Assembly: GCF_007671725.1 (NCBI RefSeq) | Contig: NZ_VCNM01000002.1 | Location: forward strand, 1,116,001-1,180,000 | Source: Halorubrum depositum | GTDB lineage: Archaea; Halobacteriota; Halobacteria; Halobacteriales; Haloferacaceae | DNA length: 64,000 nt | Direction: 5' to 3' | In this document: positions 1 through 64,000 of the stretch, one piece after another | How the letters are laid out: every line of letters begins with the position of its first letter | How positions within the stretch are numbered: the stretch's first letter is position 1 | The notes under the pieces: model-generated | The model's database searches: none | What the model was told of the DNA's origin: nothing | The model's input: only the letters and a program-made list of their open reading frames with translations | Position numbers and translations under genes: made by a program

Positions 1-242
1 CCGCGAGGAGCGCGCGCGAGGGACGCGGCGACCGAAGGGAGCCGCGAGGCTGGGGAGGCGTGAGGCGCGGTTGCAGTGCGGGGCGGGACTCAAAGGGGCA
101 GCCGGGAGGGCAACGCAGACGACGCAAGCACCGCAACGAGGGAGCGTCAGCGACCGAGTGAGGCGCGCAGCGAGTGTGCGTTGCCCTCCCGGCTGGGGCT
201 TTGGAGGTGTTCAGTGTCGATCCGCTGTCAACGATTTATAAG
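1..242 (-). repeat. Dispersed structured element, copy 1 (putative ncRNA gene, cut by the window edge)
   Basis: Shares blocks with the elements near 20.3, 45.3 and 60.8 kb. Read on the minus strand: a TATA box (CTTATAAA, 242-235), 22 variable bases, then GAAC at 212-209 exactly 30 bases from the first T-box position, then CCAAAGCCCCAGCC (204-191). That block pairs with 91-103 across a 19-bp perfect stem (99-117 with 177-195). A second GGCTGGGGCTTTG stands at 248-260 without an obvious TATA box. The other end runs off the window. No reading frame is shared with the other copies. It lies divergently from gatB. Repeat status is seen directly; transcription is inferred. Confidence 0.6.
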
Positions 243-260
243 TAAGCGGCTGGGGCTTTG

Positions 261-400
261 AAGACCTTCACCGTGTTAGCAACAGTGGCGCATCGCCGGG
301 AACCGCGAAAACAAATTTCAGAAATCACGCCGACTAGACTCGATTACGCATCGTATCGGTCCCGACACGATTTAGGTGACCCGCCCGCAACGGGTCGGTA
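261..400 (+). promoter_or_regulatory. gatB leader and promoter region
   Basis: The 140 bases before gatB hold an AT-richer stretch (about 306-355) and a weak TATA-like ATTTAGG near 369-375, about 26-32 bases before the gatB ATG. This would give a nearly leaderless mRNA. No strong Shine-Dalgarno sequence is visible. Confidence 0.3.
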
Positions 401-1888
401 ATGAGCACTCAGGCCGCGACGGAGGAGCGGACGGTCGTGATCGGGCTGGAGGTCCACGTCCAGCTCGAGACCGACACGAAAATCTTCTGCGGCTGTTCGA
501 CGGAGCCCGAGGCGGACGAAGAACCGAACACGCGCACGTGTCCGACCTGCCTCGGCCTGCCGGGCGCGCTGCCGGTCCTCAACGAGGGCGCCGTCGAGGC
601 CGCCGTGAAGGTGGGGAAGGCGATCGACGCCGACATCCCCGAGACGACGACGTTCCACCGGAAGAACTATTACTACCCCGACCTGCCGAAGAACTTCCAG
701 CTCACCCAGTACGACGCCCCGATCTGCCAGTCAGGGGAGCTGGAGGTGCGCGTCGACAGCGAGCCCCGGACCATCGGGATCACCCGGGCGCACTTAGAGG
801 AGGACCCCGGAAGCCTCCAGCACGCCGGCGGCTCCATCGAGTCGGCGACGCACACGCTCGTCAACTACAACCGCGCCGGGACGCCCCTGATGGAGATCGT
901 CACGGAGCCCGACTTCCGGTCGCCCGCGGAGACCCGGGCGTTCCTCGCGAAGCTCGAAGAGGTCCTCGAATATCTCGGCGTCTTCGACCCGACCCGCGAC
1001 GGGAGCCTGCGCGTCGACGCCAACGTCTCCTTAGTCCCGGAAGAGGAGGTCGACGACGACGGGACGATCACCGACGAGGCCCTCGCGGACGTGAACCGCG
1101 CGGAGGTGAAGAACATCTCCAGCCACAAGGGCGCCGAGCAGGCGCTCGCGTACGAGGTCACCCGCCAGGAGAACGTGCTCCGGCGCGGCCGCGAGATCGA
1201 ACAGGAGACCCGCCACTGGGACGAGGCGCGCGGGGTCACCGTCTCGATGCGCTCGAAGGAGGCCGAGAAGGACTACCGCTACTTCCGGGAGGCGGACCTC
1301 CCCGCGCTGGAGGTGTCGGACTGGAAGGCGCGAATTCCGATCCCGGAGCTGCCGGACGCCCGCCGCGAGCGCTTCCGCGAGGAGTACGGACTCGACCGCG
1401 AGTCCGCCTCGAAGCTCACCTCGACGAAGGCGGTCGCCGACTTCTTCGAGGACGTCGCCGAGTCGTTCGACCCCGACCTCGCCGCGACGTGGGTCGCCGA
1501 CAACCTGCTCGGCGAGCTGAACTACCGCGAGATGGCGATCACGGACGTCGAGGGGCGCCTCGACGAGTTCACGCGCCTGATCGAGCTGGTCGACGCCGGG
1601 GAGCTCACGGTGAAGAACGCCGAGGAGGTCGTCCTGCGCGAGATGCTCGACGCGGGCGAGGACCCCGAGACGGTCATCGAACGCGAGGGGCTCGGCGTCG
1701 CCGAATCTGGAGAGGTCGAGACCGCCGTCGACGCCGCAATCGACGACAATCCCGACGCGGTCGCCGACTACCACGACGGCGACGAGGGAGCGATCAACTT
1801 CCTCGTCGGTCAGGTGATGCAGGAGACGGGCGGCAGCGCCGACCCCGGCGAGGTGAACGGGCTGCTCCGCGAGCGGCTGGACGGGTAA
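401..1888 (+). CDS. gatB: Aspartyl/glutamyl-tRNA(Asn/Gln) amidotransferase subunit B
   Basis: GatB is the kinase/amidotransferase subunit of the GatCAB complex, which turns Glu-tRNA(Gln) or Asp-tRNA(Asn) into the amidated form. The 495 residues match the usual family length. The N-terminal cradle starts VIGLEVHVQL and carries four zinc-ligand cysteines at C30, C32, C47 and C50 (CGC and CPTC). The middle has the family block LMEIVTEPD and the C-terminal third is the helical/YqeY-like tRNA-binding tail ending in FLVGQVM. The ATG at 401 is well placed after a weak TATA signal. gatA and gatC are not in this window. The SAMP2 gene follows after 7 bases and may be cotranscribed. Confidence 0.97.
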   Translation: MSTQAATEERTVVIGLEVHVQLETDTKIFCGCSTEPEADEEPNTRTCPTCLGLPGALPVLNEGAVEAAVKVGKAIDADIPETTTFHRKNYYYPDLPKNFQLTQYDAPICQSGELEVRVDSEPRTIGITRAHLEEDPGSLQHAGGSIESATHTLVNYNRAGTPLMEIVTEPDFRSPAETRAFLAKLEEVLEYLGVFDPTRDGSLRVDANVSLVPEEEVDDDGTITDEALADVNRAEVKNISSHKGAEQALAYEVTRQENVLRRGREIEQETRHWDEARGVTVSMRSKEAEKDYRYFREADLPALEVSDWKARIPIPELPDARRERFREEYGLDRESASKLTSTKAVADFFEDVAESFDPDLAATWVADNLLGELNYREMAITDVEGRLDEFTRLIELVDAGELTVKNAEEVVLREMLDAGEDPETVIEREGLGVAESGEVETAVDAAIDDNPDAVADYHDGDEGAINFLVGQVMQETGGSADPGEVNGLLRERLDG

Positions 1889-1895
1889 GTCCCCG

Positions 1896-2144
1896 ATGAA
1901 CGTCGCCGTCGAGGTCGTCGGCGAGGGGACCCGCGAGGTCGACCTCGCCGACGACGCGACCTACGCGGATCTCATCCGCGAGACGGGGTACCACCCGCAG
2001 GAGGCGTCGGTCCTCGTCGACGGCTCCCCGGTCCCCGGCGACCGCGTCGTCGACGCCGACGAGGTCCGACTGCTCCGGCTGATAAAAGGCGGCGCGACGG
2101 ACGGCGGCGTGCGGGACCGAACCGCGACGGACGACGGCGCGTGA
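1896..2144 (+). CDS. samp2: SAMP2-like ubiquitin-fold modifier with C-terminal extension
   Basis: Small beta-grasp protein (82 residues) of the ThiS/MoaD/ubiquitin fold. From memory, residues 1-66 align without gaps with Haloferax SAMP2, which is conjugated to protein lysines and also supplies sulfur for tRNA thiolation after activation by UbaA. The diglycine falls at 65-66 (LIKGG). In the known protein this is the C-terminus; here 16 more residues follow, so the glycine would have to be exposed by proteolysis. Residue 58, a lysine used for SAMP2 chains in Haloferax, is arginine here. The stop overlaps the next start (GTGA). ubaA lies 4 kb downstream. Confidence 0.85.
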   Translation: MNVAVEVVGEGTREVDLADDATYADLIRETGYHPQEASVLVDGSPVPGDRVVDADEVRLLRLIKGGATDGGVRDRTATDDGA

Positions 2145-2677
2145 GCGGGGAGCGCAATGCGGACGAAGCGGGCGAAGCGGACGACGCGGACGACGTCGAC
2201 GACCTCGCAACATCGGCCCCCGACGGGTTCGCGATCGGGCCCGCCGACCCCGACGACCGGCTCGACGTCCTCCGCGTGCTCGACGCCGCGATGCTGGAGA
2301 CGGAGGCCGAGACGGTCGACGCCGCGATCGACGCGGGCGACGCGCTCGTCGCCAGATTCGAACGGACGGGCGCGGTCGTCGGCGCGCTGGTCGCGACGCG
2401 CCCCGAGCCGGGGCGGCTCCACGTCGACGCCGTGGCCGTCCGGCGGGCGCGTCGCGGTCGCGGAGTCGGCTCCGCGCTCGTCGCCGCGGCGGTCCGGCGC
2501 GCCGAGCGCGACGCCGCGGTCGCGGTCGTCACCGCGGCGTTCGAGGCCGGCCTGCGGGATTTCTACGAGGGACTCGGATTCGCGGTCCGACCCGTCGACG
2601 ACGCGGACGACACCGCGGCGGGCGGATCGGACCGCCTCGCGGGGCGGGCGTCGGTAAACGGGCGCGAGCCGACGTGA
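2141..2677 (+). CDS. GNAT family N-acetyltransferase
   Basis: Predicted acetyl-CoA-dependent acyltransferase of unknown substrate. The protein is 178 residues, with a GNAT core from about residue 33. The acetyl-CoA pyrophosphate loop is visible as RRGRGVGSALV around residues 105-115, and the late motif DFYEGLGFAVR sits near 145-155. The first 30 residues are an acidic, low-complexity haloarchaeal leader. The GTG start at 2141 overlaps the stop of the SAMP2 gene by four bases, so translation is probably coupled. An ATG at 2157 lies in another frame and was not used. The substrate cannot be read from sequence. Confidence 0.85.
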   Translation: MSGERNADEAGEADDADDVDDLATSAPDGFAIGPADPDDRLDVLRVLDAAMLETEAETVDAAIDAGDALVARFERTGAVVGALVATRPEPGRLHVDAVAVRRARRGRGVGSALVAAAVRRAERDAAVAVVTAAFEAGLRDFYEGLGFAVRPVDDADDTAAGGSDRLAGRASVNGREPT

Positions 2678-2758
2678 ACCGCGCGCAAGCGGTGCGTCCG
2701 ACTCGCGGCTGACTGACCTTTTTCCGCGTGGTATGTGTACTCATATCTTGCTCAAAGA

Positions 2759-3208
2759 ATGCCCTCTACATCCGGCTCATCCGAGACGTCCGGTGGTATC
2801 GACGTCGAGACGGCGGACCCCGAGGACGGTCGGCAGCGCAGACCGAGCGCGACCGCGGGCGTTCGCCCGGACAGCGACCCCCGTTCCGACTATCACCACC
2901 GCGTCCGCATCGCCGCGCTCGCGGCCGAACGCGAAGTGCTCGACGAGCGGGTGACCGCGCTCACGGACGAGATGGAGGCGCTCGAAGCGGAGGTGGAAGC
3001 GCTCGAACGAGCCGTCGAGTCGGAGGAACGGCAGCGGCAGCAGGTCATCGACAGCTACGAGACGATCGTCAGAGAGCGGTCGGAGGCCGACCGCGAGAGC
3101 GGAGCGGAGGCTCCCGCGGAGAGGGAGGCCACGGATCGGGGACCGCTGGCGGCGGTCGCGTCCCGGATCGGACGAGCGGTGGCGCGGCTGCGACGCTCGG
3201 ACGACTGA
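2759..3208 (+). CDS. Haloarchaeal coiled-coil protein
   Basis: Encodes 149 residues from the ATG at 2759; an upstream in-frame ATG at 2735 would add eight residues but leaves no room for a promoter. Residues 1-45 are polar and probably disordered. About 47-105 form a heptad-rich coiled coil (RIAALAAEREVLDERVTALT and the following EMEALEAEVEALERAVESE). The C-terminus is basic (RIGRAVARLRR). No enzyme motif, signal peptide or membrane segment is visible. The family looks haloarchaeal, but I cannot assign a function. It probably oligomerises through the coiled coil. Confidence 0.75.
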   Translation: MPSTSGSSETSGGIDVETADPEDGRQRRPSATAGVRPDSDPRSDYHHRVRIAALAAEREVLDERVTALTDEMEALEAEVEALERAVESEERQRQQVIDSYETIVRERSEADRESGAEAPAEREATDRGPLAAVASRIGRAVARLRRSDD

Positions 3209-3377
3209 CCGGAGTCCGCGTCCGTTTCGGGGCGCACATCCGTTTCGGGGCGCGTCGGTCCGGAGGGGAGCTCGCATCCGATGTCCATTTCCGGGTCGAC
3301 CCCGTCGTTCCGGGCATGAACGCCGATTCGCCAGCGGTTTCGACGAGCACTGGGCCGCGATCAGTGGTGGGAGACGC

Positions 3378-4160
3378 ATGAGCGGAAAAGACGAGTACTA
3401 CAACCGGTCGAAACAGCAGGGGTACCGGAGTCGGGCCTCCTACAAGCTGAAACAGCTCGACGAGGACGCGGACCTGTTCGAGCGCGGCGACACCGTCGTC
3501 GACCTCGGTGCCGCGCCGGGCGGGTGGCTCCAGGTCGCCGCCGAGGAGGTCGGCGAGTCGGGGACCGTCGTCGGCGTCGACCTCCAGCGCATCGACGACC
3601 TCGAGGAGCACGACGTGGAGACGATCCGCGGCGACATGACCGAGGAGCGCACCCGTCACTACCTCCGCGAGGCGGTCGGGGAGCGCGGCGCCGACGTGGT
3701 GCTCTCCGACATGGCGCCGAACATGACCGGCGAGTACGCGCTCGACCACGCCCGGTCGATCCACCTCGCCAGGCAGGCGTTCGACGTGGCCGAGGAGCTG
3801 CTCGCCCCCGGCGGCGACTTCGTCGTGAAGGCGTTCCAGGGCGAGGACTTAGACGCCTTCCGCGAGGACGTACGCGCCGAGTTCGAGTACCTCCGGACCG
3901 TCTCCCCGCCGGCCTCCCGCGACTCCTCCTCGGAGGTGTACCTCGTCGCCAAAGGGCTCAACACGGCCCCCGTCGAGGCGGGCGACCGGCTTGAGGTGAC
4001 GATCGAGGAGCTCGGCGACGAGGGCGACGGGATCGCGTACGTCGAGGGGTACTCCCTCTTCGTCCCCGACGCCGCGGTCGGCGAGACGCTGACGGTCGAG
4101 ATCGACGAGGCGAAGCCGCGGTTCGGCTTCGCCGAGCGCGTGGACGGCGACGACGAGTAG
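3378..4160 (+). CDS. rlmE: 23S rRNA (uridine-2'-O)-methyltransferase with TRAM domain
   Basis: RlmE/FtsJ transfers a methyl group from SAM to the 2'-O of a conserved uridine in the 23S rRNA A-loop. The 260 residues begin with the RNA-binding stretch RSRASYKLKQLDE. The SAM motif VVDLGAAPGGW is near 41-51. The K-D-K-E catalytic tetrad is recognisable: K in ASYKL, D in DMAPN, K in VVKAFQGED and E in SSEVYLVAKG. Residues about 198-255 are a TRAM domain (EVTIEELGDEGDGIAYVEG), an archaeal addition that binds RNA. The ATG at 3378 is the only sensible start. The next gene is convergent. Confidence 0.95.
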   Translation: MSGKDEYYNRSKQQGYRSRASYKLKQLDEDADLFERGDTVVDLGAAPGGWLQVAAEEVGESGTVVGVDLQRIDDLEEHDVETIRGDMTEERTRHYLREAVGERGADVVLSDMAPNMTGEYALDHARSIHLARQAFDVAEELLAPGGDFVVKAFQGEDLDAFREDVRAEFEYLRTVSPPASRDSSSEVYLVAKGLNTAPVEAGDRLEVTIEELGDEGDGIAYVEGYSLFVPDAAVGETLTVEIDEAKPRFGFAERVDGDDE

Positions 4161-4212
4161 CTGTCACGTTCGCAGACGACCGGCGACGTATCGGCCTCAG
4201 GACGCGTCGGCC

Positions 4213-4827
4213 TCAGGCCGCGTCCGCGCGCCGGACCCACTCGCGGAGGGTGAACCCCTCGTACTCCGTCTCGTCGACCACGCGCCACTCCGTCTCGTCC
4301 CACGCCGGGAACCGGGTGTCGCCCTCGTAGGCGCCGTCGACGTGGCTGAGGACCATCCGGTCGACGCGCGGCTGGAACAGCTCGTATATCGCCCCGCCGC
4401 CGAGGACGTAGACGGGGGCGTCGGGGTCGGCGTCCGTAACGTCGTCGGCCGGTCCCGTTCCGACGGGCGCCGTCTCGCCGGCGACGTCGACGGCGGCGTG
4501 CGACTCGCCGGCGACGCCGTCGATCGCACCCGAAGCGGGAGGTTCGCCGACGAGCACGCGGGCGAGATCGATCGCCGCGTCCGCGTCGCCGGCGACGACC
4601 GCGGTCGGCTCGTCGATCGCGTCGAGGCTGCGGCTCACGACGATCTGCCGGCGTCCGGGGAGGTCGCCGCGCATGGATTCGAAGGTTCGGCGGCCCAAGA
4701 CGACGGGCGAGTCGGCGACGCGTTCGCGGTACTGACGGACATCCTCGGGGAGGGCCGGCCACGGGACGCCGCCGTCGTTCCCGATCACCCGGTTCTCCGC
4801 GAGCGCCGCGACGCTGACGAGTTGCAC
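4213..4827 (-). CDS. Dihydrofolate reductase with an insert loop
   Basis: Reduces dihydrofolate to tetrahydrofolate with NADPH. From the GTG start at 4827 the protein is 204 residues, longer than the roughly 160 of other haloarchaeal DHFRs. The N-terminus [21 protein letters not shown] contains the substrate and nicotinamide site. [11 protein letters not shown] and the late [13 protein letters not shown] are the cofactor-binding motifs. The extra length is one insert (about residues 85-125), rich in Ala, Gly and acidic residues, between the NADPH-binding sheet and the GGGAIY motif. folP, another folate gene, is at the far end of the window. It runs convergently with rlmE. Confidence 0.93.
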
Positions 4828-4889
4828 GGGAGCGATAGGGACGGCGGCGGTAAAAAGCGGTCGGCGAGGGTGCTGCGTCGGGACCGCGG

Positions 4890-5948
4890 CTATTCGGCCA
4901 GTCCGAGCAGATCGAACGGGTACCCGTTGTCGACCTCGTCGGCCTGCTCGTAGACGACGCGGGCGGCCGCGACGTCTTGGATCGCGAGCCCGGTGGAGTC
5001 GAAGACGGTGACGCCCGTGACGCCATCCGCGCCCGTGCCGGGGGCGTTCCCGCCGGCGTCGATCCCCGCGCGACCGGGGCGGGTGCCGACGACGATCTCG
5101 CCGATCTCGCCGTAGATGTCGTCGTCCGTGAGCGTCCCCGCCGCGTACGGGACGTTGATCTCGCCGGAGTGGGTGCACTGCTCGCGGTCGTCGATGACGA
5201 CCGTGGCGTCGAGCAGGAGCTCGTCCGCCAGCTCGTGTTTCCCCGCCGCGTCGGCGCCCATCGCGTTGACGTGGGTGTGATCGCCGACGTCGTCGAGGCC
5301 GACGACGGGGTCCTCGACGGGCGTCACCGTCGAGAGCACGTCGCAGTGGCCGGCCTCGCTGATCGAGCCGCCCCTGACGTCGAACCGGTCGTCGAAGGCG
5401 TCGACGAAGCGGGCGACGCGCTCCTCGTCGAGGTCGCTGACCACGACCTCCTCGATGTCGCGCACCTCCGAGATGGCCTCCAGCTGCGTGTACGACTGGA
5501 CGCCCGCGCCGACGATCCCGAGCGAGGTCGCGTCGGGGACCGCGAGGTGGTCGGTGGCGACCGCGGCGGCCGCGCCCGTGCGCTTCATCGTGAGCGTCGT
5601 GCCGTCGAGGATCGCGAGCGGGAACGCCGTCTCGGGGTCGGAGTAGATCATCGTCCCCATCACGGTCGGGAGGTCGTGGTCGGCGGGGTTGTCGGTGTGG
5701 ACGTTCACCCACTTGATCCCGGCCGCGTCCCAGCCGGTCTCCTCGGCGGTGTCCTCGGTCCTGACGTCGAGGTAGGCGGGCATCGACCGGAAGTCGCCGT
5801 TGTACTCCGGGAGGTCGATGTACGACTTCGCGGGCATCTTCGCGTTCCCGCGCTCGTAGGCCGTGAACGCGCCGCGCACCGCGTCGATGACGCGGTCCAT
5901 GCGGGCGTTCTCGTCGACGTCGTCGGCGTTGAGAAGCAGCGTCTGCAT
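4890..5948 (-). CDS. Ornithine cyclodeaminase / alanine dehydrogenase (mu-crystallin family)
   Basis: NAD(P)-dependent enzyme of the OCD/mu-crystallin family; archaeal members include alanine dehydrogenases and ornithine cyclodeaminases, and sequence alone does not decide. The protein is 352 residues. Substrate-domain residues are seen in [22 protein letters not shown] and in the lysine-containing [14 protein letters not shown]. The Rossmann motif [18 protein letters not shown] starts near residue 124. The end [13 protein letters not shown] matches the C-terminus typical of archaeal relatives. The ATG at 5948 agrees with the conserved N-terminus [11 protein letters not shown]. It is probably monocistronic. 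Confidence 0.92.
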
Positions 5949-6132
5949 GTCGCAAGCTTTGCCGGTCGGGTACTTGAACCCTGTTGGATCGGCCGCGGAC
6001 GGAGGGATCCCCGTGGAGTCGCGAGTGCAGCGAGCGACGTGACCGGGGATTCGGAAGCGTTCACCGTACCACCGGCAGCGACGTAGTACAGTCGGGAACA
6101 CGATTATACGCGCTCACCGCCCATATCGACCC

Positions 6133-6945
6133 ATGAGTCTCTCGCTCGACGCCGACCAGCTCGACCGGTACTCCAGGCACGTCATCATGGACGAGGTCGG
6201 CCCGGAGGGACAGCGACGCCTCCTCGACGGCAGCGCCCTCGTCATCGGGGCGGGCGGGCTCGGCGCCCCCGTCATCCAGTACCTCGCGGCCGCGGGAGTC
6301 GGGACGCTCGGGATCGTCGACGACGACGTCGTCGAGCGCTCGAACCTCCAGCGGCAGGTGGTCCACGGCGACGCCGACGTGGGCGAGCCGAAGGTCGAGT
6401 CCGCGGCGCGGTGCGTCGACCGGCTCAACCCCGACGTCGACGTGGCGACGCACGAGATCCGCCTCGACGAGGGGAACGTGCACGACCTGCTCGCCGGCCA
6501 CGACGTCGTCGTCGACTGCGCGGACAACTTCCGGACGCGGTACGTCGTCAACGACGCGGCCCGGATCGAGGGGCTACCCGTCGTCCACGGCGCGATCTAC
6601 AAGTTCGAGGGGCAGGCGACGACGCTCGTCCCCGACGGCCCCTGCTACCGGTGTCTGTTCCCGGAGGCGCCGGAGCCCGGAACGGTGCCCGACTGCGCGG
6701 CGACGGGCGTGCTCGGCGTGCTCCCGGGTACGGTCGGGTGCATCCAGGCGACCGAGGCGATCAAGCTCCTCCTCGACGCCGGGGAGACGCTCGACGGCCG
6801 GCTCCTCTTCTACGACGCGATGGACCTGACCTTCGAGACGGTCCCCTACCGCCGGAATCCGGACTGTCCGGTGTGCGGCGACGACGGCATCGAGACGATC
6901 GACGGGATAGACTACTCGGGCGGCTGTCGCGTGGACGCGGACTAG
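6133..6945 (+). CDS. ubaA: E1-like SAMP-activating adenylyltransferase
   Basis: UbaA adenylates the C-terminal glycine of SAMP modifiers and passes them on for protein conjugation, tRNA thiolation and molybdopterin synthesis. The 270 residues show the ThiF/MoeB layout: nucleotide-binding GAGGLG at 39-44, the RSNLQRQ helix at 69-75, and two zinc CxxC pairs (C171/C174 and CPVC near the C-terminus). The catalytic cysteine is C188 in VPDCAATG, the same number as reported for Haloferax UbaA. The ATG at 6133 follows a short AT-rich promoter (GATTATACG at about 6104). A SAMP2-like gene lies 4 kb upstream, but the two are not in one operon. Confidence 0.95.
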   Translation: MSLSLDADQLDRYSRHVIMDEVGPEGQRRLLDGSALVIGAGGLGAPVIQYLAAAGVGTLGIVDDDVVERSNLQRQVVHGDADVGEPKVESAARCVDRLNPDVDVATHEIRLDEGNVHDLLAGHDVVVDCADNFRTRYVVNDAARIEGLPVVHGAIYKFEGQATTLVPDGPCYRCLFPEAPEPGTVPDCAATGVLGVLPGTVGCIQATEAIKLLLDAGETLDGRLLFYDAMDLTFETVPYRRNPDCPVCGDDGIETIDGIDYSGGCRVDAD

Positions 6946-6983
6946 CGTCTCCGGCGAGGCTCCCGCGTCGGTCCGACCGCCGC

Positions 6984-7400
6984 TCACAGGGAGCGCTCGG
7001 TCATCGCCGGGCCGCCGCCCGCGCCAGAGCCGTCGGCGGCGAACCCCGACCGGACGCACCACCGACAGTAGCGGAAGTCGGGGCGGTTCTCGGCCCCGCA
7101 GTGCCGGCAGACGACGGTCTCGCCGTCGGCGTCGAGCGGCGGCGGGTCCCCGTTCGGGTCGGTCCCGGCCGCCGCCGAGCCGGCGTCGGCGCCCACGGCG
7201 AACTCCGGGCCGGCGGCGACCGCGCCGTCCGCGTCGCCCTCGGCGTCGGCGTCCCCGTCCGAGGGCGGCGAGTCGCCGAGAGACCCGAGCGTCCCGGGCG
7301 GCTCCCAGTCCCGCCTCGCGAGGAGCCACGCGAGCGCGACGTTGGCGGCGATCACCGCGACGAGCACCGCGGCGACCGGAAGGAGGTCACCTCCCGTCAT
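6984..7400 (-). CDS. Membrane-anchored zinc-ribbon protein
   Basis: The protein is 138 residues from the ATG at 7400. It starts with a single membrane segment (LLPVAAVLVAVIAANVALAW, residues 6-25) followed by an acidic low-complexity linker of about 65 residues. The C-terminal region holds a zinc ribbon, CRHCGAENRPDFRYCRWC, with two CxxC pairs. This places a zinc ribbon on a flexible cytoplasmic or extracytoplasmic tether. No partner or function is evident. A longer open frame to 7748 exists but overlaps ridA and lacks the conserved start. Confidence 0.75.
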   Translation of the reverse strand: MTGGDLLPVAAVLVAVIAANVALAWLLARRDWEPPGTLGSLGDSPPSDGDADAEGDADGAVAAGPEFAVGADAGSAAAGTDPNGDPPPLDADGETVVCRHCGAENRPDFRYCRWCVRSGFAADGSGAGGGPAMTERSL

Positions 7401-7503
7401 GTGTCGTGTGTTAGCAGGCGAAGAATATATGACCAGCGGTGATCGCGGGGGATCCGCCTCGGTCCCCGGCACTCTTAGGGCGGCCCGCCGAACGGGTGGA
7501 CGT

Positions 7504-7884
7504 ATGAAGGAGATCGTCCACACCGACGCGGCGCCCGAGGCGGTCGGGGCGTACAGCCAGGCGACGACGAACGGCGAGCTCGTGTTCACGGCCGGGCAGA
7601 TCCCGCTGACGCCCGACGGCGACCTGCTCGACGACGCGCCGATCGCCGAGCAGACGGAGCGTGCGCTCGACAACCTCGTCGCCGTGCTCGACGAGGCCGG
7701 CGCGGCGCCGACGGACGTGCTGAAGACGACGGTCTTCCTCGCCGACATCGACGACTTCGACGCGATGAACGAGGCGTACGCGGGCTACTTCGACGAGTCC
7801 CCTCCGGCCCGGTCGGCGGTGCAGGCGGGCGCCCTCCCGAAGGGCGTCGGCGTCGAGATCGAGGCGGTGGCCGTCGTCGAGTAG
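7504..7884 (+). CDS. ridA: RidA family reactive intermediate/imine deaminase
   Basis: RidA hydrolyses reactive enamine/imine intermediates such as 2-aminoacrylate made by PLP enzymes, for instance threonine deaminase (ilvA is in this window at 59.4 kb). The 126 residues are full length for the YjgF/YER057c/UK114 family. Signature features are AVGAYSQAT near the N-terminus, VFTAGQIP, and the C-terminal PPARSAVQAGALPKGVGVEIEAVAV with the arginine that binds the substrate carboxylate. The ATG at 7504 follows GGACGT. The next gene starts directly after the stop codon, so the two are cotranscribed. Confidence 0.95.
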   Translation: MKEIVHTDAAPEAVGAYSQATTNGELVFTAGQIPLTPDGDLLDDAPIAEQTERALDNLVAVLDEAGAAPTDVLKTTVFLADIDDFDAMNEAYAGYFDESPPARSAVQAGALPKGVGVEIEAVAVVE

Positions 7885-8187
7885 ATGGGCATCGAGGGCG
7901 GCGGCGAGACCGGCGACGAAGGCGACGAGACCGACGCCGAGAGAGGAGTCCGAGAACGCCCGGAGAAGCCCGCAGCTCGGCCGACGAGGCGCGCCAGAGC
8001 GAAGTCGGCGGCGCTGTGGGGGCTCGTCGGCGGCTTCGCGTTCCTCGCGCTCGCGCAGGGGTTCCTGCTCGTCGCGAGCGACCTCCCGGTCGGATACGTC
8101 GGACTCGCGGGGCTCGCCGCGTCGGTCGCCGTCGCGTCCGGCGGGATCGCCTACGCGACGGAACACCGGCTGCGGGCGAACGCGTGA
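7885..8187 (+). CDS. Small two-TM membrane protein
   Basis: Encodes 100 residues, starting on the base after the ridA stop. The first 45 residues are charged and probably cytoplasmic. Two hydrophobic segments follow: SAALWGLVGGFAFLALAQG (about 45-63) and VGYVGLAGLAASVAVASGGI (about 72-91), with a short basic tail. This is a typical small haloarchaeal membrane protein of unknown role. The tight spacing suggests cotranscription with ridA, though not necessarily a shared function. Confidence 0.7.
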   Translation: MGIEGGGETGDEGDETDAERGVRERPEKPAARPTRRARAKSAALWGLVGGFAFLALAQGFLLVASDLPVGYVGLAGLAASVAVASGGIAYATEHRLRANA

Positions 8188-8228
8188 AGAGAAGGACTTA
8201 ACAGTCGCAGCGGATTATCTCGGACTGA

Positions 8229-8310
8229 GCCAGGATGGCCGAGTGGTAAGGCGCACGCCTGGAAAGCGTGTTCCCTTCCGGGATCGGGGGTTCAAATCCC
8301 TCTCCTGGCG
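8229..8310 (+). tRNA. tRNA-Ser (GGA)
   Basis: 82-nt tRNA without encoded CCA. The acceptor arms GCCAGGA (8229-8235) and TCCTGGC (8303-8309) pair perfectly, with discriminator G8310 as usual for serine. The anticodon stem CACGC/GCGTG encloses CTGGAAA, giving anticodon GGA at 8261-8263. The T arm is GGGGTTCAAATCCC. There is a long variable arm, as in all class II serine tRNAs, and no intron. The last 23 bases, including the first base after the gene, recur at 8437-8459. Confidence 0.95.
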
Positions 8311-8436
8311 TCTTTCACCGTCGCGCAACGACCGAAGAGCGGAGCGACGAGGGAGCCGCGCGACGTTGAGACCCGACCGGATTTGAACCCTGCCAGTCGC
8401 GCACAGCGAGCGAAGCGAGCGAGCACGTCTGGTTCC

Positions 8437-8459
8437 GGTTCAAATCCCTCTCCTGGCGT
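8437..8459 (+). repeat. Duplicate of the tRNA-Ser 3' end (att-like)
   Basis: A 23-bp exact copy of 8289-8311 (T arm, acceptor 3' strand and one base beyond the gene), 148 bases downstream and in the same orientation. Direct repeats of a tRNA 3' end are the classic footprint of site-specific integration by tyrosine recombinases. The 125 bases between the copies contain no gene. It is probably an att scar or a nested-integration remnant. Confidence 0.6.
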
Positions 8460-8572
8460 TTTTGCGACGAGCGCGACCCGCGTAGCCGCGGCGCCGCCCC
8501 CGTTCCGCCCCTCGACGTGCTCGCACGCCGACACAAGACTCATATGTGTGGGTACAGTTGTCACGGGTGACG

Positions 8573-8737
8573 ATGCCAGACACGAAATCGGGTCGCGAGC
8601 GGAAGGGAAGGAACAAGCGCCGACAGCTGGAGAGCCGCCTCAACGAACGCGAGCTCGACGCCGCCGAGGAACCGCCGGAGCCGTCCCTCGACGAGGTCGA
8701 CTCGGAGTACCTCGACGAGGACGAGCTCGATTGGTGA
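8573..8737 (+). CDS. Small charged haloarchaeal protein (54 aa)
   Basis: Encodes 54 residues from the ATG at 8573. The N-terminal half is strongly basic (KSGRERKGRNKRRQLESRLNER) and the C-terminal half strongly acidic, ending DSEYLDEDELDW. No membrane segment or cysteine is present. The split charge pattern suggests a nucleic-acid or protein-binding small protein, but no function is known to me. It follows the tRNA-Ser locus and has its own TATA-like CATATG region near 8541. An upstream ATG (8546) would add nine unlikely residues. Confidence 0.6.
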   Translation: MPDTKSGRERKGRNKRRQLESRLNERELDAAEEPPEPSLDEVDSEYLDEDELDW

Positions 8738-9069
8738 GCGCTCGCGACCGAACGCCGCCTCCGCTTTTCAGTTCGTAATCGAATCCCGCGAGAGCGACGC
8801 GTCTACGCCCTACACTCCGCGAGCGACGCGCCCGCGCCCCCGCGTCCGAGAGCGACGCGTCGCCGAGCGCCGCGTTCCGTCCGTCGCTGAGCCCTTGCGC
8901 CGCGGCGAGCGGCGACATATATAAATGAGCGAGTGCGAGCGTCCGAACCCCGGTGAAGATCCGTGCTAACTATCCGCACAAATAGCGAATGAGCGCGCCG
9001 GAGTCGGGCGTTTTTCGCGGCGCCTGAGCGGTCGAGCTCGATCCCGGCCGATCGCTTCCCAACGACGGG
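8738..9069. other. Gene-free upstream region of the thermosome
   Basis: About 330 bases without a credible gene. It contains three copies of GAGCGACGCG at 8792, 8821 and 8850, spaced exactly 29 bases apart, and a separate ACATATATAAATG box at about 8916-8928 that could serve as a TATA element in either direction. The remainder shows no clear structure. Confidence 0.5.
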
Positions 9070-9101
9070 TTTATATAGAATCACAATCAATCAAACGCTG
9101 T
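9070..9101 (+). promoter_or_regulatory. Thermosome promoter (TATA box, leaderless)
   Basis: TTTATATA at 9070-9077 lies 32 bases before the ATG at 9102, which places the predicted start of transcription at about 9097-9100. The mRNA would then be leaderless. The spacer is AT-rich (ATCACAATCAATCAAAC), unusual in this genome and typical of a strong promoter. Confidence 0.7.
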
Positions 9102-10760
9102 ATGAGCCAGCGAATGCAGCAGGGGCAGCCGATGATCATCATGGGCGAGGACGCCCAGCGCGTCAAGGATCGTGACGCACAGGAGTACAACATCTCCGCG
9201 GCGCGCGGCGTCGCCGAGTCCGTACGCTCGACGCTCGGACCGAAAGGGATGGACAAGATGCTCGTCGACTCGATGGGCGACGTCACCATCACGAACGACG
9301 GCGTCACCATCCTGCAGACGATGGACATCGACAACCCGACCGCCGAGATGATCGTCGAGGTCGCCGAGACCCAGGAGGACGAGGCCGGCGACGGCACGAC
9401 GAGCGCGGTCGCCATCGCGGGCGAGCTCCTCAAGAACGCCGAGGACCTCCTCGAGCAGGACATCCACCCGACGGCCGTCATCAAGGGATTCAACCTCGCG
9501 AGTGAGTACGCCCGCGAGCAGGTCGACGACGTCGCCACGCGGGTCGACGCCGACGACACGGAGACGCTGAAGAACGTCGCCGAGACGTCGATGACCGGCA
9601 AGGGCGCCGAGCTCGACAAGGAGACGCTCGCGGACCTCGTCGTCCGCGCGATCCAGGGCGTCACCGTCGAGGCCGACGACGGCTCCCACGTCGTCGACCT
9701 CGCGAACCTCAACATCGAGACCCGCACCGGCCGCGCGGCCGGCGAGTCCGAGCTCCTCTCGGGCGCGGTGATCGACAAGGACCCCGTCCACGACGACATG
9801 CCGACCGACTTCGAGTCGGCCGACGTCCTCCTCCTCAACGACCCGATCGAGGTCGAGGAGGCCGACGTCGACACCTCCGTCAACGTCGACTCCCCCGACC
9901 AGCTCCAGAAGTTCCTCGACCAGGAGGAGAAGCAGCTCCGCGAGAAGGTCGACCAGATCGTCGACAGCGGGGCCGACGTCGTCTTCTGTCAGAAGGGGAT
10001 CGACGACCTCGCCCAGCACTACCTCGCGAAGGAGGGCATCCTCGCCGTCCGCCGGACGAAGAAGTCCGACCTGAGCTTCCTCAAGAACGTGCTCGGCGCG
10101 CCGATCGTCACCGACCTCGACTCGCTCACGGCCGACGACCTCGCGGTCGGCTCGGTCGAGCGCGACGAGGAGGAGGGCCTGTTCTACGTCGAGGGCGAGG
10201 ACGCCCACGGCGTCACCCTCCTGCTGTACGGCACGACCGACCACGTGGTCGACGAGCTCGAGCGCGGCATCGAGGACGCCATCGACGTGGTCGCGGCGAC
10301 CGTCTCCGACGGACGCACGCTCCCCGGCGGCGGCGCCATCGAGGTCGAACTCGCCAGCCGGCTCCGGGACTACGCCGACTCCGTCTCCGGCCGCGAGCAG
10401 CTCGCCGTCGAGGCGTTCGCCGACTCGCTGGAGCTGATCCCCCGCGTGCTCGCCGAGAACGCCGGGCTCGACGCCATCGACCTGCTCGTCGACCTGCGCG
10501 CGGCCCACGAGGCCGGCGACGCGCACGCCGGGCTGAACGTCTTCTCCGGCGAAGTCGAGGACACTGCCGAGGCCGGCGTCGTGGAGACGGCGCAGGCGAA
10601 AGAGCAGGCGATCGCCTCCGCCGCCGAGGCCGCGAACCTCGTCCTCAAAATCGACGACATCATCTCCGCGGGCGACCTGTCGACCGGCGGCGACGGCGAC
10701 GAGGGCGGCGCCCCGGCCGGCGGCATGGGCGGTATGGGCGGTATGGGCGGTGCTATGTGA
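9102..10760 (+). CDS. ths: Thermosome subunit (group II chaperonin)
   Basis: Group II chaperonin subunit; two eight-membered rings fold proteins at the cost of ATP in the cytoplasm. The 552 residues are full length. The equatorial domain has RSTLGPKGMDKMLVDSMGDV and the nucleotide-binding GDGTTSA near 89-95. The apical domain follows, and the C-terminal equatorial part has GGGAIEVELA. The end is the usual flexible GGM repeat tail lining the central cavity. Haloarchaea have two or three paralogues; which one this is cannot be decided here. It has a strong TATA promoter, and a hairpin array follows the stop codon. Confidence 0.97.
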   Translation: MSQRMQQGQPMIIMGEDAQRVKDRDAQEYNISAARGVAESVRSTLGPKGMDKMLVDSMGDVTITNDGVTILQTMDIDNPTAEMIVEVAETQEDEAGDGTTSAVAIAGELLKNAEDLLEQDIHPTAVIKGFNLASEYAREQVDDVATRVDADDTETLKNVAETSMTGKGAELDKETLADLVVRAIQGVTVEADDGSHVVDLANLNIETRTGRAAGESELLSGAVIDKDPVHDDMPTDFESADVLLLNDPIEVEEADVDTSVNVDSPDQLQKFLDQEEKQLREKVDQIVDSGADVVFCQKGIDDLAQHYLAKEGILAVRRTKKSDLSFLKNVLGAPIVTDLDSLTADDLAVGSVERDEEEGLFYVEGEDAHGVTLLLYGTTDHVVDELERGIEDAIDVVAATVSDGRTLPGGGAIEVELASRLRDYADSVSGREQLAVEAFADSLELIPRVLAENAGLDAIDLLVDLRAAHEAGDAHAGLNVFSGEVEDTAEAGVVETAQAKEQAIASAAEAANLVLKIDDIISAGDLSTGGDGDEGGAPAGGMGGMGGMGGAM

Positions 10761-10957
10761 AATCTGTCGGAGACAGATTTCCATAGACCGTCAGGCTCCG
10801 CCTGACGCAGTCGATGTAAGCGAGGTTCCGTAGGAACCTCGTTACCGAGCGGGGAGCGAGCGAGGTCGACCGCAGGGAGACCTCGGAGCGAACGGGGCGC
10901 GTCGCCCCGTGAGCGAACGCGACCCGCGAGGTGTGAGCTCCGAGTAGGAAACTCACA
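10760..10957. repeat. Array of six consecutive stem-loops after the thermosome gene
   Basis: Hairpins in order: AAATCTGTC/GACAGATTT (10760-10780, loop GGA); GTCAGGC/GCCTGAC (10790-10806, loop TCC); CGAGGTTCC/GGAACCTCG (10821-10841, loop GTA); CGAGGTC/GACCTCG (10861-10885, 11-nt loop); ACGGGGCG/CGCCCCGT (10892-10910, loop CGT); and the weaker TGTGAG/CTCACA (10932-10957). Four have perfect stems with 3-nt loops. The first begins on the last base of the stop codon. The array sits between two convergent genes and could terminate or stabilise transcripts. Confidence 0.8.
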
Positions 10958-11144
10958 GCCCCCTGACGCGTTCCGACCGCGTACTACACTTCGAACACGC
11001 ACGCTCGCGTTCCCCGGTTTCATTTTTTAAATCACAGCTTGGAGAGCCGCGGCGCTCGTCGGTATCGAACGGCAGCGCAGAACGCGACGGCGTCGTCACT
11101 ACCCGACTGATAAACGAGAGAATCCGAGCGAGACCGCGGTCGGC
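10958..11144. other. Gap between thermosome hairpins and rpl15e
   Basis: About 190 bases without a gene. A T-rich stretch, CATTTTTTAAATC (about 11022-11034), could act as a terminator for either convergent gene or as a TATA-like element. Nothing else is seen. Confidence 0.35.
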
Positions 11145-11735
11145 TTACTTGCCCTGACGGTCGTTACCGGTGACGCTCGGGCGGGTCTTCTCCGTGCCCT
11201 TGCCGCGCGTGCGCTGGCCGCGGCCCTTCGTGCCGGCGGAGGTGAGCCCGCGGAAGGCGCGCCCGCGGTGGTCGTCCGAGGTGATCCACCCGAGGTCGTC
11301 GTCGTTCTCGATCGCGGGGTGGGCGGGGTCCACTAAGATTACTTCGTGCCACTTCTGCGAGCCGTCCTCACCGACCCAGTAGGAGTTGAGCACGCGGAGG
11401 TTGCGGTACTTCCGCGAGGCGCGCTCCTCGGCGATGCGCTGGATCGACTTGCGGCGCGAAAGGCGGTTGACGCCCTGGCGCTTCGAGCGGCGACCGGCCT
11501 TGTGGCGCTGCTTGCGCGAGCCGCCCTTGCGGACGCTCACGCGAGCGACGACGACGCCCTGCTTGGCCTTGTAGCCGAGTTCGCGGGCCTTGTCGAGGCG
11601 CGTGGGGCGCTCGATGCGCTCGATGGCGCCCTCGTCGCGCCACTCCTGTTTGCGCTGCCACTGCAGCTCCGCCAGTTTCCCCTCCTTGGGGGACCGCCAC
11701 GCCTCCTTGATGTGCGAGTAGAAGCTTCGTGCCAT
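11145..11735 (-). CDS. rpl15e: 50S ribosomal protein L15e
   Basis: Archaeal/eukaryotic large-subunit ribosomal protein. The 196 residues start MARSFYSHIKEAWRSP, a highly conserved N-terminus that fixes the ATG at 11735. The protein is very basic (GGSRKQRHKAGRRSKRQGVNRLSRRKSIQRIAEERASRK) and ends in the conserved RGLTSAGTKGRGQRTRGKGTEKTRPS region, followed by a short tail. A longer frame to 11858 adds residues with no family match. It is convergent with the thermosome gene and probably monocistronic. Confidence 0.98.
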   Translation of the reverse strand: MARSFYSHIKEAWRSPKEGKLAELQWQRKQEWRDEGAIERIERPTRLDKARELGYKAKQGVVVARVSVRKGGSRKQRHKAGRRSKRQGVNRLSRRKSIQRIAEERASRKYRNLRVLNSYWVGEDGSQKWHEVILVDPAHPAIENDDDLGWITSDDHRGRAFRGLTSAGTKGRGQRTRGKGTEKTRPSVTGNDRQGK

Positions 11736-11955
11736 TGGTGTGTCCGCGGACGGTTGCGATTCAGCCGCGAAGCGGCCACATGTCGTCTCGTCCCGGGGCG
11801 TCGACGACGTTGACGACATCGACGACGTCCCGGCGGCGAGTGCCCGCTGTGTCCGCACCAGCGAGTTGCCCGTACTTCCCGCGGTTCGCCCTTAACCGCT
11901 TCGCTACGGCGTTCGCGTGGGTGGGAGTGGCACGCGCGAAGGCGGCCGGCGCGAG

Positions 11956-12570
11956 TCACCCGTCGACGAACAGCCCGTCGACGACCGTCTCGATCAGCGC
12001 GTCCTCGACGCGCTCGTGGGCGGCGTCGCCGTCGGCGCCGATCGGCGCGTTCCGCGAACGCGCGGTGAACACGAGCGAGACGAACAGCTCGTCGACCAGC
12101 TCCGGGTCGTCGTACCGGAACGCGTCGAGCTCGGCCCACCGCGCGGCGAACGGCATGTTCGAGTCGTACGCTGCCCGCTCGATCCCCTCGTCGCCCTCGG
12201 AGTCCACGATCCGCTCCTGTAACGACCGGAGCTCCCCGTCGACGATGAGCGAGGAGATGAGCGGGTTCGACCGCACCTCCCGCAGCGTGGTCTTCAGGAG
12301 GACCCGCACCTCCTCGCGCGGCGTGTCGGCCGCCGCGACCGCCTCGGCGATCGACGCCTCCAGCGCCTCGCGCTCCGCGCGGAGCACCTCGACGTACAGC
12401 GCCTCCTTCGAGTCGTAAAAGCGGTAGAACGTGCTCGTCCCGATGTCGACCGCCTCGGTCACGTCCTTGACCCGCGTGCGCTCGAAGCCGAACCGCTCGA
12501 ACAGCTCCCGACCCGCAGCGACCAGCTCCGCGCGGATCCGCTCGCGCTCCTCCTCGGAGAACCCGCTCAT
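11956..12570 (-). CDS. TetR/AcrR family transcriptional regulator
   Basis: DNA-binding repressor of 204 residues. The TetR helix-turn-helix spans about 20-65, with the signature ELFERFGFERTRVKDVTEAVDIGTSTFYRFYDSKEALYVEVL. The C-terminal ligand-binding region is all helical and not assignable to a ligand. The ATG at 12570 gives the conserved short N-terminus. It is divergent from the surface-protein/RND pair that follows, the usual arrangement for local repression of an efflux module. The intergenic region carries inverted and direct copies of GATTC/GAATC that could be its operator. Confidence 0.93.
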   Translation of the reverse strand: MSGFSEEERERIRAELVAAGRELFERFGFERTRVKDVTEAVDIGTSTFYRFYDSKEALYVEVLRAEREALEASIAEAVAAADTPREEVRVLLKTTLREVRSNPLISSLIVDGELRSLQERIVDSEGDEGIERAAYDSNMPFAARWAELDAFRYDDPELVDELFVSLVFTARSRNAPIGADGDAAHERVEDALIETVVDGLFVDG

Positions 12571-12817
12571 CGCCCGCCTCCGCTCCCGTCGACGCCGCCC
12601 GATCGGTGTGTGCTCATTGACGCGCTCTAGGAATCCAAAAACAAAGACGTTATTGATTCGTGGATTCATGATGGGATGTGAAACGCGCGGCGACGACGCC
12701 CGGACCGGCTCGACGCGATCGGCCGACGCGGAGCCGCGACGCCGGTCCGGCGCCGGTTTCGGTCCGCACGGGTCCCGACGCGGGCCCGCGGGGCGCCGCC
12801 GCGAGGTTCGATTCAGC
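12571..12817. promoter_or_regulatory. Divergent regulatory region between TetR and the surface-protein/RND pair
   Basis: The central part is AT-rich. GAATCC (12631-12636) and GGATTC (12662-12667) form an inverted pair 25 bases apart, and GATTC occurs twice in direct orientation three bases apart (12655-12667). These are the best candidates for the TetR operator. The distal 150 bases before the ATG at 12818 are GC-rich and contain no obvious TATA box. Confidence 0.4.
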
Positions 12818-14527
12818 ATGAGACGCAACACAGTTCTCGTCGCGGTCGTGGCACTGGCGCTTGTAACGAGCGGAACGGCCGGCTTCGCCGTGGGAGCGGC
12901 GCCGACCGGCGGAACGCCGACCGAGGAGGCGAGCGCGGCGAGCCTCGACGCGGACGCGGCGACCGCGACGCCGACCGCCGACGCCGCGACCGGCGGGACG
13001 ACGCCCTTCCAGACGGGGGGCGGGCTCGTCCGAGGCTCGCCCGAGCTGAGCGTGACGACCCCGAGCGCGACCCTCACCCCCGGGCGGACGAACGAGCTCA
13101 CCCTCCAGGTCTCGAACGACGGCGACATGGACCTCGGCACCGCCCAGACCCGCGAGATCGTCACCACCGCGCGGAACGTGCGCGTGACCGCCGACGCCGG
13201 CGGCACCCCCCTCGACGTCGAGACCGGCACCCTCGCGATCGGCTCGGTCACCGAGAACCGGCCGGGCGAGGCGACCGTCGCGGTGAACGTCCCCGAGGAC
13301 GTCGAGCAGGGGACCTACGAGCTCGACGTCGAGCTGGAGTACTCGTACACCTACCAGCAGTCCGGCGGCGTCACCATCGACCGCGAGGAGACCGTCGACG
13401 CCGAGGTCGACGTGCGGATCTCCGACGACGCGCGCTTCGAGGTCGTGAACGTCACGACCGACGCCCACGTCGGCGGCGAGGGCACGCTCGAGGCCGAGAT
13501 CGAGAACGTCGGCGCCGACGTCGCTCGCGACGCGACCGTCGCGTTCGAGTCCGCGAGCGGCGGCCTCGCGTTCGGCGACCGCGCCAGCGACGCCGCCCGG
13601 GTCGACGAGCTGGCGCCGGGCGAGACGACGACCGTGCGGTACGACGTCGCGTTCGCGCCGGGCGCGCCCGTCCGCGAGTACGCCCTGGACGGGACCGTCT
13701 CGTTCGAGACGAGCGAGGGGCTCCAGCGCGTCGACGAGGGCGTCTCCGCCGGCGTGGTCCCCGGACCCGAACAGCGGTTCTCGGTCACCGGGGTCGACTC
13801 CGACCTGCGCGTCGGCGAGGAGGGAGAGGTCACCGGCACCGTGACGAACGAGGGCCCGAACGAGGCCCGCAACGTGGTGATTCAGTTCGCCGAGCAGTCC
13901 CAGAACGTGATCCCGATCGAGCGCAGCGTCGCGGTCGGCACGCTGGCGCCGGGCGAGTCCGGCGAGTTCCGGCTCCCGATCGAGATCGGCGAGGAGGCGA
14001 AGGCGATCGACCGGACCGCAGACATCGCAGTGCAGTACCGCAACGCCGAGTTCGAGACCCGCGCGTACCAGGACGTCGAGCTGCTGTACGAGGTGCAGCC
14101 GGAACGCGATCAGTTCCTCGTGGAGGTCGAGGACCGCGAGATCGAGGCGGGCGGACAGCGCGCCCTCGAGGTGACGCTGACGAACAACCTCGACGAGCCG
14201 GTCCGAGACGTCGAGGCGCGGCTGTTCGCCGACGCGCCCCTCGACAGCGGCAACGACGAGGGGTTCGTCTCCGAGCTCGAGCCCGGCGAGTCGACGACGC
14301 TCACGTTCGACCTGTCGGCGGCCGGCTCGAGCACGGCGAAGACGTACCCGATCTCGTTCGACTTCCGCTACGACGACGCGGACGGGAACAGCCAGCTGTC
14401 GGACACGACGCGGGTGCCGGTCACCGTCGTGGAGAGCGAGGGAGGCCTCCCGGTGGGGCTCGGTCTCGTCGCGCTCGTCGCGGTGGTCGTGATCGGAGCC
14501 GGCGCGTACGTCCTCAAGAGGGAATAG
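12818..14527 (+). CDS. Secreted CARDB-type surface protein (COG1361-like) paired with RND permease
   Basis: The 569 residues begin with a signal peptide (MRRNTVLVAVVALALVTSGTAGFAVGA). A Thr/Ala-rich linker runs to about residue 75. Several beta-sandwich CARDB/NPCBM-like repeats follow, each with the pattern of a conserved ENVG or TNEGPNEARN turn and LAPGET/LAPGES strand. A C-terminal membrane anchor (LPVGLGLVALVAVVVIGAGAYVLKRE) ends in a positive charge. It is therefore an extracytoplasmic protein tethered at its C-terminus. The RND permease starts on the base after its stop, so they form one transcript. It may be a periplasmic-side adaptor; this role is inferred from context only. Confidence 0.88.
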   Translation: MRRNTVLVAVVALALVTSGTAGFAVGAAPTGGTPTEEASAASLDADAATATPTADAATGGTTPFQTGGGLVRGSPELSVTTPSATLTPGRTNELTLQVSNDGDMDLGTAQTREIVTTARNVRVTADAGGTPLDVETGTLAIGSVTENRPGEATVAVNVPEDVEQGTYELDVELEYSYTYQQSGGVTIDREETVDAEVDVRISDDARFEVVNVTTDAHVGGEGTLEAEIENVGADVARDATVAFESASGGLAFGDRASDAARVDELAPGETTTVRYDVAFAPGAPVREYALDGTVSFETSEGLQRVDEGVSAGVVPGPEQRFSVTGVDSDLRVGEEGEVTGTVTNEGPNEARNVVIQFAEQSQNVIPIERSVAVGTLAPGESGEFRLPIEIGEEAKAIDRTADIAVQYRNAEFETRAYQDVELLYEVQPERDQFLVEVEDREIEAGGQRALEVTLTNNLDEPVRDVEARLFADAPLDSGNDEGFVSELEPGESTTLTFDLSAAGSSTAKTYPISFDFRYDDADGNSQLSDTTRVPVTVVESEGGLPVGLGLVALVAVVVIGAGAYVLKRE

Positions 14528-16996
14528 ATGGGTCGAGCGGGCCAGTGGGTCGAAGCGAACGTCGAGCTGCTCAACGAGCTGATCGTCACGCGACCGCGGA
14601 CCGTCGTCGCGCTGTTCCTCGTGGCGACGGCCGTCTTCGCCGGCGGGATGACCGCCGTCGAGACGCAGACCGACGCCACCGAGGGGTTCTCCGAGAACCT
14701 CCCGGAGCAGGAGGCGTTAGACGCGATCGAGACCGAGTTCGAGGAGCCGTTCGCGACCGACGGGGAGACCACCCAGCTGATCCACGACGGGACGAACGTC
14801 TTGGACCGCGAGGAACTGCTCACGATGCTCCGGCTGTTGGAGCGCCTCGACGAGCGGGAGGACCTGCGCGTGGCGTCCGCGAACGGCCCCGCGACGATCG
14901 TCGCGCAGACGCTCGATCCGACGGCGCGGACGCCGGCCTCCCAGCGTCGCGCGGTTGAGTCGGCGACCGACGCGGAGGTCCGTCGAGCGATCCGGCGGGC
15001 GAGCGAGCGCGAGGGGTTCTCGGCCGTCGTCTCCGACGACTTCAACCCGAACGCGGCGTCGGCGTCGACGACGGTGACGGTGATCTCCCACGACGTTCCG
15101 CGCGGATTCGACGACCTGCAGGGGCTCCAAACGGACGTCCGCGAGCTCGCGGACGACGAGCCCGCCGACGTGCGCGTGTTCGGGGCCGGGATCATCAACG
15201 CCGAGACGGGGCAGATCATCGGTGACTCGCTGCTCATCGTGATGCCCATCGTCGTGGTCCTGTTGCTGGGCTTCCTCGTCGTCGCCTACCGGGACCCGAT
15301 CGACCTCGCGCTCGGGCTGTTCGCGCTGTTGATGACGCTGATCTGGACGTTCGGATTCTTAGGCTTCTCCGGGATCCCGTTCGACCAACAGCAGATCGCG
15401 GTCCCGGTGTTGCTGCTGGCGGTCGGCGTCGACTTCGGGATCCACTTCGTCAACCGCTACCGCGAGGAGACGGTGCAAGGGTACGACGCCGTCCCCGCGA
15501 TGCGCATCGCGGCGAACCAGCTGGCGATCGCCTTCGTCATCGTCACCGTCACCGCGGTGTTCGGGTTCGGGGCGAACGTCGCCTCCGACCTCGACCCGAT
15601 CCGGAACCTCGGGATCGTCTCGGCGGTCGGGATCGTGTTCACGTTCCTGATCTTCGGGCTGTTTCTCCCGGCGGCGAAGCTGGAGGTCGACCGGCTCCGC
15701 GAGCGGTACGGCGTCCCGGAGTTCGGGTCGACGCCGATCGCCTCGGAGGACTCCGCGCTCGGCCGGCTGCTGTCCGTCTCCGTCACGATCGGCGAGCGCG
15801 CGCCCGCGGTGTTCATCGCGGTCCTCCTCGTCGCCTCCGCGGGGCTCGGCGCGTACGGCGCGGGCATCGATACGACGTTCGAACAGGAGGACTTCCTCCC
15901 GCCGGAGGAGGAGGCGGGGTACGTGGAGTACATCCCGGAGCCGTTCGCGCCGGGCGAGTACACCGTGACGGAGACGCTGAACCTGCTGGAGGACAACTTC
16001 GCGGCGAGCCAGGACGCGTCGATAACGATATTCGTCGAGGGACCGCTACGCGAGGACCACGCCTTGGAGGCGCTCGCCGAGCCCAACAACGATCCGCCGG
16101 GGACGCTCGCCGTCGGCCCGAACGGCGGGGCCGAGACGACGAGCATCGTGACGGTGATCCGGTCGCACGCGCGGTCCGACGAGGAGTTCGCGGCGCTGGT
16201 CGCGCGCAACGACCGGAACGGGAACGGGATCCCCGACCGCAACCTCGAACGGATCTACGAGGAGCTGTTCGACTCGCCCGCCGGGGACCGGGCGTCGCGG
16301 TACCTCACCGACGACCGCCGCGGCGCACAGATCGAGTACACCGTCGAGAGCGGCGCGACGCAGGGGGAGATCGCCGCGGACGCGACGGAGCAGGCGGACC
16401 GGTTCCGCTACACCGCGACCGCGACCGGCCAGATCGTCGTCTTCGACGCGATCACGGGGATCATCTTCGAGTCGGCGATCCAAGGGCTCGTCCTCGCCGT
16501 GGTGTTGACCGGCGTCTTCCTCGTGATCACGTACGGCATCCTGGAGGGAATGCCCCTGCTGGGGATCGTGAACGTGTTCCCGATCGTGATCGCCGTCGCG
16601 TCGCTAGTGGGTACGATGCGGCTGCTCGGGCTGCCGCTCAACGCCCTGACAGCGACGATCCTCTCTATCGCGATCGGGATCGGGATCGCCTACTCCGTCC
16701 ACATCACCGCCCGGTTCATCGACGAGTTCAAGGAGAACGACGACGTCGCGGCCTCGCTCCGCACGACGCTGACCGGAACCGGGGGCGCGCTCACGGGCAG
16801 CATGCTCACGACGGCGCTCGGGACCGGCGCGCTCGCGCTCGCCATCACCCCCGTACTCGGCGACTTCGGGCTGCTGATCGCGTTGAGCGTCGTCTACTCG
16901 TTCGTGCTCTCGGTGGTCGCGCTGCCGCCGGCGCTGTTCCTGTGGGACCGCTACCAGAACGGCGGTTCGCTCGGCGGCCGCGCTCGCGGCGCCTGA
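14528..16996 (+). CDS. RND superfamily (MMPL-type) permease
   Basis: Proton-driven exporter of 822 residues with a duplicated layout: one TM (residues about 24-42), an extracellular loop, five TMs (about 225-385), a second loop (about 430-640) and a final bundle of five TMs ending near 805. Conserved membrane motifs include GVDFGIHFVNRYREE in the first half and GIGIAYSVHITARFIDEF in the second, carrying the acidic residues used for proton relay. The loops are shorter than in AcrB, as in MMPL/HAE3 proteins such as hopanoid or lipid exporters. The cargo is unknown. It directly follows the surface-protein gene and is probably controlled by the divergent TetR. Confidence 0.92.
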   Translation: MGRAGQWVEANVELLNELIVTRPRTVVALFLVATAVFAGGMTAVETQTDATEGFSENLPEQEALDAIETEFEEPFATDGETTQLIHDGTNVLDREELLTMLRLLERLDEREDLRVASANGPATIVAQTLDPTARTPASQRRAVESATDAEVRRAIRRASEREGFSAVVSDDFNPNAASASTTVTVISHDVPRGFDDLQGLQTDVRELADDEPADVRVFGAGIINAETGQIIGDSLLIVMPIVVVLLLGFLVVAYRDPIDLALGLFALLMTLIWTFGFLGFSGIPFDQQQIAVPVLLLAVGVDFGIHFVNRYREETVQGYDAVPAMRIAANQLAIAFVIVTVTAVFGFGANVASDLDPIRNLGIVSAVGIVFTFLIFGLFLPAAKLEVDRLRERYGVPEFGSTPIASEDSALGRLLSVSVTIGERAPAVFIAVLLVASAGLGAYGAGIDTTFEQEDFLPPEEEAGYVEYIPEPFAPGEYTVTETLNLLEDNFAASQDASITIFVEGPLREDHALEALAEPNNDPPGTLAVGPNGGAETTSIVTVIRSHARSDEEFAALVARNDRNGNGIPDRNLERIYEELFDSPAGDRASRYLTDDRRGAQIEYTVESGATQGEIAADATEQADRFRYTATATGQIVVFDAITGIIFESAIQGLVLAVVLTGVFLVITYGILEGMPLLGIVNVFPIVIAVASLVGTMRLLGLPLNALTATILSIAIGIGIAYSVHITARFIDEFKENDDVAASLRTTLTGTGGALTGSMLTTALGTGALALAITPVLGDFGLLIALSVVYSFVLSVVALPPALFLWDRYQNGGSLGGRARGA

Positions 16997-17334
16997 GGGT
17001 CGACCGCCGACAGCGGTTCGCCCTCGCGCCGTCCGTCGCCGACGCCCGCGCCGTTCGTGCGCCGGCGACGCCCACCTGCGGGAGCGTCAACACCGTGAAG
17101 CGCGTACGGTTCGGTCGACGCGGCCGGGCGCGATCCCGACGATCTCGGGTGGGGAGTCCCGCTCGGCCGCGTCGCTTTCCCCCGACGCTCCGGGAACTCG
17201 CCTCGGGCGAACCCCTCGGACGTCGATTCGCCGCGGATCGACCACAGAGGCACACGCCGCGTTCGCGCGGCCCGCAGTCCGGTCGGTCGGCGGCGACAGC
17301 GAACCGGCCGAACCGCGGCGCCGTCTCGTGAGAT
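16997..17334. other. Gene-free region between RND permease and RHH regulator
   Basis: About 340 bases with high GC content and no frame that has conserved-looking protein sequence. It may hold 3'-UTR sequence of the RND transcript. I see no repeats or hairpins worth naming before 17335. Confidence 0.4.
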
Positions 17335-17393
17335 ATTCTCGAGAGAATCCCCGAATAAGAACCCTCTTATAAATCCGGGGTGGACGGAGCGGT
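17335..17393 (+). promoter_or_regulatory. Promoter and candidate operator of the RHH gene
   Basis: The inverted repeat ATTCTC-GA-GAGAAT (17335-17348) lies 17 bases upstream of the TATA box CTTATAAAT (17366-17374). The ATG at 17394 is 28 bases from that box, so the mRNA should be leaderless. The palindrome is the likely autoregulatory site for the ribbon-helix-helix protein. Confidence 0.5.
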
Positions 17394-17600
17394 ATGCCCA
17401 AAATAAGCGTCGAGATCCCGGGCGAACTGCTCGAGGACCTCGACGAGCACGTCGGCGACGACGGGAAGTTCGTGAACCGCAGCGACGCCGTCCGAGCGTC
17501 GATCCGGAAGACGCTCGACCTGCTCGACGAGATCGACGCGCGCCACGACCGGCTCGACTCCGCGAGCGACGCGGGCGACGACGAGGCGGACGATGAGTAG
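17394..17600 (+). CDS. Ribbon-helix-helix (CopG family) regulator
   Basis: 68-residue protein. The N-terminal strand PKISVEIPGELLEDLDEHV and the helix-turn-helix part FVNRSDAVRASIRKTLDLLDEID match the RHH fold that inserts a two-stranded sheet into the major groove as a dimer. The C-terminal tail is acidic. It overlaps the start of the VUT transporter by eight bases, so the pair is translationally coupled and the regulator may control transporter expression. No toxin partner is present, so an antitoxin role is unlikely. Confidence 0.85.
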   Translation: MPKISVEIPGELLEDLDEHVGDDGKFVNRSDAVRASIRKTLDLLDEIDARHDRLDSASDAGDDEADDE

Positions 17601-18318
17601 CCGGACCCGGGGAGCCGCCGGGACCGACGGTCCCTTCGCGGCCGACCCGTTCGACCGCTCCGCGGTGGCCGCGGTCGGACTGATCACCCTGTTCGTCGTC
17701 GCGCTCGCGACCGCGCAGCTCACCGCCGCGAAGGTGATCGCGCTCCCGCTGCCGGTCGCACTCCCGGTCGTCGGCCCCGAGATCGTCCTGCCGGGCGCCG
17801 CGCTCGCGTACGCGCTCACGTTCCTCGCGTCCGACTGCTACGCCGAGCTGTACGGCCGCCGCGCGACGCAGGTGGTCGTCAACGTCGCGTTCCTCGCGAA
17901 CTTCCTCGTGCTCGCCCTCGTCTGGTCGACGCTCGCCGCGCCGGGCGTGAACCCCGAGGTCTCGGCCGCGTTCGAGACCGCGCTCGGCCCCGCGACGAAC
18001 GTCGTCGCCGGGAGCCTGCTGGCGTACGTCGTGAGCCAGAACTGGGACGTGTTCGTCTTCCACGCGATCCGCGAGCGCACCGGCGAGCGCCTGCTGTGGC
18101 TGCGCAACGTCGCCTCGACCGCGAGCAGTCAGGCGCTCGACACCGCGATATTCGTCGGCGTCGCCTTCTACGCCGCCCCGGTCCTGCTCGGCGTCGGTGA
18201 CCCCCTCCCGGGGAGCGTCCTCCTCGCGCTCGGGCTCGGCCAGTACCTCCTCAAGCTCGCGATCGCCGTCCTCGACACGCCGATCGTCTACCTCGTCGTC
18301 GGCGCCGTGCGCGAGTAG
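17593..18318 (+). CDS. VUT family queuosine/deazapurine precursor transporter
   Basis: Integral membrane protein of 241 residues with six or seven TM segments. The family signature is visible: LTAAKVIALPL in TM1 and LTFLASDCYAELYGRRAT after TM2, including the D-C-Y-x-E-x-Y-G pattern typical of YhhQ/QPTR proteins. These import deazapurine bases such as preQ0; in archaea this could feed archaeosine formation in tRNA, which is inference. The ATG at 17593 lies within the preceding RHH gene. Confidence 0.85.
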   Translation: MSSRTRGAAGTDGPFAADPFDRSAVAAVGLITLFVVALATAQLTAAKVIALPLPVALPVVGPEIVLPGAALAYALTFLASDCYAELYGRRATQVVVNVAFLANFLVLALVWSTLAAPGVNPEVSAAFETALGPATNVVAGSLLAYVVSQNWDVFVFHAIRERTGERLLWLRNVASTASSQALDTAIFVGVAFYAAPVLLGVGDPLPGSVLLALGLGQYLLKLAIAVLDTPIVYLVVGAVRE

Positions 18319-18341
18319 ACGACCCGACTCTCCGCCGCCGT

Positions 18342-19388
18342 TTATATCGCCCAGCCACCGCCGACCGCCAGCTCACGCGCGGGTCGCGCGGGGAGGTCAG
18401 CGGGCACGCGCTCGAAGGCGTCGCCGGCATCGTCGGTCCGATACAGTCCCTCGTCGTTGAGCGCCCAGACCTCCCCGGGCTCCCGGCCGCCCGCGAGGAC
18501 CGCTCGGTAGGTCCCCGATCCAGTGGGCATCCCCCGGTCGTCGAGACGCTCGAAGCGCGGCCCCGCGGTCGAACCGCCGCTCGCCCGGTCCCCGTCGGTT
18601 CGGTCCGTCGTCCGCCGGTAGAGGTACGCCTCGCCGCGGCGGTGGGCGGCGTTCGCGCCCGACGCCGCGCTCACGAGGACCGTCTCGGGGTCGCCCGGGT
18701 CGACCGCGATCCCCCAGACGTAGGCGTGGTCGAGCCCCCGAGCGACGACGCGCCACGTCTGCCCTCGGTCGCGGCTCTCCGCGAACCCGTCGCCCGCGGC
18801 CGAGTAGACCCGATCGGGCGCGTTCGGGTGCGTCGCGAGCGCGTGGTTGTCGCGCCGGGAGCCCTCGGGCCGGTCGACCCACGTCTCGCCGCCGTCCGGC
18901 GTGACGAGGAGCGCGCCCGCCTCGACGCCGACGAACCAGCGCTCCGGGTCCGCCGGACAGGGCTCGAGACACCGGACGTGGTGGGTGTCCGGGCGCGGCG
19001 GGAACGACCACTCCGACGACGAGGGAACGTCGGTCAGGCCCGCGACCGGCTCGACCGTCTCGCCGCCGTCGGTCGACCGGTATATCCGCGAGGGCTCCGT
19101 TCCGACCCAGACGACCGCGGGGTCGTGCGGGCTCGTCGCGACCGCGGTGACCGCGTCCGGCCCCGTCCCGCCGGGCCCGAGCGTCTCGGCAGCGACCCGC
19201 TCGAACGTCTCGCCGCCGTCGACGGAGCGGAACAGCCCGGCGTCGAAGGTGCCGGCGAGCACGCGGGCGTCGGAAGTGACCGAGAGGCACTCGATTGCGC
19301 GGTCCGCCAGCCGCTCGTCGACCTCGCCCGTCTCGGGATCGACGAGGCGGAGCCCGTCGCCGTAGGCCGCGTAGAGGCGCGTGGACAT
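18342..19388 (-). CDS. BNR/sialidase-type beta-propeller protein
   Basis: 348 residues built of repeated propeller blades. Asp-box-like motifs recur: SVDGGETFERV, STDGGETVEPV, TPDGGETWVD, SRDRGQTWRVV, TDDAGDAFERV. No signal peptide is seen, so it is probably cytoplasmic. Such proteins are annotated as exo-sialidase-like or Ycf48-like glycosidase folds, but catalytic residues cannot be identified, and a binding function is as likely. The ATG at 19388 (MSTRLYAAYGDGLRLVD) was preferred over the longer frame, which enters the promoter of the next gene. Confidence 0.8.
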   Translation of the reverse strand: MSTRLYAAYGDGLRLVDPETGEVDERLADRAIECLSVTSDARVLAGTFDAGLFRSVDGGETFERVAAETLGPGGTGPDAVTAVATSPHDPAVVWVGTEPSRIYRSTDGGETVEPVAGLTDVPSSSEWSFPPRPDTHHVRCLEPCPADPERWFVGVEAGALLVTPDGGETWVDRPEGSRRDNHALATHPNAPDRVYSAAGDGFAESRDRGQTWRVVARGLDHAYVWGIAVDPGDPETVLVSAASGANAAHRRGEAYLYRRTTDRTDGDRASGGSTAGPRFERLDDRGMPTGSGTYRAVLAGGREPGEVWALNDEGLYRTDDAGDAFERVPADLPARPARELAVGGGWAI

Positions 19389-19469
19389 GAAGGAGAGTTC
19401 GACGCCTCGCGACAAAAGCCTTCGACGGGCGCAAGAGACTTATCGGCCGCCGCCGTGTGAACGGTAAGC

Positions 19470-20201
19470 ATGGACCTCCGCGTGCAGGGTGACGTTCCCC
19501 CCGATCCGTTCCTCGGCGCCGCCGACCTGTTTGAGACCGAGTGCTCGCTCGCCGACCCCGTCCACGTGAAGGTGCGCGAGGACCCCGACGAGCGGACGTG
19601 GGCCGGCCACTACGACGGCTACCACGTCCTTAACGTCTCGAAGCGCGCCGCCACCAGCGCGATGGCCCGCGAGCTGGCCGTTCACGAGCTCTCGCACATG
19701 GCTCGGTACGAGGAGGGCCACGCCTCCCACGTCCAGTCGACCGAGGAGGCGCTGTATCTGGGGCTCTCCGGCGAGGAGGTGGAGCGCCGCAAGCTCGCGC
19801 ACTGCTACCAGATCGCGAACCACATGAAGGACATCTACGCCGACGACATCACGCTCTCCGTCGCGCCCGCGGACAAGCTCCTCGGCTTCCTCGAATCCAC
19901 CCTCGCGGCTGCGGTCGCCGACCGCCCCGCCGTCTCGCGGGACGGCTCGCCGCCCGTGACGGCCGGCGCCGACCCGGAGATCACCGCCGTCAACGCCGCG
20001 TTCGCGCTCGCCTTGGTCGAGCGCCACGACATCGCCGGGGCGGACCACCGGATATACGACCTCGCGCGCGCCGCCGGCAGCGACACCGACGCGGTCGACG
20101 TCGACGCGTTCAAGGAGCGCTTCCTCGCGCTCGGTCCCGACCCCTCCGAGAGCGACTACCGGAAGGCGCTCGTCGCCGCCGCGCGGGCGTACGCGGTATA
20201 A
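19470..20201 (+). CDS. DUF5781 family protein with HExxH motif
   Basis: 243 residues of a conserved haloarchaeal family. The motif HELSHMARYEEGH (about residues 72-84) is an HExxH zinc-metallopeptidase signature, followed by conserved STEEALYL and HCYQIANHMKDIYADDITL. The latter half is helical. No signal or TM segment is present. A cytoplasmic metalloprotease is plausible but not shown. The stop TAA lies inside a TATAAAAA run that, on the opposite strand, is the T-rich end of the repeat element copy 2. Confidence 0.8.
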   Translation: MDLRVQGDVPPDPFLGAADLFETECSLADPVHVKVREDPDERTWAGHYDGYHVLNVSKRAATSAMARELAVHELSHMARYEEGHASHVQSTEEALYLGLSGEEVERRKLAHCYQIANHMKDIYADDITLSVAPADKLLGFLESTLAAAVADRPAVSRDGSPPVTAGADPEITAVNAAFALALVERHDIAGADHRIYDLARAAGSDTDAVDVDAFKERFLALGPDPSESDYRKALVAAARAYAV

Positions 20202-20390
20202 AAACGACTCGCGGCGGCGCGTGCCTCCGAGCGGGCCATCGGCCCGCGAGGAGCACGCGCGAGGGAGTCAGGCGCCCGAAGCAACGCGGAGGGCGCCTGA
20301 CGAGGCTGGGAAGGGGTGAGGTGCCGTACGGTTGCAGTCGGGTGGGGCTTTGCGGGCGTTCACCGCTGGTCCACCGTCGACCATTATAAA
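20202..20390 (-). repeat. Dispersed structured element, copy 2 (putative ncRNA gene)
   Basis: Shortest member of the family. Minus strand: TATA box TTTATAAT (20390-20383), predicted start GAAC at 20361-20358, then the GCAAAGCCCCACCC block. It ends with a hairpin, outer stem GCGCGTGC/GCACGCGC (20217-20224 with 20253-20260) and inner stem GCGGGCC/GGCCCGC with a 3-nt loop. A TTTTTATA run follows and overlaps the stop codon of the upstream gene. The CAAAGGGGCAGCC arm of the first hairpin is missing, so this copy is degraded or divergent. It lies between two convergent genes. Confidence 0.55.
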
Positions 20391-20452
20391 TAGACAAACA
20401 AGCGACCGGACCTCGTCACTGCGTCACCGACGAAACCACGTGTATAACCGTC

Positions 20453-21829
20453 CTATGCCGCGTCGTCGGCCGTCGTCTCCGCCTCACCGACTCCCGCGTT
20501 CTCGCCGTCGTCGACGTCGAGCACAGTCACGCGCGCCGACATGATCCGGGTGTTGTCCACGCGCTCGATGCGGATCCGGACCCCGTCGAACTCGATCTCC
20601 TCGCCCTCCTCGACGAGCCGGCCGGCGCGGTTGAAGACGAAGCCGGCGAGCGTCTCGAACTCCTCGCCCTCGGGGAGGTCGATGCCGAGGATCTCGTTGA
20701 CCTCGTCGATGTTCACCTCGCCCTGGACGACGGCGACGTTCTCCTCGAGGAACTCGACGGGCGCCTCCTCGTCTCCCTCCAGGATCTCGCCGACGATCTC
20801 CTCGACCATGTCTTCGAGGGTGATGATCCCCTCCGTGGTGCCGAACTCGTCGATGACGGTGACCATCTGGAGGCGGTTGTCCTGCATCTCCGCGAGCAGC
20901 TCGTCGGCGTTCTTCGACTCGGGGACGTGCAGCGTCGGCTTGACGACCCGCGCCAGCGACGGCTCACCCTCGGAGTAGCGCAGCTCGCGGACCAGGTCCC
21001 GGACGGTCACCACGCCGATGATGTTGTCGAGGTTCCCCTCGTAGACGGGGACGCGCTCGTGGTCCGCCTGGATGCACGTCTCGATCGCCTCCTCGACCGA
21101 CGACTCCTTCGCGACCGCGGTGACGTCGAGGCGGGGCGTCATCACCTCCTTGGCGATGGTGTTGTTGAACCGGAAGATGCGGTCGAGCATCTCGCGTTCC
21201 TCCTCCTCGATGACGCCCTCGCGCTCGCCCGTCTCGATGATGTCCTGTATCTCGTCGCGGGTGACGTACGTCGACTCGATGGCCGCCGACCCGCCGATGA
21301 CGCTGTTGACGCCCTTCACGATGTAGTCGAACAGGACCACGAGGGGGTAGAGCGCGTACTCAGAGGCCTTCAGCGGGCGCGCGATCCGGAGCGCCCACGA
21401 CTCGGTGTTCTCGACGGCGTACGACTTGGGCGCGCTCTCGCCGAAGATCAACACCAGCGTCGTGATCCCGAACGTCGTCGCCAGGACGGACTGCCCGCTG
21501 GAGAGGTAAAATCCGAACAGCGCGGTCGCGATGGAGGTCATCGCGACGTTGACGATGTTGTTGCCGACGAGGATCGTCACCAGCAGCCGGTGGGGGTTCG
21601 CCTTCATGTCGCGGATCGTCTCCGCGCCCGTGACCCCCTCGTCGACGAGGCTGTCCACGCGGTGTTGCGGCAGCGAGAACATCGCGATCTCCGACGAGGA
21701 GAAGAACGCGGACAGGCCGATCAGCGTCAGGATGGCGAGGACGCCGAGGACCGTCACCGCGTTCTCCCCCGGCATCGGCAGCTGTAGCAGATCGGCCGTC
21801 AGCGCGCTCGGCGGCAAGCCCATGTTCAT
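20453..21829 (-). CDS. CNNM/CorC-type membrane protein (DUF21, CBS pair, CorC_HlyC)
   Basis: 458 residues. The N-terminal DUF21 domain has four hydrophobic segments (about 20-165) with SAFFSSSEIAMFSL and GNNIVNVAMTSIATALFG. The pair of CBS domains follows (about 215-335; VMTPRLDVTAVAKESSVEEAI and VVTVRDLVREL). A CorC_HlyC transporter-associated domain (about 355-440; VQGEVNIDEVNEILGIDLPEGEEFETLAGFVFNR) completes the family layout. Relatives export or control magnesium/sodium; older annotation calls them hemolysins. Two ATGs two codons apart are possible starts. Confidence 0.93.
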   Translation of the reverse strand: MNMGLPPSALTADLLQLPMPGENAVTVLGVLAILTLIGLSAFFSSSEIAMFSLPQHRVDSLVDEGVTGAETIRDMKANPHRLLVTILVGNNIVNVAMTSIATALFGFYLSSGQSVLATTFGITTLVLIFGESAPKSYAVENTESWALRIARPLKASEYALYPLVVLFDYIVKGVNSVIGGSAAIESTYVTRDEIQDIIETGEREGVIEEEEREMLDRIFRFNNTIAKEVMTPRLDVTAVAKESSVEEAIETCIQADHERVPVYEGNLDNIIGVVTVRDLVRELRYSEGEPSLARVVKPTLHVPESKNADELLAEMQDNRLQMVTVIDEFGTTEGIITLEDMVEEIVGEILEGDEEAPVEFLEENVAVVQGEVNIDEVNEILGIDLPEGEEFETLAGFVFNRAGRLVEEGEEIEFDGVRIRIERVDNTRIMSARVTVLDVDDGENAGVGEAETTADDAA

Positions 21830-21974
21830 TCGTCTTCCGTCGGCGGATGGTTAAAGGATTACCTTCGACACCCCGGGTCGCCGGACGATCCGACGGATCG
21901 ACGGCGGAATCGGACGAGTCACGGAGCGTGCCGCGGCCGACACGATTACACGTCCCGCGGCCGAACCGATCGCC

Positions 21975-22304
21975 ATGACGGAGCCACAGATCACCCTGTA
22001 CAGACTGCAGGCGTGCCCCTACTGCGAGCGCGTCGTCCGGACCCTGAACCGGTTCGGGCTGGAGTACGAGTCCCGGTACGTCGAGCCGATGCACTCGGAG
22101 CGGAACGTCGTGAAGCGCGTCTCCGGCGCCCGGAGCGTCCCGGCGATCGTCGACCGCGAGACCGGCGTGACGATGTCCGAGAGCGCGAACATCGTGGAGT
22201 ACCTGGAAGGGACGTACGGCGGCGCGGCGACCGACGGGGGCCGCGCAGCCGACGACGCGGCGACCGACGGGGGCCGCGCGGTCGACGCCGAGGGAGGTGC
22301 CTGA
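21975..22304 (+). CDS. Glutaredoxin-like / GST N-terminal domain protein
   Basis: 109 residues with a thioredoxin fold: ITLYRLQACPYCERVVRTLNRFGL gives a CPYC redox motif at about 15-18, then SVPAIVDRETGVTMSESANIVEYLE with the cis-proline and glutathione-type ligand site. Haloarchaea lack glutathione and use gamma-glutamylcysteine, so it is probably a redoxin using that thiol. The last 30 residues are a low-complexity tail with a tandem duplication of ATDGGRA. It is cotranscribed with the peroxiredoxin-like gene, 1 base downstream. Confidence 0.9.
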   Translation: MTEPQITLYRLQACPYCERVVRTLNRFGLEYESRYVEPMHSERNVVKRVSGARSVPAIVDRETGVTMSESANIVEYLEGTYGGAATDGGRAADDAATDGGRAVDAEGGA

Positions 22305-22305
22305 G

Positions 22306-22815
22306 ATGCCCGACTTCGACGTCGTCTCGCTTCCCGAGACGGACCACGTCTCCGAGGGCGACGCCGCCCCCGACTTCACCCGACCTCTCGTGAACGAGGA
22401 GTACTGGGGGGACCGCGCCCTCGACGACGTCGTGAGCGGGCCGACGCTCCTCGTCTTCCATCCGATGGACGGCGCCTTCCAGGCGACGTACCTCTACAAC
22501 ACGATCGACGACCACGGGTGGGCGGACGACCTCGACGTCCTCGGCCTCTCGATCTCGTCGCCGTACGCCCACAAGCGCCTGCTCGCCGAGCGCGGCGAGG
22601 GCGTCCGGATCTTCTCGGACCCCGGCGCGGGCGTGATCGAGGAGTACGGCGTCGCCCACGACATCGACGGCATGACCGGGATCACCGAGACGCGCCCCGC
22701 CGTGTTCCTCCTCGACGCCGACCGCACCGTCGAGTACGCGTGGGTCGCGAGCGAACACCCCGAGTTCCCCGACGCCGAGGCGATCGACGACGCGATCGAC
22801 CGGCTCGTCGACTGA
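22306..22815 (+). CDS. Peroxiredoxin-like (AhpC/TSA fold) protein without cysteine
   Basis: 169 residues of the AhpC/TSA family: GDAAPDFTRPLVN, TLLVFHPMDGAFQATYL, ISSPYAHKRL, RIFSDPGAGVIEEYGVAHDIDG and AVFLLDADRTVEYAW. The position where peroxidases have PxxxTxxC reads PMDGAFQA, and the whole protein has no cysteine, so thiol peroxidase chemistry is impossible. It may be a structural or binding relative. The ATG at 22306 follows GGAGGTG with six bases spacing, one of the few good Shine-Dalgarno sites here. Confidence 0.85.
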   Translation: MPDFDVVSLPETDHVSEGDAAPDFTRPLVNEEYWGDRALDDVVSGPTLLVFHPMDGAFQATYLYNTIDDHGWADDLDVLGLSISSPYAHKRLLAERGEGVRIFSDPGAGVIEEYGVAHDIDGMTGITETRPAVFLLDADRTVEYAWVASEHPEFPDAEAIDDAIDRLVD

Positions 22816-22923
22816 GAGCGCTGTCGACGTCGACTCGACTGAAACCGCCGTCGACGCGTCTCGCTTGCGACCGCTTCGTCCACACACGTCATCCTTTTTT
22901 AAACTGCGGTCGAACGTTCGCGT

Positions 22924-23586
22924 ATGACGGACGACGCCGAGGACCGGGAGCCTCGCACCGGGTCCGATCCGGACCCCGGACGCGACGCGGCGAATCGCCG
23001 GGAGGACGTGCGGCGCGCGGCCGCGGCGGTCGCCGACGGCGAGCTCGTCGTCTACCCCACGGAGACGGTGTACGGGCTCGGCGGCGACGCGCTCGACCCG
23101 GACGCCGTCGAGCGCGTGTTCGACCTGAAGGGCCGCGACCGGTCGAACCCGCTCTCACTGGGCGTCGCGAGCGTCGACGACGCGCTGCGCTACGCCCGCC
23201 CGACGGAGTTCGCGGTGGCGTTCGCCCGGGCGTTCCTCCCCGGTCCCGTGACGGTCGTCGTCGAGCGCGGCGACGCGGTCCCCGACGCGCTCACCGCCGG
23301 GAGCGACCGGGTCGGGATCCGCGTCCCCGACCAGCCGGTCGCGCGGGCGCTCCTCCGCGAGACCGGCCCGCTCACCGCGACGAGCGCGAACGTCTCCGGG
23401 ACCGGCAGCGTCACGCGCCTCGACGACCTCGACGACCGGATCCGGGAGGGCGTCGGGGCGGTGATCGACGACGGCGAGACGCCCGGGACTGAGAGCACCG
23501 TCGTCGACCCGGAGGCGGGAACGATTCACCGCCGCGGCGCGATGGCCGGCGCGACCGAGGCGTGGCTGGCGGACCCGCCGGTGTAA
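22924..23586 (+). CDS. L-threonylcarbamoyladenylate synthase (YrdC/Sua5 domain)
   Basis: Makes threonylcarbamoyl-AMP from Thr, bicarbonate and ATP, the first step of the t6A37 tRNA modification. The 220 residues hold a single YrdC domain (about 25-210) with VVYPTETVYGLGGDAL, KGRDRSNPLSL and TATSANVSGTGSV, which form the substrate and ATP pocket. The C-terminal Sua5 domain is absent, so this is the short TsaC-type form. The first 22 residues are an acidic leader. A TATA-like TTTTTTAAA lies about 25 bases before the ATG. Confidence 0.93.
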   Translation: MTDDAEDREPRTGSDPDPGRDAANRREDVRRAAAAVADGELVVYPTETVYGLGGDALDPDAVERVFDLKGRDRSNPLSLGVASVDDALRYARPTEFAVAFARAFLPGPVTVVVERGDAVPDALTAGSDRVGIRVPDQPVARALLRETGPLTATSANVSGTGSVTRLDDLDDRIREGVGAVIDDGETPGTESTVVDPEAGTIHRRGAMAGATEAWLADPPV

Positions 23587-23618
23587 CGCGGGAGTGGGAG
23601 TAGAACAGACCGCGAGCC

Positions 23619-23885
23619 TCAGACCGCGAGCTCGCCCTTCTCGCTCAGCACCTCGACCTCCTCGGCGTCGACCGCGTCGACGTCGAGCCAGTGAGGGACG
23701 TACTCGCGCTTGTCGTACGCCTCGCGCTCGTCCTCGGTGCCGACGGTGCACCAGAGCTGGGGCTCGTCCGGGCCGTGCCAGCCGCCCTGCACGTTGATGC
23801 CGAAACAGACCAGCTCCTCGCCCTCGTACTCTATCACCGCGTCCCGCCGGATCCCGGGGTCGCCGCGAATGATGAGGTGTTGCAT
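23619..23885 (-). CDS. Conserved haloarchaeal protein (HAH_0734-like)
   Basis: 88 residues with the conserved pattern LIIRGDPGIRRDAVIEYEGEELVCFGINVQGGWHGPDEPQLWCTVGTEDERE. It looks like the small family named after HAH_0734 of Haloarcula; that match is from memory. It is soluble, with two cysteines that are not arranged as a redox motif. No function is known. It is convergent with the TsaC gene. Confidence 0.75.
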   Translation of the reverse strand: MQHLIIRGDPGIRRDAVIEYEGEELVCFGINVQGGWHGPDEPQLWCTVGTEDEREAYDKREYVPHWLDVDAVDAEEVEVLSEKGELAV

Positions 23886-24178
23886 ATCCCGTCGTTCGCG
23901 GGTTCCGTGCTTAATCGCTTCGATACGGGAGGTCGTCGGCCTCGAAGACCGATGAGGCCGCGTCGCTGAATCCGATGACGGCGGTGTCCACAGGCGCGGC
24001 GAGGAGACGACGCGTCGGACTAACTGCCATCAATTGCTAACATACGTCATAGTACGCCGCCTCGCGGTTTCCGGTTCGGGGGCGCGCGGGACCACACCCT
24101 CGCGAAGCAGCGGATTACGCCGACCGAACCTACGTTTATCCGGAGTATAACCAACGGGCCGACACCCGTCCGGCCGGT
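23886..24178. other. Intergenic region and MoxR promoter
   Basis: About 290 bases. An AT-rich patch around 24026-24055 (CCATCAATTGCTAACATACG) breaks the usual base composition. The likely MoxR promoter is AGTATAA at 24144-24150, about 30 bases before the ATG at 24179. No further features are seen. Confidence 0.4.
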
Positions 24179-25132
24179 ATGAATCCGACGACTGTACAGC
24201 GACGAAGCGACGAAATCCTCGACGAGATCGCCGCGGCCGTGGTCACCGAGCGGGCGACGCTGAAGACCGTTCTCGTTGGGGTGCTCTCCGACGGCCACGT
24301 CCTGCTCGAGGACGTCCCGGGAACCGGAAAGACGCTCACGGCTCGGTCGTTCGCGAACGCGGTCGACGTCTCCTTTTCGCGCATTCAGTTCACCCCCGAC
24401 CTGCTGCCGTCCGACGTCATCGGCTCGAACATCTTCGACGAGAAGGCCCGGAGCTTCGAGTTCCAGCCGGGGCCGGTGTTCGCGAACGTCGTGCTTGCGG
24501 ACGAGATCAACCGAGCCCCGCCGAAGACGCAGGCTGCGCTCTTGGAGGCGATGGAGGAGGGGCAGGTCACCGTCGACGGCGAGACCCACCCGCTCCCTGA
24601 CCCGTTCGTCGTCGTCGCCACGCAGAACCCCGTCGAGATGGACGGGACCTTCGAGCTCCCGGCCGCCCAGAAGGACCGATTCATCGTCAAGACCAGCCTC
24701 GGCTACCCCGACCGAGCCGGCGAACTCGAACTGATCGACCGCCGCGCGGGTCGAGAGGCCTCCTCGCCATCAGTCCGAACGGTCTGCTCGCTTGACACGC
24801 TCACTCAGCTCCGACGCGTTCCGGAGTCGGTTCGCGTGGAGAGCGGCGTTCGGGAGTACCTCGTCGACGTCGCCCGCGCGACGCGAACGGACGAGCGCGT
24901 GAACACGGGCGTGTCGCCGCGGGGGGTTCAGCGGTTCTTCGAGGTCGTGAGAACCCACGCCGCGCTCATGGGTCGGACCTACGCGACGCCGGACGACGTG
25001 AAGGCGATGGCGCCGTCCGCGTTGTCCCACCGGATAGTGGTGACCCCCGACGCGCGCGTTTCGGGCGTCTCGACGACCGAGATCGTCGACGATATCCTCT
25101 CGGATATGCCGGTGCCGCAGCTTCGCGCCTGA
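24179..25132 (+). CDS. MoxR family AAA+ ATPase
   Basis: 317-residue chaperone-like ATPase. Walker A is LLEDVPGTGKT (about 39-49) and Walker B VVLADEINRAPPKTQAALLEAMEEGQV (about 103-130). Sensor 1 is VVATQNPVEMDGTFELPAAQKDRF, and the arginine finger and lid follow. MoxR proteins work with DUF58 and von Willebrand-type partners, and here a DUF58 operon is next door. That operon is on the opposite strand and converges on moxR, unlike the usual co-directional arrangement. A fragment of coding-like sequence follows the stop. Confidence 0.95.
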   Translation: MNPTTVQRRSDEILDEIAAAVVTERATLKTVLVGVLSDGHVLLEDVPGTGKTLTARSFANAVDVSFSRIQFTPDLLPSDVIGSNIFDEKARSFEFQPGPVFANVVLADEINRAPPKTQAALLEAMEEGQVTVDGETHPLPDPFVVVATQNPVEMDGTFELPAAQKDRFIVKTSLGYPDRAGELELIDRRAGREASSPSVRTVCSLDTLTQLRRVPESVRVESGVREYLVDVARATRTDERVNTGVSPRGVQRFFEVVRTHAALMGRTYATPDDVKAMAPSALSHRIVVTPDARVSGVSTTEIVDDILSDMPVPQLRA

Positions 25133-25253
25133 GCGGTACGACTGCACGCTCGAGATCGACTCGCTCGTCCCGGTCGACCCCGTCGACTCGGCCGGCGCTG
25201 CCAATTCAGAGAGATACCGACGGATCCCGTACCGGACGCTCGCCCCGGCGTGA
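25131..25253 (+). pseudogene. Possible 3' remnant of a gene deleted downstream of moxR
   Basis: In the frame beginning at 25131 the sequence reads ERYDCTLEIDSLVPVDPVDS and continues to a TGA at 25251-25253, with about 40 sense codons and almost only G or C in third positions. It has no start codon of its own and begins at the moxR stop in another frame. The codon pattern is that of a real gene end. The parent protein is not recognisable. It would fit loss of the gene once located between moxR and its operon partner. Confidence 0.4.
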
Positions 25254-25273
25254 CACCGACCGACGAGCGCGGG

Positions 25274-26023
25274 CTATCGGTCGGATCCGAGGACCAGGAT
25301 CGCGCTGCCCGCGACGAGCGCGACGAGCGCGCCGAACGGGAGGCCGTCGATGTCGAGACCGGCCACCCCGAGCACGACCGCGACGGCACCCGCGCCGACG
25401 CCCGCGGCGACCCCCACGTGAGCGAGTTCGGTCCGAACGGTCCTCGCGCCGCGCTGAACGCCGATCTGCCCGCCCACGGACACCGCGTTCTCGGCCGCGT
25501 CCCACGCGAGGATCGTCGCGAGCGTCGCGAGCAGGAGCGCGGTGGTTCCCACCCCCTGCGTCACTCCCGTCGCGAGGACGCCGAGGAACACGAAGCCGGT
25601 GCCGACGTCTATCAGGGCCCGACTCCATCCGAACCGAACCGGCGCGAGAGACGCTGAAAGCGCCCATAAACCCACGATCCCGGGGAGCAACTCGATCCGG
25701 TGGGTGACCTGCGGGGGCTGCGTGACCGCCCGCCCCATCGCGACGAGAACGACGAGCCCCCCACCCAGCGCGACCAGCGCACCCAGGACCCCGAGGGCCG
25801 TCCCGCCGCGACGAGCCGATCGTCCGCCGATCCCGAAGGCAAGGACGCCGACGAGGGCGAGCCGAAGGATCTCCCGTTGGAGGGTCGTGTCGGCGACGAG
25901 CGCCGCGGCGACGCTGCCGGCAGCGATGGCGATGGCGCTGCTCCCGACCGCCGGTCGGCGAACGAACCGAGCGGTTACCCCGTCGGACACCGCCGTCGCT
26001 TCCGTCGCATCTGACGCCGTCAC
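25274..26023 (-). CDS. DUF7519-like multi-pass membrane protein of the DUF58 operon
   Basis: 249 residues with about eight hydrophobic segments, for example AIAIAAGSVAAALVA, ALVGVLAFGIGG, LGVLGALVALGGGLVVLVAMG and LPFGALVALVAGSAILVLG. No catalytic motif is visible. It is the last gene of the minus-strand operon and overlaps the stop of the DUF58 gene by four bases. In other haloarchaea this position is occupied by the DUF7519 family. The role is unknown. Confidence 0.75.
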   Translation of the reverse strand: MTASDATEATAVSDGVTARFVRRPAVGSSAIAIAAGSVAAALVADTTLQREILRLALVGVLAFGIGGRSARRGGTALGVLGALVALGGGLVVLVAMGRAVTQPPQVTHRIELLPGIVGLWALSASLAPVRFGWSRALIDVGTGFVFLGVLATGVTQGVGTTALLLATLATILAWDAAENAVSVGGQIGVQRGARTVRTELAHVGVAAGVGAGAVAVVLGVAGLDIDGLPFGALVALVAGSAILVLGSDR

Positions 26024-27516
26024 CGGCCCCTCCCCTCGATAGTCGACATCGCAGCACCCAGCGACTGGGCGGGCGTCCAGTCCACGACGGGGATTCCCGC
26101 GTTCCGTAGTACGCTCAGCCGCTGCGTCCGCTCCAGTCGGGCGAGCCGCCCGCCCGTGGTCTCCCCCGTGGTGACGTCCGGACTGACGACCGTGACGGCG
26201 GTCCCACCGCTCTCGAACCGCTGGGCGATGCGGGAGGCCTCGTCGTCACACAGCGGCGTGATCAACACGACCTGCGTGTTCGGCCCGAACTCGGCCCGAA
26301 TTCTGGACAGCTGGGTGTCGATCGGTACGGTCTCGTCGGCACCCGCGCCAGTGCCGTTCGGGCCGTCTCCGGCAACGAGCCGAGACGGGGCTTCCCCGCC
26401 CTCACGCTCGGCCGTGCGCGCCGTGTTCGGAGGGTCCAGCTTGAAGGCCGGAGCCGTCGCCAGCCGACGGTGGAACCGGTTGGCGTGCTCGCGACCGCTC
26501 CGGGCCGGAAGCACGCAAACGTGCCGTCCGAACCCGGCCAGTCCGACCCGGTGGTTCGCGTCGAACAGCGCGTCGCCGATGCGGTCCGCCGCGTCGACGG
26601 CCAGCGCGACTGCGTGGGGTTCGGTCGCGTCCGCGGCCCGATACGACGCGGGTCGCGCGTCCACGCACACCACCACCTCCGCGAGCCGTTCGGTGCGGAA
26701 CGTCAATGAGGTGAGTTCGCCCGTCCGCGCGTATCGGCGCCAGTCGATCCGGTTCGCGGGGTCCCCGCGCCGGTACTTCTCGACGGAGTGAAACTCGATC
26801 CCCTCGCCCCCGTCGTCGGTGACTAACGGACCCGGATAGTGACCGCTCTGTGCGCGCAGCGGGACCGTCGGGACCGCTGCCGCACACTCGAAGGAACTCG
26901 CCTCGGTGAGCGAGCTTTCGACCTCTACCGACCCGCTCGCGTCGCGACAGAGCACAGTCGTCGGCTGGAACACGTGACGACCCGGGCGCGCCCGGAGGTC
27001 GTAGCGTATCGTCACCTCTCCGCCCGGGAGCAGCGCCGCCGCACGCCGCGGCGATCCGTCCGAAACCGAGAGCATCGGCGGGGTCCCGTCGACGATCCGG
27101 ACGTCGGCGAGCGGCGCGTCCCCCTCGTTCGTGATCGTCGTCCGCACTGACACCCTCTCACCGTCCTCCGGCGATATCGGATCTATCTCTCGTCGAATGG
27201 ACAGATCGGGGTCGGGAACCGCGGTAACTCGCGGGTAGGCGGCGTACGCGCCGGCGAGAGCGCCGACCAGCAACAGCGGAGGTCGTTCCGCGAGGACGCC
27301 GACCGCCACCGCGAGGAGCGCGACGGCGGCGATCCCCCGCCAGCGACCGGTCCGCCGAACCGACGACGGTCGGCCCGTCTCGGACGCGGGTTCGACCGTG
27401 TCCCCGCCGTCGGTTCTGGCCGCCGAGCCCCGTCGGGGACCACCGTCACCCGCGGTCCGTTCTGGACGCGCCGAACCATCGATCCAGCGGCCGAGGACGG
27501 CGATGCCGGGCGTCAC
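26020..27516 (-). CDS. DUF58 domain membrane protein
   Basis: 498 residues. A cytoplasmic low-complexity N-terminus is followed by a hydrophobic hairpin (about 60-95). A beta-sandwich region comes next (SVRTTITNEGDAPLADVRIVDG). The DUF58 signature IEFHSVEKYRRGDPANRIDWRRYARTGELTSLTFR lies near 232-268. A von Willebrand A-like C-terminal part (VVVCVDARPASYRA) has a DxxPxS variant of the MIDAS motif. DUF58 proteins partner with MoxR ATPases. Gene overlaps on both sides show an operon. Confidence 0.92.
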   Translation of the reverse strand: MTPGIAVLGRWIDGSARPERTAGDGGPRRGSAARTDGGDTVEPASETGRPSSVRRTGRWRGIAAVALLAVAVGVLAERPPLLLVGALAGAYAAYPRVTAVPDPDLSIRREIDPISPEDGERVSVRTTITNEGDAPLADVRIVDGTPPMLSVSDGSPRRAAALLPGGEVTIRYDLRARPGRHVFQPTTVLCRDASGSVEVESSLTEASSFECAAAVPTVPLRAQSGHYPGPLVTDDGGEGIEFHSVEKYRRGDPANRIDWRRYARTGELTSLTFRTERLAEVVVCVDARPASYRAADATEPHAVALAVDAADRIGDALFDANHRVGLAGFGRHVCVLPARSGREHANRFHRRLATAPAFKLDPPNTARTAEREGGEAPSRLVAGDGPNGTGAGADETVPIDTQLSRIRAEFGPNTQVVLITPLCDDEASRIAQRFESGGTAVTVVSPDVTTGETTGGRLARLERTQRLSVLRNAGIPVVDWTPAQSLGAAMSTIEGRGR

Positions 27517-28430
27517 TGGACCTCCTCCTGCGTCGTTGAGCGACCCTCCGAGCGGCGGTCCGAAGCTCGATCGGCGTCCCGATCCGCGTCCGAGTCAGTA
27601 TTCGAGCCCGTGTCCGCGTCCCGGCCAGAATTTGGAACTGCGTCCCCCTTCGAGCCCCGGCCGGTACCCCGGTTCGAGTTTCGAACAGCCGCCGCGTTCG
27701 GGTCCTCGTTCCCGGCCCGATCGCCGTCTCGGACCACCGATCTCTCGCCGGTCGTCTTCGCGAGGATGGCGTCGACGGTTCGGTCGACCCGGTCGCCGTC
27801 GCGGGTGACCCCCCGAGCGGAGAGGGTACCGCCCGTGACTCCGCGTCCCGACGCGGAAAGGGAGGCTGCGGCGACGGGGTCGCTCGTCCAGGTGCCCTCG
27901 TCGACGCGACGTCCGGCGTCGGTCCGCGAACACCCCTCCGCGCGCATCGTCGCCCGGATCGCCGCCTCCCGGAGCTGACGGCGACGGTCGTTCGCCGACC
28001 GAGCGGAGAGGAACCGACTCAGTCGCCCGCCGCCGGCGCGGTCGAACGACGCACCGGGATACGTCGCCGTCAGGACGCCCTCGACGGCCGGCGGCGTCGC
28101 CTCGCTGACGCCGCGGACGCGCCGTGCCGCCACGAGGAGCAGCGCGAGACCGACCGCGAGGAGGCCGAGCGCCGCCAGCACCACGTAGTCGCTCCCGAGG
28201 GCTTCGATCGCCGCGTCGATCCGGAGCACGTCCTCCGTCTCCGGATCGAAGGCGACGAGCAGTCCGACGCCGAGCGTCGCGACCCCCACCAGGAGAAGCA
28301 GGACGCGGGTCGCCCGACCGAGGCGGGCGAGCAGCCCTCCGGCGTCGGTTCGGCGTGTCTCCGCGTCGCTCGAGTCGGTCGCGTCGGTCCGGACCGTTTC
28401 GGGGTCGCGAGCGGCGGCTCTGTCGGTCAT
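27513..28430 (-). CDS. DUF7269-like membrane protein of the DUF58 operon
   Basis: 305 residues from the ATG at 28430, which overlaps the upstream stop as ATGA. Two TM helices (about 40-60 and 80-105) are followed by a cytoplasmic domain with AIRATMRAEGCSRTDAGRRVDEGTWTSDPVAAASLS. The last 70 residues are a low-complexity tail rich in Asn, Ser, Asp and Arg with repeats of RDADRAS type. The operon position and layout match DUF7269 of other haloarchaea. The function is unknown. Confidence 0.78.
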   Translation of the reverse strand: MTDRAAARDPETVRTDATDSSDAETRRTDAGGLLARLGRATRVLLLLVGVATLGVGLLVAFDPETEDVLRIDAAIEALGSDYVVLAALGLLAVGLALLLVAARRVRGVSEATPPAVEGVLTATYPGASFDRAGGGRLSRFLSARSANDRRRQLREAAIRATMRAEGCSRTDAGRRVDEGTWTSDPVAAASLSASGRGVTGGTLSARGVTRDGDRVDRTVDAILAKTTGERSVVRDGDRAGNEDPNAAAVRNSNRGTGRGSKGDAVPNSGRDADTGSNTDSDADRDADRASDRRSEGRSTTQEEVQ

Positions 28431-29113
28431 TCCACGCCACGCTCCAGCCCGCGGAGCCCCTCGCGAGCCCGGTCGAGCTCCGCGTCGACCGAGCGCCCCC
28501 CGTAGTGTACGTGCTCGAACGCGGAGACGATCGACTCGACGGCGTCGCGATCGACGTCTCGAACGCGAGCGAGCGCCCGGCACTCGTCCGGAGTCGTCGT
28601 CTCGGGCCGCTCCGGATTCAGCCGACGTATCACCTCCACCCAGGCCCGGTCCACGTCGTGTTCGGGGGCCGTCCCGGGCCAGCGTCCGGCCGCCGATCGC
28701 GGCTCGACGGCAGGTGTCGTTCGGGAGTTGCGATCGAGGAAACCGACCAGAACGCCCCGGTACCGATACGTCAGTGCGGCCGCCGCCAGAATCGCCGCAA
28801 CCGGGAGGAGGAGGCGGAGGAGACGACTCAACAGCGCGATCAGGCGGTCGAAGAGCGAGGGTTCGTCGACCGCGGAGCCCGGGCCGTCGGCGGAACCGCC
28901 ACCGGCCCCGTCGGCGCCCGCCTCCCCTCCGCTCTCGATGGACTCCCGAATCGCGGCCGCGTCGCTCTGGTCGATCGGCAGGCTGTCCCAATCCGGGTTT
29001 ATCTCGTCGGCCGGATCGGTCGTCAGGCTCGTTTCCAGCGTCGTCGACGCGACGCTCAACGACGTGACCGCCAACAGCGCTATCAGCGCCGACAGGAGGC
29101 GTGACCGATTCAT
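28427..29113 (-). CDS. DUF4129 domain protein with signal/anchor
   Basis: 228 residues and first gene of the operon. A signal or anchor (LLSALIALLAVTSLSVAST) leads to an extracytoplasmic linker. One TM helix (LLRLLLPVAAILAAAALTY) follows at about 95-115, and then a cytoplasmic DUF4129 domain with DVDRAWVEVIRRLNPERPETTTPDECRALA and a final helix. DUF4129 proteins often occur with transglutaminase and DUF58/MoxR genes. The transglutaminase partner is absent here. Confidence 0.82.
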   Translation of the reverse strand: MNRSRLLSALIALLAVTSLSVASTTLETSLTTDPADEINPDWDSLPIDQSDAAAIRESIESGGEAGADGAGGGSADGPGSAVDEPSLFDRLIALLSRLLRLLLPVAAILAAAALTYRYRGVLVGFLDRNSRTTPAVEPRSAAGRWPGTAPEHDVDRAWVEVIRRLNPERPETTTPDECRALARVRDVDRDAVESIVSAFEHVHYGGRSVDAELDRAREGLRGLERGVE

Positions 29114-29399
29114 AAAGCGAAGGGCGGTGTGACCGACTGACAGCGGCTACTCGGCGACGACTCGATGAGGGCCGACTGCATTTTCAGGACGGACACCTCA
29201 AAGAGGGTTTATTATACACACCGTAACGACCGCGAGGCGCTCACCGGAACCGCGCCGGAGAGTGCCGGTGACGGCGCGATCTGCCAGGTGCAGATTCCCG
29301 ACTGCTAGACTGCCGGTGCCGCCGTCAGCGAGGCGCGCTCGATGAGACGGCGAACTGCGAGTGAACAGCCTCCGGCGACCGAGGGCACGATCCGGGCGA

Positions 29400-31220
29400 C
29401 TACCCCGAGTAGTAGTACTCGCCCTCGCGCTTCTGCTTGCTGTCGAGCTGCGAGCCCGGCTTGTTGATCCGGGGGCGCCCCGTGCGCTCGTCGCGGCGGA
29501 AGGTGATGTCGAGATCGGCGAGGAACTCGTTCATGCCGTCGCGCATGTCCTGCGGCGGCGCGGCGTGACCGCGCTGGGCCGGCTCGCCGTCGAACACCAT
29601 CAGGCGGTCGGCCAGGAGGTCGATCATGTAGATGTCGTGGTCGATCACCATCACGGTCGCGTCGTGGTTCTCGGCGTACCGGCGGATCGCCGTCGTCGCG
29701 CGGACGCGCTGCTCGACGTCGAGGTGCGCGGAGGGCTCGTCGAGCAGGTAGAGGTCGGCGTCCTCGGAGAGGCACGCCGCGATGGCGACGCGCTGGCGCT
29801 CTCCGCCGGACAGGTCGGCGAGGTTCTGTTCCATGATCCGCTCTAGCTGGAGCGGCTGGGCGACCTCCGTGTTCCAGTAGGAGCTGCCGAACTCGTCGGT
29901 GATCGAGGAGAGGAAGGCGTCGACGCGCATCGGCTGGTCGATCTCGATGTACTGCGGCTTGTACGCGATGTCGAGCGCGAAGTCGAGCTCGCCCTCGTCC
30001 GGCTCCAGCGACCCCGCGAACAGCTTCGCGAGCGTCGATTTACCGATCCCGTTCGGGCCGACGACGCCGAGCACCTCCGAGTGGTTGATCGCGCCGCCCT
30101 CCACGTGGAGCTCGAACTCGCCATCGCCGTACGACTTCGAGAGGTCGGGATACTCGACCAGCGTCTCGCTGCGCGAGGCGACGCGGGGCGCGTGCTCCTC
30201 GAACGTGATCGCGGAGGGTCGAATACGCATGTTCTCGTTGTCGAGGTACCCCTTCAGGTACTCGTTGATCCCGTTGCGCACCGACTTCGGGTCGGTGATG
30301 ACCCCGTACGCGCCCGGCTCCCCGTAGGCGACGTGGAGGGTGTCGGCGAGGAGGTCGAGGATAGCGAGGTCGTGCTCGACAACGAGCATCGAGCGGTCGG
30401 CGGCGTCGTCGTCCGCCAGCTCGCGGATGAGCCGGGCGACGATCATCCGCTGCCCGATGTCGAGGTACGGCGTGATCTCGTCGAGGAAGTAGAAGTCGGC
30501 GTCGCGGGCGAGACACGCCGCGATGGCGACGCGCTGGAGCTCCCCGCCGGAGATGGAGTCGATGTCCTGGTCCATCACCGGGGCGATGTTGAGCCGCTCG
30601 ATCAGCTCGTCGAGCGCGCCGCGCTCGTCGGTGCGCTCCAGCAGCTCGCGGGTGTTGCCGTCGAACTGCTTTGGGATCTGGTCGACGTACTGCGGCTTGC
30701 GGGAGACGCTCACGTCGCCCTCCTTCAGCGACTTGAGGTAGTTCTGCAGGCCCGTGCCGCGGAACCGGTCGAGCACGCGGTCCCAGTCGGCCTCCTCCTC
30801 GTGGTCGCCGAGGTTGGGGACCATCTCGCCCGCGAGCCCGTGGACCGCGGTCGACTTCCCGATCCCGTTCGGGCCCAAGATCCCGGTGACGTTGCCCGGC
30901 TCGGGGGTCGGAAGTCCGTACAGCGAGAAGGCGTTCTCGCCGTAGCGGTGGACCGGCTCCTCGTCGAGCTCGGACGGGAGGTTGATGATCTCGATCGCGT
31001 CGAACGGGCACTTCTCGACGCAGATCCCGCAGGTCTCGCCCAGACAGATCTCCTCGGAGATGTGGATCTGGTCCGGGTCGCCCTCGACCGCGTCCTCGCC
31101 GCGCTCGGTGATGCACTCCTTGCCCGTCCGGTTCGGCGGGCAGTAGTTCGCGCACTCGTAGTTACAGCGGTCGGGTTGGCACCGATCGAGATCGACCACG
31201 GCGATGCTGTCGTCGGCCAT
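29400..31220 (-). CDS. Ribosome recycling/biogenesis ATPase ABCE1 (Rli1)
   Basis: ABCE1 splits post-termination ribosomes into subunits, with aRF1 or aPelota, using twin ABC domains and iron-sulfur clusters. The 606 residues start with eight cluster cysteines: C14, C19, C23 and C27 of the first group, and CLGETCGICVEKC of the ferredoxin motif. ABC1 has GPNGIGKST and SGGELQRVAIA. ABC2 has GPNGIGKST and SGGERQRVAIA. The hinge RIRPSAITFEEH is conserved. It is downstream of the EMC6-like gene by one base. Confidence 0.98.
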   Translation of the reverse strand: MADDSIAVVDLDRCQPDRCNYECANYCPPNRTGKECITERGEDAVEGDPDQIHISEEICLGETCGICVEKCPFDAIEIINLPSELDEEPVHRYGENAFSLYGLPTPEPGNVTGILGPNGIGKSTAVHGLAGEMVPNLGDHEEEADWDRVLDRFRGTGLQNYLKSLKEGDVSVSRKPQYVDQIPKQFDGNTRELLERTDERGALDELIERLNIAPVMDQDIDSISGGELQRVAIAACLARDADFYFLDEITPYLDIGQRMIVARLIRELADDDAADRSMLVVEHDLAILDLLADTLHVAYGEPGAYGVITDPKSVRNGINEYLKGYLDNENMRIRPSAITFEEHAPRVASRSETLVEYPDLSKSYGDGEFELHVEGGAINHSEVLGVVGPNGIGKSTLAKLFAGSLEPDEGELDFALDIAYKPQYIEIDQPMRVDAFLSSITDEFGSSYWNTEVAQPLQLERIMEQNLADLSGGERQRVAIAACLSEDADLYLLDEPSAHLDVEQRVRATTAIRRYAENHDATVMVIDHDIYMIDLLADRLMVFDGEPAQRGHAAPPQDMRDGMNEFLADLDITFRRDERTGRPRINKPGSQLDSKQKREGEYYYSG

Positions 31221-31221
31221 C

Positions 31222-31530
31222 TCACGCCACCAGTTGGACGCCGGCCGTCGCCAGCACGGTGTAGCTGATGAACCACAGCGTGAACGTCAGGAACGCCACG
31301 TAGAGGTTGTCCTTGACACCGAAATCGCCGACGCCGATGACCTTGTACAGGGGGTACTGGGCGAGCACGAACGCGCCGAGGACCAACACGACCGTGGTGC
31401 TCTGGGCGGCGGCCACGGTCGTGCCCACGTAGGCGGCCGAGACGACGCCGGCGGCGATCCCCGCCAGACAGCAGATCGTCGTGACGACCACGCCGCGCGC
31501 GTGGCCGGAGATGCCCGAGTCGTCGCTCAT
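31222..31530 (-). CDS. EMC6-like membrane protein
   Basis: 102 residues with three TM segments: VVVTTICCLAGIAAGVVSAAYVG (about 14-36), TTVVLVLGAFVLAQYPLYKVIG (about 45-66) and LYVAFLTFTLWFISYTVLATAG (about 76-97). It resembles archaeal proteins annotated as EMC6-like, related to a subunit of the ER membrane insertase complex; a membrane-insertion role is inferred from the eukaryotic relative. It is cotranscribed with ABCE1 on the minus strand, an attractive link between translation and insertion. Confidence 0.8.
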   Translation of the reverse strand: MSDDSGISGHARGVVVTTICCLAGIAAGVVSAAYVGTTVAAAQSTTVVLVLGAFVLAQYPLYKVIGVGDFGVKDNLYVAFLTFTLWFISYTVLATAGVQLVA

Positions 31531-31667
31531 ATCAACGGATCCGCGAGCGCACGTGAAAAGCCGTTCGTTCCGCCCGTCGGACGCCGGGGACCGCGAAGGC
31601 GAGGGGCGGCCGTCGCGACGGGCGCGAACCGGTCCGACGAGAGAGAGCGCGCGCGAGCCGCACCGCT

Positions 31668-31683
31668 GACTGACTGGTCAGTC
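31668..31683. promoter_or_regulatory. Perfect palindrome, candidate TetR-type operator
   Basis: GACTGAC-TG-GTCAGTC is a perfect inverted repeat with a 2-bp centre. It lies 138 bases before the EMC6-like start (minus) and 139 bases before the winged-helix gene (plus). A TATA-like ACTATTTTGC on the minus strand near 31730-31740 would place it just after an EMC6/ABCE1 transcription start. No TetR gene is adjacent. Confidence 0.5.
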
Positions 31684-31751
31684 GATCGGGGAGATAGCAG
31701 CGTTTCTTGCCGGTTGTCAGCAGGATAACCAGCAAAATAGTCCGGTTTTGG

Positions 31752-31765
31752 CGGCGAAATCGCCG
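31752..31765. promoter_or_regulatory. Inverted repeat upstream of winged-helix gene
   Basis: CGGCGA-AA-TCGCCG is a perfect 6-2-6 inverted repeat about 22 bases upstream of the TATA-like CATTTATG (31789-31796) and 57 bases before the ATG at 31822. Position and symmetry suit a binding site for the regulator encoded directly downstream. Confidence 0.45.
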
Positions 31766-31821
31766 AATTCGGGGCGTGAGCCATCAACATTTATGCCGAT
31801 GTGCGGTTTCGAATCGTAACG

Positions 31822-32103
31822 ATGGAAGGAACCCAAACGGAGGGCCTCGACGACCTCCCGCCGAGCGCCAAGCTCGTCTTCAAGGTGCTCGAGTACAACG
31901 GCCCGCTGACGCAGAAAGGCATCGTGCAGGAGTCGATGCTGTCGGCCCGGACCGTCCGGTACGCCCTCGAGCGGTTAGAGGGGATCGACGTCGTCGACGA
32001 GGACGTCTACTTCGCGGACGCCAGACAGAACCTCTACAAGCTCACCGAGCCCGCACAGGAATTCACGGGCGAGGAGAGCGACGCCTCCTGTACCGCCGAC
32101 TGA
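31822..32103 (+). CDS. Small winged-helix (MarR/TrmB-like) regulator
   Basis: 93 residues. The winged helix covers about 12-72: PPSAKLVFKVLEYNGPLTQKGIVQESMLSARTVRYALERLEGIDVVDEDVYFADARQNLYKL, with the recognition helix at SARTVRYALERL. A short polar tail contains one cysteine. The family is widespread in haloarchaea. The ATG at 31822 lies about 30 bases after a TATA-like element; a longer frame from 31801 lacks a promoter. The targets are unknown. Confidence 0.88.
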   Translation: MEGTQTEGLDDLPPSAKLVFKVLEYNGPLTQKGIVQESMLSARTVRYALERLEGIDVVDEDVYFADARQNLYKLTEPAQEFTGEESDASCTAD

Positions 32104-32116
32104 GACCGCACCGACC

Positions 32117-32240
32117 GATCCGTCCCCGACCGGCCCGCCTCCGTCCCCACCGAGCCTACCTCCGCCCCGTCCGGCCTACCTCCGCCCCCACCGGGCCCGC
32201 CTCCGTCCCCGCTCGACCCGCCTCCGTCCCCGACCGCACC
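32117..32240. repeat. Imperfect 21-bp minisatellite
   Basis: Five to six tandem units of 20-22 bp, consensus CCTCCGTCCCCACCGGGCCCG, start at 32136, 32157, 32177, 32198 and 32219, with a degenerate unit before them. The strand is almost purely C-rich. It begins 13 bases after the stop of the winged-helix gene. No open frame runs through all units with a start. Confidence 0.7.
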
Positions 32241-32304
32241 GATCGATCTTCCGGTCGTTCGAGTCGCTGATCGGCCCGTTCGTCACTGCTCGCTCGCTCT
32301 CCCG

Positions 32305-32613
32305 TCAGTCGAGTCGCTCCGTCGACACCTCGCCGGCCCCCCGCGCCGCCTCGGCGATCGTGAGCGCGACGGCGACCAACAGCGCGAACGTCGCCGCCAG
32401 CACGAACGCTAAGAACAGGAACCAGACCTCCGGACCGAACAGCGGGTACTCCCGCATGTCGATCACGGGGCCGAGCAGCTCCAGCGTCCGGACGAGGTAC
32501 AGCAGGAGCGCGAGGCCCGCGCCCGCGACGAGCCCGATCCGGACGTTCCGGTAGAACGCCAGCGACTCGAGGAGGACGAGCATCGGGGGCTTGGTCGAAC
32601 TGTCGTCGGTCAC
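32305..32613 (-). CDS. Small two-TM membrane protein (DUF7536-like)
   Basis: 102 residues from the GTG at 32613 (TDDSSTKPP), chosen because related haloarchaeal proteins begin with TDD followed by a proline-rich stretch and then the LLESLAFYRNVRIG helix. Two TM segments: VRIGLVAGAGLALLLYLVRTL (about 23-43) and VWFLFLAFVLAATFALLVAVALTIA (about 63-87). An ATG at 32583 would give a shorter form. The function is unknown. Confidence 0.75.
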   Translation of the reverse strand: MTDDSSTKPPMLVLLESLAFYRNVRIGLVAGAGLALLLYLVRTLELLGPVIDMREYPLFGPEVWFLFLAFVLAATFALLVAVALTIAEAARGAGEVSTERLD

Positions 32614-32764
32614 GAGGAGACGTAGCCGCCCGGCGCGCAAAGAGCCTCCGGAACGGCGCGGCGGACGACGCCCCGAACCGGGAACGTCACGATCGAAGAT
32701 CGACGTCTGAGCCCCTAACCACGTCAATACCAGCCATCAAGTGGGGTCGGGGCGAAGCGGGGCC

Positions 32765-33739
32765 ATGGCCAAGGTCGTCCTGTCGTCGTTCCCGATGATC
32801 GACCCGGAGACGTACCGCGAGGTGCTCGACGAGCGCGTCGACGGCCCAGTCGAGATCGAGGTCGCCGACCTGGGGTCGGCCGAGCGGGTGATCGAGGCGG
32901 CCGCGGGCGCCGACGCGGTCGTCACCGACATCAACACGCCGGTCACCGCCGAGGCGCTCGCGGCGCTCGATCTGTCGGTCGTCGTCCGATCGGCCGTCGG
33001 CGTCGACAACGTCGACGTCGGCGCCGCGGCCGACGAGGGCGTCACCGTCACCCGCGTCCCCGACTACTGCACCGACGAGGTGGCGACCCACTCCGTCTCG
33101 CTGCTTTTCGCCTGTCTGCGGTCGCTGAAGGCGTACGACGACGACGTCGCCGCCGGCGGCTGGAACTGGGAGACCGGCCGCCCGGTCCGCCGCGTGAGCG
33201 CGTCGACGGTCGGGCTGCTCTCGTTCGGCCCCATCGCCCGGCGCGCCGCCGAACAGCTCGCCGGCTTCGACGCCGGGCTGGTCGCCCACGACCCGTTCGT
33301 GGACGCCGACGAAATGGCCGAGTACGGCGTCGAGAAGGTCGGGCTCAAGGCGCTGTTCGACCGCGCCGACCACGTCGGCGTCTACGCGCCCCTGACCGAC
33401 GCGACCCGCGGGATCGTCGACGCCGACGCGCTCGCGCGGCTCGGCGAGGACTCGGTCGTCGTCAACGTGAGCCGCGGCCCGGTCGTCGACGAAGACGCCC
33501 TACTCGACGCGTTAGAGCGCGGGGCGATCAAGGGCGTCGGCCTCGACGTGCTCGCCGAGGAACCCCCCGAGGACGACCCGCTGGTCGGCCGCGACGACAC
33601 GATCGTCACGCCGCACGCGGCGTGGTACAGCGAGGAGGCGAGAGACGACCTGAACCGGAGCGGCGCGGTCGACGTCGCCGCCGTCCTGAACGGCGAGACG
33701 CCGGCCGGGCGGGTCGACCCCGACGCCGACTGGCTGTAG
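32765..33739 (+). CDS. D-isomer specific 2-hydroxyacid dehydrogenase (CtBP-like)
   Basis: NAD-dependent reductase of 2-keto acids, 324 residues. The catalytic domain has VVVRSAVGVDNVDVGAAADEGVTVTRVPDYCTDEVATHSVSLL. The Rossmann segment TVGLLSFGPIARRAAEQLAGF is near 145-165 and has SFG-P in place of the usual GxGxxG. The catalytic Arg (VNVSRGPVVDEDALL), Glu (LAEEPPEDDPL) and His (TPHAAWYSEEA) are all present. The CtBP-like C-terminus suggests a C-terminal-binding-protein subfamily. The substrate is not determinable. ATG 32765 was chosen over an earlier start at 32741. Confidence 0.93.
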   Translation: MAKVVLSSFPMIDPETYREVLDERVDGPVEIEVADLGSAERVIEAAAGADAVVTDINTPVTAEALAALDLSVVVRSAVGVDNVDVGAAADEGVTVTRVPDYCTDEVATHSVSLLFACLRSLKAYDDDVAAGGWNWETGRPVRRVSASTVGLLSFGPIARRAAEQLAGFDAGLVAHDPFVDADEMAEYGVEKVGLKALFDRADHVGVYAPLTDATRGIVDADALARLGEDSVVVNVSRGPVVDEDALLDALERGAIKGVGLDVLAEEPPEDDPLVGRDDTIVTPHAAWYSEEARDDLNRSGAVDVAAVLNGETPAGRVDPDADWL

Positions 33740-33777
33740 GAGCGGTGCGCGGCGACGGTGACCGGGGCGAGCACCGG

Positions 33778-34641
33778 CTACAGCCGATCGAGCGCGTCGA
33801 AGTCGTCGTCGCCCTCGCCGTCGCTGTCCCCCTCTCCGCCGCCGTCGACCGTTCCGCTGTCGTCCGCCTTCGCCGCCTCGAACTCGCCGGCTTCCAGCCC
33901 CGCCGCCAGTCCGGGGCCGAGGTCGTACGTGTCTCGCACGGTCTGTGCGAGCACGCCGTCGCGGTCGAAGACGACGTAGACGGCCACGAAGTCGTGGGCG
34001 GCGGGGTTGAGGACGAACACCTCGCGCGGGTCGTCGTCCTCGCGGGACTCGTTGACGCGGTCGACGAGCGGCTCGATCGGGAGCCGGCCCGCGCGGAGGT
34101 CCGCGAAGGCGTCGCCGCCGGGGGCGTCGGCGAACAGGTACAGCGCGCCGTTCGGCTCGCCGTCGTTCGACCGGGTCGTGATCGAGCCGACCGCCTCCCC
34201 CTCGGCGTGGATCTGCTCCCACGTCTCGACCGCCGCCTCGAACATCCCCTCGACGCCGTCGGCGAACCGGAACCGGCTCTCGCGGACGACCTCGACGTCG
34301 ACGAACCGCGCCGAGGCGTCCGTCCACGCCAGCGTCGCGTCGACGACGTTACCGGGTTCCAGCGACGCCACGCGCTCGGCGAGCCCGTCCTCGTACCCCT
34401 CGGCGGTCGCGTACAGGGGATCGAACTGGTCCTCGGCGTCCGGCGCCGTCGGATCGATCGGCCCGTCCGGGAGCTCGACGAGCACGAACTCCTCGGGGGC
34501 GTCGGCGGTCTCGGCGGGCGCCCCGCCGTCGTCCGCGGACGCCTCGTTGCCGGCGACAGCGTCGACGTCGGGCTCGTCCTCGATGTCCGGGCGCGGCCGT
34601 CGGTCGTGCACGCGGAACCGGCCGCTCGTCGTCGGGTCCAT
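33778..34641 (-). CDS. DUF6663 family protein
   Basis: 287 residues. It starts MDPTTSGRFRVHDR and contains YATAEGYEDGLAERVASLEPGNVVDATLAWTDASARF and PNGALYLFADAPGG, the pattern of the haloarchaeal DUF6663 family. Residues about 15-60 and the last 40 are acidic low-complexity segments; the first is an insert relative to other members. It is soluble. No catalytic motif or known role. It is convergent with the 2-hydroxyacid dehydrogenase. Confidence 0.8.
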   Translation of the reverse strand: MDPTTSGRFRVHDRRPRPDIEDEPDVDAVAGNEASADDGGAPAETADAPEEFVLVELPDGPIDPTAPDAEDQFDPLYATAEGYEDGLAERVASLEPGNVVDATLAWTDASARFVDVEVVRESRFRFADGVEGMFEAAVETWEQIHAEGEAVGSITTRSNDGEPNGALYLFADAPGGDAFADLRAGRLPIEPLVDRVNESREDDDPREVFVLNPAAHDFVAVYVVFDRDGVLAQTVRDTYDLGPGLAAGLEAGEFEAAKADDSGTVDGGGEGDSDGEGDDDFDALDRL

Positions 34642-34820
34642 ACGCGGGGATCGGTCGGCGGGCGGATAAGCGGGTCGGACCGGGTCGGAAACCGGTCGAT
34701 ATCGGGTCGCGGCCGAGTCCGTATCGGATCGCGTTCCCGGCGTCGCGTCCGCGGCGCACCGGGACCGTCACACCGGCGGATCCGTGTCGTTATGGGGCGG
34801 GCGACCCAACGGAACGGTAA

Positions 34821-35444
34821 ATGGGGATCCTCGAGGACAAGTCGAACGCCCGCCTGTTCTACAAGTACCTCTCGAAGGTGTACGATCAGGTCAACCGGTT
34901 CAACTGGAACGAGGAGATGCGCGCGGAGGCGCTCTCCTGGCTGGAGTTCGGCGACGACCCGAAGGTGCTCGACGTCGGGTGCGGCACCGGATTCGGCACC
35001 GAGGGACTGCTCGAACACGCCGACGACGTCCACGGGCTCGACCAGAGCGTCCACCAGATGGAGAAGGCGTTCGAGAAGTTCGGCAAACGAGACCGCGTGA
35101 ACTTCTACCGCGGCGACGCCGAGCGGCTCCCCTTCCGCGACGACGCGTTCGACGTCGTCTGGTCGTCGGGCTCGATCGAGTACTGGCCGAACCCCGTCGA
35201 GGGGCTCCGCGAACTGCGCCGCGTCGCGAAGCCGGGCGGGCAGGTGCTCGTCGTCGGCCCCGACTACCCGCACAACCGCGTCCTCCAGCGGGTCGCCGAC
35301 GCGATCATGCTCTTCTACGACGAGGAGGAGGCCGACCGGATGTTCGAAGCGGCGGGCTACGTGGAGTTCGAACACCACATCCAGCGGGCGACGCCGCGGA
35401 GCCCCCGGGCGATCACGACGGTCGCACGGGTCCCCGAGGAGTAG
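34821..35444 (+). CDS. SAM-dependent methyltransferase (UbiE/MPBQ-like)
   Basis: 207 residues of class I fold. It begins MGILEDKSNARLFYKYLSKVYDQVNRFNW, as in menaquinone/plastoquinone-type methyltransferases. Motif I is VLDVGCGTGFGT (about 49-60), motif II region DVVWSSGSIEYWPNP, and motif III LRRVAKPGGQVLVVGP. The C-terminal helical cap (VADAIMLFYDEEEADRMFEAAGY) could contact the membrane. It is a candidate for quinone-ring methylation in the respiratory menaquinone pathway, but a generic methyltransferase is also possible. Confidence 0.85.
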   Translation: MGILEDKSNARLFYKYLSKVYDQVNRFNWNEEMRAEALSWLEFGDDPKVLDVGCGTGFGTEGLLEHADDVHGLDQSVHQMEKAFEKFGKRDRVNFYRGDAERLPFRDDAFDVVWSSGSIEYWPNPVEGLRELRRVAKPGGQVLVVGPDYPHNRVLQRVADAIMLFYDEEEADRMFEAAGYVEFEHHIQRATPRSPRAITTVARVPEE

Positions 35445-35475
35445 CGCGGGCGGACGGGAGGGGTCCACCGCTCTT

Positions 35476-36036
35476 CTAGCTCGGCTCGACGACCGCCTCC
35501 AGCGTCGCGACCGGTCGACCGTCGGCCGAGATTTCGACGACGACCGTCCGGCCCGGTTCGAGGGCCGGGTCGTTCGTCTCCGCGACCCGGAACGAGGCCG
35601 ACCCACCGACGCGCCAGTCGCCGTCGCTGGCGGCGTTGAACGCGCCGGTCGGACCGGGGTGGAACCCCGCCGCCGAGAAGAACGGCACCGGCGGTTGGCG
35701 GGCGAGCGGCTCGCCGTCGACGCTGACGCGCACGTCCAGCTCGCTCGCGTCGAGGGCGTCGCCGCCGCGGTGCGTCACCGTGATCCGGTCGTCGGTCGCC
35801 GACAGCGACAGCGACGTCGTCGGCGCGGGCTCGACGGGCTCGGCGGGGGCGCCGAGCGCGACGGTGACGACGCCGACCGCGAGGACGACGGTGATCGCGA
35901 GCAGCAGGACGCCGGCGACGGGGGCGATAGCGCGGGCGGAGCGGTGAGCGTCGCCCGCGACGGAGCGGTGAGCGTCGCCCGCGGGGTTCCGACGCGACGG
36001 CGAACGTGACAGCGGCGGTGAGCGGTCGAGAGGCAC
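35476..36036 (-). CDS. Archaeal pilin-like protein (type IV pilin N-terminal domain)
   Basis: 186 residues. The hydrophobic N-terminal helix AIAPVAGVLLLAITVVLAVGVVTVAL (about 36-61) with preceding SAR is the archaeal type IV pilin domain that is processed by prepilin peptidase PibD and assembled into surface filaments or a membrane platform. The rest is a beta-rich extracellular domain. The charged leader is longer than usual and holds an 8-codon direct duplication (AGDAHRSV/AGDAHRSA, 35938-35983). No pilus assembly genes are nearby. Confidence 0.8.
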   Translation of the reverse strand: MPLDRSPPLSRSPSRRNPAGDAHRSVAGDAHRSARAIAPVAGVLLLAITVVLAVGVVTVALGAPAEPVEPAPTTSLSLSATDDRITVTHRGGDALDASELDVRVSVDGEPLARQPPVPFFSAAGFHPGPTGAFNAASDGDWRVGGSASFRVAETNDPALEPGRTVVVEISADGRPVATLEAVVEPS

Positions 36037-36124
36037 GGGTGGGCTGGCCGCGGGATGACCTAAAAGGGTCGGGGAGGGAGGACGGACGAGCCGGGGGAGA
36101 CGAGCGGGTCGGACCGCGGCTCCG

Positions 36125-37426
36125 CTACTCGTCGTCGACGAGCCGCGGCGTCGCGATCGGTCGGAGGCCGTCGACGACGACGACCCGCGGCTCGTCGACG
36201 ACGGTGATACGGTACGGCTCCGCCGGCGAGAGCGTCCGGACGACCCCGTCGGCGTCCGTGGTCCCGATCGCCCTGCTGTCGCCGTCGCCGACGCTCTTCG
36301 TGACGGTGACGTCGGGGGCGGGTTCGCCCGTCTCCTCGTCGAGGACGGTCACGGTCACCGGTCCGCCGGCGTAGCTCCGCTCGACGGTGACGTTGAACCC
36401 GTCCCCGGTCTCGGAGGCCCGCTCGGTGTCGGGGAAGGTGTTGAGGTCGATCCGCTGGTGTTCGACGAACACCCGTTCGGTCCCGCCGCTGACGAACGCG
36501 CGGAGGACGCCGTACTCGTGCGGGATGGTGATCCGCTGGACCGAGCCGGCCCCGAACGCGTCCGGCTCGCGGAGCGCCGCCGTCTCGGGGTACGCGGCCG
36601 TGGTGACGTTGATCGCCTCGTCGTTGCTGATCTCGCCGCCGCCTCGGTCCCAGCGGTCGTTCCGGAACGTCTCTCGGACGTACTCGCCGTCGACGATCGT
36701 CGCCAGCGTCACCGAGTCGTCGGTCGACTCGACGTGGATCTCGGCGGCGGAGACCTCGCCGCGAGCGGTCGCGAGCGCGCGGTCGCGAACGGGGCCGCTG
36801 TACACCTGAAGCGCGACCTGAAGCTCGTCGAGCCGGGTCGGAGAGCTGAAGCCGTCGGTCTCCTCCGCGAGCGCGTCGATCTCCTCGAGCCGCCGGTCGT
36901 ACTCCCGGGCGGTGGCGGAGATCCGGACGAGCTCGTCGAGCAGCTCCCGGTCTGAGATGTTACCGGACGCGTGCGCTTGGAACGCCGCCGCCTGCCGGCT
37001 GTGGAGGCTCACCTCGTCGCGCTCGACGCGGCTGAGCGCTGCGAGGATCAGCCGCTGTCGCTCGGTGCTCGTCTCGGCGTTCTCGATCCGGTCCACGACC
37101 GCCGCGGTCTCCACGGCGGCGTCGACGTCGTCGACGGAGAACGAGAGCGCCGGACCGAGGTTGGCGCCGCGGGGGGCGCTGGCGACTCGGGCGTCGGCGT
37201 CGACCGGTGCGGAGAGCGTGCGGAACGTGAGGTTCGACTCGTCGATCTGCGAGGGGTCGGTCTGGTGTCGTGACGGGTCGACCGCAGCCGAATCGACGGA
37301 GTCGGCGGCAACGGGGTCGGTCGCCCCGACGACCGCCGGTTGCTCGGACCCGCCGACCGGGGACGTCGTCCCCGCGACCGGGACGACCAGAAGCAGGACC
37401 GCGACGACGACCGGGAGGGCTCTCAT
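36125..37426 (-). CDS. Secreted/anchored DUF7096-type protein
   Basis: 433 residues from the ATG at 37426. A signal peptide (MRALPVVVAVLLLVVPVAGT) is followed by a Ser/Asp-rich region. A helical domain (about 90-215; TERQRLILAALSRVERDEVSLHSRQAAAFQAHASGNISDRELLDELVRI) precedes a C-terminal beta-domain with a carboxypeptidase-regulatory/Ig-like module (VTVLDEETGEPAPDVTVTKS). It is divergent from the membrane-anchored winged-helix gene, an arrangement that suggests a functional pair. The family assignment is tentative. Confidence 0.72.
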   Translation of the reverse strand: MRALPVVVAVLLLVVPVAGTTSPVGGSEQPAVVGATDPVAADSVDSAAVDPSRHQTDPSQIDESNLTFRTLSAPVDADARVASAPRGANLGPALSFSVDDVDAAVETAAVVDRIENAETSTERQRLILAALSRVERDEVSLHSRQAAAFQAHASGNISDRELLDELVRISATAREYDRRLEEIDALAEETDGFSSPTRLDELQVALQVYSGPVRDRALATARGEVSAAEIHVESTDDSVTLATIVDGEYVRETFRNDRWDRGGGEISNDEAINVTTAAYPETAALREPDAFGAGSVQRITIPHEYGVLRAFVSGGTERVFVEHQRIDLNTFPDTERASETGDGFNVTVERSYAGGPVTVTVLDEETGEPAPDVTVTKSVGDGDSRAIGTTDADGVVRTLSPAEPYRITVVDEPRVVVVDGLRPIATPRLVDDE

Positions 37427-37447
37427 CACGCGTAGATTCGCCTCCCG

Positions 37448-37457
37448 ATATAAAAAA
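37448..37457 (-). promoter_or_regulatory. TATA box of the DUF7096-type gene
   Basis: On the minus strand TTTTTTATAT ends 22 bases before the ATG at 37426, giving a leaderless transcript. It is the only AT-rich block in the 144-base divergent region, which also serves the winged-helix gene. Confidence 0.55.
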
Positions 37458-37570
37458 TCCACCTCAACGCGGCCGCGCGGCGGGGGCACGCCCGGCGGCG
37501 GCCGACCACGCGGTCCGGCGAAACAGGCTATGGAAAGCGTTTTGCCCGGTCCACGTGAGAACCGACGTGC

Positions 37571-38890
37571 ATGCGGAACCCTCCGTCTCGCGTCCTCCTC
37601 GTCTCGCTGTTCGCCCTCCTCCTCGTCGGCGGCGCCGTGGCGCCGGTCGCCGGAGACGCGGTCGCGACCGCCCCGGCACTCGCGTCCGACTCCGCGCCGG
37701 CAGACGGACAGCCGGCGATCGAGCCCGTCACGGCGGCGCTCGGGACGACCGCGAACCCCGTCGGCCAGATCGACTCCGATTTCGACCCGGAGACGGCGAC
37801 GCGGATCCGGATCGAACCGACGCCGGACCGCGACGCGCGGTGGGAGGTGTCCGTCAGGTTCGCGCTCGCAGACGAGACGGAGGTCGAGGCGTTCGAGACC
37901 GCCGGAGAACGGTTCCTCGACGGCGAGGTCGGCCCCGGTCCGTCGCTGTTCGAGGGGTTCGCGCGGGAGGCCAGCCGGAACGTGGACCGGATGATGCGGA
38001 TCGAGGACGTCGCCCGCGAGGTGAGGGTCCACGATGACCCGTCCGAGTTCGACGTCGCCGGGGACGAGACCGCCGCGGTCGGCGAACTCCGCCTGACGTT
38101 CGTCTGGACGGAGTTCCTCGGGACCGACGGTGAGAATCTCGTGTTGGGCGACGCGCTGACGACCCCCGACGGGACGTGGCTCCGGTCGCTCGGCGAGGGG
38201 CAGACGCTGGAGGTGGCGACGCCGGAGGGGTACACCGTCACCGGAACCCCCGGAGCCACCGTCCCGCTCCGCGACAACGCCGTGATAATCGAGGGACCGC
38301 GGACGTTCGGCGAGGACGAGCGGGTCGCGGTGGTGTACGCACCGACCGGGACAGTGGGGCCGCCGTGGGAGATGCTCACCGCGGCGATCGTCGTCGCCGC
38401 GCTGCTCATCGCCGGGAGCGTCGTCGGGTACCGGCGGATGGAGGGCGGCGGGCCCGGCGGAGCGCGCGCGAACGGGGCGAACGGCGACGGCGGCTCCCGA
38501 TCGGCGGGCGCCGGCGCGAGCGCGGGCGCGGCCGCTGCCTCCGGTTCCGCCGACGACGAGAACGGCGACGCGGCGGCGGGAGAAGAGCCCGAGGAGGACC
38601 TCTCGCTGCTCTCGGACGAGGAACGCGTCGAGCGGCTCCTGACCGACAACGGCGGGCGGATGCGACAGGCCGACATCGTCGCGGAGACCGGCTGGTCCGA
38701 CGCGAAGGTCTCGCAGCTGCTGTCGGCGATGGCCGACGAGGAACGCGTCGAGAAGCTCCGCCTGGGTCGCGAGAACCTGATCTCGCTCCCCGACGACGCT
38801 GACGACGGCGGCGACGGCAACGGCAGCGGGGGCGACCCCGCCGGCAACGCGGGCGGTGACGACGGCAACGCCGACCGCGACGAACGGTAG
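37571..38890 (+). CDS. Membrane-anchored winged-helix protein (DUF7345/DUF7343-like)
   Basis: 439 residues forming a one-component membrane sensor. Signal peptide VLLVSLFALLLVGGAVAPVAG; extracellular beta-domain (about 45-255); TM helix WEMLTAAIVVAALLIAGSVVGY (about 258-280); low-complexity linker; and a cytoplasmic winged helix (about 345-400; LSDEERVERLLTDNGGRMRQADIVAETGWSDAKVSQLLSAMADEERVEKLRLGRENLISLP). Extracellular input would be passed to a DNA-binding domain. Proteolytic release or direct membrane-bound binding are both possible. It is divergent from the DUF7096-type gene. Confidence 0.85.
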   Translation: MRNPPSRVLLVSLFALLLVGGAVAPVAGDAVATAPALASDSAPADGQPAIEPVTAALGTTANPVGQIDSDFDPETATRIRIEPTPDRDARWEVSVRFALADETEVEAFETAGERFLDGEVGPGPSLFEGFAREASRNVDRMMRIEDVAREVRVHDDPSEFDVAGDETAAVGELRLTFVWTEFLGTDGENLVLGDALTTPDGTWLRSLGEGQTLEVATPEGYTVTGTPGATVPLRDNAVIIEGPRTFGEDERVAVVYAPTGTVGPPWEMLTAAIVVAALLIAGSVVGYRRMEGGGPGGARANGANGDGGSRSAGAGASAGAAAASGSADDENGDAAAGEEPEEDLSLLSDEERVERLLTDNGGRMRQADIVAETGWSDAKVSQLLSAMADEERVEKLRLGRENLISLPDDADDGGDGNGSGGDPAGNAGGDDGNADRDER

Positions 38891-38995
38891 CGAGGGCGTC
38901 GCTCGGCGTCCGGTCTGGATCCGGGCGAAGCCAACTCTTCTCGGCGGGTGAGGCGTTCCGAAAACCCTTACAGGGCGAGCGACCGAGTGAGTATC

Positions 38996-39784
38996 ATGAA
39001 AGTTCTGGTGACCGTCAAGGAGGTCGCGGAGGCGGACGACGACTTCGCGATCGAGGGGACCGACATCGCGGCGTCCGACCTCGAGTACGACCTCAACGAG
39101 TGGGACGACTACGCGGTCGAGGCCGCGGTCCAGCTGGCCGAGGCCGGCGTCGCCGACGAGGTCGTCACCGTCACGATCGGCCCGGAGCGCGCCGACGAGA
39201 CCGTCCGGATGGCGCTCGCGAAGGGCGCAGACCGCGCGGTCCGCGTCTGGGACGACGCCTTCGAGGTGGGGTTCGCCGACGTGGCCGCGAAGGTCTCGAC
39301 GTTCGAGGCCGTCGTCGAGGCGGAGGAGCCCGATCTCGTGCTCGGCGGCGTCCAGGCCGCCGACACCGGGTTCGGCGCGACCGGCGTCGCGCTCGCCGAG
39401 CGGATCGGCTTCGAGCACGCCGCGGTCGTCAACGACCTCGAGGTGGACGCGGACGCGGGGATCGCCCACGTCCGCCGCGAGCTGGAGGGCGGCGTCGAGG
39501 AGCTCACCGACGTCGACCTCCCCGCCGTGTTGACCGTCCAGACCGGGCTCAACGAACCTCGGTACGCGAGCCTGCGCGGCATCCGGCAGGCCCAGCGCAA
39601 GGAGATCGACGCGAAGGACCTGGCCGACCTCGGGCTGACTCCGGGAGACGTCGAGAGCGCTCTCGAGATCACGTCGATGTACGAGCCGGAGAGCGAGTCC
39701 GACGCCGAGATCATCGAGGGCGACGCGGGCGAGGCGGCGGGACGCCTCGCCGAGGTCCTGCGTGACAAGGGGGTGGGCGCGTGA
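38996..39784 (+). CDS. etfB: Electron transfer flavoprotein beta subunit
   Basis: EtfB/FixA, 262 residues, the AMP/FAD-side subunit of a heterodimeric flavoprotein that takes electrons from acyl-CoA and other dehydrogenases to the quinone pool. Signatures: MKVLVTVKEV, DYAVEAAVQLAE, DLVLGGVQAADTGFGATGVALAERIG and the ETF-beta motif LPAVLTVQTGLNEPRYASLRGI. A promoter with CCCTTACAGG lies upstream. Overlap with etfA as TGATG shows coupling. Confidence 0.97.
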   Translation: MKVLVTVKEVAEADDDFAIEGTDIAASDLEYDLNEWDDYAVEAAVQLAEAGVADEVVTVTIGPERADETVRMALAKGADRAVRVWDDAFEVGFADVAAKVSTFEAVVEAEEPDLVLGGVQAADTGFGATGVALAERIGFEHAAVVNDLEVDADAGIAHVRRELEGGVEELTDVDLPAVLTVQTGLNEPRYASLRGIRQAQRKEIDAKDLADLGLTPGDVESALEITSMYEPESESDAEIIEGDAGEAAGRLAEVLRDKGVGA

Positions 39785-40731
39785 TGTCCGACGTGCTCGT
39801 CGTCTCCGAACACCGCCGCGGGGAGCTCCGAGACGTCTCCTACGAGGCGATCACGGCCGGGCGAGAGCTCGCCGACGCGCGCGACGGCGACCTCCACGTC
39901 GCCGTCATCGGCGGCGACGTCGACGGCTTCGCGGAGGACCTGAACCGCGAGGGCGTGGACGCGATCCACGCGGTCGAGAACGGCGAGGAGTTCGACCACA
40001 ACGTCTACCAGACGGCGATCGCGGCCCTGCTCGACCGGACTGACGCCGGCACGGTCGTGACGCCGAACTCCGTCAACGGGCTCGACTACGTCCCCGCGGT
40101 GGCCGAGGACCGCGGCCTGCCGCTGGTGACGGACGCGATCGGGTTCGAGTACGACGACGGCCTGACGGTCACCCGCGAGATGTACGGCTCGAAGGTGGAG
40201 ACGACCGTCGACGTCGACGGCGACCGCCACGTCCTCACGGTCCGCGGCGGCGAGTGGGCGCCCGCGGAGGGCGTCGGCGACGCGCCGGTCGAGTCGGTCG
40301 AGGTCGACCTCCCCGAGTCCGGCGCGCGCGTCACCGGCTTCGAGGAGGTCGGCGGCGGCGACGTCGACATCGCCGACGCCGACGTGCTCGTCTCGGTCGG
40401 CCGCGGCATCGAGGAGGAGGAGAACCTGGAGCTCGTCGAGGAGCTCGCCGACGCGCTCGGCGCGACGCTCTCCGCCTCCCGGCCGATCGTCGACAACGGC
40501 TGGCTCCCGAAGAACCGGCAGGTCGGGCAGTCGGGCAAGGTCGTCACCCCCGACGTGTACATCGCCGTCGGCATCTCCGGCGCGGTCCAGCACGTCGCCG
40601 GCATGAAGGGGTCGGACACGATCGTCGCGATCAACACCGACCCGAACGCGCCGATCTTCGACATCGCCGACTACGGCATCGTCGGCGACCTGTTCGAGGT
40701 CGTCCCCGAGCTGATCGACGAGTTCGCGTAG
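39784..40731 (+). CDS. etfA: Electron transfer flavoprotein alpha subunit
   Basis: EtfA/FixB, 315 residues from the ATG at 39784 (a GTG one codon earlier is possible). The N-terminal domain is followed by the FAD-binding domain with the ETF-alpha signature SGAVQHVAGMKGSDTIVAINTDPNAPIFDIADYGIVGDLFEVVPEL, which ends the protein. VLVSVGRGIEEEENLELVEELADALGATLSASRPIVDNGWLP contains the flavin-interacting arginine region. An etfAB pair without adjacent fixC/fixX or dehydrogenase genes is seen here. Confidence 0.97.
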   Translation: MSDVLVVSEHRRGELRDVSYEAITAGRELADARDGDLHVAVIGGDVDGFAEDLNREGVDAIHAVENGEEFDHNVYQTAIAALLDRTDAGTVVTPNSVNGLDYVPAVAEDRGLPLVTDAIGFEYDDGLTVTREMYGSKVETTVDVDGDRHVLTVRGGEWAPAEGVGDAPVESVEVDLPESGARVTGFEEVGGGDVDIADADVLVSVGRGIEEEENLELVEELADALGATLSASRPIVDNGWLPKNRQVGQSGKVVTPDVYIAVGISGAVQHVAGMKGSDTIVAINTDPNAPIFDIADYGIVGDLFEVVPELIDEFA

Positions 40732-40818
40732 GGACGGGGCGAGTCCCCGCCTCGGCAGCAACGCTCTTTGACTCCCGCGGAGTACCGGACGGTCCGACGA
40801 CGCTCCCGTCGACTCGAA

Positions 40819-41757
40819 ATGATCCCGATCCGCGCCGCCGTCCCGACCGCCGAGGAAGCGAGAGCGCTGCTCGTCGGGATCCGACGGGCGACCGACGTCG
40901 ATCCCGACGCCGTCGCCGCGGGCCTCCGTGGGGGCGAGCCGGACCCTGCGCTGCTCGACCTCGTCGCGACCCCGTTCGCGTCCGTCGCCGACGTCGACGA
41001 GCGGCTGGCGGGGACCGAGTCGTACCTCCGCGAGCGCGGGGACCGGCGCGCGGTGTTCCTCACGGTGTACAGCCGGATGACGGCGACCGTTCGGGACGCG
41101 ATCGACGACGGCGCGTTCCTCGACCCCGAGTGGACCGCGTCGTACCTCGTCGCCTTCGCGGAGCGCTACCGCCGGGCGCTGGTCGCGTTCGAGCGGCGAG
41201 CGTTCGAGGCGCTCCCGCGGCCGTGGCTGATCGCCTTCGCCGCCGCGGCCCGGGGCGAGACGCTCGTCGCGCAGGACGCTCTCCTCGGTATCAACGCGCA
41301 CATCGCCTACGACCTCACGTACACGCTCGGCGACGTCGGGATCGACCCCGACCGCGACGCGAAGCGCGAGGACCACGACCGGATAAACGCGGTCCTCGCT
41401 CGGCTCGTTCAGATCGCGCAGGACGCGCTCGTCGAGACGTACGCCGCGGCCGAGATCGACGGGATCGACCGGCTGCTGGACCCCCTCGACGACCGGCTGG
41501 CCCTGCTCGGACTGAAAGGGACCCGGGAGTTTGCCTGGCGGAACGCCGTGCTGCGCGCCGACCTCCCGGCGTGGGTCGGCGAGCCGTACGTCGACTGGCG
41601 GACGGAGACCGTCGCGACGGGCGCCGCGGCGGTCGTGCTCTCTCTCGACTTCGAGGTCGGCGGCGACGAGACCGACGCGAGCGCGCGCCTGCGGGACTGG
41701 GAGACCGGCGCCGACACGGTGGCCGCGTTCCGCGAGGCGATCCGGCGGCGGACGTAG
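40819..41757 (+). CDS. DUF5995 family protein
   Basis: 312 residues, mostly helical. Conserved-looking segments are [66 protein letters not shown] and [16 protein letters not shown]. Three conserved histidine/asparagine positions ([18 protein letters not shown]) suggest a metal site, unproven. It matches the DUF5995 family found in archaea and actinobacteria. The start at 40819 (MIPIRAAVP) avoids a TTG start at 40768. Confidence 0.83.
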
Positions 41758-41836
41758 GGGACGCGGAGGAGCAAACCGTTCCGACCGCCGGTCCGTTCTC
41801 GGTTCGTTTATCACCCCGCCGACCCTCCGATCCGGC

Positions 41837-42820
41837 ATGAGCGAGGCCGACGAGCAGACGGCTGCGACCGCGACCGGCCGGGAGATCTGGATCGAGAAGT
41901 ACCGGCCGCAGTCGCTCGACGACATCCACGGACAGGAGGAGATCGTCGAGCGGCTCCAGAGCTACATCGAGCAGGACGACATCCCCCACCTCCTCTTCAG
42001 CGGCCCGGCCGGCGTCGGAAAGACCACCGCCGCCACCGCCATCGCCCGCCAGGTGTACGGCGACGACAACTGGCGCGGGAACTTCCTCGAACTCAACGCC
42101 TCCGACCAGCGCGGCATCGACGTGGTGCGCGACCGGATCAAGGGGTTCGCGCGCTCGTCGTTCGGCGGCGACTTCCGGATCGTGTTTCTCGATGAGGCAG
42201 ACTCCCTCACGTCTGACGCCCAGTCAGCGCTCCGCCGCACGATGGAGCAGTTCTCCGACAACACCCGCTTCATCCTCTCGTGTAACTACTCGTCGAAGAT
42301 CATCGACCCGATCCAGTCGCGGTGCGCCGTCTTCCGCTTCTCGCCGCTCTCGGACGCGGCCGTCGCCGCGCAGACCCGCGAGATCGCCGCGGCGGAGGGG
42401 ATCGAGGTGACCGACGAGGGGGTCGACGCGCTCGTGTACGCGGCCGACGGCGACATGCGCCGCGCGATCAACTCGCTGCAGGCGGCGGCGACGACCGGCG
42501 ACGTCGTCGACGAGGAGGCGGTGTACGCGATCACGGCCACCGCCCGCCCCGAGGAGATCGAGTCGATGGTGACGAACGCCCTGGAGGGCGACTTCTCGCG
42601 GGCGCGGGCGACCCTCGACACCCTCCTCACGGAGACGGGGATGGCCGGCGGCGACGTGATCGACCAGCTTCACCGCTCCGTCTGGGAGTTCGACCTGAGC
42701 GAGCGCGAGGCCGTCGCGCTGATGGAGCGGATCGGCGAGGCCGACTACCGGATCGCGGAGGGCGCCAACGAGCAGGTGCAGCTTGAGTCGCTGCTCGCGT
42801 CGCTCTCATTGGGAGAGTAA
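41837..42820 (+). CDS. rfcS: Replication factor C small subunit
   Basis: Clamp-loader ATPase that places PCNA on primed DNA together with RfcL. The 327 residues show RFC boxes: [23 protein letters not shown], Walker [14 protein letters not shown] (about 54-66), Walker [16 protein letters not shown] motif [13 protein letters not shown] and the C-terminal oligomerisation helices. No intein interrupts the gene, though inteins occur in some haloarchaeal rfc genes. A TATA-like GTTTATC lies about 31 bases upstream of the ATG. Confidence 0.97.
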
Positions 42821-42996
42821 ACCGGTTGCGGTCGCGGTCTCGTTTTGATTGTGGCGTGCGAACTCGATTATTCATATGGGATTGGCGTTGGCAGTGGCGG
42901 ACTTACCTCCTCCGAAGCCACGGCCGTCTTCATTTATAAACCGAAATCGCTGTTCCGGGACGCGCTTTTTAAGCCGGGCGCGCACGGACGGCAGGT

Positions 42997-43524
42997 ATGC
43001 TCGTCGTCGTCTCAGACACCCACTCGCACGAGGAGTCGAAGCTGCAGGGGCGCACCGCGGAGGCGGTCCGCGCCGCCGACCTCGTCGTCCACGCCGGCGA
43101 CTTCTACCGCGAGCCGGTGCTCGACGCCTTCGAGTCGGCGGCGCGGACCCTTCGGGGGGTGTACGGGAACAACGACGACGCCGCGATCCGCGACCGGCTC
43201 CCGGAGGTCCGCACGGTCGAGTACGCGGGCGTGCGGTTCGCGGTCACCCACCGTCATCGCAGCGGTGACACGGGGTTGGTCATGCTCGGGCGCGGGCGCG
43301 ACGCGGACGCCGTGATCTGCGGCCACAGCCACCGCCCGCGGTTCGACGACACCGGGGGGCTCCCGCTCCTGAACCCCGGGAGCCACGCACAGCCGCGGGG
43401 GAACCGGCCGGCGCACGCCGAGCTGGAGCCGGCGGGCGAGGGGGAGGGCGGCGACGGAACGCTCGAGGGGCGGCTCGTCACGCCGACCGGCGAGGTCTTC
43501 GAGACGTTCCGGATTCAGGCGTGA
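42997..43524 (+). CDS. YfcE/MJ0936-type metallophosphoesterase
   Basis: Phosphodiesterase of 175 residues with the calcineurin-like metal motifs: VVSDTHSH (D-x-H), VVHAGDFY (GD), VYGNNDD (GNND), VTHRHRSG and CGHSHRPRF (GHSH). It is close to archaeal MJ0936/YfcE enzymes, active on 2',3'- or 3',5'-cyclic or generic phosphodiesters. The substrate is unknown. Upstream are TTTATAAA (about 42934) and TTTTTAAG (about 42966-42973); the latter lies about 30 bases before the ATG and is the likely promoter. Confidence 0.92.
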   Translation: MLVVVSDTHSHEESKLQGRTAEAVRAADLVVHAGDFYREPVLDAFESAARTLRGVYGNNDDAAIRDRLPEVRTVEYAGVRFAVTHRHRSGDTGLVMLGRGRDADAVICGHSHRPRFDDTGGLPLLNPGSHAQPRGNRPAHAELEPAGEGEGGDGTLEGRLVTPTGEVFETFRIQA

Positions 43525-43824
43525 GAAGGCACCGCCCGCGGAGGGGGAAAGCGGGCGGGACGCGACGCCCCGCGGGCCGGACCGCGTCGGCGGCCCGGAG
43601 CGATCGGTGGAGTGGGCAGGGGAGAGCGGCACGAACGTCGGACCGGTCCGCTCGACGCGGAGCGATCGCGGGGGGAGGGCCGAAGCGGGGGGTCGCGTTT
43701 CGACCTTCCGCCGGAGATAGCTTATACCTAGCTTAGGGACAAAAGCGCGCTTTAGTCACCGGCGATCACCGGCGACAGAGGCGGCTGCCGAAACGCATAA
43801 CACCGTTCCGACGGATTCAACGGT
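43525..43824. other. Intergenic region and promoter for the 42-aa/PiT operon
   Basis: Exactly 300 bases. The first two thirds are GC-rich without a gene. A direct repeat TAGCTTA-TACC-TAGCTTA stands at about 43718-43735, and a TATA-like GCATAACA occurs about 30 bases before the ATG at 43825. No palindrome or hairpin is evident. Confidence 0.4.
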
Positions 43825-43953
43825 ATGCTCTCGGTCGAACCGCTGTTCGTCATCATTCTCGTCGGCCTGCTCGGGCTCTTCTTCTTCGGGTTTCTGCTCG
43901 TCCGGCGCACCCTGACCGGACTCCGGGAGGGGTACGAGGACGGCCAGCGGTAA
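43825..43953 (+). CDS. 42-residue membrane protein (DUF7859-like)
   Basis: Encodes MLSVEPLFVIILVGLLGLFF and 22 more residues ending in a charged tail (RRTLTGLREGYEDGQR). It has one TM helix with cytoplasmic positive charges. The TAA stop and the ATG of the PiT transporter overlap as TAATG, so the two are translated together. Similar mini-proteins (DUF7859 family) exist in other haloarchaea. It may be an accessory subunit of the phosphate transporter. Confidence 0.75.
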   Translation: MLSVEPLFVIILVGLLGLFFFGFLLVRRTLTGLREGYEDGQR

Positions 43954-45131
43954 TGGTCGTCGCCACCGTCCTCACCCTCGGCGTCGCCGGCGCGGCGAGC
44001 CTCTTCATGGCGTGGTCGATCGGCGCCGGCTCGTCGGGGTCGACCCCGTTCGCGCCGGCGGTCGGCGCGAACGCGATCTCCGTGATGCGCGCCGGCCTGG
44101 TCGTCGGCGTCCTCGGGCTGCTCGGCGCGGTGCTGCAGGGCGCGAACGTGACCGAGGCGGTCGGCACCGAGCTGATCGGCGGCGTCACGCTCACTGCCGG
44201 CGCGGCCATCGTCGCGCTGGTCACCGCCGCCGGGCTCGTCGCGATCGGCGTCTTCGCGGGGTACCCGATCGCGACCGCGTTCACGGTCACCGGCGCGGTG
44301 GTCGGCGTCGGCCTCGCGATGGGCGGCGACCCCGCGTGGCCGAAGTACAGGGAGATACTCACGCTGTGGGTGCTCACCCCGTTCGTCGGCGGCGGCATCG
44401 CCTACGCAGTGGCGCGCTCGCTCATCGGCGAGCGCCTCCCCGAGCGACCGCTCACCGCGGCGCTCGCGGGACTCGTCGGTGCGATCGTTGCGAACGTCGG
44501 ATTCGCGCTGCTCGGCCCGCCGGGCGAGCAGGCGTCGCTCTCGGAGGCGGTCGGCCCCGCGCTCGGCGTCGGCGCGATCGGAACGCCCCTCGTCACGGTC
44601 GCGGTCGCGGCGGTCGTCACCGCCGCGGTGTACCTCGACCTCGGCCGCGACCGCGAGGGCGCCCAGCGGCGGTTCCTGCTCGCGATGGGCGGGCTCGTCG
44701 CCTTCTCCGCCGGCGGGTCGCAGGTCGGGCTGGCGATCGGTCCGCTCGTGCCCCTGTTCGTCGGCGACGCCGGCATCCCGCTGTGGGCGCTGCTCGTCGG
44801 GGGCGGCGTCGGCCTGCTGGCCGGCTCGTGGACCGGGGCGCCGCGGATGATCAAGGCGATCGCGCAGGACTACGCCTCGATGGGGCCGCGGCGATCGATC
44901 TCGGCGCTCATCCCGTCGTTCGCGATCGCACAGACCGCGGTCGCGTTCGGGATCCCCGTCTCGTTCAACGAGATCATCGTTTCCGCGATCGTCGGCGCCG
45001 GCTACGCGGCCGGCGACGCGGGCGTCAGCCGGGCGAAGATGGGGTACACGGTGCTCGCGTGGATCGGATCGCTCGTCGGGTCGCTCGCACTCGGCTACGG
45101 GATCTACTCGGCGGTGCGGTTCGTGCTCTGA
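43953..45131 (+). CDS. PiT family inorganic phosphate permease
   Basis: 392 residues with about ten TM helices. PiT signature repeats appear twice: FAPAVGANAISVMRAGLV in the first half (GxNDxAN-like motif read as GANAIS) and IPVSFNEIIVSAIVGAGYA in the second. The final helix is GSLVGSLALGYGIYSAVRFVL. Uptake of phosphate driven by sodium or protons is the expected activity. The conserved GANDxAN motifs deviate (GANAIS), so substrate specificity is less certain. Confidence 0.87.
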   Translation: MVVATVLTLGVAGAASLFMAWSIGAGSSGSTPFAPAVGANAISVMRAGLVVGVLGLLGAVLQGANVTEAVGTELIGGVTLTAGAAIVALVTAAGLVAIGVFAGYPIATAFTVTGAVVGVGLAMGGDPAWPKYREILTLWVLTPFVGGGIAYAVARSLIGERLPERPLTAALAGLVGAIVANVGFALLGPPGEQASLSEAVGPALGVGAIGTPLVTVAVAAVVTAAVYLDLGRDREGAQRRFLLAMGGLVAFSAGGSQVGLAIGPLVPLFVGDAGIPLWALLVGGGVGLLAGSWTGAPRMIKAIAQDYASMGPRRSISALIPSFAIAQTAVAFGIPVSFNEIIVSAIVGAGYAAGDAGVSRAKMGYTVLAWIGSLVGSLALGYGIYSAVRFVL

Positions 45132-45223
45132 CGAGCGACCGGACCGTCTGACTGAGGTGATTCGCTATACACCGATGGTATCGGCGGAGCGTCGGCGAAC
45201 ACCGCCGAACATCCAGCTGATCG
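45132..45223. other. Gap between PiT and repeat element copy 3
   Basis: Ninety bases between the PiT stop and the TATA box of the element. It holds GGTGATTCGCTATACACC and an inverted-looking CGGCGAACACCGCCG. No gene. Confidence 0.3.
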
Positions 45224-45420
45224 TTTATAAACAGTCGATTGGGGATCCATATCGAACGCCTCCAAAGCCCCAGCCGTGAGGCTGCCCCTTTGAGTCCCAC
45301 CCAACCGCTCCGCACCGCAGCCTCACGCCTCCCCAGCCTCGCGGTTCGCGCTCTCCGAGCGCTCACCGGCTCCCTCGCGCGTGCACCTCGCGCCTTACAG
45401 GCGCTCGGCGGCACGCGCCG
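45224..45420 (+). repeat. Dispersed structured element, copy 3 (compact, complete; putative ncRNA gene)
   Basis: The clearest copy. TTTATAAA at 45224-45231; predicted first base G45254, 30 bases on; GAACGCCTCCAAAGCCCCAGCC from 45254; then a short GTGA-type loop and GGCTGCCCCTTTGAG closing a hairpin with 5-bp outer and inner stems around a C3/C3 internal loop. A conserved middle block follows (CAGCCTCACGCCTCCCCAGCC around 45327-45347). The last hairpin has outer stem GCGCGTGC/GCACGCGC (45377-45384 with 45411-45418) and inner stem GCGCCT/AGGCGC. It lies between convergent genes and would be transcribed towards the 3' end of the YgfZ-like gene. Confidence 0.65.
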
Positions 45421-45438
45421 ACCGCAACCCCGGTGTGG

Positions 45439-46593
45439 CTACTCGTCGCTCGGGTACGTCGGAATCCGTCCGGACCGAGCACTCCCGTCGACGAACGGGA
45501 GATCGGCGCGGGCCGCCGCGACCTCGTCGCCGTCGACGCGCACGGTCACGGGGTCGAGGTCGGCGTCGTACCGTACCAGCGCCAGCGCGATCGGCTCGCC
45601 CGAGGCGGGACCGACCGCCGCGCGGGTCACCTCGCCGACCGCCTCGTCGCCGGCGAAGACGGCCGCGCCGGGGGTCGGCAGGACCTCGTCGTACCCCTCC
45701 GGGTCGGCGTCGCCGTCGATCTCGGCGGTCGCGTCGGCGAGCCCGCCGAGCCTGAGCCCGACGAGTCGGCGGCTCGGGCGACCCTGGTTCTCGACGCGGG
45801 AGACGACCTCCTGGCCGACGTAACACCCCTTCTCGAAGTCTAAGGCGTTCCGGAGCCCGAGGACGTTCGGCACCGTCCCCTCCAGCTCGTACTCGAAGAG
45901 CGGCGTGCCGGCCTCGGCGGAGAGCGCGTCCCACGTCCGGTAGCCGAACGGGGCCGCGTTGAGCCCGCGGTTGATCAGCGTGTCGAACACCTCCTCGGCG
46001 TGGTCGGCCGCGCAGACGACCTCGTACCCTTCCTCTCCGAGCGGCGCGTCGGTCGCGATCACGGTGACGCCGGCGTCGACCATCGAGCCGCGGACGAACG
46101 AGAGCGGCTTCTCCGGGGCGCCGGGCCCGCCGAGGACCGAGGCGATCTTCTCGGTCGACTTCGGGCCGTGGACGCCGAAGACGCCGAACTCGTCGGAGGC
46201 GTCCGCGACCGTCACGTCCTGGATGAACACCTTGCTCGACCAGTCCTCGGCGACGTCGTCGGTGCGCTCGGGCGGGAGGAAGACGAGGAGCCGCTCGTCG
46301 GCGTTGTACACGTACATGTCCGTCTCGATGCCGCCCTGCGGATCGAGCAGGAGGGCGTACACCCCCTGTCCGTCCTCGGCCGGGACGCGGTTGGTGACGG
46401 CGTTGTCGACGAACTCGACGCGGTCCTCGCCGGTGATCGCGAGCACGCCGTACCCCATCTCGACGACGCCGACGACGTTGCGGACCGCCTTCCCGACGCG
46501 CTCTGGCTTCCCGTAGTGATCGACCACGCGGCGGCCGCCGCGGTCGCGGTACGTCGCGCCGTGGGCGCCGTGCGTGCCGGAGACGAGAGTCAT
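45439..46593 (-). CDS. YgfZ/GcvT-domain folate-binding protein
   Basis: 384 residues. GcvT-like folate-binding fold with the YgfZ signature KGCYVGQEVVSRVENQG (about 268-284), whose cysteine is needed in bacterial YgfZ for Fe-S cluster repair/assembly. The N-terminus is YRDRGGRRVVDHYGKPERVGKAVRN, typical of aminomethyltransferase-like haloarchaeal proteins. It is not the T protein of the glycine cleavage system. A role in iron-sulfur enzyme maintenance is inferred. The ATG at 46593 is chosen over an upstream start at 46620. Confidence 0.9.
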   Translation of the reverse strand: MTLVSGTHGAHGATYRDRGGRRVVDHYGKPERVGKAVRNVVGVVEMGYGVLAITGEDRVEFVDNAVTNRVPAEDGQGVYALLLDPQGGIETDMYVYNADERLLVFLPPERTDDVAEDWSSKVFIQDVTVADASDEFGVFGVHGPKSTEKIASVLGGPGAPEKPLSFVRGSMVDAGVTVIATDAPLGEEGYEVVCAADHAEEVFDTLINRGLNAAPFGYRTWDALSAEAGTPLFEYELEGTVPNVLGLRNALDFEKGCYVGQEVVSRVENQGRPSRRLVGLRLGGLADATAEIDGDADPEGYDEVLPTPGAAVFAGDEAVGEVTRAAVGPASGEPIALALVRYDADLDPVTVRVDGDEVAAARADLPFVDGSARSGRIPTYPSDE

Positions 46594-46644
46594 ACCGCAA
46601 CGGAGGCCGGGGAGCGGCAAAAGGTCGCTGGCTCGCGGACGAGC

Positions 46645-46944
46645 CTACAGCCCGAGCCGGTCGCGGATGGTGTCGACGAGCCCGCCGTGGCGCTCCTCGC
46701 TCGGCGCATCGGGGTCGGGGATCACGCGGTCGTGCGCGTAGACGCGGACGCTCTCCTCGCTCTCGACGGTGATGAGCGAGTCCTCCTTCAGCGCGGAGAG
46801 CGCCTCCTCGACGGCGTCGATGTCGGCGTCGACGGCCGCGCGGAGCTCCAAGACCGTCATCCCCTCGTCGCCGCGGTCGACGAGGGCGTCCAGCAGCGCG
46901 ACCTCGACGTCGGGGCGGTCGCGGTATTCCGGCTTTGCGGCCAT
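46645..46944 (-). CDS. DUF6432 winged-helix protein
   Basis: 99 residues. A predicted winged helix spans about 12-70 (DVEVALLDALVDRGDEGMTVLELRAAVDADIDAVEEALSALKEDSLITVESEESVRVYAHDRVI), followed by a short tail that ends in an amphipathic helix (VDTIRDRLGL). It matches the small haloarchaeal DUF6432 family. DNA binding is likely but no target is known. It has its own ATG at 46944. Confidence 0.82.
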   Translation of the reverse strand: MAAKPEYRDRPDVEVALLDALVDRGDEGMTVLELRAAVDADIDAVEEALSALKEDSLITVESEESVRVYAHDRVIPDPDAPSEERHGGLVDTIRDRLGL

Positions 46945-46987
46945 GGGCGTTAGTTGAACAGGACGGGGTTTACTTCTACCGGCGGGG

Positions 46988-47509
46988 TTACCGCACGAGC
47001 CGAGAACAGGAGCCGCAGAGGTTCTCCTCTTTCACATCGACCTCGCGGACGGTCGGGGAGAAGGACATGACGCACTTGCTGTTGTCGCAGTGTTCCAGCC
47101 CGAGCGTGTGGCCGATCTCGTGGACCACTTCCTTCCGGACGCGGTCCGAGAACACGTCGACCGCGGGCTTCGTGGACACTCCCCCGTCGGAGGAGGTGCG
47201 GAGCCGGTGGGTGGAGATCACGGAGCCGTTGCCGTTGAGGTACGCGAGCCCGAACACGTAGTTCCGGCGGCGGTAGTAGAGGTCCTGCGGGGTGATACCG
47301 ATGTTCTTCTCGCCGCCCCCGACCCGACTGACCGTCTCGATCAGGTCCTCGGCGCGGTACTGGTCGCGACCCTCGTCGTAGGCGGTCTCGGGGATCGGCT
47401 GATCGTCGTGGACCGTGACGTCACAGTCGTATACCGATCGGAGCGCGCCGGAGGCCTCCCGTTTCACGCGGGGGGTGACCTCCCCGACGGGGACGATGTC
47501 CACGAGCAT
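46988..47509 (-). CDS. amzA: Archaemetzincin (AmzA-type metalloprotease)
   Basis: 173-residue zinc aminopeptidase-like protease of the metzincin clan. The active site [22 protein letters not shown] (about 132-153) has the HExxHxxGxxH/C core, the following cysteines and the Met-turn. Two further cysteines (LCGSCSRL) complete the second zinc site specific to archaemetzincins. The ATG at 47509 was chosen to give the conserved [11 protein letters not shown] start. It is divergent from the UPF0146 gene. Confidence 0.94.
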
Positions 47510-47548
47510 GGAACCGCTTATGACCGCCCCAATCATAAAGCCCGCGCC

Positions 47549-48052
47549 GTGGTCTCACCGCCCCGTCGGGCGCTCGTCGAGGAGCTCGCCCGCCACGACC
47601 GGCTGCTGGAGGTCGGCGTCGGCGACCGTCCCGGCGTCGCGCGATCGCTCGCCGAGCGCGGCCGCGACGTCGTCGCGATCGACGTCGCCGTCGGCGAGCG
47701 CACGCTGGCGGCCGCCGGCGAGACGGAGGCGTCGACGGTCACCGGCTCGCTCCGCGCCGTCGAGGCCGACGTGCTGGGTCTCGCGGAGGCCGCGGGCGGC
47801 GGGGTCGATCCCGACCTCCGCGAGACGGTCGGCGACCCCGACGCGGTGTACGCCTGCAACCTCCCCGCGGAGCTCCAGCGCCCGACGGTCGCGCTCGCCG
47901 AGCGCCTCGACGCCGCGTGCCTGTTCACCACCCTCGGCTTCGAGGAGCCGACGGTGCCGGTCCGTCGCCGGTCGCTCGCCGGAACCACCGTCTACGTCGC
48001 TCGCGGCGGCTCGGCGGGAAGCGGCTCCCCCGGAACCGGCCGCGGACGGTGA
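47549..48052 (+). CDS. UPF0146 family protein
   Basis: 167 residues from the GTG at 47549. The fold resembles a SAM methyltransferase without the full motif: [30 protein letters not shown] and [35 protein letters not shown] match the archaeal UPF0146 family. The function is unknown. Only 64 bases separate it from the HAD gene, and both may be cotranscribed. The region immediately upstream (ATCATAAAGCC) is the likely TATA element. Confidence 0.82.
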
Positions 48053-48116
48053 CGCGCTTCCGGCCGAATCGGCCGCGAACCCGAACGTTCTTTCCCTCAC
48101 CTGCCGGCGTACGGGT

Positions 48117-48980
48117 ATGCAGGTCGACGCAGTCGTTCTCGACATCGACGGCGTCCTCGTCGACGTGGGCGACTCGTACCGGCGGGCGATAATCGAGTCC
48201 GTCGACAGGGTGTGCGGCAAGACGATCGACCGCGACACGGTCCAGGCGTTCAAAGACGCCGGCGGATTCAACAACGACTGGGAGCTGACGGACGCGGCCG
48301 CGCTGTACGTGCTGGCGCGCCGCGAAGGGCTCGGGATGGACCCCGACGCGTTCACCGACCGGGTCGCCGAGGCCGGGGGCGGCCTCGCCGCGGCGAAGGC
48401 GGTCGTCGGCGACCTCCCCCGAGTCGCGCAGGCGCGGGTCCGCGACCAGTGGGACACCGAACTCCTCCGCGAGACGTTCCAGGCGCTGTACCTCGGCGAG
48501 GAGCTGTACCGGGAGCTCGAGGGGGGCGAACCGCCGCTGTCGGCGCCGGGGTACATCCACGACGAGCCGACGCTGGTCGACCCGGAGACGATCGCGAACC
48601 TCACCGAGCGGTTCGACGTGGGCGTGTTGACGGGGCGGCCCGCGGCCGAGGCGGAGATCGCCTTGGAGCGCGTCGGCCTCGACGTCCCCGAGGACCGGCG
48701 GTTCACGATGGACGACTGGGAGGAGGGAAAACCCCATCCGCGGGCGCTCGTCGAGCTCGCGGAGCGGTTCGGCGCCGAGCGCGTCGCGTTCGCCGGCGAC
48801 ACCCTCGACGACGTCCGGACCGCGCGCAACGCCGACGACGAGGACCCGGGCCGGGTCTACTACGGGATCGGCGTGCTGACGGGCGGCCTGACCGGCGAGG
48901 ACGGTCGCCGGAAGTTCGCCGAAAACGGGGCCGACGCGGTCGTCGACGACGTGAACGAACTGGTCGAGCTGTTGGAGTAG
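48117..48980 (+). CDS. HAD superfamily phosphatase (TIGR01548-like)
   Basis: 287 residues with the HAD motifs: [21 protein letters not shown] (D9 nucleophile and D11); [10 protein letters not shown] (Thr); [18 protein letters not shown] (Lys); [19 protein letters not shown]. The helical cap is inserted after motif I (C1 cap). It resembles haloarchaeal proteins of TIGR01548. The substrate is a small phosphate ester, not determinable here. The ATG at 48117 gives the expected motif spacing. Confidence 0.9.
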
Positions 48981-49030
48981 CCGAGACGAGGTCGCACCCG
49001 TGGCTCGCGGGGACGCTCACCGCGGAAGGA

Positions 49031-49106
49031 TGGGCCTTGCCGGATTTGAACCGGCGATCACTCCGTTATGAGCGGAGGGCTTTGAGCCAGACTAAGCTAA
49101 AGGCCC
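49031..49106 (-). tRNA. tRNA with CAT anticodon (elongator Met or Ile2)
   Basis: 76-nt tRNA on the minus strand. Acceptor GGGCCTT/AAGGCCC with discriminator A; D arm AGCTTAGTCTGGCTCAAAGC; anticodon stem CTCCG/CGGAG with loop CTCATAA, anticodon CAT; T arm GCCGG TTCAAAT CCGGC. G1-C72 rules out the usual archaeal initiator. It is either elongator methionine or isoleucine-2, where C34 is modified to agmatidine. No intron. Encoded CCA is absent. Confidence 0.85.
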
Positions 49107-49150
49107 GCGTCGATCCGTGTTATACGAGCGGCACTCTTTAGATTACCGCA

Positions 49151-49615
49151 TTACCCCGATCGGAGATGAGAGAGGACGGTATCGAGCCGATACTCCGCGT
49201 GCCAGTTCACGTTCGCCCGATTGTTGTTCGCGGCGGGTTCGTATCGGATCGTGGTCGTCGTCGCTCCGGCGTCCTCGATCGGGACGAGATATATCTCCTC
49301 TTCTCCGACGTTGAACACGGCGAAGTAATCGATCTCGCCCTCGTATCCTTCCCGCTCGTATCCCTCGCTTTTGGTTCGGACGCTTCGGGTCCGAAATACC
49401 ACGGCGCCATCGCGTTTGCTATCATAAGCAGTTTTGACCTGAAGTCGATAGAATTCACCGGCGACCTCCGCCACGAGGTCGTACGGTTCGTTGTCGCATG
49501 CCGGTGTAAGAACGGAGACGTCACGAGCGATCAGTTCTCCCGTGACGATCGCTTCGGTTGCCTGACCGCGTTTCTGTGGCTCATCAAGCCGGTCGTACTG
49601 TTCGGAGCGCGACAT
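49151..49615 (-). CDS. PD-(D/E)XK endonuclease, group I intron-type (PDDEXK_11-like)
   Basis: 154 residues with the nuclease core: ATEAIVTGELIARDVSVLTPACDNEPYDLVAEVAGEFYRLQVKTAY (residues about 19-63). The motif Asp (PYDLVAE) and Q-V-K (LQVKTAY) match I-Ssp6803I-like homing endonucleases. Its third-position GC is visibly lower than that of its neighbours, so it was probably acquired. It sits between the CAT-anticodon tRNA and the intron-containing tRNA-Asn, on the same strand. Start ATG at 49615, a longer frame to 49642 exists. Confidence 0.8.
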   Translation of the reverse strand: MSRSEQYDRLDEPQKRGQATEAIVTGELIARDVSVLTPACDNEPYDLVAEVAGEFYRLQVKTAYDSKRDGAVVFRTRSVRTKSEGYEREGYEGEIDYFAVFNVGEEEIYLVPIEDAGATTTTIRYEPAANNNRANVNWHAEYRLDTVLSHLRSG

Positions 49616-49677
49616 ACGACCTGTTACGTCGATATCGTACAAAGTGTATGGTCACGATCAGAGCCGCGCAAAGGAAG

Positions 49678-49785
49678 CGCCGAAGCCAGGACTCGAACCT
49701 GGGACCGCCTCGTGACTGTGACGTTCGGGGGAAGTCCGCCGAGCGTCGTAACAGCGAGGCGCTCTACCAACTGAGCTACTTCGGC
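49678..49785 (-). tRNA. tRNA-Asn (GTT) with a 35-nt intron
   Basis: On the minus strand, acceptor GCCGAAG/CTTCGGC and discriminator G. The anticodon stem CCTCG/CGAGG encloses CTGTTA, the intron, and A, giving anticodon GTT. The intron is 49748-49714, at position 37/38. Its ends form a standard bulge-helix-bulge: CTGT pairs with ACAG, bulges TAC and TCA flank that 4-bp helix, and GACG/CGTC closes the internal stem. The mature tRNA is 73 nt. The T arm is CCAGG TTCGAGT CCTGG. Confidence 0.9.
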
Positions 49786-49950
49786 TCATCTTCCGGTACT
49801 CGCGTTGTTTTGATATGGCTTTCGTTTCCGCCTGACTCGGGGGAGACGGGTTGACAAGGCGACGGGGAACGCGGCCGCCATCGATCCGCGGACCGCTCCG
49901 CCGCCCTCACCGACCGACACGTTTTCGGCCGGACCGCGAGAGAAACGGGT

Positions 49951-51369
49951 ATGGACGATCCCGAGTCGGACGATCCCGGGTCCGACGACCTCGAAGCGGT
50001 CCTCGCGCGCGTCCGCGACCGGGTGATCCCGGAATCCGAGGAACGCGAGCACCTGCGGGCGGTCGCGGCCGAGCTCGTCGAGCGCGCCCGCGAGGCGATC
50101 GCCGATCTCCCCGTCGAGGCGGACGTGGTGCAGGTCGGGTCGACGGCCCGGGGGACGTGGGTCTCCGGCGACCGCGACGTCGACCTGTTCGTTCGGTTCG
50201 AACCGGACCTCGACCGCGCCGAGCTGGAGGAGTACGGGCTCGCGGTCGGCCACGCCGTCCTCCCCGACGGCCACGAGGAGTACGCCGAACACCCGTACGT
50301 GAAGGGGACCTACGAGGGGTTCGACGTCGACCTCGTCCCGTGTCACGACGTGGAGGCCGCGGCGGAGCTCGTCTCCGCGGTCGACCGGACGCCGTTCCAC
50401 GACGCCTACCTCTCCGCGCGGCTCGACGACGAGCTGGCCGAGGACGTCGTGCTCGCGAAGGCGTTCCTGAAGGGGATCGGCGCGTACGGGAGCGACCTCC
50501 GCACGGAGGGGTTCTCCGGGTACCTGACGGAGCTGCTGGTGTTGGAGCTCGGCGGGTTCGTCCCGCTCGTCGAGTCCGCGCGGAGCTGGCACCCGCCGGT
50601 GGAGTTCGACCCGGAGGGCCACGCCGAGGCGACGTTCGACGACCCGCTCGTCGTCGTCGACCCCACGGACCCGACCCGGAACGTCGCGGCGGTCCTCTCC
50701 GCCGCGAACGCGGCCCGGTTCCAGCACTACGCCCGCGAGCTGCTCGCGGCGCCGCGCGAGTCGCTGTTCGAGCCCGACGACCCCGATCCGCTCGACGTCG
50801 CGGGCGTCCGCGACCACCTCGACCGACGGGAGACGACCCCGATCGCCGTCGTCTTCGACGCCCCCGACTTGGTCGACGACCAGCTGTGGCCCCAGCTCCG
50901 GCGCTCCCTCGACGGGGTCGTCCGCGGGCTGAACGCGCGCGGGTTCGACGTGCTGCGCGCGCAGGCGATGGTCGACGACGAGCGGGCCGAGCGCGGCCCG
51001 ACCGGGCCGGTTCGCGCCGCGCTGTACGCCGAGCTGGAGGTCGCCGAGCGGCCGGCGGTCGAGCGCCACGAGGGGCCGCCGGTCGCGGTGCGGAAACACG
51101 CCGCGAGCTTCTACGAGTCGTACGCCGACGACGTCGACCCGGAGACGTACGGCCCGTTCATCGACGGGGACCGGTACGTCGTCGAGCGGGAGCGGGAGTT
51201 CACGACGGTGCGGGCGTACCTCGAGAGCGACGCCGCCGGTGACGTCGCGCTCGGGGCGCAGGTGGATCGGGCGTTCGCCGAGCGCGACGTGCTGGTCGGC
51301 GACGCCGTCGCGACGCTGGCGCCGACGTTCGGGAGGGCGCTCCGCGAGTTCTACGAACCGCACCCGTGA
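49951..51369 (+). CDS. cca: CCA-adding enzyme (archaeal class I tRNA nucleotidyltransferase)
   Basis: 472 residues. It adds CCA to tRNA 3' ends, needed because these tRNA genes do not encode CCA. The class I nucleotidyltransferase motif VGSTARGTWVSGDRDVDLFV (about 55-74) carries the catalytic aspartates. VDLVPCHDV, HPPVEFDPEGHAEATFDDPLVVVDPTDPTRNVAAVLS and the C-terminal FTTVRAYLESDAAGDVALGAQV follow the archaeal enzyme layout. It lies next to the two tRNA genes. Confidence 0.97.
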   Translation: MDDPESDDPGSDDLEAVLARVRDRVIPESEEREHLRAVAAELVERAREAIADLPVEADVVQVGSTARGTWVSGDRDVDLFVRFEPDLDRAELEEYGLAVGHAVLPDGHEEYAEHPYVKGTYEGFDVDLVPCHDVEAAAELVSAVDRTPFHDAYLSARLDDELAEDVVLAKAFLKGIGAYGSDLRTEGFSGYLTELLVLELGGFVPLVESARSWHPPVEFDPEGHAEATFDDPLVVVDPTDPTRNVAAVLSAANAARFQHYARELLAAPRESLFEPDDPDPLDVAGVRDHLDRRETTPIAVVFDAPDLVDDQLWPQLRRSLDGVVRGLNARGFDVLRAQAMVDDERAERGPTGPVRAALYAELEVAERPAVERHEGPPVAVRKHAASFYESYADDVDPETYGPFIDGDRYVVEREREFTTVRAYLESDAAGDVALGAQVDRAFAERDVLVGDAVATLAPTFGRALREFYEPHP

Positions 51370-51417
51370 TCGCTACCCGGGGCCTCCGTCGCCGCCGCCG
51401 TCACCAGTCTCGCGATC

Positions 51418-51792
51418 TCACCCAGAGACGCGGTCGGAGACCAGGTAGACGAGGGCGACGATCGCGACGAGGACCGCCCCGATCGCGGACATGAACGCCG
51501 CGACGCGGGGGAAGACGAGCCAGAAGGCGACGTAGAAGGAGAAGCCGAACGCGAGGAGCCCGGCGATCACGACGCCGCGAGTGGGGTTCTGCACGGCGGC
51601 GACGAACACCCGCTGCGGCAGCGAGAGGTCGCCGAACGCCGGTGCGTCGTCGCCGAACGCTCCGGTCGCGGCCTGCGAGGTCTCGGTCCCCGGGGTCGCG
51701 GCACCCCCGTCGGCCTCGGCGGGGTCCGGCTCGGCGGCGACGCGCTCGGTGTCGGCGCGCTCGTTCGGGCGGCTCTCGGCGTCGTCGGTCAC
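51418..51792 (-). CDS. Haloarchaeal membrane protein of unknown function
   Basis: 124 residues from the GTG at 51792 (TDDAESRPNER). The first 60 are acidic and low-complexity. SLPQRVFVAAVQNPTRGVVIAGLLAFGFSFYVAFWLVFP and AAFMSAIGAVLVAIVALVYLVSDRV give two TM helices (about 65-90 and 96-118). An upstream GTG at 51870 would add 26 residues. It runs in the same direction as the CrcB pair but about 80 bases after it. The function is unknown. Confidence 0.65.
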   Translation of the reverse strand: MTDDAESRPNERADTERVAAEPDPAEADGGAATPGTETSQAATGAFGDDAPAFGDLSLPQRVFVAAVQNPTRGVVIAGLLAFGFSFYVAFWLVFPRVAAFMSAIGAVLVAIVALVYLVSDRVSG

Positions 51793-51874
51793 GCGAGGCG
51801 ATACGTCCCGAAGGGGCCTGTACCTGTCGCTCTCGGGCGTCGCGTCCGGGAACGGCCGCCGCACGCGCACGCGT

Positions 51875-52231
51875 TCACACGGCCGCGCCGACGAGCGCCG
51901 AACCGACGAGGAACGCGGCCAGCGCGGCGAGCAGGTTCGCGGCGGCGAAGCCGACGGCGACGTCCCCTTCCCCGACGCGCGCGGTCGACACCGTCTCGAC
52001 GGCGAACGACGAGAACGTCGTGAACGCGCCGCAAGCGCCGACCGCGAGGAGGAGCGTCGCCGCCGAGCCGATCGGTGCGGCGAGGGCGGCGCCGAGCGCG
52101 AGGCTGCCGAAGGCGTTGACGACCACCACGGAACGGCGCCCTTCGATCCGGAGCCCGACGGCGTGTCTGGCGACCGCGCCGAGCGATCCGCCGACGCCGA
52201 CGAGCGCGGCCGCGAGGAGCGGGTCGGTCAC
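51875..52231 (-). CDS. crcB: Fluoride exporter subunit CrcB/Fluc (second)
   Basis: 118 residues with four TM segments. CrcB signature GGSLGAVARHAVGLRI, VVVVNAFGSLALG with the conserved Asn, and ACGAFTTFSSFAVETV, including the central phenylalanine pair that lines the fluoride pore. It overlaps the upstream crcB by four bases. In organisms with two copies the proteins form an antiparallel heterodimer. No fluoride riboswitch is seen upstream. Confidence 0.93.
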   Translation of the reverse strand: MTDPLLAAALVGVGGSLGAVARHAVGLRIEGRRSVVVVNAFGSLALGAALAAPIGSAATLLLAVGACGAFTTFSSFAVETVSTARVGEGDVAVGFAAANLLAALAAFLVGSALVGAAV

Positions 52232-52575
52232 AGCCGCCCCCCGGCCAAGAGCCCGGCGAGCGCGGCCGCGAACCCGACCGCGTAGCTCGCGGCGACGTAC
52301 CCGGTTCCGGCGAGCGCCCCGAGCGCGACGGCGTCGCCGACGAACGTGCTGTAGGTCGTGAACGACGAGAGCGCCCCGGTGCCGACGAACAGCTGCGTGC
52401 GCGTCGTCGTCGCCCGAGAGACCAACAGGCCGAGCGCGAACGACCCGACGGCGTTGACGACGAGCGTGCCGGCGCCGGTGGGGGTTCCGACCGCGACGGC
52501 GACGCCGTGTCTGGCGACCGCGCCGAGGAAGCCGCCGGCGGCGACGAGCAGGAACCCGAGCGGCGTCCGTTCCAT
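52228..52575 (-). CDS. crcB: Fluoride exporter subunit CrcB/Fluc (first)
   Basis: 115 residues, four TM segments, GGFLGAVARHGVAVAV, LVVNAVGSFALG and GALSSFTTYSTFVGDA. It starts the pair that exports F- by passive channel activity. Sequence differences from its neighbour in charged termini fit the opposite insertion topology of a heterodimer. It lies 19 bases downstream of the HerA-like gene. Confidence 0.93.
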   Translation of the reverse strand: MERTPLGFLLVAAGGFLGAVARHGVAVAVGTPTGAGTLVVNAVGSFALGLLVSRATTTRTQLFVGTGALSSFTTYSTFVGDAVALGALAGTGYVAASYAVGFAAALAGLLAGGRL

Positions 52576-52594
52576 GCGAACGCGTCGCCGGGGG

Positions 52595-53719
52595 TCACCT
52601 TGGACCTTCGGACTCGGCCGCGTCGCTCGCCCGCGGGCTCGCGCCCCCGTGCGGCGTCCGCCGCTGGCGGACCCGGACAGTGTGCGCCGTCTCGGTCGCG
52701 TCGTCGACGACCAGCGCCTCGCCGGTGCCGGTCGGGAGCCGCGAGGCGAGGTCCCCGGCGAGGTACGTCGCGTCCGCCTCCGCGAGCCGGGCCACGTCGC
52801 GTTCGGCGGTGAGTCGGTGACAGACCAGCAGGTCCGACTGGGAGACGGCGACGCTCGGGAGGGAGCCGGGGCGCTGCGTCGCGCAGACGAGCGAGACGCC
52901 CGGCGCGCGGCCGCGGGTCAGGAGCGTCCTGAGCGCGGGGTCGGCGACGCCGCCGAAGAAGGCGTGCGCCTCGTCGACGAGCAGCCACGGGAGCCGGTCG
53001 CAGTCGCCGTCGACTCGGGCGTCGTACAGCCCGCGGGCGATCGCCCTGACGACGGCGGCCGCGGCGGCCTCGGGGACCCCCGCGAGGTCGAGCACCGTCG
53101 GCGCGCCGTCGGCCGCGAGGGAGGCGACTGGCGGCGCGTCGGCGTCGAACACGCCCCACGACGCCGCGAGCCGGAGGTGGTTCGCGGCGGCGCGGCGGGC
53201 GTCCGCCGGCGCGTCGGCCTCGGCGACGCGGCCGCGCAGGTCGGCGACCGAGACCGCGTCCGCGCCTCCCGCGACGCCCGCGTCCTCCGCCGCCTCGGCG
53301 ACGGCCCGCCACACCACCCCGCCCGGGCCGCTCGTCGGATCGAGTCCGAGGAGGTCGGGCCACGCGGCCGCCGGGATCGCGGTCGGACGAATCGCGGGGT
53401 CGACCGCGCGGCCCCCCGCGTCCCGGAGTCCGCCGAAGACGCCCATCGGGTCGACGACGATCGGAGAGACGCCCGGCGCGTCCGCGAGCCCCTCTGCGAG
53501 CACGCCGAGCGTGTACGACTTCCCGGTGCCGCGCTTCCCGAAGACGACCCCGGCGTGCGGCCGGTCCGCGTCGACGCCGACGGGAGCCCCGGCGCTGCCG
53601 TCGCGGGCGAGGAACGAGCCGAGGCGGACCGTCGGGAGCGACGCGGTGGTGTCCGACGCGCGATCCGCGTCGCCGTCGGCGGCGCAATACCCGTCGTCCT
53701 CGCGTCCGAGCACGTGCAT
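52595..53719 (-). CDS. HerA/FtsK-like ATP-binding protein (DUF87-type)
   Basis: 374 residues from the ATG at 53719. Walker A is VVFGKRGTGKSYTLGVLAE (about 57-75), Walker B LPWLLVDEAHAFFGG (about 229-243), sensor SLVCATQRPGSLPSVAVSQSDLLVCHRL, and the late THGG-like tail is low-complexity. It lacks the NurA nuclease partner and the N-terminal HAS barrel of HerA. It is probably a hexameric ATPase acting on DNA or a membrane protein; the role is unknown. It is upstream of the crcB pair. Confidence 0.85.
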   Translation of the reverse strand: MHVLGREDDGYCAADGDADRASDTTASLPTVRLGSFLARDGSAGAPVGVDADRPHAGVVFGKRGTGKSYTLGVLAEGLADAPGVSPIVVDPMGVFGGLRDAGGRAVDPAIRPTAIPAAAWPDLLGLDPTSGPGGVVWRAVAEAAEDAGVAGGADAVSVADLRGRVAEADAPADARRAAANHLRLAASWGVFDADAPPVASLAADGAPTVLDLAGVPEAAAAAVVRAIARGLYDARVDGDCDRLPWLLVDEAHAFFGGVADPALRTLLTRGRAPGVSLVCATQRPGSLPSVAVSQSDLLVCHRLTAERDVARLAEADATYLAGDLASRLPTGTGEALVVDDATETAHTVRVRQRRTPHGGASPRASDAAESEGPR

Positions 53720-53827
53720 ACCGGCGGTGGCCGCGGTATCGCACAAAAGGATCGGGACGGACGGGCCCGCCGGAGCCGCTCCCGACCGGTCCGACCGTTT
53801 ATCAGTGATACCGCGGCCAGCGGGGGT

Positions 53828-54304
53828 ATGTCCGACTCGAAACGCGACGGACGCACCGCGAACCGCCGATCGTTCCGCACGGACAGCCGCGCCATCGAGG
53901 GGTTACCGGTCAGGCTGGTGATCGCTCTCGTCGTCGGCGTCGCGAGCCTCAGCGTGATGATGGGGATGATCGGGGACATCGAGGGGCTCTCGGCGACCGA
54001 GGTGGACGCGCGGCCGCAGCCGGAGGTGACGACGCCGGGCGAGCAGTCCATCGACGTGTCCGTCATCGACCCCGACGGCGCGCGGGTCGCCGACGCGACG
54101 GTGATCGTCCGCAGCGGGTCCGCGCAGATCGACGGGGTGGCGACGGCGAAGACGAACGAGGAGGGCGTCGCGACCGTCGACGTCGCGCCCGAGCTGGGAC
54201 CGAACCAGCCGGACGGGACGCTCACGATGGAGGTCAAGCCGCCGGCCGAGGGCGACTACGTCGACGAGCGGGAGAACACGGCGGTGCTCGTCGTCGAGGA
54301 GTGA
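53828..54304 (+). CDS. Single-TM protein with extracellular Ig/carboxypeptidase-regulatory-like domain
   Basis: 158 residues. A basic cytoplasmic start is followed by a TM helix (GLPVRLVIALVVGVASLSVMMGMI, about 25-48). The rest is a beta-sandwich (ISV-like DVSVIDPDGARVADATVIVRSGSAQIDG... TNEEGVATVDVAP) similar to carboxypeptidase regulatory domains. It resembles the haloarchaeal DUF7382 family. The hydrophobic start may be pilin-like. It is divergent from the HerA-like gene. The function is unknown. Confidence 0.7.
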   Translation: MSDSKRDGRTANRRSFRTDSRAIEGLPVRLVIALVVGVASLSVMMGMIGDIEGLSATEVDARPQPEVTTPGEQSIDVSVIDPDGARVADATVIVRSGSAQIDGVATAKTNEEGVATVDVAPELGPNQPDGTLTMEVKPPAEGDYVDERENTAVLVVEE

Positions 54305-54345
54305 GGGGGGAGGAGAGGGGAGGGCGCCGACAGCCGTCCGCACCC

Positions 54346-55119
54346 TCAGATCCGGTCGTCCCAGTCGATCCACTCCTGCTCCCACCCGTGCGGCGCGAAG
54401 TGGCCCTGCTCGGCCCGTTCGGCGTCCTCGCGGCGCGTTCGGTTCCGCTCCACGCCGCGCTGCTCGCCGTCGACGAGCATCGGTCGGAGCCGGGCCGGCC
54501 CGGCGGTCTCGACGGTTCGGAATCCTCGCGGCGCGTCGTCGTCCGGATTCCCTGTCCCGTCTGGGACGCCCTCGATCGCCGCGACCGTCTGGACCGCGTT
54601 CCCGCGCGGGTAGACGAGCCGCCCGCCGTCGGCGAGCTGCTTCCTGAGCGCGCGGGGGGGTTCGAGCACCGCCGCCTCGAGGAGGATCCGGTCGTAGGGC
54701 GCGTACTCCGGCAGGCCGTTCACGCCGTCTCGCCGGTCGACGAGGACGGCGTCGTAGCCGGCCGCGGAGAGGTTCGAACGCGCCATCGACACGGCCTCGC
54801 GGTCGATGTCGATCGCGTGGACGTGCCTCGACCCCGCGATCTCGGCGAGCATCGCGACCGAGTAGCCCACGCCGGCGCCGACCACGAGGACGTCGTCGCC
54901 TTCGGCGGCGTCCAGCGCGCCGATCAGCCGGACTGCCGTCGCCGGCGCGAGGACGCGCGTGCCGGCCTCGTCGCTCGCGGCGTTCGCGTACGGGGAGTCG
55001 TCCACGAACGTCTCGCGGGGGACCCGCTGGAGGGCCGTCAGCACGGCGGCGCCGAGCGGCTCGCCGAGCTCGTGTTCGAGCCCCTCGATCATGTCCGCCC
55101 GCAGCGACGCCTCGTCCAT
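54346..55119 (-). CDS. Diverged protein-L-isoaspartate methyltransferase paralogue
   Basis: 257 residues of PCMT fold. Helical start and ETFVDDSPYANAASDEAG resemble PCMT; the SAM motif is DVLVVGAGVGYSVAMLAEIAG. The conserved ISxPHxVA substrate loop of true PCMTs is replaced by VLAPATAVRLIGAL, and a 60-residue C-terminal tail ends HFAPHGWEQEWIDWDDRI. It may act on another substrate. It is 80 bases downstream of a canonical pcm gene in the same direction. Confidence 0.85.
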   Translation of the reverse strand: MDEASLRADMIEGLEHELGEPLGAAVLTALQRVPRETFVDDSPYANAASDEAGTRVLAPATAVRLIGALDAAEGDDVLVVGAGVGYSVAMLAEIAGSRHVHAIDIDREAVSMARSNLSAAGYDAVLVDRRDGVNGLPEYAPYDRILLEAAVLEPPRALRKQLADGGRLVYPRGNAVQTVAAIEGVPDGTGNPDDDAPRGFRTVETAGPARLRPMLVDGEQRGVERNRTRREDAERAEQGHFAPHGWEQEWIDWDDRI

Positions 55120-55199
55120 GGTCGGACTCGGTGCTCGGTCGCCTAAAACCGCTCGTTCGCCGCGGCGGCGGGACGGTTCTCGACCCGCCAGAGAGGGAA

Positions 55200-55892
55200 T
55201 CACCGCATCGGCACGAACCGGACGCCGCCGTGGTCCTCCCGCTCGACGCCGTCCTTGCGGACCGCGAGGCGAACGAGCCGCTGTCCTCCCCGGCCGAAGA
55301 AGCCCCCGTCGCCGACCGGCGCGACGATCCGACCGCCGGTCCGGACCTGCTCGACGATCGGATCGGGGACGCCGCCGCTCGCCGCGCACGTCAGGGACGC
55401 CGCGTCGAACGGCGCCTCGTCGCGGAACGCCTCGCGGCCGTCACCGGCTCGGACGGTCACGTCGTACCCGAGCCGGTCGAGCCGTTCGCGCGCGTCGGCG
55501 GCGAGTTCCGGGACGTACTCGGCGCTGAAGACGTTCCCCGGCCCGACGACCTCGGCGAGGACGGCGGCGTGGTAGCCGCAACCGGTCCCGACCTCGAGGA
55601 CGCGGTCGCCCCGGTCCAGTTCGAGGAGGTCCGTCATCACCGCGACCATGTGCGGCGCGCTGATCGTCTGGTCGTGTCCGATCGGGAGCGGCCGGTCGGC
55701 GTAGGCGCGCGAGCGGTGGCTCTCGGGGACGAACTCGTGCCGCGGGACGGCCTCGATCGCCGACAGCGTCCGCTCGCTCACGTCGAGGCGACCGCGGAGC
55801 GCGTCGACGAGTTCCCGGCGAGCGGTCGCGAAGTCCGGGCGCTCCTCGCGTCCCGGACCGTCTCCGGAGCCCGGTCCGTTCGCGTCGTCCAT
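55200..55892 (-). CDS. pcm: Protein-L-isoaspartate O-methyltransferase
   Basis: Repairs isoaspartyl residues in aged proteins by SAM-dependent methylation. The 230 residues contain PRHEFVPESHRSRAYADRPLPIGHDQTISAPHMVAVM (active-site loop) and SAM motif VLEVGTGCGYHAAVLAEVVG. The C-terminal part has VGDGGFFGRGGQRLV. The ATG at 55892 was preferred to 55907. The neighbouring Hsp20 genes suggest a protein-quality-control cluster. Confidence 0.94.
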   Translation of the reverse strand: MDDANGPGSGDGPGREERPDFATARRELVDALRGRLDVSERTLSAIEAVPRHEFVPESHRSRAYADRPLPIGHDQTISAPHMVAVMTDLLELDRGDRVLEVGTGCGYHAAVLAEVVGPGNVFSAEYVPELAADARERLDRLGYDVTVRAGDGREAFRDEAPFDAASLTCAASGGVPDPIVEQVRTGGRIVAPVGDGGFFGRGGQRLVRLAVRKDGVEREDHGGVRFVPMR

Positions 55893-55968
55893 GCGGAACG
55901 GTAGCACGGCAGGAGTGGAGAAAGTGTCGGCGGTCCCGTTAAAAGGCCGGTCGGTCTCGAGCGGTTCG

Positions 55969-56412
55969 TTACTCCACGTCGATCCGGTGACCGTCGGCGT
56001 CGTCGTCGGTCTCCTTGGGGAGCGTCACGGTGAGTACACCGTGCCGATACGTCGCGCTCGCCTCGTCCTCGACGACGGACGAGGGGAGATCGACCGTCCG
56101 CGTGATCGACTCGCGGCGTCGCTCGCGCCGGAGGTATCGAGCGGTCTCGCCCGCGGCCGAGTCGCCGTCGGCCTCCCCGTCACGGGTCGTCTCCGCGCGC
56201 TCTGCGGTGATCGTGAGCCGACCGTCCGTCGCGCGGACGTCGATCTGCTCGCGGTCGTAGCCGGGCAGGTCGGCCACGACGACGAACTCGTCGTCGTACT
56301 CCGCGACGTCGACGTCGGCCGTCCGGAGGTCGCGCCCCCACGCCCGATCGACGTCGAACGGGGTGCGGCCGAGGAACTGTTCGATCTCGTCGAAGGGGTT
56401 GTATCTGTTCAT
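55969..56412 (-). CDS. Small heat-shock protein (Hsp20)
   Basis: ATP-independent holdase of 147 residues. The alpha-crystallin domain covers about 32-142, starting DVDVAEYDDEFVVVADLPGYDREQIDVRATDGRLTI and ending ATYRHGVLTVTLPKETDDDADGHRIDVE. An acidic insert (GEADGDSAAGETA) lies between strands. Start ATG 56412 (MNRYNPFDEIEQFL) is typical for haloarchaeal Hsp20. It is closely followed by pcm in the same direction. A second Hsp20 is upstream. Confidence 0.94.
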   Translation of the reverse strand: MNRYNPFDEIEQFLGRTPFDVDRAWGRDLRTADVDVAEYDDEFVVVADLPGYDREQIDVRATDGRLTITAERAETTRDGEADGDSAAGETARYLRRERRRESITRTVDLPSSVVEDEASATYRHGVLTVTLPKETDDDADGHRIDVE

Positions 56413-56519
56413 GACAATCACCGCTAGAAAGGTGTCGCGAGGTATTAAACACGGCCAGAGCGCTGCTATCTCGCAGCACGAGGGCTGGATATCGGGACGA
56501 TTACGGAGAGGGATCGGGC

Positions 56520-56993
56520 TCAGCTCACGTCGATGCTGTGGCCCCCGCCGTCGCCCGTCCGCTTCGGCAGCGTGACGGTGAGGACCCCGTTCTCGTAGGA
56601 GGCGGTCGCGCCGTCGCGCTCGACGGGCTCGGAGAGCGGGATCCGCCGCGAGACGGACCGCGACCGGCGCTCGCGGCGGTGATACCGAACGTCGGAGTCG
56701 TGCGCGTCGTCGTCGCCGTCCGCGACCTCCACGTCGCGCTCCTCCTCGCGTGTCGCCGCGATCGACAGCGCGTCCTCCCGCAGTTCGACCTCGATGTCCT
56801 CGTCGTCGAAGCCGGGGAGGTCGGCGAGGACCGTGATGGACTCGTCGTCCTCGATCACGTCGACGGCGACGTCGCGAGCGCCGGTGAACTGGGGACCGCC
56901 CGGCGAGTCGAGCGTGCCGCCGAGCTCCTCGAACTCCCGGCCCATTCGCTCGAGCAGTTCCTCGATCTCGCCGAAGGGATCGCGTCGCGTCAT
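56520..56993 (-). CDS. Small heat-shock protein (Hsp20), second copy
   Basis: 157 residues with an N-terminal amphipathic helix (DPFGEIEELLERMGREFEELGG) and an alpha-crystallin domain (about 43-150; DVAVDVIEDDESITVLADLPGFDDEDIEVELREDALSI to ATASYENGVLTVTLPK). A variable acidic loop holds DDDAHDSD. It forms an Hsp20-Hsp20-PCMT-PCMT row on the minus strand. The paralogues share about half of their residues by eye. Confidence 0.94.
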   Translation of the reverse strand: MTRRDPFGEIEELLERMGREFEELGGTLDSPGGPQFTGARDVAVDVIEDDESITVLADLPGFDDEDIEVELREDALSIAATREEERDVEVADGDDDAHDSDVRYHRRERRSRSVSRRIPLSEPVERDGATASYENGVLTVTLPKRTGDGGGHSIDVS

Positions 56994-57097
56994 ACGGGTC
57001 AGGATTCGTGACGGAGCGACTTGAACGTACGGGCGCGAGTGTTAGAACGGATCGGCGGAGAGAGCCCGGCTCAGCGAGGAGAGTCGCCGGCGGCGCC

Positions 57098-58606
57098 TCA
57101 GAGGAACGGCCGCCAGTAGTACGGGCTCACGAATCCCTCGATGAACGCGGCGACGGCGATCAGCAGTCCGACGCCGACGAGCACCCAGAACGCGGTCTCC
57201 AGGGCGTCGGCGAACTCCTCGCGCGAGCGCCGTCCGCGGAGCGTTCGCCACGAGACGATCCCGAGGTGGACCCCGAGCGCGCCGGAGACGAACAGCGCCG
57301 GGATCTCCAAGAGGCCGTGGGGGACGACGAACGCCGCGAGCGCGACGAGATTCTCCTCTAGCGCCGCCGTGGCGCCGAGCGCGAACCCGTTGAACGCGAT
57401 CGACGAGAGCGCAGGGACCACGAGCGCGACGCCCGAGAGCGACGTCGCGATCGCGACCGACCAGTTGTTTCCGAAGAAGTTGAGGGCCGCGACGGGCGGG
57501 ACGTGGCCGACGAGCCGCCCCTCGATGGAGGTCGTGACGGCGCCGACGAACGGGTCGACGGCGAGCCAGCCGAGCGCGCCGAACCCGATCCCGACGACGA
57601 CGACGAGCGCGTGTAGTCCCGGAGTTCGGCGCACGAACGTCGTCATCTCTCGCCAGCCGCGGCGGACGCCGCCGGAGAGCTGCGCGCGGAGGGTCGCCTC
57701 GGGCGGGTCGAGCGGGTCGACGGCGCCGCGGTAGTCGCCGTAGAGGACGGTCTTGAGCAGGTCCAGCGCGGGCGCGGCGACGACCGCGCTGACGAGCGCG
57801 ACGAGCGCCCCGCCCCCGAGGAACGCGAGCGCGGAGGCGGCCGACGAGATCCCGACGAGGACGCCGACGGCGACGACGAGGTAGGCGGCGGCGTCGGCCG
57901 GGTTCGACCGGACGAATCCGCCCGCACCCTCCACGGCACCGACCGCGCCGGCGTCGTCGACGACGACGGCGGCCGGGGCGAACGCGAAGACGACCCGGAC
58001 GAGCAGGAGCGCGACGAGCCCGACGAGCAGGACGACCAGCGCGGCCGCGGCCCCGAGGAACGGGTTGACGGCGAACGCGGCGCCGACCGCGAGCCCGCCG
58101 AGGAGGAGGACACCGAGCCAGCAGCAGAGCTCGGCGACGTAGATCCCGAGGAACGTGAGCCAGCGGGCGCGGGCGCCGGCGATGCCCGCGGTGAGCCCGC
58201 GCTCGCTCCGGAGCCGGGCGACGACGGCGGACAGCTGACCGGCCGAGACCGCGGCGTACGTCAGGACGGCGAGCGCGACGGTCGCCGCCGTCCCCGCCAG
58301 GAGGAGGGCGATCGCCGTCGGCGACGCGAGCGGTTCGAGCGCCGGGGCGAGCGACTCGCTCCACGCCTGCAGCGCCTCCGGGTCCTGCGTGTCGGGCGGC
58401 GTCAGGTCGATTCCCGCGAGCGCGTCGCGGGCGGCAGCGAGCCGGCCGGTGAGCTCGAAGTGGAGGTAGACGCCGGCGAGCGCGGTGAACATCCCGATCC
58501 GAGCGATGACGGGGACCGCCGTTCCGAGGAGGTAGAACGGGATCAGGTCGGCGGGGCGCCGCCGGAGGGTGGAGGTCGTGGCGGATATGGCGGAGGACAG
58601 GTCCAT
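57098..58606 (-). CDS. SpoIIM/DUF95-type multi-pass membrane protein
   Basis: 502 residues from the ATG at 58606, with roughly ten to eleven TM segments. The C-terminal third contains the SpoIIM/DUF95 signature FFGNNWSVAIATSLSGVALVVPALSSIAFNGFALGA followed by VVPHGLLEIPALFVSGALGVHLGIVSWR. The N-terminal two thirds have a Yip1/DUF-like hydrophobic region. Archaeal members are of unknown role; despite the name they have nothing to do with spores. It is divergent from the AIG2-like gene. Confidence 0.87.
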   Translation of the reverse strand: MDLSSAISATTSTLRRRPADLIPFYLLGTAVPVIARIGMFTALAGVYLHFELTGRLAAARDALAGIDLTPPDTQDPEALQAWSESLAPALEPLASPTAIALLLAGTAATVALAVLTYAAVSAGQLSAVVARLRSERGLTAGIAGARARWLTFLGIYVAELCCWLGVLLLGGLAVGAAFAVNPFLGAAAALVVLLVGLVALLLVRVVFAFAPAAVVVDDAGAVGAVEGAGGFVRSNPADAAAYLVVAVGVLVGISSAASALAFLGGGALVALVSAVVAAPALDLLKTVLYGDYRGAVDPLDPPEATLRAQLSGGVRRGWREMTTFVRRTPGLHALVVVVGIGFGALGWLAVDPFVGAVTTSIEGRLVGHVPPVAALNFFGNNWSVAIATSLSGVALVVPALSSIAFNGFALGATAALEENLVALAAFVVPHGLLEIPALFVSGALGVHLGIVSWRTLRGRRSREEFADALETAFWVLVGVGLLIAVAAFIEGFVSPYYWRPFL

Positions 58607-58722
58607 GCGGGCCGGTTCGGCCGTCCGGCACTTAACGGTCCGCGTGTCGCGGCTCGGTCCGTCGCCGGCGCTCCCGCCTCCCGTGTCCGAAGCTTCAAGC
58701 GTGCGAACGACCCACACGACCC

Positions 58723-59145
58723 ATGGACGTCTTCGTGTACGGGACGCTGACCGAGCCCGACCGAGTCGCCGAGGTCCTCGACTCGTTCGTCTTCGTCGGT
58801 CCGGCGACCCTGACCGGGCTCCGCCTCGTCGAGGGGCGGTATCCGACGCTGGCGCCGGGCGGGGAGACGGCCGGTCGGCTCCTACGGACGGACGAGACGA
58901 CCGCACTCGATGAGTACGAGGGCGTCGGAGAGGGACTGTACATCCGGGAGAACGTCCCGCTCGACGCGCCCGAGGGGCATCCGGACCGGGCCGCAGTCTA
59001 CGTGGGAGACCCCGACCGGCTCGACGCGGACGCGACGTGGCCGGACGGGTCCTCGGGTCCCGATGGGGGGTTCGCGACGCGGGTCGAGGCGTACCTCGAA
59101 CGAGCCGACGTGCGGGTGCGACTGACCCCCCGAAAATCCGTCTGA
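58723..59145 (+). CDS. Gamma-glutamylcyclotransferase-like (AIG2/GGCT fold) protein
   Basis: 140 residues of the GGCT fold, starting DVFVYGTLTEPDRVAEVL, where YGTL is the substrate pocket motif. The catalytic glutamate region TALDEYEGVGEGLYIRENV follows. Such enzymes release gamma-glutamyl residues as 5-oxoproline or gamma-glutamylamine. In haloarchaea the likely substrates relate to gamma-glutamylcysteine turnover, but this is a guess. ATG at 58723. Confidence 0.88.
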   Translation: MDVFVYGTLTEPDRVAEVLDSFVFVGPATLTGLRLVEGRYPTLAPGGETAGRLLRTDETTALDEYEGVGEGLYIRENVPLDAPEGHPDRAAVYVGDPDRLDADATWPDGSSGPDGGFATRVEAYLERADVRVRLTPRKSV

Positions 59146-59395
59146 CGGGCGGATGACGGCGTCGCAGTCGTGCGGTTTCACTTTCGCTCCGCTAGCCCCA
59201 CCTTTTTGTATGCCGCCCGCTTGAATCCAGTTGCACGTCACACGCGTGCATTCCCCCCTTTCACAGACGGCGAGCCGGTCGCTCGCCCGTCGCGTTCCCG
59301 CTCGTTCCGGAGCGTGCGGTCCGTCGCCCGGGCGAAATTCGGGAGCGACGGCCCGGACCGGAACCGATTAGCGGCCGGCGCGGCGACGGGAACGC
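59146..59395. other. Intergenic region before ilvA
   Basis: About 250 bases. CACCTTTTTGTATG (59199-59212) is a T-run that could end the AIG2-like transcript. ATTAGCGG at about 59368 is the nearest TATA-like element for ilvA. Nothing else is apparent. Confidence 0.3.
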
Positions 59396-60607
59396 ATGCT
59401 GTCCCTCTCAGACGTTCACGCGGCGCGCGACCGCGTCGACGGCGTGGCGCGTCACACGCCCTTGGAGCGCTCGCGGACTTTCTCCGAGATGAGCGGCGCG
59501 GACGTCCGGCTCAAGCTGGAGAACTTCCAACGCACCGGCGCGTTCAAGATCCGCGGCGCGATGAACCGGATCGCGACGCTCTCCGAGGCGGAGCGCGAGG
59601 CCGGCGTCGTCACCGCGAGCGCGGGGAACCACGCGCAGGGCGTCGCCCTCGCGGCCCAGCGCGCCGGGGTCGACGCCACCGTCGTGATGCCGAAGTTCGC
59701 GCCCGTCTCGAAGGTGAAGGCCACGCGCGGGTACGGCGCCAGCGTCCGACTGGAGGGCGTCGACTACGACGAGGCGCAGGCGTACGCCCACGAGCTGGAG
59801 CGCGAGGAGGGACGCACCTACGTCCACGCGTTCGACGACCCGGTGGTGATGGCCGGGCAGGGGACGCTCGGGCTGGAGATCGTCGACGACTGCCCCGAGC
59901 TCGACACCGTCGTCGTCCCGATCGGCGGGGGCGGCCTCATCTCTGGCGTCGCCGTCGCGATCAAAGCGCAGCTCCCCGACGTGCGGGTCGTCGGGGTGCA
60001 GGCCGAGGGCGCGGCGTCGGCGGCAAAATCCCTAGAGGCGGGCGAAGTGGTGGAGATCGACAGCGTCGACACGATCGCCGACGGGATCGCCACGCGGGCG
60101 GTCGGCGAGGAGACCCTCGAGGTCATGGCGGAGTACGTCGACGAGGTCGTCGCGGTGGACGACCGCGAGATCGCTCTCGCGCTCACGCTCCTCCTCGAAC
60201 GCTCGAAGACGCTCGTGGAGGGCGCCGGCGCGGTGTCGCTCGCCGCGATCCTCTCGGAGGCGTTCGAGTACGACGACGGCGAGACGGTCGTCGCCGCGCT
60301 CTGCGGCGGCAACATCGACCTCAACCGACTCGGCACCGTGATCCGACGCGGGCTGGTCCAGATGGGTCGGTACCTCAAGATCACGGTCGACCTGAAGGAC
60401 CGCCCCGGCGAGTTGGAGCGCGTCTCCAGCATCGTCGCGCGCACCGGCGCGAACGTGTACGCGGTCCACCACGACCGCACCTCGCGGGACGTCGCCGTCA
60501 ACGCAGCCGAGCTCGAACTGGAACTGGAGACCGACGACGCCGAACACGCCGCCGACATCGTCGACGCGCTCGAGGCCGACGGGTACGTGGTCGAGATCCT
60601 GTCGTGA
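59396..60607 (+). CDS. ilvA: Threonine ammonia-lyase (threonine deaminase)
   Basis: PLP enzyme converting threonine to 2-oxobutanoate for isoleucine synthesis, with 2-aminocrotonate as reactive intermediate that RidA removes. The 403 residues have the PLP lysine K51 in FKIRGA, SAGNHAQG, and the phosphate-binding glycine loop PIGGGGLISG. A C-terminal ACT domain (about 326-403; YLKITVDLKDRPGELERVSSIVARTGANVYAVHHDR) allows feedback by amino acids. The stop lies close to the end of repeat element copy 4. Confidence 0.96.
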   Translation: MLSLSDVHAARDRVDGVARHTPLERSRTFSEMSGADVRLKLENFQRTGAFKIRGAMNRIATLSEAEREAGVVTASAGNHAQGVALAAQRAGVDATVVMPKFAPVSKVKATRGYGASVRLEGVDYDEAQAYAHELEREEGRTYVHAFDDPVVMAGQGTLGLEIVDDCPELDTVVVPIGGGGLISGVAVAIKAQLPDVRVVGVQAEGAASAAKSLEAGEVVEIDSVDTIADGIATRAVGEETLEVMAEYVDEVVAVDDREIALALTLLLERSKTLVEGAGAVSLAAILSEAFEYDDGETVVAALCGGNIDLNRLGTVIRRGLVQMGRYLKITVDLKDRPGELERVSSIVARTGANVYAVHHDRTSRDVAVNAAELELELETDDAEHAADIVDALEADGYVVEILS

Positions 60608-60980
60608 AGCAGGCGATCACGACGACCATTTATAAATAGAACTGCGGTGGCGCGTGCCGACGAGCGGCCGCAGGCCGCGAGTCGCACGCGCGAGGGACGC
60701 GGCGACCGGAGCGAAGCGGAGGGAGCCGCGAGGCTGGGGAGGAGTGAGGCTGCGGTGCTGTGCGGGGCGGGGTGGGACCCAAAGGGGCAGTCGGGAGGAC
60801 GAAGCACGGCGACGCAAGGACCGCAGGAGCGAGTGGAACGAGCGACGAGGACCACAGCGAGCCGCGCGAGTCCTCCCGGCTGGGGCTTTGGCGATGTCCT
60901 CCCCGGCAGCAGCCACGTATCGCCGAGCGGCTGGGGCTTTGGCGGTGTTCGCCGCCGGTTCGCGGTAAGCTATTTATAAA
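60608..60980 (-). repeat. Dispersed structured element, copy 4 (long form; putative ncRNA gene)
   Basis: Minus strand: TATA box TTTATAAA at 60980-60973, predicted first base G60950, then CGCCAAAGCCCCAGCC; a second copy of this block follows 51 bases on (60891-60878). That second block pairs with 60780-60792 around an 85-nt module closed by GGGAGGAC (60793-60800) and GTCCTCCC (60870-60877). The end hairpin uses GCGCGTGC (60650-60657) with GCACGCGC (60684-60691) and inner GCGGCC/GGCCGC. Another TTTATAAA at 60629-60636 lies beyond it. It occupies the gap between convergent ilvA and trxB. Confidence 0.65.
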
Positions 60981-61087
60981 CGAGTGTCCGGAGCGGTGGC
61001 AGCGGTCGGCTCGCAACCAGTTAATCGTCAATCGCCGAAATCGGAACCGGCCGATTATTTATAAATACCGACAATGGCGAGCGCGTA
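60981..61087. other. Gap between repeat copy 4 and trxB
   Basis: About 105 bases, more AT-rich than average, with a further palindromic TTTATAAA at 61058-61065. No gene or homology to the element is seen here. Confidence 0.3.
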
Positions 61088-62158
61088 TTAGTCGTCCGCG
61101 GCCGCGGCGTCGACCTCAGTTTCATAAAGCTCGCCGGCGCGCTCGCGCTCGGAGAGGTAGTCGTCGGCGTCGAGCGCGGCCTTCACGCCCATCCCGCTCG
61201 CGGTGGCCGCCTGCTGGTAGTGGAAGTCCACCACGTCGCCCGCGCCGAAGAGGCCCTCGACGCCGGTGCGCGTCTGGCCGCCGCCGCGGCCGCCCTCGGT
61301 GATCAGGTAGCCGTCGTCGTCGGTCTCGATCCCCGTCCCCTCGAGGAAGTCCGTGTTCGGCGTGTGGCCAATAGCGAAGAAGACGGCGCCGACATCGAAC
61401 TCGTACTCGTCGACCTCGTCGGCGGTCGCCGGGTCCTCCAGCTTCTCCGTCGGGTGGCCGTTCGGGTGCTCGACGAGCGTCACGTGGTCGACGCCGTCTT
61501 CGGGGGTGCCGTGGATCTCGGTGAGCTCGGTGTTGAGGAGGAGCTCGATCTCGCCGTCCTCGACCTTGTCCATCACCCGCTCGATCCAGACGTCCTCCGC
61601 GCGGAACTCCTCGCGGCGGTGCGCGATGTAGACGGTGTCCGCGAACTTCGTCAGGAAGTTCGCCTCCTCCATGGCTGCGTCGCCGCCGCCGACGACGAGC
61701 ATGTCCTCGCCGCGGAAGAAGGCGCCGTCGCAGGTGGCGCACGTCGAGAGGCCGTACCCCATCAGCTCGTCTTCGCCGGGGACGCCGAGGGTCCGGGCGC
61801 TCGCGCCGGAGGCGGCGATCACGGCGTCGGCGGTGTAGGCGTCGCCGTTCGTGAGCTCGACGCGGAAGTGGCCCGCCGGCTCCTTCGAGACGTCCTCGAT
61901 GACCCCGTTGCGGGCCTCGGCGCCGAACTTCTCCGCCTGCGCCTTCATGTCGTTGATCAGCTGCGGCCCGGAGATCCCCTCGGGGAAGCCGGGGTAGTTC
62001 TCCACGTCGGTGGTGAGCGTGAGCTGGCCGCCCGGCTCGTCGCCCTCGATGAGCAGGGGGCCGTTGTTCGACCGCGCGGCGTAGATGGCCGCGGAGAGCC
62101 CCGCGATACCGGTGCCGGCGATGATCAGTCGGCGGTGGTCGACAATATCGTCAGTCAT
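61088..62158 (-). CDS. trxB: Thioredoxin-disulfide reductase
   Basis: FAD enzyme that passes electrons to thioredoxin. The 356 residues have the FAD motif LIIAGTGIAGLSAAIYAAR (about 11-29), redox CATCDG near 137-142 and NAD(P)-binding VVGGGDAAMEEA (about 156-167). The second FAD motif is LFGAGDVVDFHYQQAATASGMG. GTGIAG instead of GSGPAG in the FAD motif and GGGDAA are normal variants. Haloarchaeal proteins of this kind carry a short acidic C-terminal tail, also seen here. Confidence 0.96.
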   Translation of the reverse strand: MTDDIVDHRRLIIAGTGIAGLSAAIYAARSNNGPLLIEGDEPGGQLTLTTDVENYPGFPEGISGPQLINDMKAQAEKFGAEARNGVIEDVSKEPAGHFRVELTNGDAYTADAVIAASGASARTLGVPGEDELMGYGLSTCATCDGAFFRGEDMLVVGGGDAAMEEANFLTKFADTVYIAHRREEFRAEDVWIERVMDKVEDGEIELLLNTELTEIHGTPEDGVDHVTLVEHPNGHPTEKLEDPATADEVDEYEFDVGAVFFAIGHTPNTDFLEGTGIETDDDGYLITEGGRGGGQTRTGVEGLFGAGDVVDFHYQQAATASGMGVKAALDADDYLSERERAGELYETEVDAAAADD

Positions 62159-62257
62159 GCAATACTGTTCGCCGCCGCGAAATATGTAGGTTGCGCCATC
62201 GGGCGCGGCGGGCGGCCGACCGCGGGAGCCCCCTCGGTTCCGCCGTGAGGCGGTCGC

Positions 62258-63694
62258 TCACTCGGTCGGGAACTCCGGCGGCGCGCCGGTCGGCTGCGTC
62301 GGCGCGTCGTCGAGCGCCTCGAAGAACCGGCCGGAGACGAACGCCTCGACGACCTCCGGCAGCGACTCTGACTCCGAGACTTCCTTCAGAATGCCGAGGG
62401 GAACCTGCGCGCCGGCCATGGTGGCGTGGCCGCCCGCGGAGCCGACCGGGTCGAGCGCGTCACGGAGCAGCTCGCCCACGTCGAGCTCCGCGCCGCGCGA
62501 CCGCGCGGAGCCGTAGATCACCCCGTCCATGTAGCCGTAGACGAACGTGACCGTGACGCCGTCCAGGTCCAGGAGGCGCTCGGCCGCCTGCGCGAGGGTG
62601 TCGCGGTCGCTGATCTCGCCGACGCAGGAGGCGACCGTCGACCCCCGGACGTCCCGCCCCTCGATGGCGTTCGCGAGCACCCGGAGCGTCTCCTGGCTCA
62701 CGCTCGGGCTCTCGACGCGTTCGAGCGTCGACTCGTCGGCGAGCGGCGACAGCGACGCCGCCGCCTCGAAGTCCGGGATCGACGTCGACCGGGTGAAGTC
62801 CTTCGTGTCGATCCGGATCCCGTACAGCAGGGCCGTGGCGAGCTCCCGCTCCGGCTCGACGCCGAGCCGCGAGAGGTACTCCTCGATCAGCGTGCTCGTC
62901 GCGCCGGCGTCCGGCCGGATGTCGACGAACGACCCCGCGACCGGCCCGCGGGGCGGGTGGTGGTCGACGACCACGTCGACGGGATACTCCTCGGGGAGGC
63001 TGTCGTTGATCCCCGCCCGGGAGTGGTCGACGAGGGCCACCCCGTCGTAGTCGTCGAGATCGATGTCGTCGAACGTCGACAGCGAGAGGTCGAGTAAGTT
63101 CACCATCGCGCGGTTCTCCTGGTGGGCGATCTCGCCGCCGTAACAGGGGTCGGCGGGGACGCCGACGACGTCGGCGACCCGCGCCAGCCCGATCGCGCTC
63201 GCGATGGCGTCCGGGTCGGGGTTGTCGTGCGCGACGACGAGGAGGGGACCGGAGAGCTCGCGGAGCGTCGAGAGCAGCCGGACCGGCAGCTCGTCGCCGT
63301 CGGCGTCGGTCGCCTCCCGGACGCGCGCGGCCAACGCCTCGACCGGGTCGACGACGCGGTCGGCGACCGCCTCCAGCGCCGACCCCTGGGCCGCGGTCGG
63401 GTTCGTCCCGACGTGCGCGACGATCATCGCGTCCGGGTAGCGCTCCCTGGCGGCCTCCGCGGCGGCGACGTTGCGCGCGGGGTCGTCGCTCGCGATCAGC
63501 ACGACCGCGGCGTGGTCGGGGTACGCCGACGGGTCGGTGGGATCGGCCTCGACGGTGGCGACGTTGCGGTCGCGGAGCGTCGACACCCATCCGGTGTCGT
63601 CGGTGATCGCGACGAGCTCGACGCCCTCCTCGCGGCTGCGGTCGACGAGCGTGTTCCCGACCGCGCTACAGCCGAGCAGCAGACGCCGGGCCAT
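62258..63694 (-). CDS. RCK-N (TrkA-N) / DHH-DHHA1 phosphoesterase fusion
   Basis: 478 residues. An N-terminal Rossmann/RCK-like domain (about 1-120; RRLLLGCSAVGNTLVDRSREEGVELVAITDD) is joined to a DHH phosphoesterase with LLVVAHDNPDPDAIASAIGLARVA (motif I), VALVDHS (motif II) and VVVDHHPPRG (DHH motif). A DHHA1 domain ends GSAGGHATMAGAQVP. The DHH part may hydrolyse nano-RNA, c-di-AMP or pAp; the RCK part would sense nucleotides. The GxGxxG motif reads GCSAVG, so nucleotide binding is uncertain. Confidence 0.88.
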   Translation of the reverse strand: MARRLLLGCSAVGNTLVDRSREEGVELVAITDDTGWVSTLRDRNVATVEADPTDPSAYPDHAAVVLIASDDPARNVAAAEAARERYPDAMIVAHVGTNPTAAQGSALEAVADRVVDPVEALAARVREATDADGDELPVRLLSTLRELSGPLLVVAHDNPDPDAIASAIGLARVADVVGVPADPCYGGEIAHQENRAMVNLLDLSLSTFDDIDLDDYDGVALVDHSRAGINDSLPEEYPVDVVVDHHPPRGPVAGSFVDIRPDAGATSTLIEEYLSRLGVEPERELATALLYGIRIDTKDFTRSTSIPDFEAAASLSPLADESTLERVESPSVSQETLRVLANAIEGRDVRGSTVASCVGEISDRDTLAQAAERLLDLDGVTVTFVYGYMDGVIYGSARSRGAELDVGELLRDALDPVGSAGGHATMAGAQVPLGILKEVSESESLPEVVEAFVSGRFFEALDDAPTQPTGAPPEFPTE

Positions 63695-63730
63695 ACGGGC
63701 GCGACGGGGTGCGAAAGGAAAACGCTGCCG

Positions 63731-64000
63731 TCATTCGCCGGGGACGTCGGTGCCGTCCTCCCGCAGCGCCCCGTTCACCGCGGCGGCGACGTCGACCGCG
63801 GCGCGGTTCTCCGCCGCGTCGTGGACGCGCACGAGGTCGGCCCCCCGATCCGCGGCGAGCGCGGTGGCGGCGACGGTGGCGTGCTCGCGGTCGTCCGGGT
63901 CGCGGCCGACCCCCCCGAACATCGACTTGTGCGAGTGACCGATCAGCACCGGGCAGTCGAGCGCGGCGAACTCCCCGACGCGGTCGAGCAGCTCGAACGC
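63731..64000 (-). CDS. folP: Dihydropteroate synthase, 3' part (cut by window end)
   Basis: Only the last 89 residues are in the window; the frame stays open to base 64000. FELLDRVGEFAALDCPVLIG leads into HSHKSMFGG and ADRGADLVRVHDAAENRAAVDVAAAV, the C-terminal barrel strands of DHPS with the conserved R-x-H pterin/phosphate site. It condenses pABA-type substrate and dihydropterin diphosphate in folate synthesis. In haloarchaea folP is often fused to folC; that part would be outside. DHFR at 4.2 kb belongs to the same pathway. Confidence 0.9.
   Translation of the reverse strand, partial: AFELLDRVGEFAALDCPVLIGHSHKSMFGGVGRDPDDREHATVAATALAADRGADLVRVHDAAENRAAVDVAAAVNGALREDGTDVPGE

Follow-up and report, generated by a model that had tools for sequence, protein, structure and literature searches.

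Several described systems invite comparison with the haloarchaeal element reported here. The REP/BIME repeats of bacterial REPtrons, which are associated with RAYT, are like it interspersed, extragenic, palindromic, mosaic and of high copy number, and they share with it head-to-head pairs, seen here in other haloarchaeal genera. Unlike them, the element is >200 nt in length, consists of three hairpins, covaries and resides in a host without a Y1 transposase. The GTAG or CGTC tag of the REP/BIME hairpin foot is absent from the foot of its third hairpin (H3), for which a 53-copy alignment gives the consensus GGGACTCAAAG / CTTTGGAGG. PATEs, and small mobile repeats nested inside them, are described from Haloquadratum walsbyi in excerpts of PMC3119063. 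As characterized in those excerpts, PATEs are likewise haloarchaeal, non-coding and palindrome-rich, lack terminal inverted repeats and contain smaller nested repeats, but they are tied to IS605-type transposon ends, whereas no such transposon matches the element here; the same excerpts report no covariation of PATEs. Terminal inverted repeats matching a transposon, as in MITEs, were not found in the element. The sequence at its left end (GCGGTGGCGCG) does not recur inverted at its right end (GGAGGTGTTC), and insertion junctions cannot be placed exactly. The element has in common with Rfam structured RNA families a strongly covarying multi-hairpin fold on one strand, but a comparison with 4227 families gave no match, with E values as high as 1 allowed. 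A further relative in kind is Frpo, the single-strand promoters that conjugative plasmids of bacteria carry beside SSB genes (PMC11541004).

The element shares some traits with BIMEs, others with PATEs and others again with Frpo, and fails tested defining features of BIMEs and PATEs. Its motifs, searched by sequence, were not found in the openly licensed full-text literature. We place it among the interspersed mosaic palindromic repeats, a known kind of element, with the reading of its fold as single-stranded DNA (ssDNA) unproven.

The window analysed here is a 64,000 nt stretch of Halorubrum depositum (G000:C2:1116001-1180000) from a genome of 3.18 Mb (G000). The element is dispersed and intergenic, and runs in the order H1, H2, core, linker, H3 and 3' tail. 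H1 has the form GCGGTGGCGCGYGCC...GCRCGCGCGAGGGA, the stem of H2 is very variable, the core reads GAGGCTGGGGAGGYGTGAGG, and the tail is GAGGTGTTCACCG...TTTATAARCGAG; in many copies GGCTGGGGCTTTG appears again 51-57 nt beyond it. The copies in the window are laid out as follows.

1-20, plus strand: copy 1, 3' part of H1; the 5' arm precedes the window start and is seen in locus L079
25-45, plus strand: copy 1, H2, GCGGC-GA-CC-GAA-GG-GA-GCCGC
46-65, plus strand: copy 1, conserved core GAGGCTGGGGAGGCGTGAGG
66-90, plus strand: copy 1, linker rich in G and T, containing GGGGCGGG tracts, 5' of H3
91-203, plus strand: copy 1, whole H3 hairpin, matched by R1, a covariance model of H3, at G000:C2:1116085-1116217 (E 1.2e-31)
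91-95 and 199-203, plus strand: copy 1, H3 closing stem CAAAG / CTTTG, read directly from the letters
96-98 and 196-198, plus strand: copy 1, H3 internal loop, GGG facing GGG, read directly
99-117 and 177-195, plus strand: copy 1, H3 upper stem of 19 bp, CAGCCGGGAGGGCAACGCA / TGCGTTGCCCTCCCGGCTG
118-176, plus strand: copy 1, H3 cap, carrying a tandem G-A ladder
204-260, plus strand: copy 1, 3' tail GAGGTGTTCAGTG..TTTATAAG, then a second GGCTGGGGCTTTG at 248-260 (57-nt unit)
20213-20352, plus strand: copy 2, with H1, H2, core (from 20302) and tail GGGTGGGGCTTTG; the H3 5' arm is missing from 20302-20352
45263-45425, minus strand: copy 3, with H1, H2, core and minimal H3; the site is unfilled in the relative G305
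45292-45263, minus strand: copy 3, minimal H3 with the 4-nt loop TCAC
60644-60890, plus strand: copy 4, with H1, H2, core (60730-60749) and H3
60780-60890, plus strand: copy 4, H3
60929-60941, plus strand: copy 4, second GGCTGGGGCTTTG, 51 nt after the first

On the plus strand, H3 of copy 1 begins as CAAAG-GGG-CAGCC paired with GGCTG-GGG-CTTTG; read from the minus strand, the internal loop opposes CCC to CCC, in agreement with the first-pass annotation. The first-pass annotation had described a hairpin with a symmetric triplet internal loop and, in copy 1, a perfect 19-bp stem, and direct reading confirmed both, 99-117 and 177-195 being exact reverse complements; the 4-nt loop that it assigned to copy 3 is the TCAC listed above. 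Its switch of pair 7 from G-C in copy 1 to A-T in copy 4 is also real, as seen in the arms of copy 4 (GGGAGGAC/GTCCTCCC) and copy 1 (GGGAGGGC/GCCCTCCC). By itself this single change is no proof of selection, since replacement of a whole hairpin also yields two-sided changes, and it is the many-copy statistics that carry the case for a selected fold.

The motif CNGCNGGGGCTTTG, with one mismatch allowed, has six occurrences in the window, where 0.24 would be expected. The H3 arms enclose an insert of one of three sizes: 21 nt, roughly 91-113 nt, or, in copies with additional hairpins nested inside, 134-206 nt. GGG-N1..3-GGG is found in the linker of 98/109 copies. A small double hairpin, TCGCCGGC..GCCGGCTGCCAGAG..CTCGCTGG, is nested in elements in both orientations (L050, L055, L071 and L090 in one; L056, L060 and L062 in the other) and resembles the small mobile repeats inside PATEs. 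At L227 (gatB upstream, genome G227) a 54-nt tail unit is present as three tandem copies. A coding tail was considered, as the distance to a second tail is 51, 54 or 57 nt (multiples of three) and the frames are open; because the substitutions are not synonymous and stops are present, we take the spacing in threes as chance in GC-rich DNA.

The element is widespread. R1 matched 66 places in G000, and matches were obtained in 85/116 haloarchaeal genomes and 35/45 genera. The core motif occurs in every same-genus genome sampled, with 13 to 194 copies each. In other families, H3 units form head-to-head pairs ~30 nt apart with the consensus GGGTGGGACTGAAAGGGGC...GGGGCTTTC (L294, L299, L303, L305 and L306, with further matches in G077, G089, G094 and G068). 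No element match was found in phages and no core match in viral contigs; three viral contigs match TGGGACTGAAAGGGGC.

Many-copy comparison provides strong support for a covarying hairpin with a nearly invariant symmetric internal loop. We aligned 53 H3 copies, drawn from G000 and from other genomes found through the core motif. Standard pairs made up 97.0% of pair cells, and two-sided changes were present at 23/33 pairs. There were 210 compensatory cells, compared with a shuffled mean of 52 and 6-30 in slid controls, and the covariation score was 0.366 against at most 0.053 with slid partners. These counts are not independent events, the sequences being related and parts having been exchanged among copies. 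Within the 47 copies of G000, CAAAG, GGG/GGG and CTTTG are invariant, and pairs 12 and 14-21 are variable and mostly still paired. The GGG/GGG loop is kept in 47/47 copies of G000, 53/53 of the alignment and 35/38 other-genus loci. The proposed covariation of the closing stem held between genera and not within the window, since all five closing pairs are invariant both in G000 and in the 53-copy alignment. Pair 1, C-G here, is G-C in 37/38 and A-T in 1/38 other-genus loci; pair 2 is A-T in 34/38 and G-C in 4/38, and the cross-genus changes in this stem are always paired. On this comparative evidence, the hairpin is retained as its sequence changes.

Comparison of G000 with G305 over 400 kb identified 12 common sites, two filled only in G000 and six only in G305, indicating that element sites have been gained or lost between species. 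At shared sites some modules are identical and others wholly replaced (H1 at L070, H3 at L073), and in a set of 30 copies the distances for one module show no correlation with those for another (Mantel). Many of the two-sided changes thus stem from recombination or gene conversion that swaps hairpins, and the copies are mosaics exchanging whole hairpins. Two inverted copies (L251-L252, G305:C1:648966-654911) flank a 5.9-kb stretch that is absent in G000; a transposase between them was considered, and the stretch instead encodes an ABC transporter operon.

Such DNA-level processes raise the possibility that the copies are quasi-palindromes, selfish or neutral, which owe their continued pairing solely to templated correction and gene conversion and whose fold has no function. 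Besides the module swaps, the H3 cap is inverted in one copy (L199:1698-1830), and near 830900 of G305:C1 a GGG triplet has become CCC, which makes the left arm (CAAAGCCCCAGCC) fully complementary and the copy a perfect palindrome. With processes of this kind at work, the persistence of GGG/GGG is the more telling: templated correction would remove the mismatch, yet it is kept at the frequencies given above. Quasi-palindromes also predict no strand asymmetry, whereas a strong preference for one strand is seen in the tandem G-A pairs, the GNA loops and the G-T pairs alike, and we consider this explanation highly improbable.

The asymmetry also bears on which strand folds. Two-by-two internal loops on the plus strand are GA/GA in 312 of about 350 cases and TC/TC in two, and G-T pairs outnumber A-C mismatches by 254 to 64. 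Both preferences show the plus strand of the window to be the strand with the conserved fold, contrary to the minus strand that the first-pass annotation had named as the transcript strand.

The apical loops of these hairpins are informative as to the folded molecule. Loops of 3 nt account for 340/495, a C-G pair closes 330 of the 340, and 180/340 are GNA, with each of the four bases represented at N. In perfect triloop hairpins elsewhere in a relative's genome, used as a control, GNA was found in 16/354 and C-G closing in 181/354. The GNA signal is weaker outside the genus (15/25 triloops), and GNA loops are mostly absent from the plasmid H3-like hairpins described below. DNA minihairpins with GNA loops are of exceptional stability (Hirao 1994; Yoshizawa 1997; both cited in PMC11101458).

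The main competing reading is a multi-copy structured non-coding RNA, in which copies are transcribed from the plus strand and the H1-H2-H3 RNA fold is selected. Such an RNA would be equally expected to covary, to have tandem G-A pairs and to show, on one strand, more G-T than A-C, and TTTATAA is enriched ~20 nt before H1, with at least 6/7 matches in 72/169 copies compared with 22/169 for a control stretch. The usual archaeal TATA box-to-start spacing is about 30 nt, so that a standard start would fall inside H1 and the RNA would lose the covarying 5' arm. About half of the copies lack the TATA-like box, which is also enriched 31-32 nt after H3. No terminator-like T-run follows H3, and the absence of an Rfam match also weighs against an RNA. 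GNRA and UNCG loops, at six and zero of 86 tetraloops, are nearly absent. G-T pairs form 2.6-3.7% of pairs, half the share in 30 tRNAs (7.1%), a small control, with the stems called using RNA energy parameters. The hairpin as an RNA on a transcript, as first proposed, was not borne out, given the ill-fitting TTTATAA spacing, an orientation independent of the flanking genes and the DNA-type triloops; we regard the RNA reading as unlikely, though deserving of real weight. The C(GNA)G triloops, the scarcity of G-T pairs and the lack of a link to gene direction favour ssDNA over RNA as the folded molecule.

Genome context was also considered in relation to a cis-acting mRNA structure for neighbouring genes, such as a 3' UTR stabilizer or terminator. 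Copies are always intergenic, none lying inside called genes, and convergent gaps are enriched, a copy being carried by 21/189 (11%) of convergent, 6% of tandem and 10/191 (5%) of divergent gaps. A cis-acting element is disfavoured by the tandem gaps, in which the plus strand shows no directional preference (running the same way as the genes in 12 vs 15 cases, and in 15 vs 26 by a second count), and we give this explanation hardly any credence. Replication-strand bias was likewise set aside, as orientation runs were not significant; a weak split against GC skew was noted. Elsewhere in the window, 29707-29857 and 30448-30598 form a 151-nt direct repeat of 76% identity, 741 nt apart, and 49678-49785 (minus strand) is a tRNA match of 108 nt, a length suggesting an intron.

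A non-autonomous ssDNA transposon (REP/BIME or an IS605-derived PATE) moved by a Y1 transposase would account for the ssDNA-type palindromic architecture, the high copy number, the absence of an obvious target duplication and the gain and loss of sites, and the nested small repeats have a parallel in the Haloquadratum PATEs as described in excerpts of PMC3119063. No Y1_Tnp (PF01797) was detected in G000, G006 or G009, despite 74, 119 and 128 core copies, respectively, whilst control genomes were positive. G000 has no TnpA, and the flanks of its sole TnpB lack the element motif. Additionally, 12/14 compared G000 copies lie at sites shared with G305. REP/RAYT and IS605-derived PATE models are thus left without an enzyme in these genomes, and mobilization of either type is unsupported by the sequences; a transposon of this kind seems to us decidedly improbable.

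Plasmids offer a more specific association. At 16/21 plasmid loci drawn from several families, an RPA-like OB-fold gene is preceded, at a distance of 404-544 nt and in divergent orientation, by a related H3-like hairpin, a count subject to selection bias because the first seven of the 21 loci were found through the hairpin itself. Among the fourteen fetched by protein the hairpin is present in 10/14, L410 and L411 of these having been picked with knowledge of the match. Ten of the 16 matches have E below 1e-4; the other six are weaker (E 0.0017 to 0.094), and their position, shared with the stronger ones, lends them support. A conserved non-coding block lies between hairpin and gene, and the H3 plus strand is the template strand of the RPA-like gene. 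As in Frpo/ssi (PMC11541004), structured DNA lies upstream of a single-strand-binding-protein gene on a plasmid, here at the 16/21 loci. The haloarchaeal hairpin differs in its distance of 404-544 nt from the gene, and most copies are chromosomal and not beside such genes. The likeness to Frpo suggests a putative promoter parallel, which is a lead and not a test.

On the chromosome, RPA (PRK07217) has a complete copy of the element upstream of it, in divergent orientation, in 5/5 Halorubrum genomes (L089/L426, L422, L423, L428 and L430). Chromosomal RPA was rejected as a general partner, as no copy was present at 30 RPA-protein match loci of other genera (mostly chromosomal RPA and paralogues). 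The Halorubrum copy may be a single inherited insertion, which the 0/30 result makes probable.

These observations could be read as an archaeal ssDNA signal, in which the plus strand, exposed in plasmid transfer or replication, would fold into a G-A/GNA array read by a polymerase, primase or RPA-like protein, and which would have spread to about 60-190 Halorubrum chromosomal sites. The GGG/GGG loop would serve as a platform, perhaps forming a quadruplex with the GGG-N-GGG tracts just 5' of H3. We judge this version improbable.

The reading that we prefer, and to which we give close to an even chance, is that H3 is a module of haloarchaea-wide mosaic palindromic repeats, that the selected molecule is ssDNA, and that the repeats are spread by recombination without Y1. 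The plus strand would be exposed as ssDNA during replication, recombination or transfer, and would fold into hairpins capped by C(GNA)G and containing tandem sheared G-A pairs, with GGG/GGG as a platform for recognition by some protein. Chromosomal copies would behave as BIME- or PATE-type repeats, spread and homogenized through recombination or gene conversion and not by a resident Y1 transposase, and a defined role, close to the RPA-like gene, would fall to the plasmid copies. Neither a protein recognizing the element nor an enzyme mobilizing it was found. Against selection on ssDNA, C(GNA)G triloops and tandem G-A pairs occur in RNA too, and module exchange can give two-sided changes without point-by-point compensation.

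Covarying repeats found across the haloarchaea would offer a natural test of how structure is maintained, as whole hairpins are swapped and the fold is retained. If ssDNA is the selected molecule, the element would be a rare case, drawn from comparative sequence, of selection on ssDNA folding across an archaeal class, and the plasmid RPA-like proteins would provide a concrete lead.

Follow-up and report, generated by a model that had tools for sequence, protein, structure and literature searches.

The SAMP2 gene of Halorubrum depositum raises the question of how a modifier that depends on a free diglycine can work when its gene does not end there. The gene lies in the window, that is, the whole 64,000-nucleotide stretch of contig NZ_VCNM01000002.1 (positions 1,116,001 to 1,180,000) that was analysed; coordinates without a contig label refer to it. 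A reading of the sequence alone (the sequence-only reading) had described an extension behind the diglycine, and the analysis below examines this extension in the gene, in the genus, and in the family.

The SAMP2 core and the residues behind the diglycine

The ORF at 1896-2144 on the forward strand, with an ATG start and a TGA stop, encodes SAMP2 as a protein of 82 residues. Its β-grasp core, residues 1-66 (1896..2093, +), ends in RLIKGG. The SAMP2 equivalog NF041919 scores 107 bits (cut-off 70) and covers residues 1-66 of 66, and the Pfam family PF21965 matches with an E value of 2.3e-29. The structure of Haloferax volcanii SAMP2, 2l32, is also matched (E 4.5e-20), as is the solved structure 4hrs. 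In the AlphaFold2 model, the mean pLDDT is near 92 for residues 1-60, and the elements follow each other in the β-grasp order.

The diglycine is formed by residues 65-66. The translation bears out that the LIKGG motif ends at residue 66 and that 16 residues, ATDGGVRDRTATDDGA, follow (2094..2141, +) before the TGA stop (2142..2144, +); tails of this kind are also present throughout the genus. The tail is predicted to be disordered, with pLDDT values below 50 at residues 66-73. The extension starts directly after the diglycine and is outside the Ubl fold, both in this model and in that of a Haloplanus fusion described below. The primary product therefore does not end in its diglycine. The same is true of 94 of 149 relatives, and the tailed protein is therefore a variant inside the SAMP2 family, not excluded from it.

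The tail has the character of coding sequence. Fifteen of its 16 codons have G or C at the third position, in agreement with the high-GC3 style ascribed to it. The pooled short tails of Halorubrum (392 codons) have GC1/2/3 values of.737/.735/.929, the SAMP2 cores of the genus.802/.422/.929; in other words, GC3 is the same in tails and cores. The triplet periodicity of the pooled tails resembles that of the gene body. The 30 nucleotides after the stop in genomes with untailed SAMP2 have values of.649/.787/.709, with no gene-like triplet periodicity. The SAMP2 gene closes with GCG TGA, of which the last four bases, GTGA (2141-2144), contain the GTG that starts the next ORF, a GNAT acetyltransferase of 178 residues (2141..2677, +; PF00583, E 1.3e-11); this overlap had been noted. 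The short tails of the genus stop in GTGA in 46 of 47 cases. GNAT is the best downstream match in 47 Halorubrum genomes: the relative frame is the same in 40, different in 5, and the two genes are fused in 2. The tail thus resembles coding sequence and keeps register with the start of GNAT. The ORF directly upstream (401..1888, +), which we take to be gatB, is a bystander: gatB and samp2 are at separate places in most other genera.

The sequence-only reading had further pointed to the absence of Lys58, the chain-linkage lysine of Haloferax SAMP2. Residue 58 is indeed Arg. Among 149 SAMP2 proteins of the family this position is occupied by R in 77, K in 44, Q in 14, T in 12, and E in 2, and the H. 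volcanii K58R/K64R variant is reported to form robust conjugates still (PMC4048286). Loss of Lys58 was rejected as a mark of altered function on these two grounds. Since the doubly substituted protein conjugates, the missing lysine bears at most on chain linkage.

Tails and fusions in Halorubrum and its family

Conservation of the tail across Halorubrum had been proposed as a check. SAMP2 was found in 49 of 52 genomes of the genus, with one match per genome, and all 49 proteins extend past the diglycine, 47 of them by 2-25 residues and 2 in frame into GNAT. An error of sequencing or assembly that deleted a stop after the diglycine in the source genome is refuted by the relatives: none of the 49 genes has a stop directly after the diglycine, and the tails carry coding-like GC3. 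A second, untailed SAMP2 that does the conjugation had also been considered, and a search of the source genome gave none, the next match having an E value of 0.15. The tail is therefore real, although the view of it as a peculiarity of one gene did not hold: it is genus-wide, partly family-wide, and present on other SAMPs as well.

In the family, SAMP2 was matched in 154 of 170 genomes and its C-terminus was read in 149; the counts were made on these 149 genes, with G064, G094, G096, G160, and G082 outside them (SAMP2 of G082 ends at the diglycine). The protein is tailed in 94 and ends exactly at the diglycine in 55. The diglycine itself is present in 149 of 149, in 94 with sequence behind it; tails vary freely while the diglycine stays. 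The first residue after it (n=94) is A in 41, S in 29, T in 8, R in 6, G in 4, D in 2, and H, E, N, or V in 1 each, so that A or S stands directly behind the diglycine in 70 of 94 tailed proteins. Later residues of the short tails (n=431) include 71 Asp and 31 Pro. A residue preference at the putative cut site is suggested by these counts, which are inflated by kinship. Tails throughout the haloarchaea were considered and rejected: among 52 loci, SAMP2 of other groups, such as Haloarcula and Halosimplex, stops at the diglycine in most cases, the sole tail seen among such loci being a short one, DGRHA (L216).

In 19 of the 94 tailed genes the extension exceeds 100 residues and represents an in-frame fusion. 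SAMP2 is fused to GNAT in 12 of 12 Haloplanus genomes read (g18) and in 2 Halorubrum genomes, where 155 and 170 residues follow the diglycine. It is fused to an AhpC/TSA peroxiredoxin-like domain in 5 genomes (3/3 of g17, 1/1 of g15, Haloparvum, and 1/1 of g28). Both domains were confirmed by Pfam in 5 of 5 representative fusions. The model of the Haloplanus fusion shows two confident domains, with low confidence only between them, at residues 63-67, where the diglycine is located; the site would thus stay open to a protease. The fusion partners are also the usual neighbours: the best downstream match of samp2 at 149 loci is GNAT in 104, a peroxiredoxin-like protein in 32, and neither in 13. 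That samp2 and the GNAT gene (arCOG00535 with arCOG04721) are neighbours in Halobacteria has already been published, as has the occurrence of a peroxiredoxin gene beside Ubl genes in Thermococcales (PMC2948915). It should be mentioned that one of the Halorubrum fusions (L050, genome G033) contains an in-frame ATG-AGC near the old GNAT start, and GNAT could therefore be initiated internally too.

Probable processing at the diglycine: UbaA, JAMM1, and the other Ubls

The components of SAMP activation are present in the source genome. A UbaA-type E1, the SAMP-activating enzyme, of 270 residues is encoded in the window (6133..6945, +; PF00899; NF047750, 517 bits, cut-off 450), and a second UbaA paralogue at C2:165389-166099 is also above the NF047750 cut-off. 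The former lies 4 kb from samp2 and the latter near a GG Ubl and JAMM1. One UbaA is reported for H. volcanii and two for Natrialba magadii (PMC3403918). A JAMM-type protease had been suggested as an object of search, and a member of the desampylase family, JAMM1, was found at C2:168473-168898 (equivalog NF041370, 152 bits, cut-off 130). Its residues E23, H84-S-H86, S94, and D97 are invariant in the alignment and correspond to what we take to be the JAMM active-site motif, Glu ... HxH-x7-S-x2-D. A JAMM2-type protein, its type judged by eye from the sequence, is also encoded in the genome.

The other three GG Ubls of the source genome are all tailed, with SVGR, A, and R. They are a SAMP1-type protein (...PPVSGG-SVGR), a SAMP3-like protein (...PPVAGG-A), and a third protein (...PAASGG-R) encoded near UbaA and JAMM1. 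NCBIfam names both the PPVSGG and the PPVAGG protein SAMP1; the SAMP3 label of the latter rests on the Ala before the diglycine (PMC7305310). The genome also has a β-grasp protein ending in FMFCC (L195, G000:C1:399072-399341, -), of the double-cysteine type known in Halobacteria (PMC2948915).

From these features it seems quite probable that SAMP2 is made as a precursor which JAMM1 cuts after Gly66, freeing the diglycine for UbaA, and that the tail ends where it does on account of the coupled GNAT start. Translation would run past Gly66 up to that start and produce a short disordered tail; JAMM1 would cut after Gly66 and leave a free glycine; UbaA would then adenylate the exposed glycine for sulfur transfer and conjugation. 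The processing enzyme, the mature end at Gly66, and the setting of the tail end by coupling are each conclusions that we infer. In sister genera, the tail may have grown into an entire operon-neighbour protein, GNAT or peroxiredoxin, which the same cut would free. Because the tail would be removed, its length and sequence might drift nearly freely. Adenylation of the C-terminal glycine is known chemistry (PMC2948915, PMC4443979). The glycine pair must be free for function, and a cutting enzyme therefore probably has to trim the extensions first. HvJAMM1 is reported to cut SAMPs after the diglycine in both linear and isopeptide linkages (PMC4443979, PMC4048286), and it cuts a linear SAMP1-MoaE precisely after the diglycine, restoring activity (PMC4443979). 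Furthermore, CsJAMM processes SAMP precursors of Caldiarchaeum (PMC6043591), and MoaD-MoaE fusions have been proposed to require cleavage (PMC11237513).

The distribution of JAMM1 agrees with this model. The JAMM1 of the source genome, used as a query, has a match in 153 of 170 family genomes; the NF041370 profile has one in 156, of which 150 are above the cut-off. JAMM1 is matched in 93 of 94 genomes with tailed SAMP2, and 93 of 137 JAMM1-bearing genomes whose SAMP2 was read have the tail. Twelve JAMM1-lacking genomes had SAMP2 read: in 11 it ends at the diglycine, and in 1 (G129) it is fused. The raw Fisher p of 7e-5 for this association ignores kinship. The other Ubls behave similarly: in the 12 genomes that lack JAMM1 (G129 excluded, G160 included) none of 14 has a tail, against 31 of 62 in a 24-genome JAMM1-bearing panel (raw Fisher p 5e-4, again ignoring kinship). 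On the JAMM1-lacking side, 20 of 28 matches were taken, 3 without a GG end being uncounted and the 3 GG Ubls of G129 set aside (one with the tail RVAE, two ending at the diglycine); on the panel side, the 62 are the non-samp2 matches that reach model position 76. The survey covers matches that reach the diglycine in proteins other than SAMP2; among the partial matches that were read were threonyl-tRNA-synthetase-like and CC-type proteins. The Ubl of L260 ends at the diglycine. In total, none of 25 Ubl C-termini in 12 JAMM1-lacking genomes is tailed (G129 set aside), a count that comprises only 2-3 independent pairs.

A GatB tree of 30 genomes shows 3 changes in JAMM1 presence, 8 in SAMP2 tails, and 4 in SAMP2 fusions. 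The 2-3 independent pairs give a mean of 1.5 in the predicted direction and 0 against, for which a sign test is not significant. A statistical claim of JAMM1 dependence was consequently dropped, the raw p values being reduced to these few pairs. At least one tailed Ubl is present in 18 of 22 JAMM1-bearing genomes with data on the tree and in 0 of 7 JAMM1-lacking ones. The other 4 of the 22 have no tailed Ubl, which suggests that JAMM1 is retained for further functions as well, and JAMM1-bearing sisters (g6 and g21, part of the tree) also have untailed SAMP2. JAMM1 thus looks needed but insufficient for tails, the evidence being consistent with this and short of proof. The JAMM1-lacking genomes (G073, G097-G100, G108-G112, G159, and G160) have 1-2 non-SAMP2 GG Ubls, compared with mostly 2-3 in the JAMM1-bearing panel; perhaps they have a slimmed SAMP system.

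Another enzyme, such as JAMM2, a carboxypeptidase, or proteasomal trimming, might remove the tail, and the correlation with JAMM1 would then reflect shared ancestry. We regard this as unlikely. The JAMM2-type protein of the source genome, the small number of independent JAMM1 losses, and the tails of G129, a genome in which no JAMM1 match was found, are in its favour, but purified HvJAMM2 and a relative from A. fulgidus were reported to be inactive (PMC4895103), and the JAMM1-lacking genomes retain a JAMM2-like match and have no tails. The fused partners are folded domains, beyond what carboxypeptidase trimming to the diglycine could deal with. G129, for its part, is a Haloplanus MAG with a completeness of only 79%, and JAMM1 is present in the remaining 11 Haloplanus genomes.

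It is still less probable that the tail stays, either because SAMP2 gave up conjugation or because a non-classical E1 tolerates an internal diglycine, with the fusions being stable two-domain proteins. The fusion is stable across a genus (12/12 Haloplanus), as this explanation would have it. However, the diglycine is invariant in all 149 proteins, the source genome has kept two UbaA paralogues, and the chemistry of adenylation is known for a C-terminal glycine (PMC2948915, PMC4443979). Moreover, with every other GG Ubl of the source genome tailed too, the entire system would be dead if tails were not removed. Cutting of a precursor by JAMM1 is accordingly the explanation we prefer. The sequence-only reading had called for a processing protease, and this proposal is well supported by the diglycine in 149 of 149 genes, by the presence of JAMM1, and by the lack of tails where JAMM1 is lacking; the cleavage itself we infer.

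Some further fusions were seen among the other Ubls of the family. In L288 (G033), L291 (G118), and L293 (G063), a PPVAGG SAMP3-like Ubl is in frame with a second domain ending in ...KAMRAGG and, if read rightly, would form a two-GG polyprotein. The second domain is perhaps the TBP-like GG protein arCOG06308, a guess made via PMC2948915; Pfam shows ThiS only. In L326 (G055), a Ubl ending in PSVYGG is in frame with a sequence that looks like DJ-1/PfpI, the domain being named by eye.

Relation to known precursors and possible meaning of the fusions

Precursors of ubiquitin and SUMO in eukaryotes, and ubiquitin-ribosomal protein fusions, consist of an N-terminal Ubl, a diglycine, and a tail or partner to be cut off. 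They differ from the haloarchaeal proteins in family and architecture, and in being cut by a cysteine protease, whereas a JAMM protease is likely in haloarchaea. The nearest counterpart of the Halorubrum depositum protein, H. volcanii SAMP2 (HVO_0202; 2l32, 4hrs; NF041919), belongs to the same family over residues 1-66, ends in RLIKGG, and is accompanied by UbaA. It stops at the diglycine and has Lys58; the Halorubrum protein has 16 more residues and Arg58.

SAMP precursors with a tail are a known kind, and so is the cutting of linear SAMP fusions by a JAMM protease. Caldiarchaeum subterraneum has archaeal Ubls with residues behind the diglycine, namely CsUb-pre with a 9-residue tail, Csub_C0702, and Csub_C1603, together with the JAMM-family proteases CsRpn11 and CsJAMM, which cut Ubl precursors precisely (PMC6043591). 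It belongs to another phylum and has other Ubl lineages, and cleavage, observed there in vitro, is a proposed step in Halorubrum; whole-protein Ubl fusions do not appear in the parts of that report consulted (PMC6043591). MoaD-MoaE and the engineered SAMP1-MoaE also have an N-terminal SAMP-type domain and are functional only after the diglycine is cut (PMC4443979, PMC11237513). In these, however, the partner is the Ubl's own partner in molybdopterin synthesis, and the natural archaeal cases reported are from Crenarchaeota (PMC4443979, PMC11237513); the partners of haloarchaeal SAMP2 are GNAT or peroxiredoxin. The published samp2-GNAT pair is a pair of neighbours: its tail, the GTGA coupling, and in-frame fusions were not found in the consulted parts of the main text (PMC2948915). 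Likewise, no account of the Halorubrum-wide tail or of natural fusions of SAMP2 to GNAT or peroxiredoxin was found in the open-access full texts covered, and the portions consulted of PMC4500146, PMC11237513, PMC3403918, PMC8305020, and PMC7305310 contain no mention of SAMP2 tails or fusions. The finding is solid as sequence; processing of the precursor is a proposal.

A wider role can be put forward tentatively, and we rather doubt that all of it will hold. SAMP2 might serve as a ubiquitin-style fusion leader for GNAT or a thiol peroxiredoxin, with JAMM1 freeing both products equally and setting both supplies, and JAMM1 might be lost only where all SAMPs end at the diglycine. If this is true, JAMM1 activity would set the free SAMP2 pool as well as the supply or activity of an enzyme of acetylation or peroxide defence, and JAMM1 would be dispensable only in lineages whose SAMPs all stop exactly at the diglycine. 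In Haloferax, whose Ubl system is the best studied among archaea, the role ascribed to the JAMM1 desampylase is chiefly that of erasing and recycling. Its close relatives apparently cannot produce the modifier without this enzyme, just as eukaryotic ubiquitin and SUMO depend on their proteases, and they use SAMP2 as a fusion partner. Maturation of SAMP precursors seems now testable in culturable haloarchaea, for which tailed Halorubrum and Haloplanus and the JAMM1-less Halohasta and Halonotius form natural pairs. In annotation and proteomics, the mature SAMP C-terminus in these genera should probably be sought inside the ORF.

The JAMM1 proteins of the family seemingly fall into two groups, with about 55-97% and about 41-50% identity to that of the source genome. 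G152 is among the genomes showing this grouping, and G155 carries one JAMM1 of each group.
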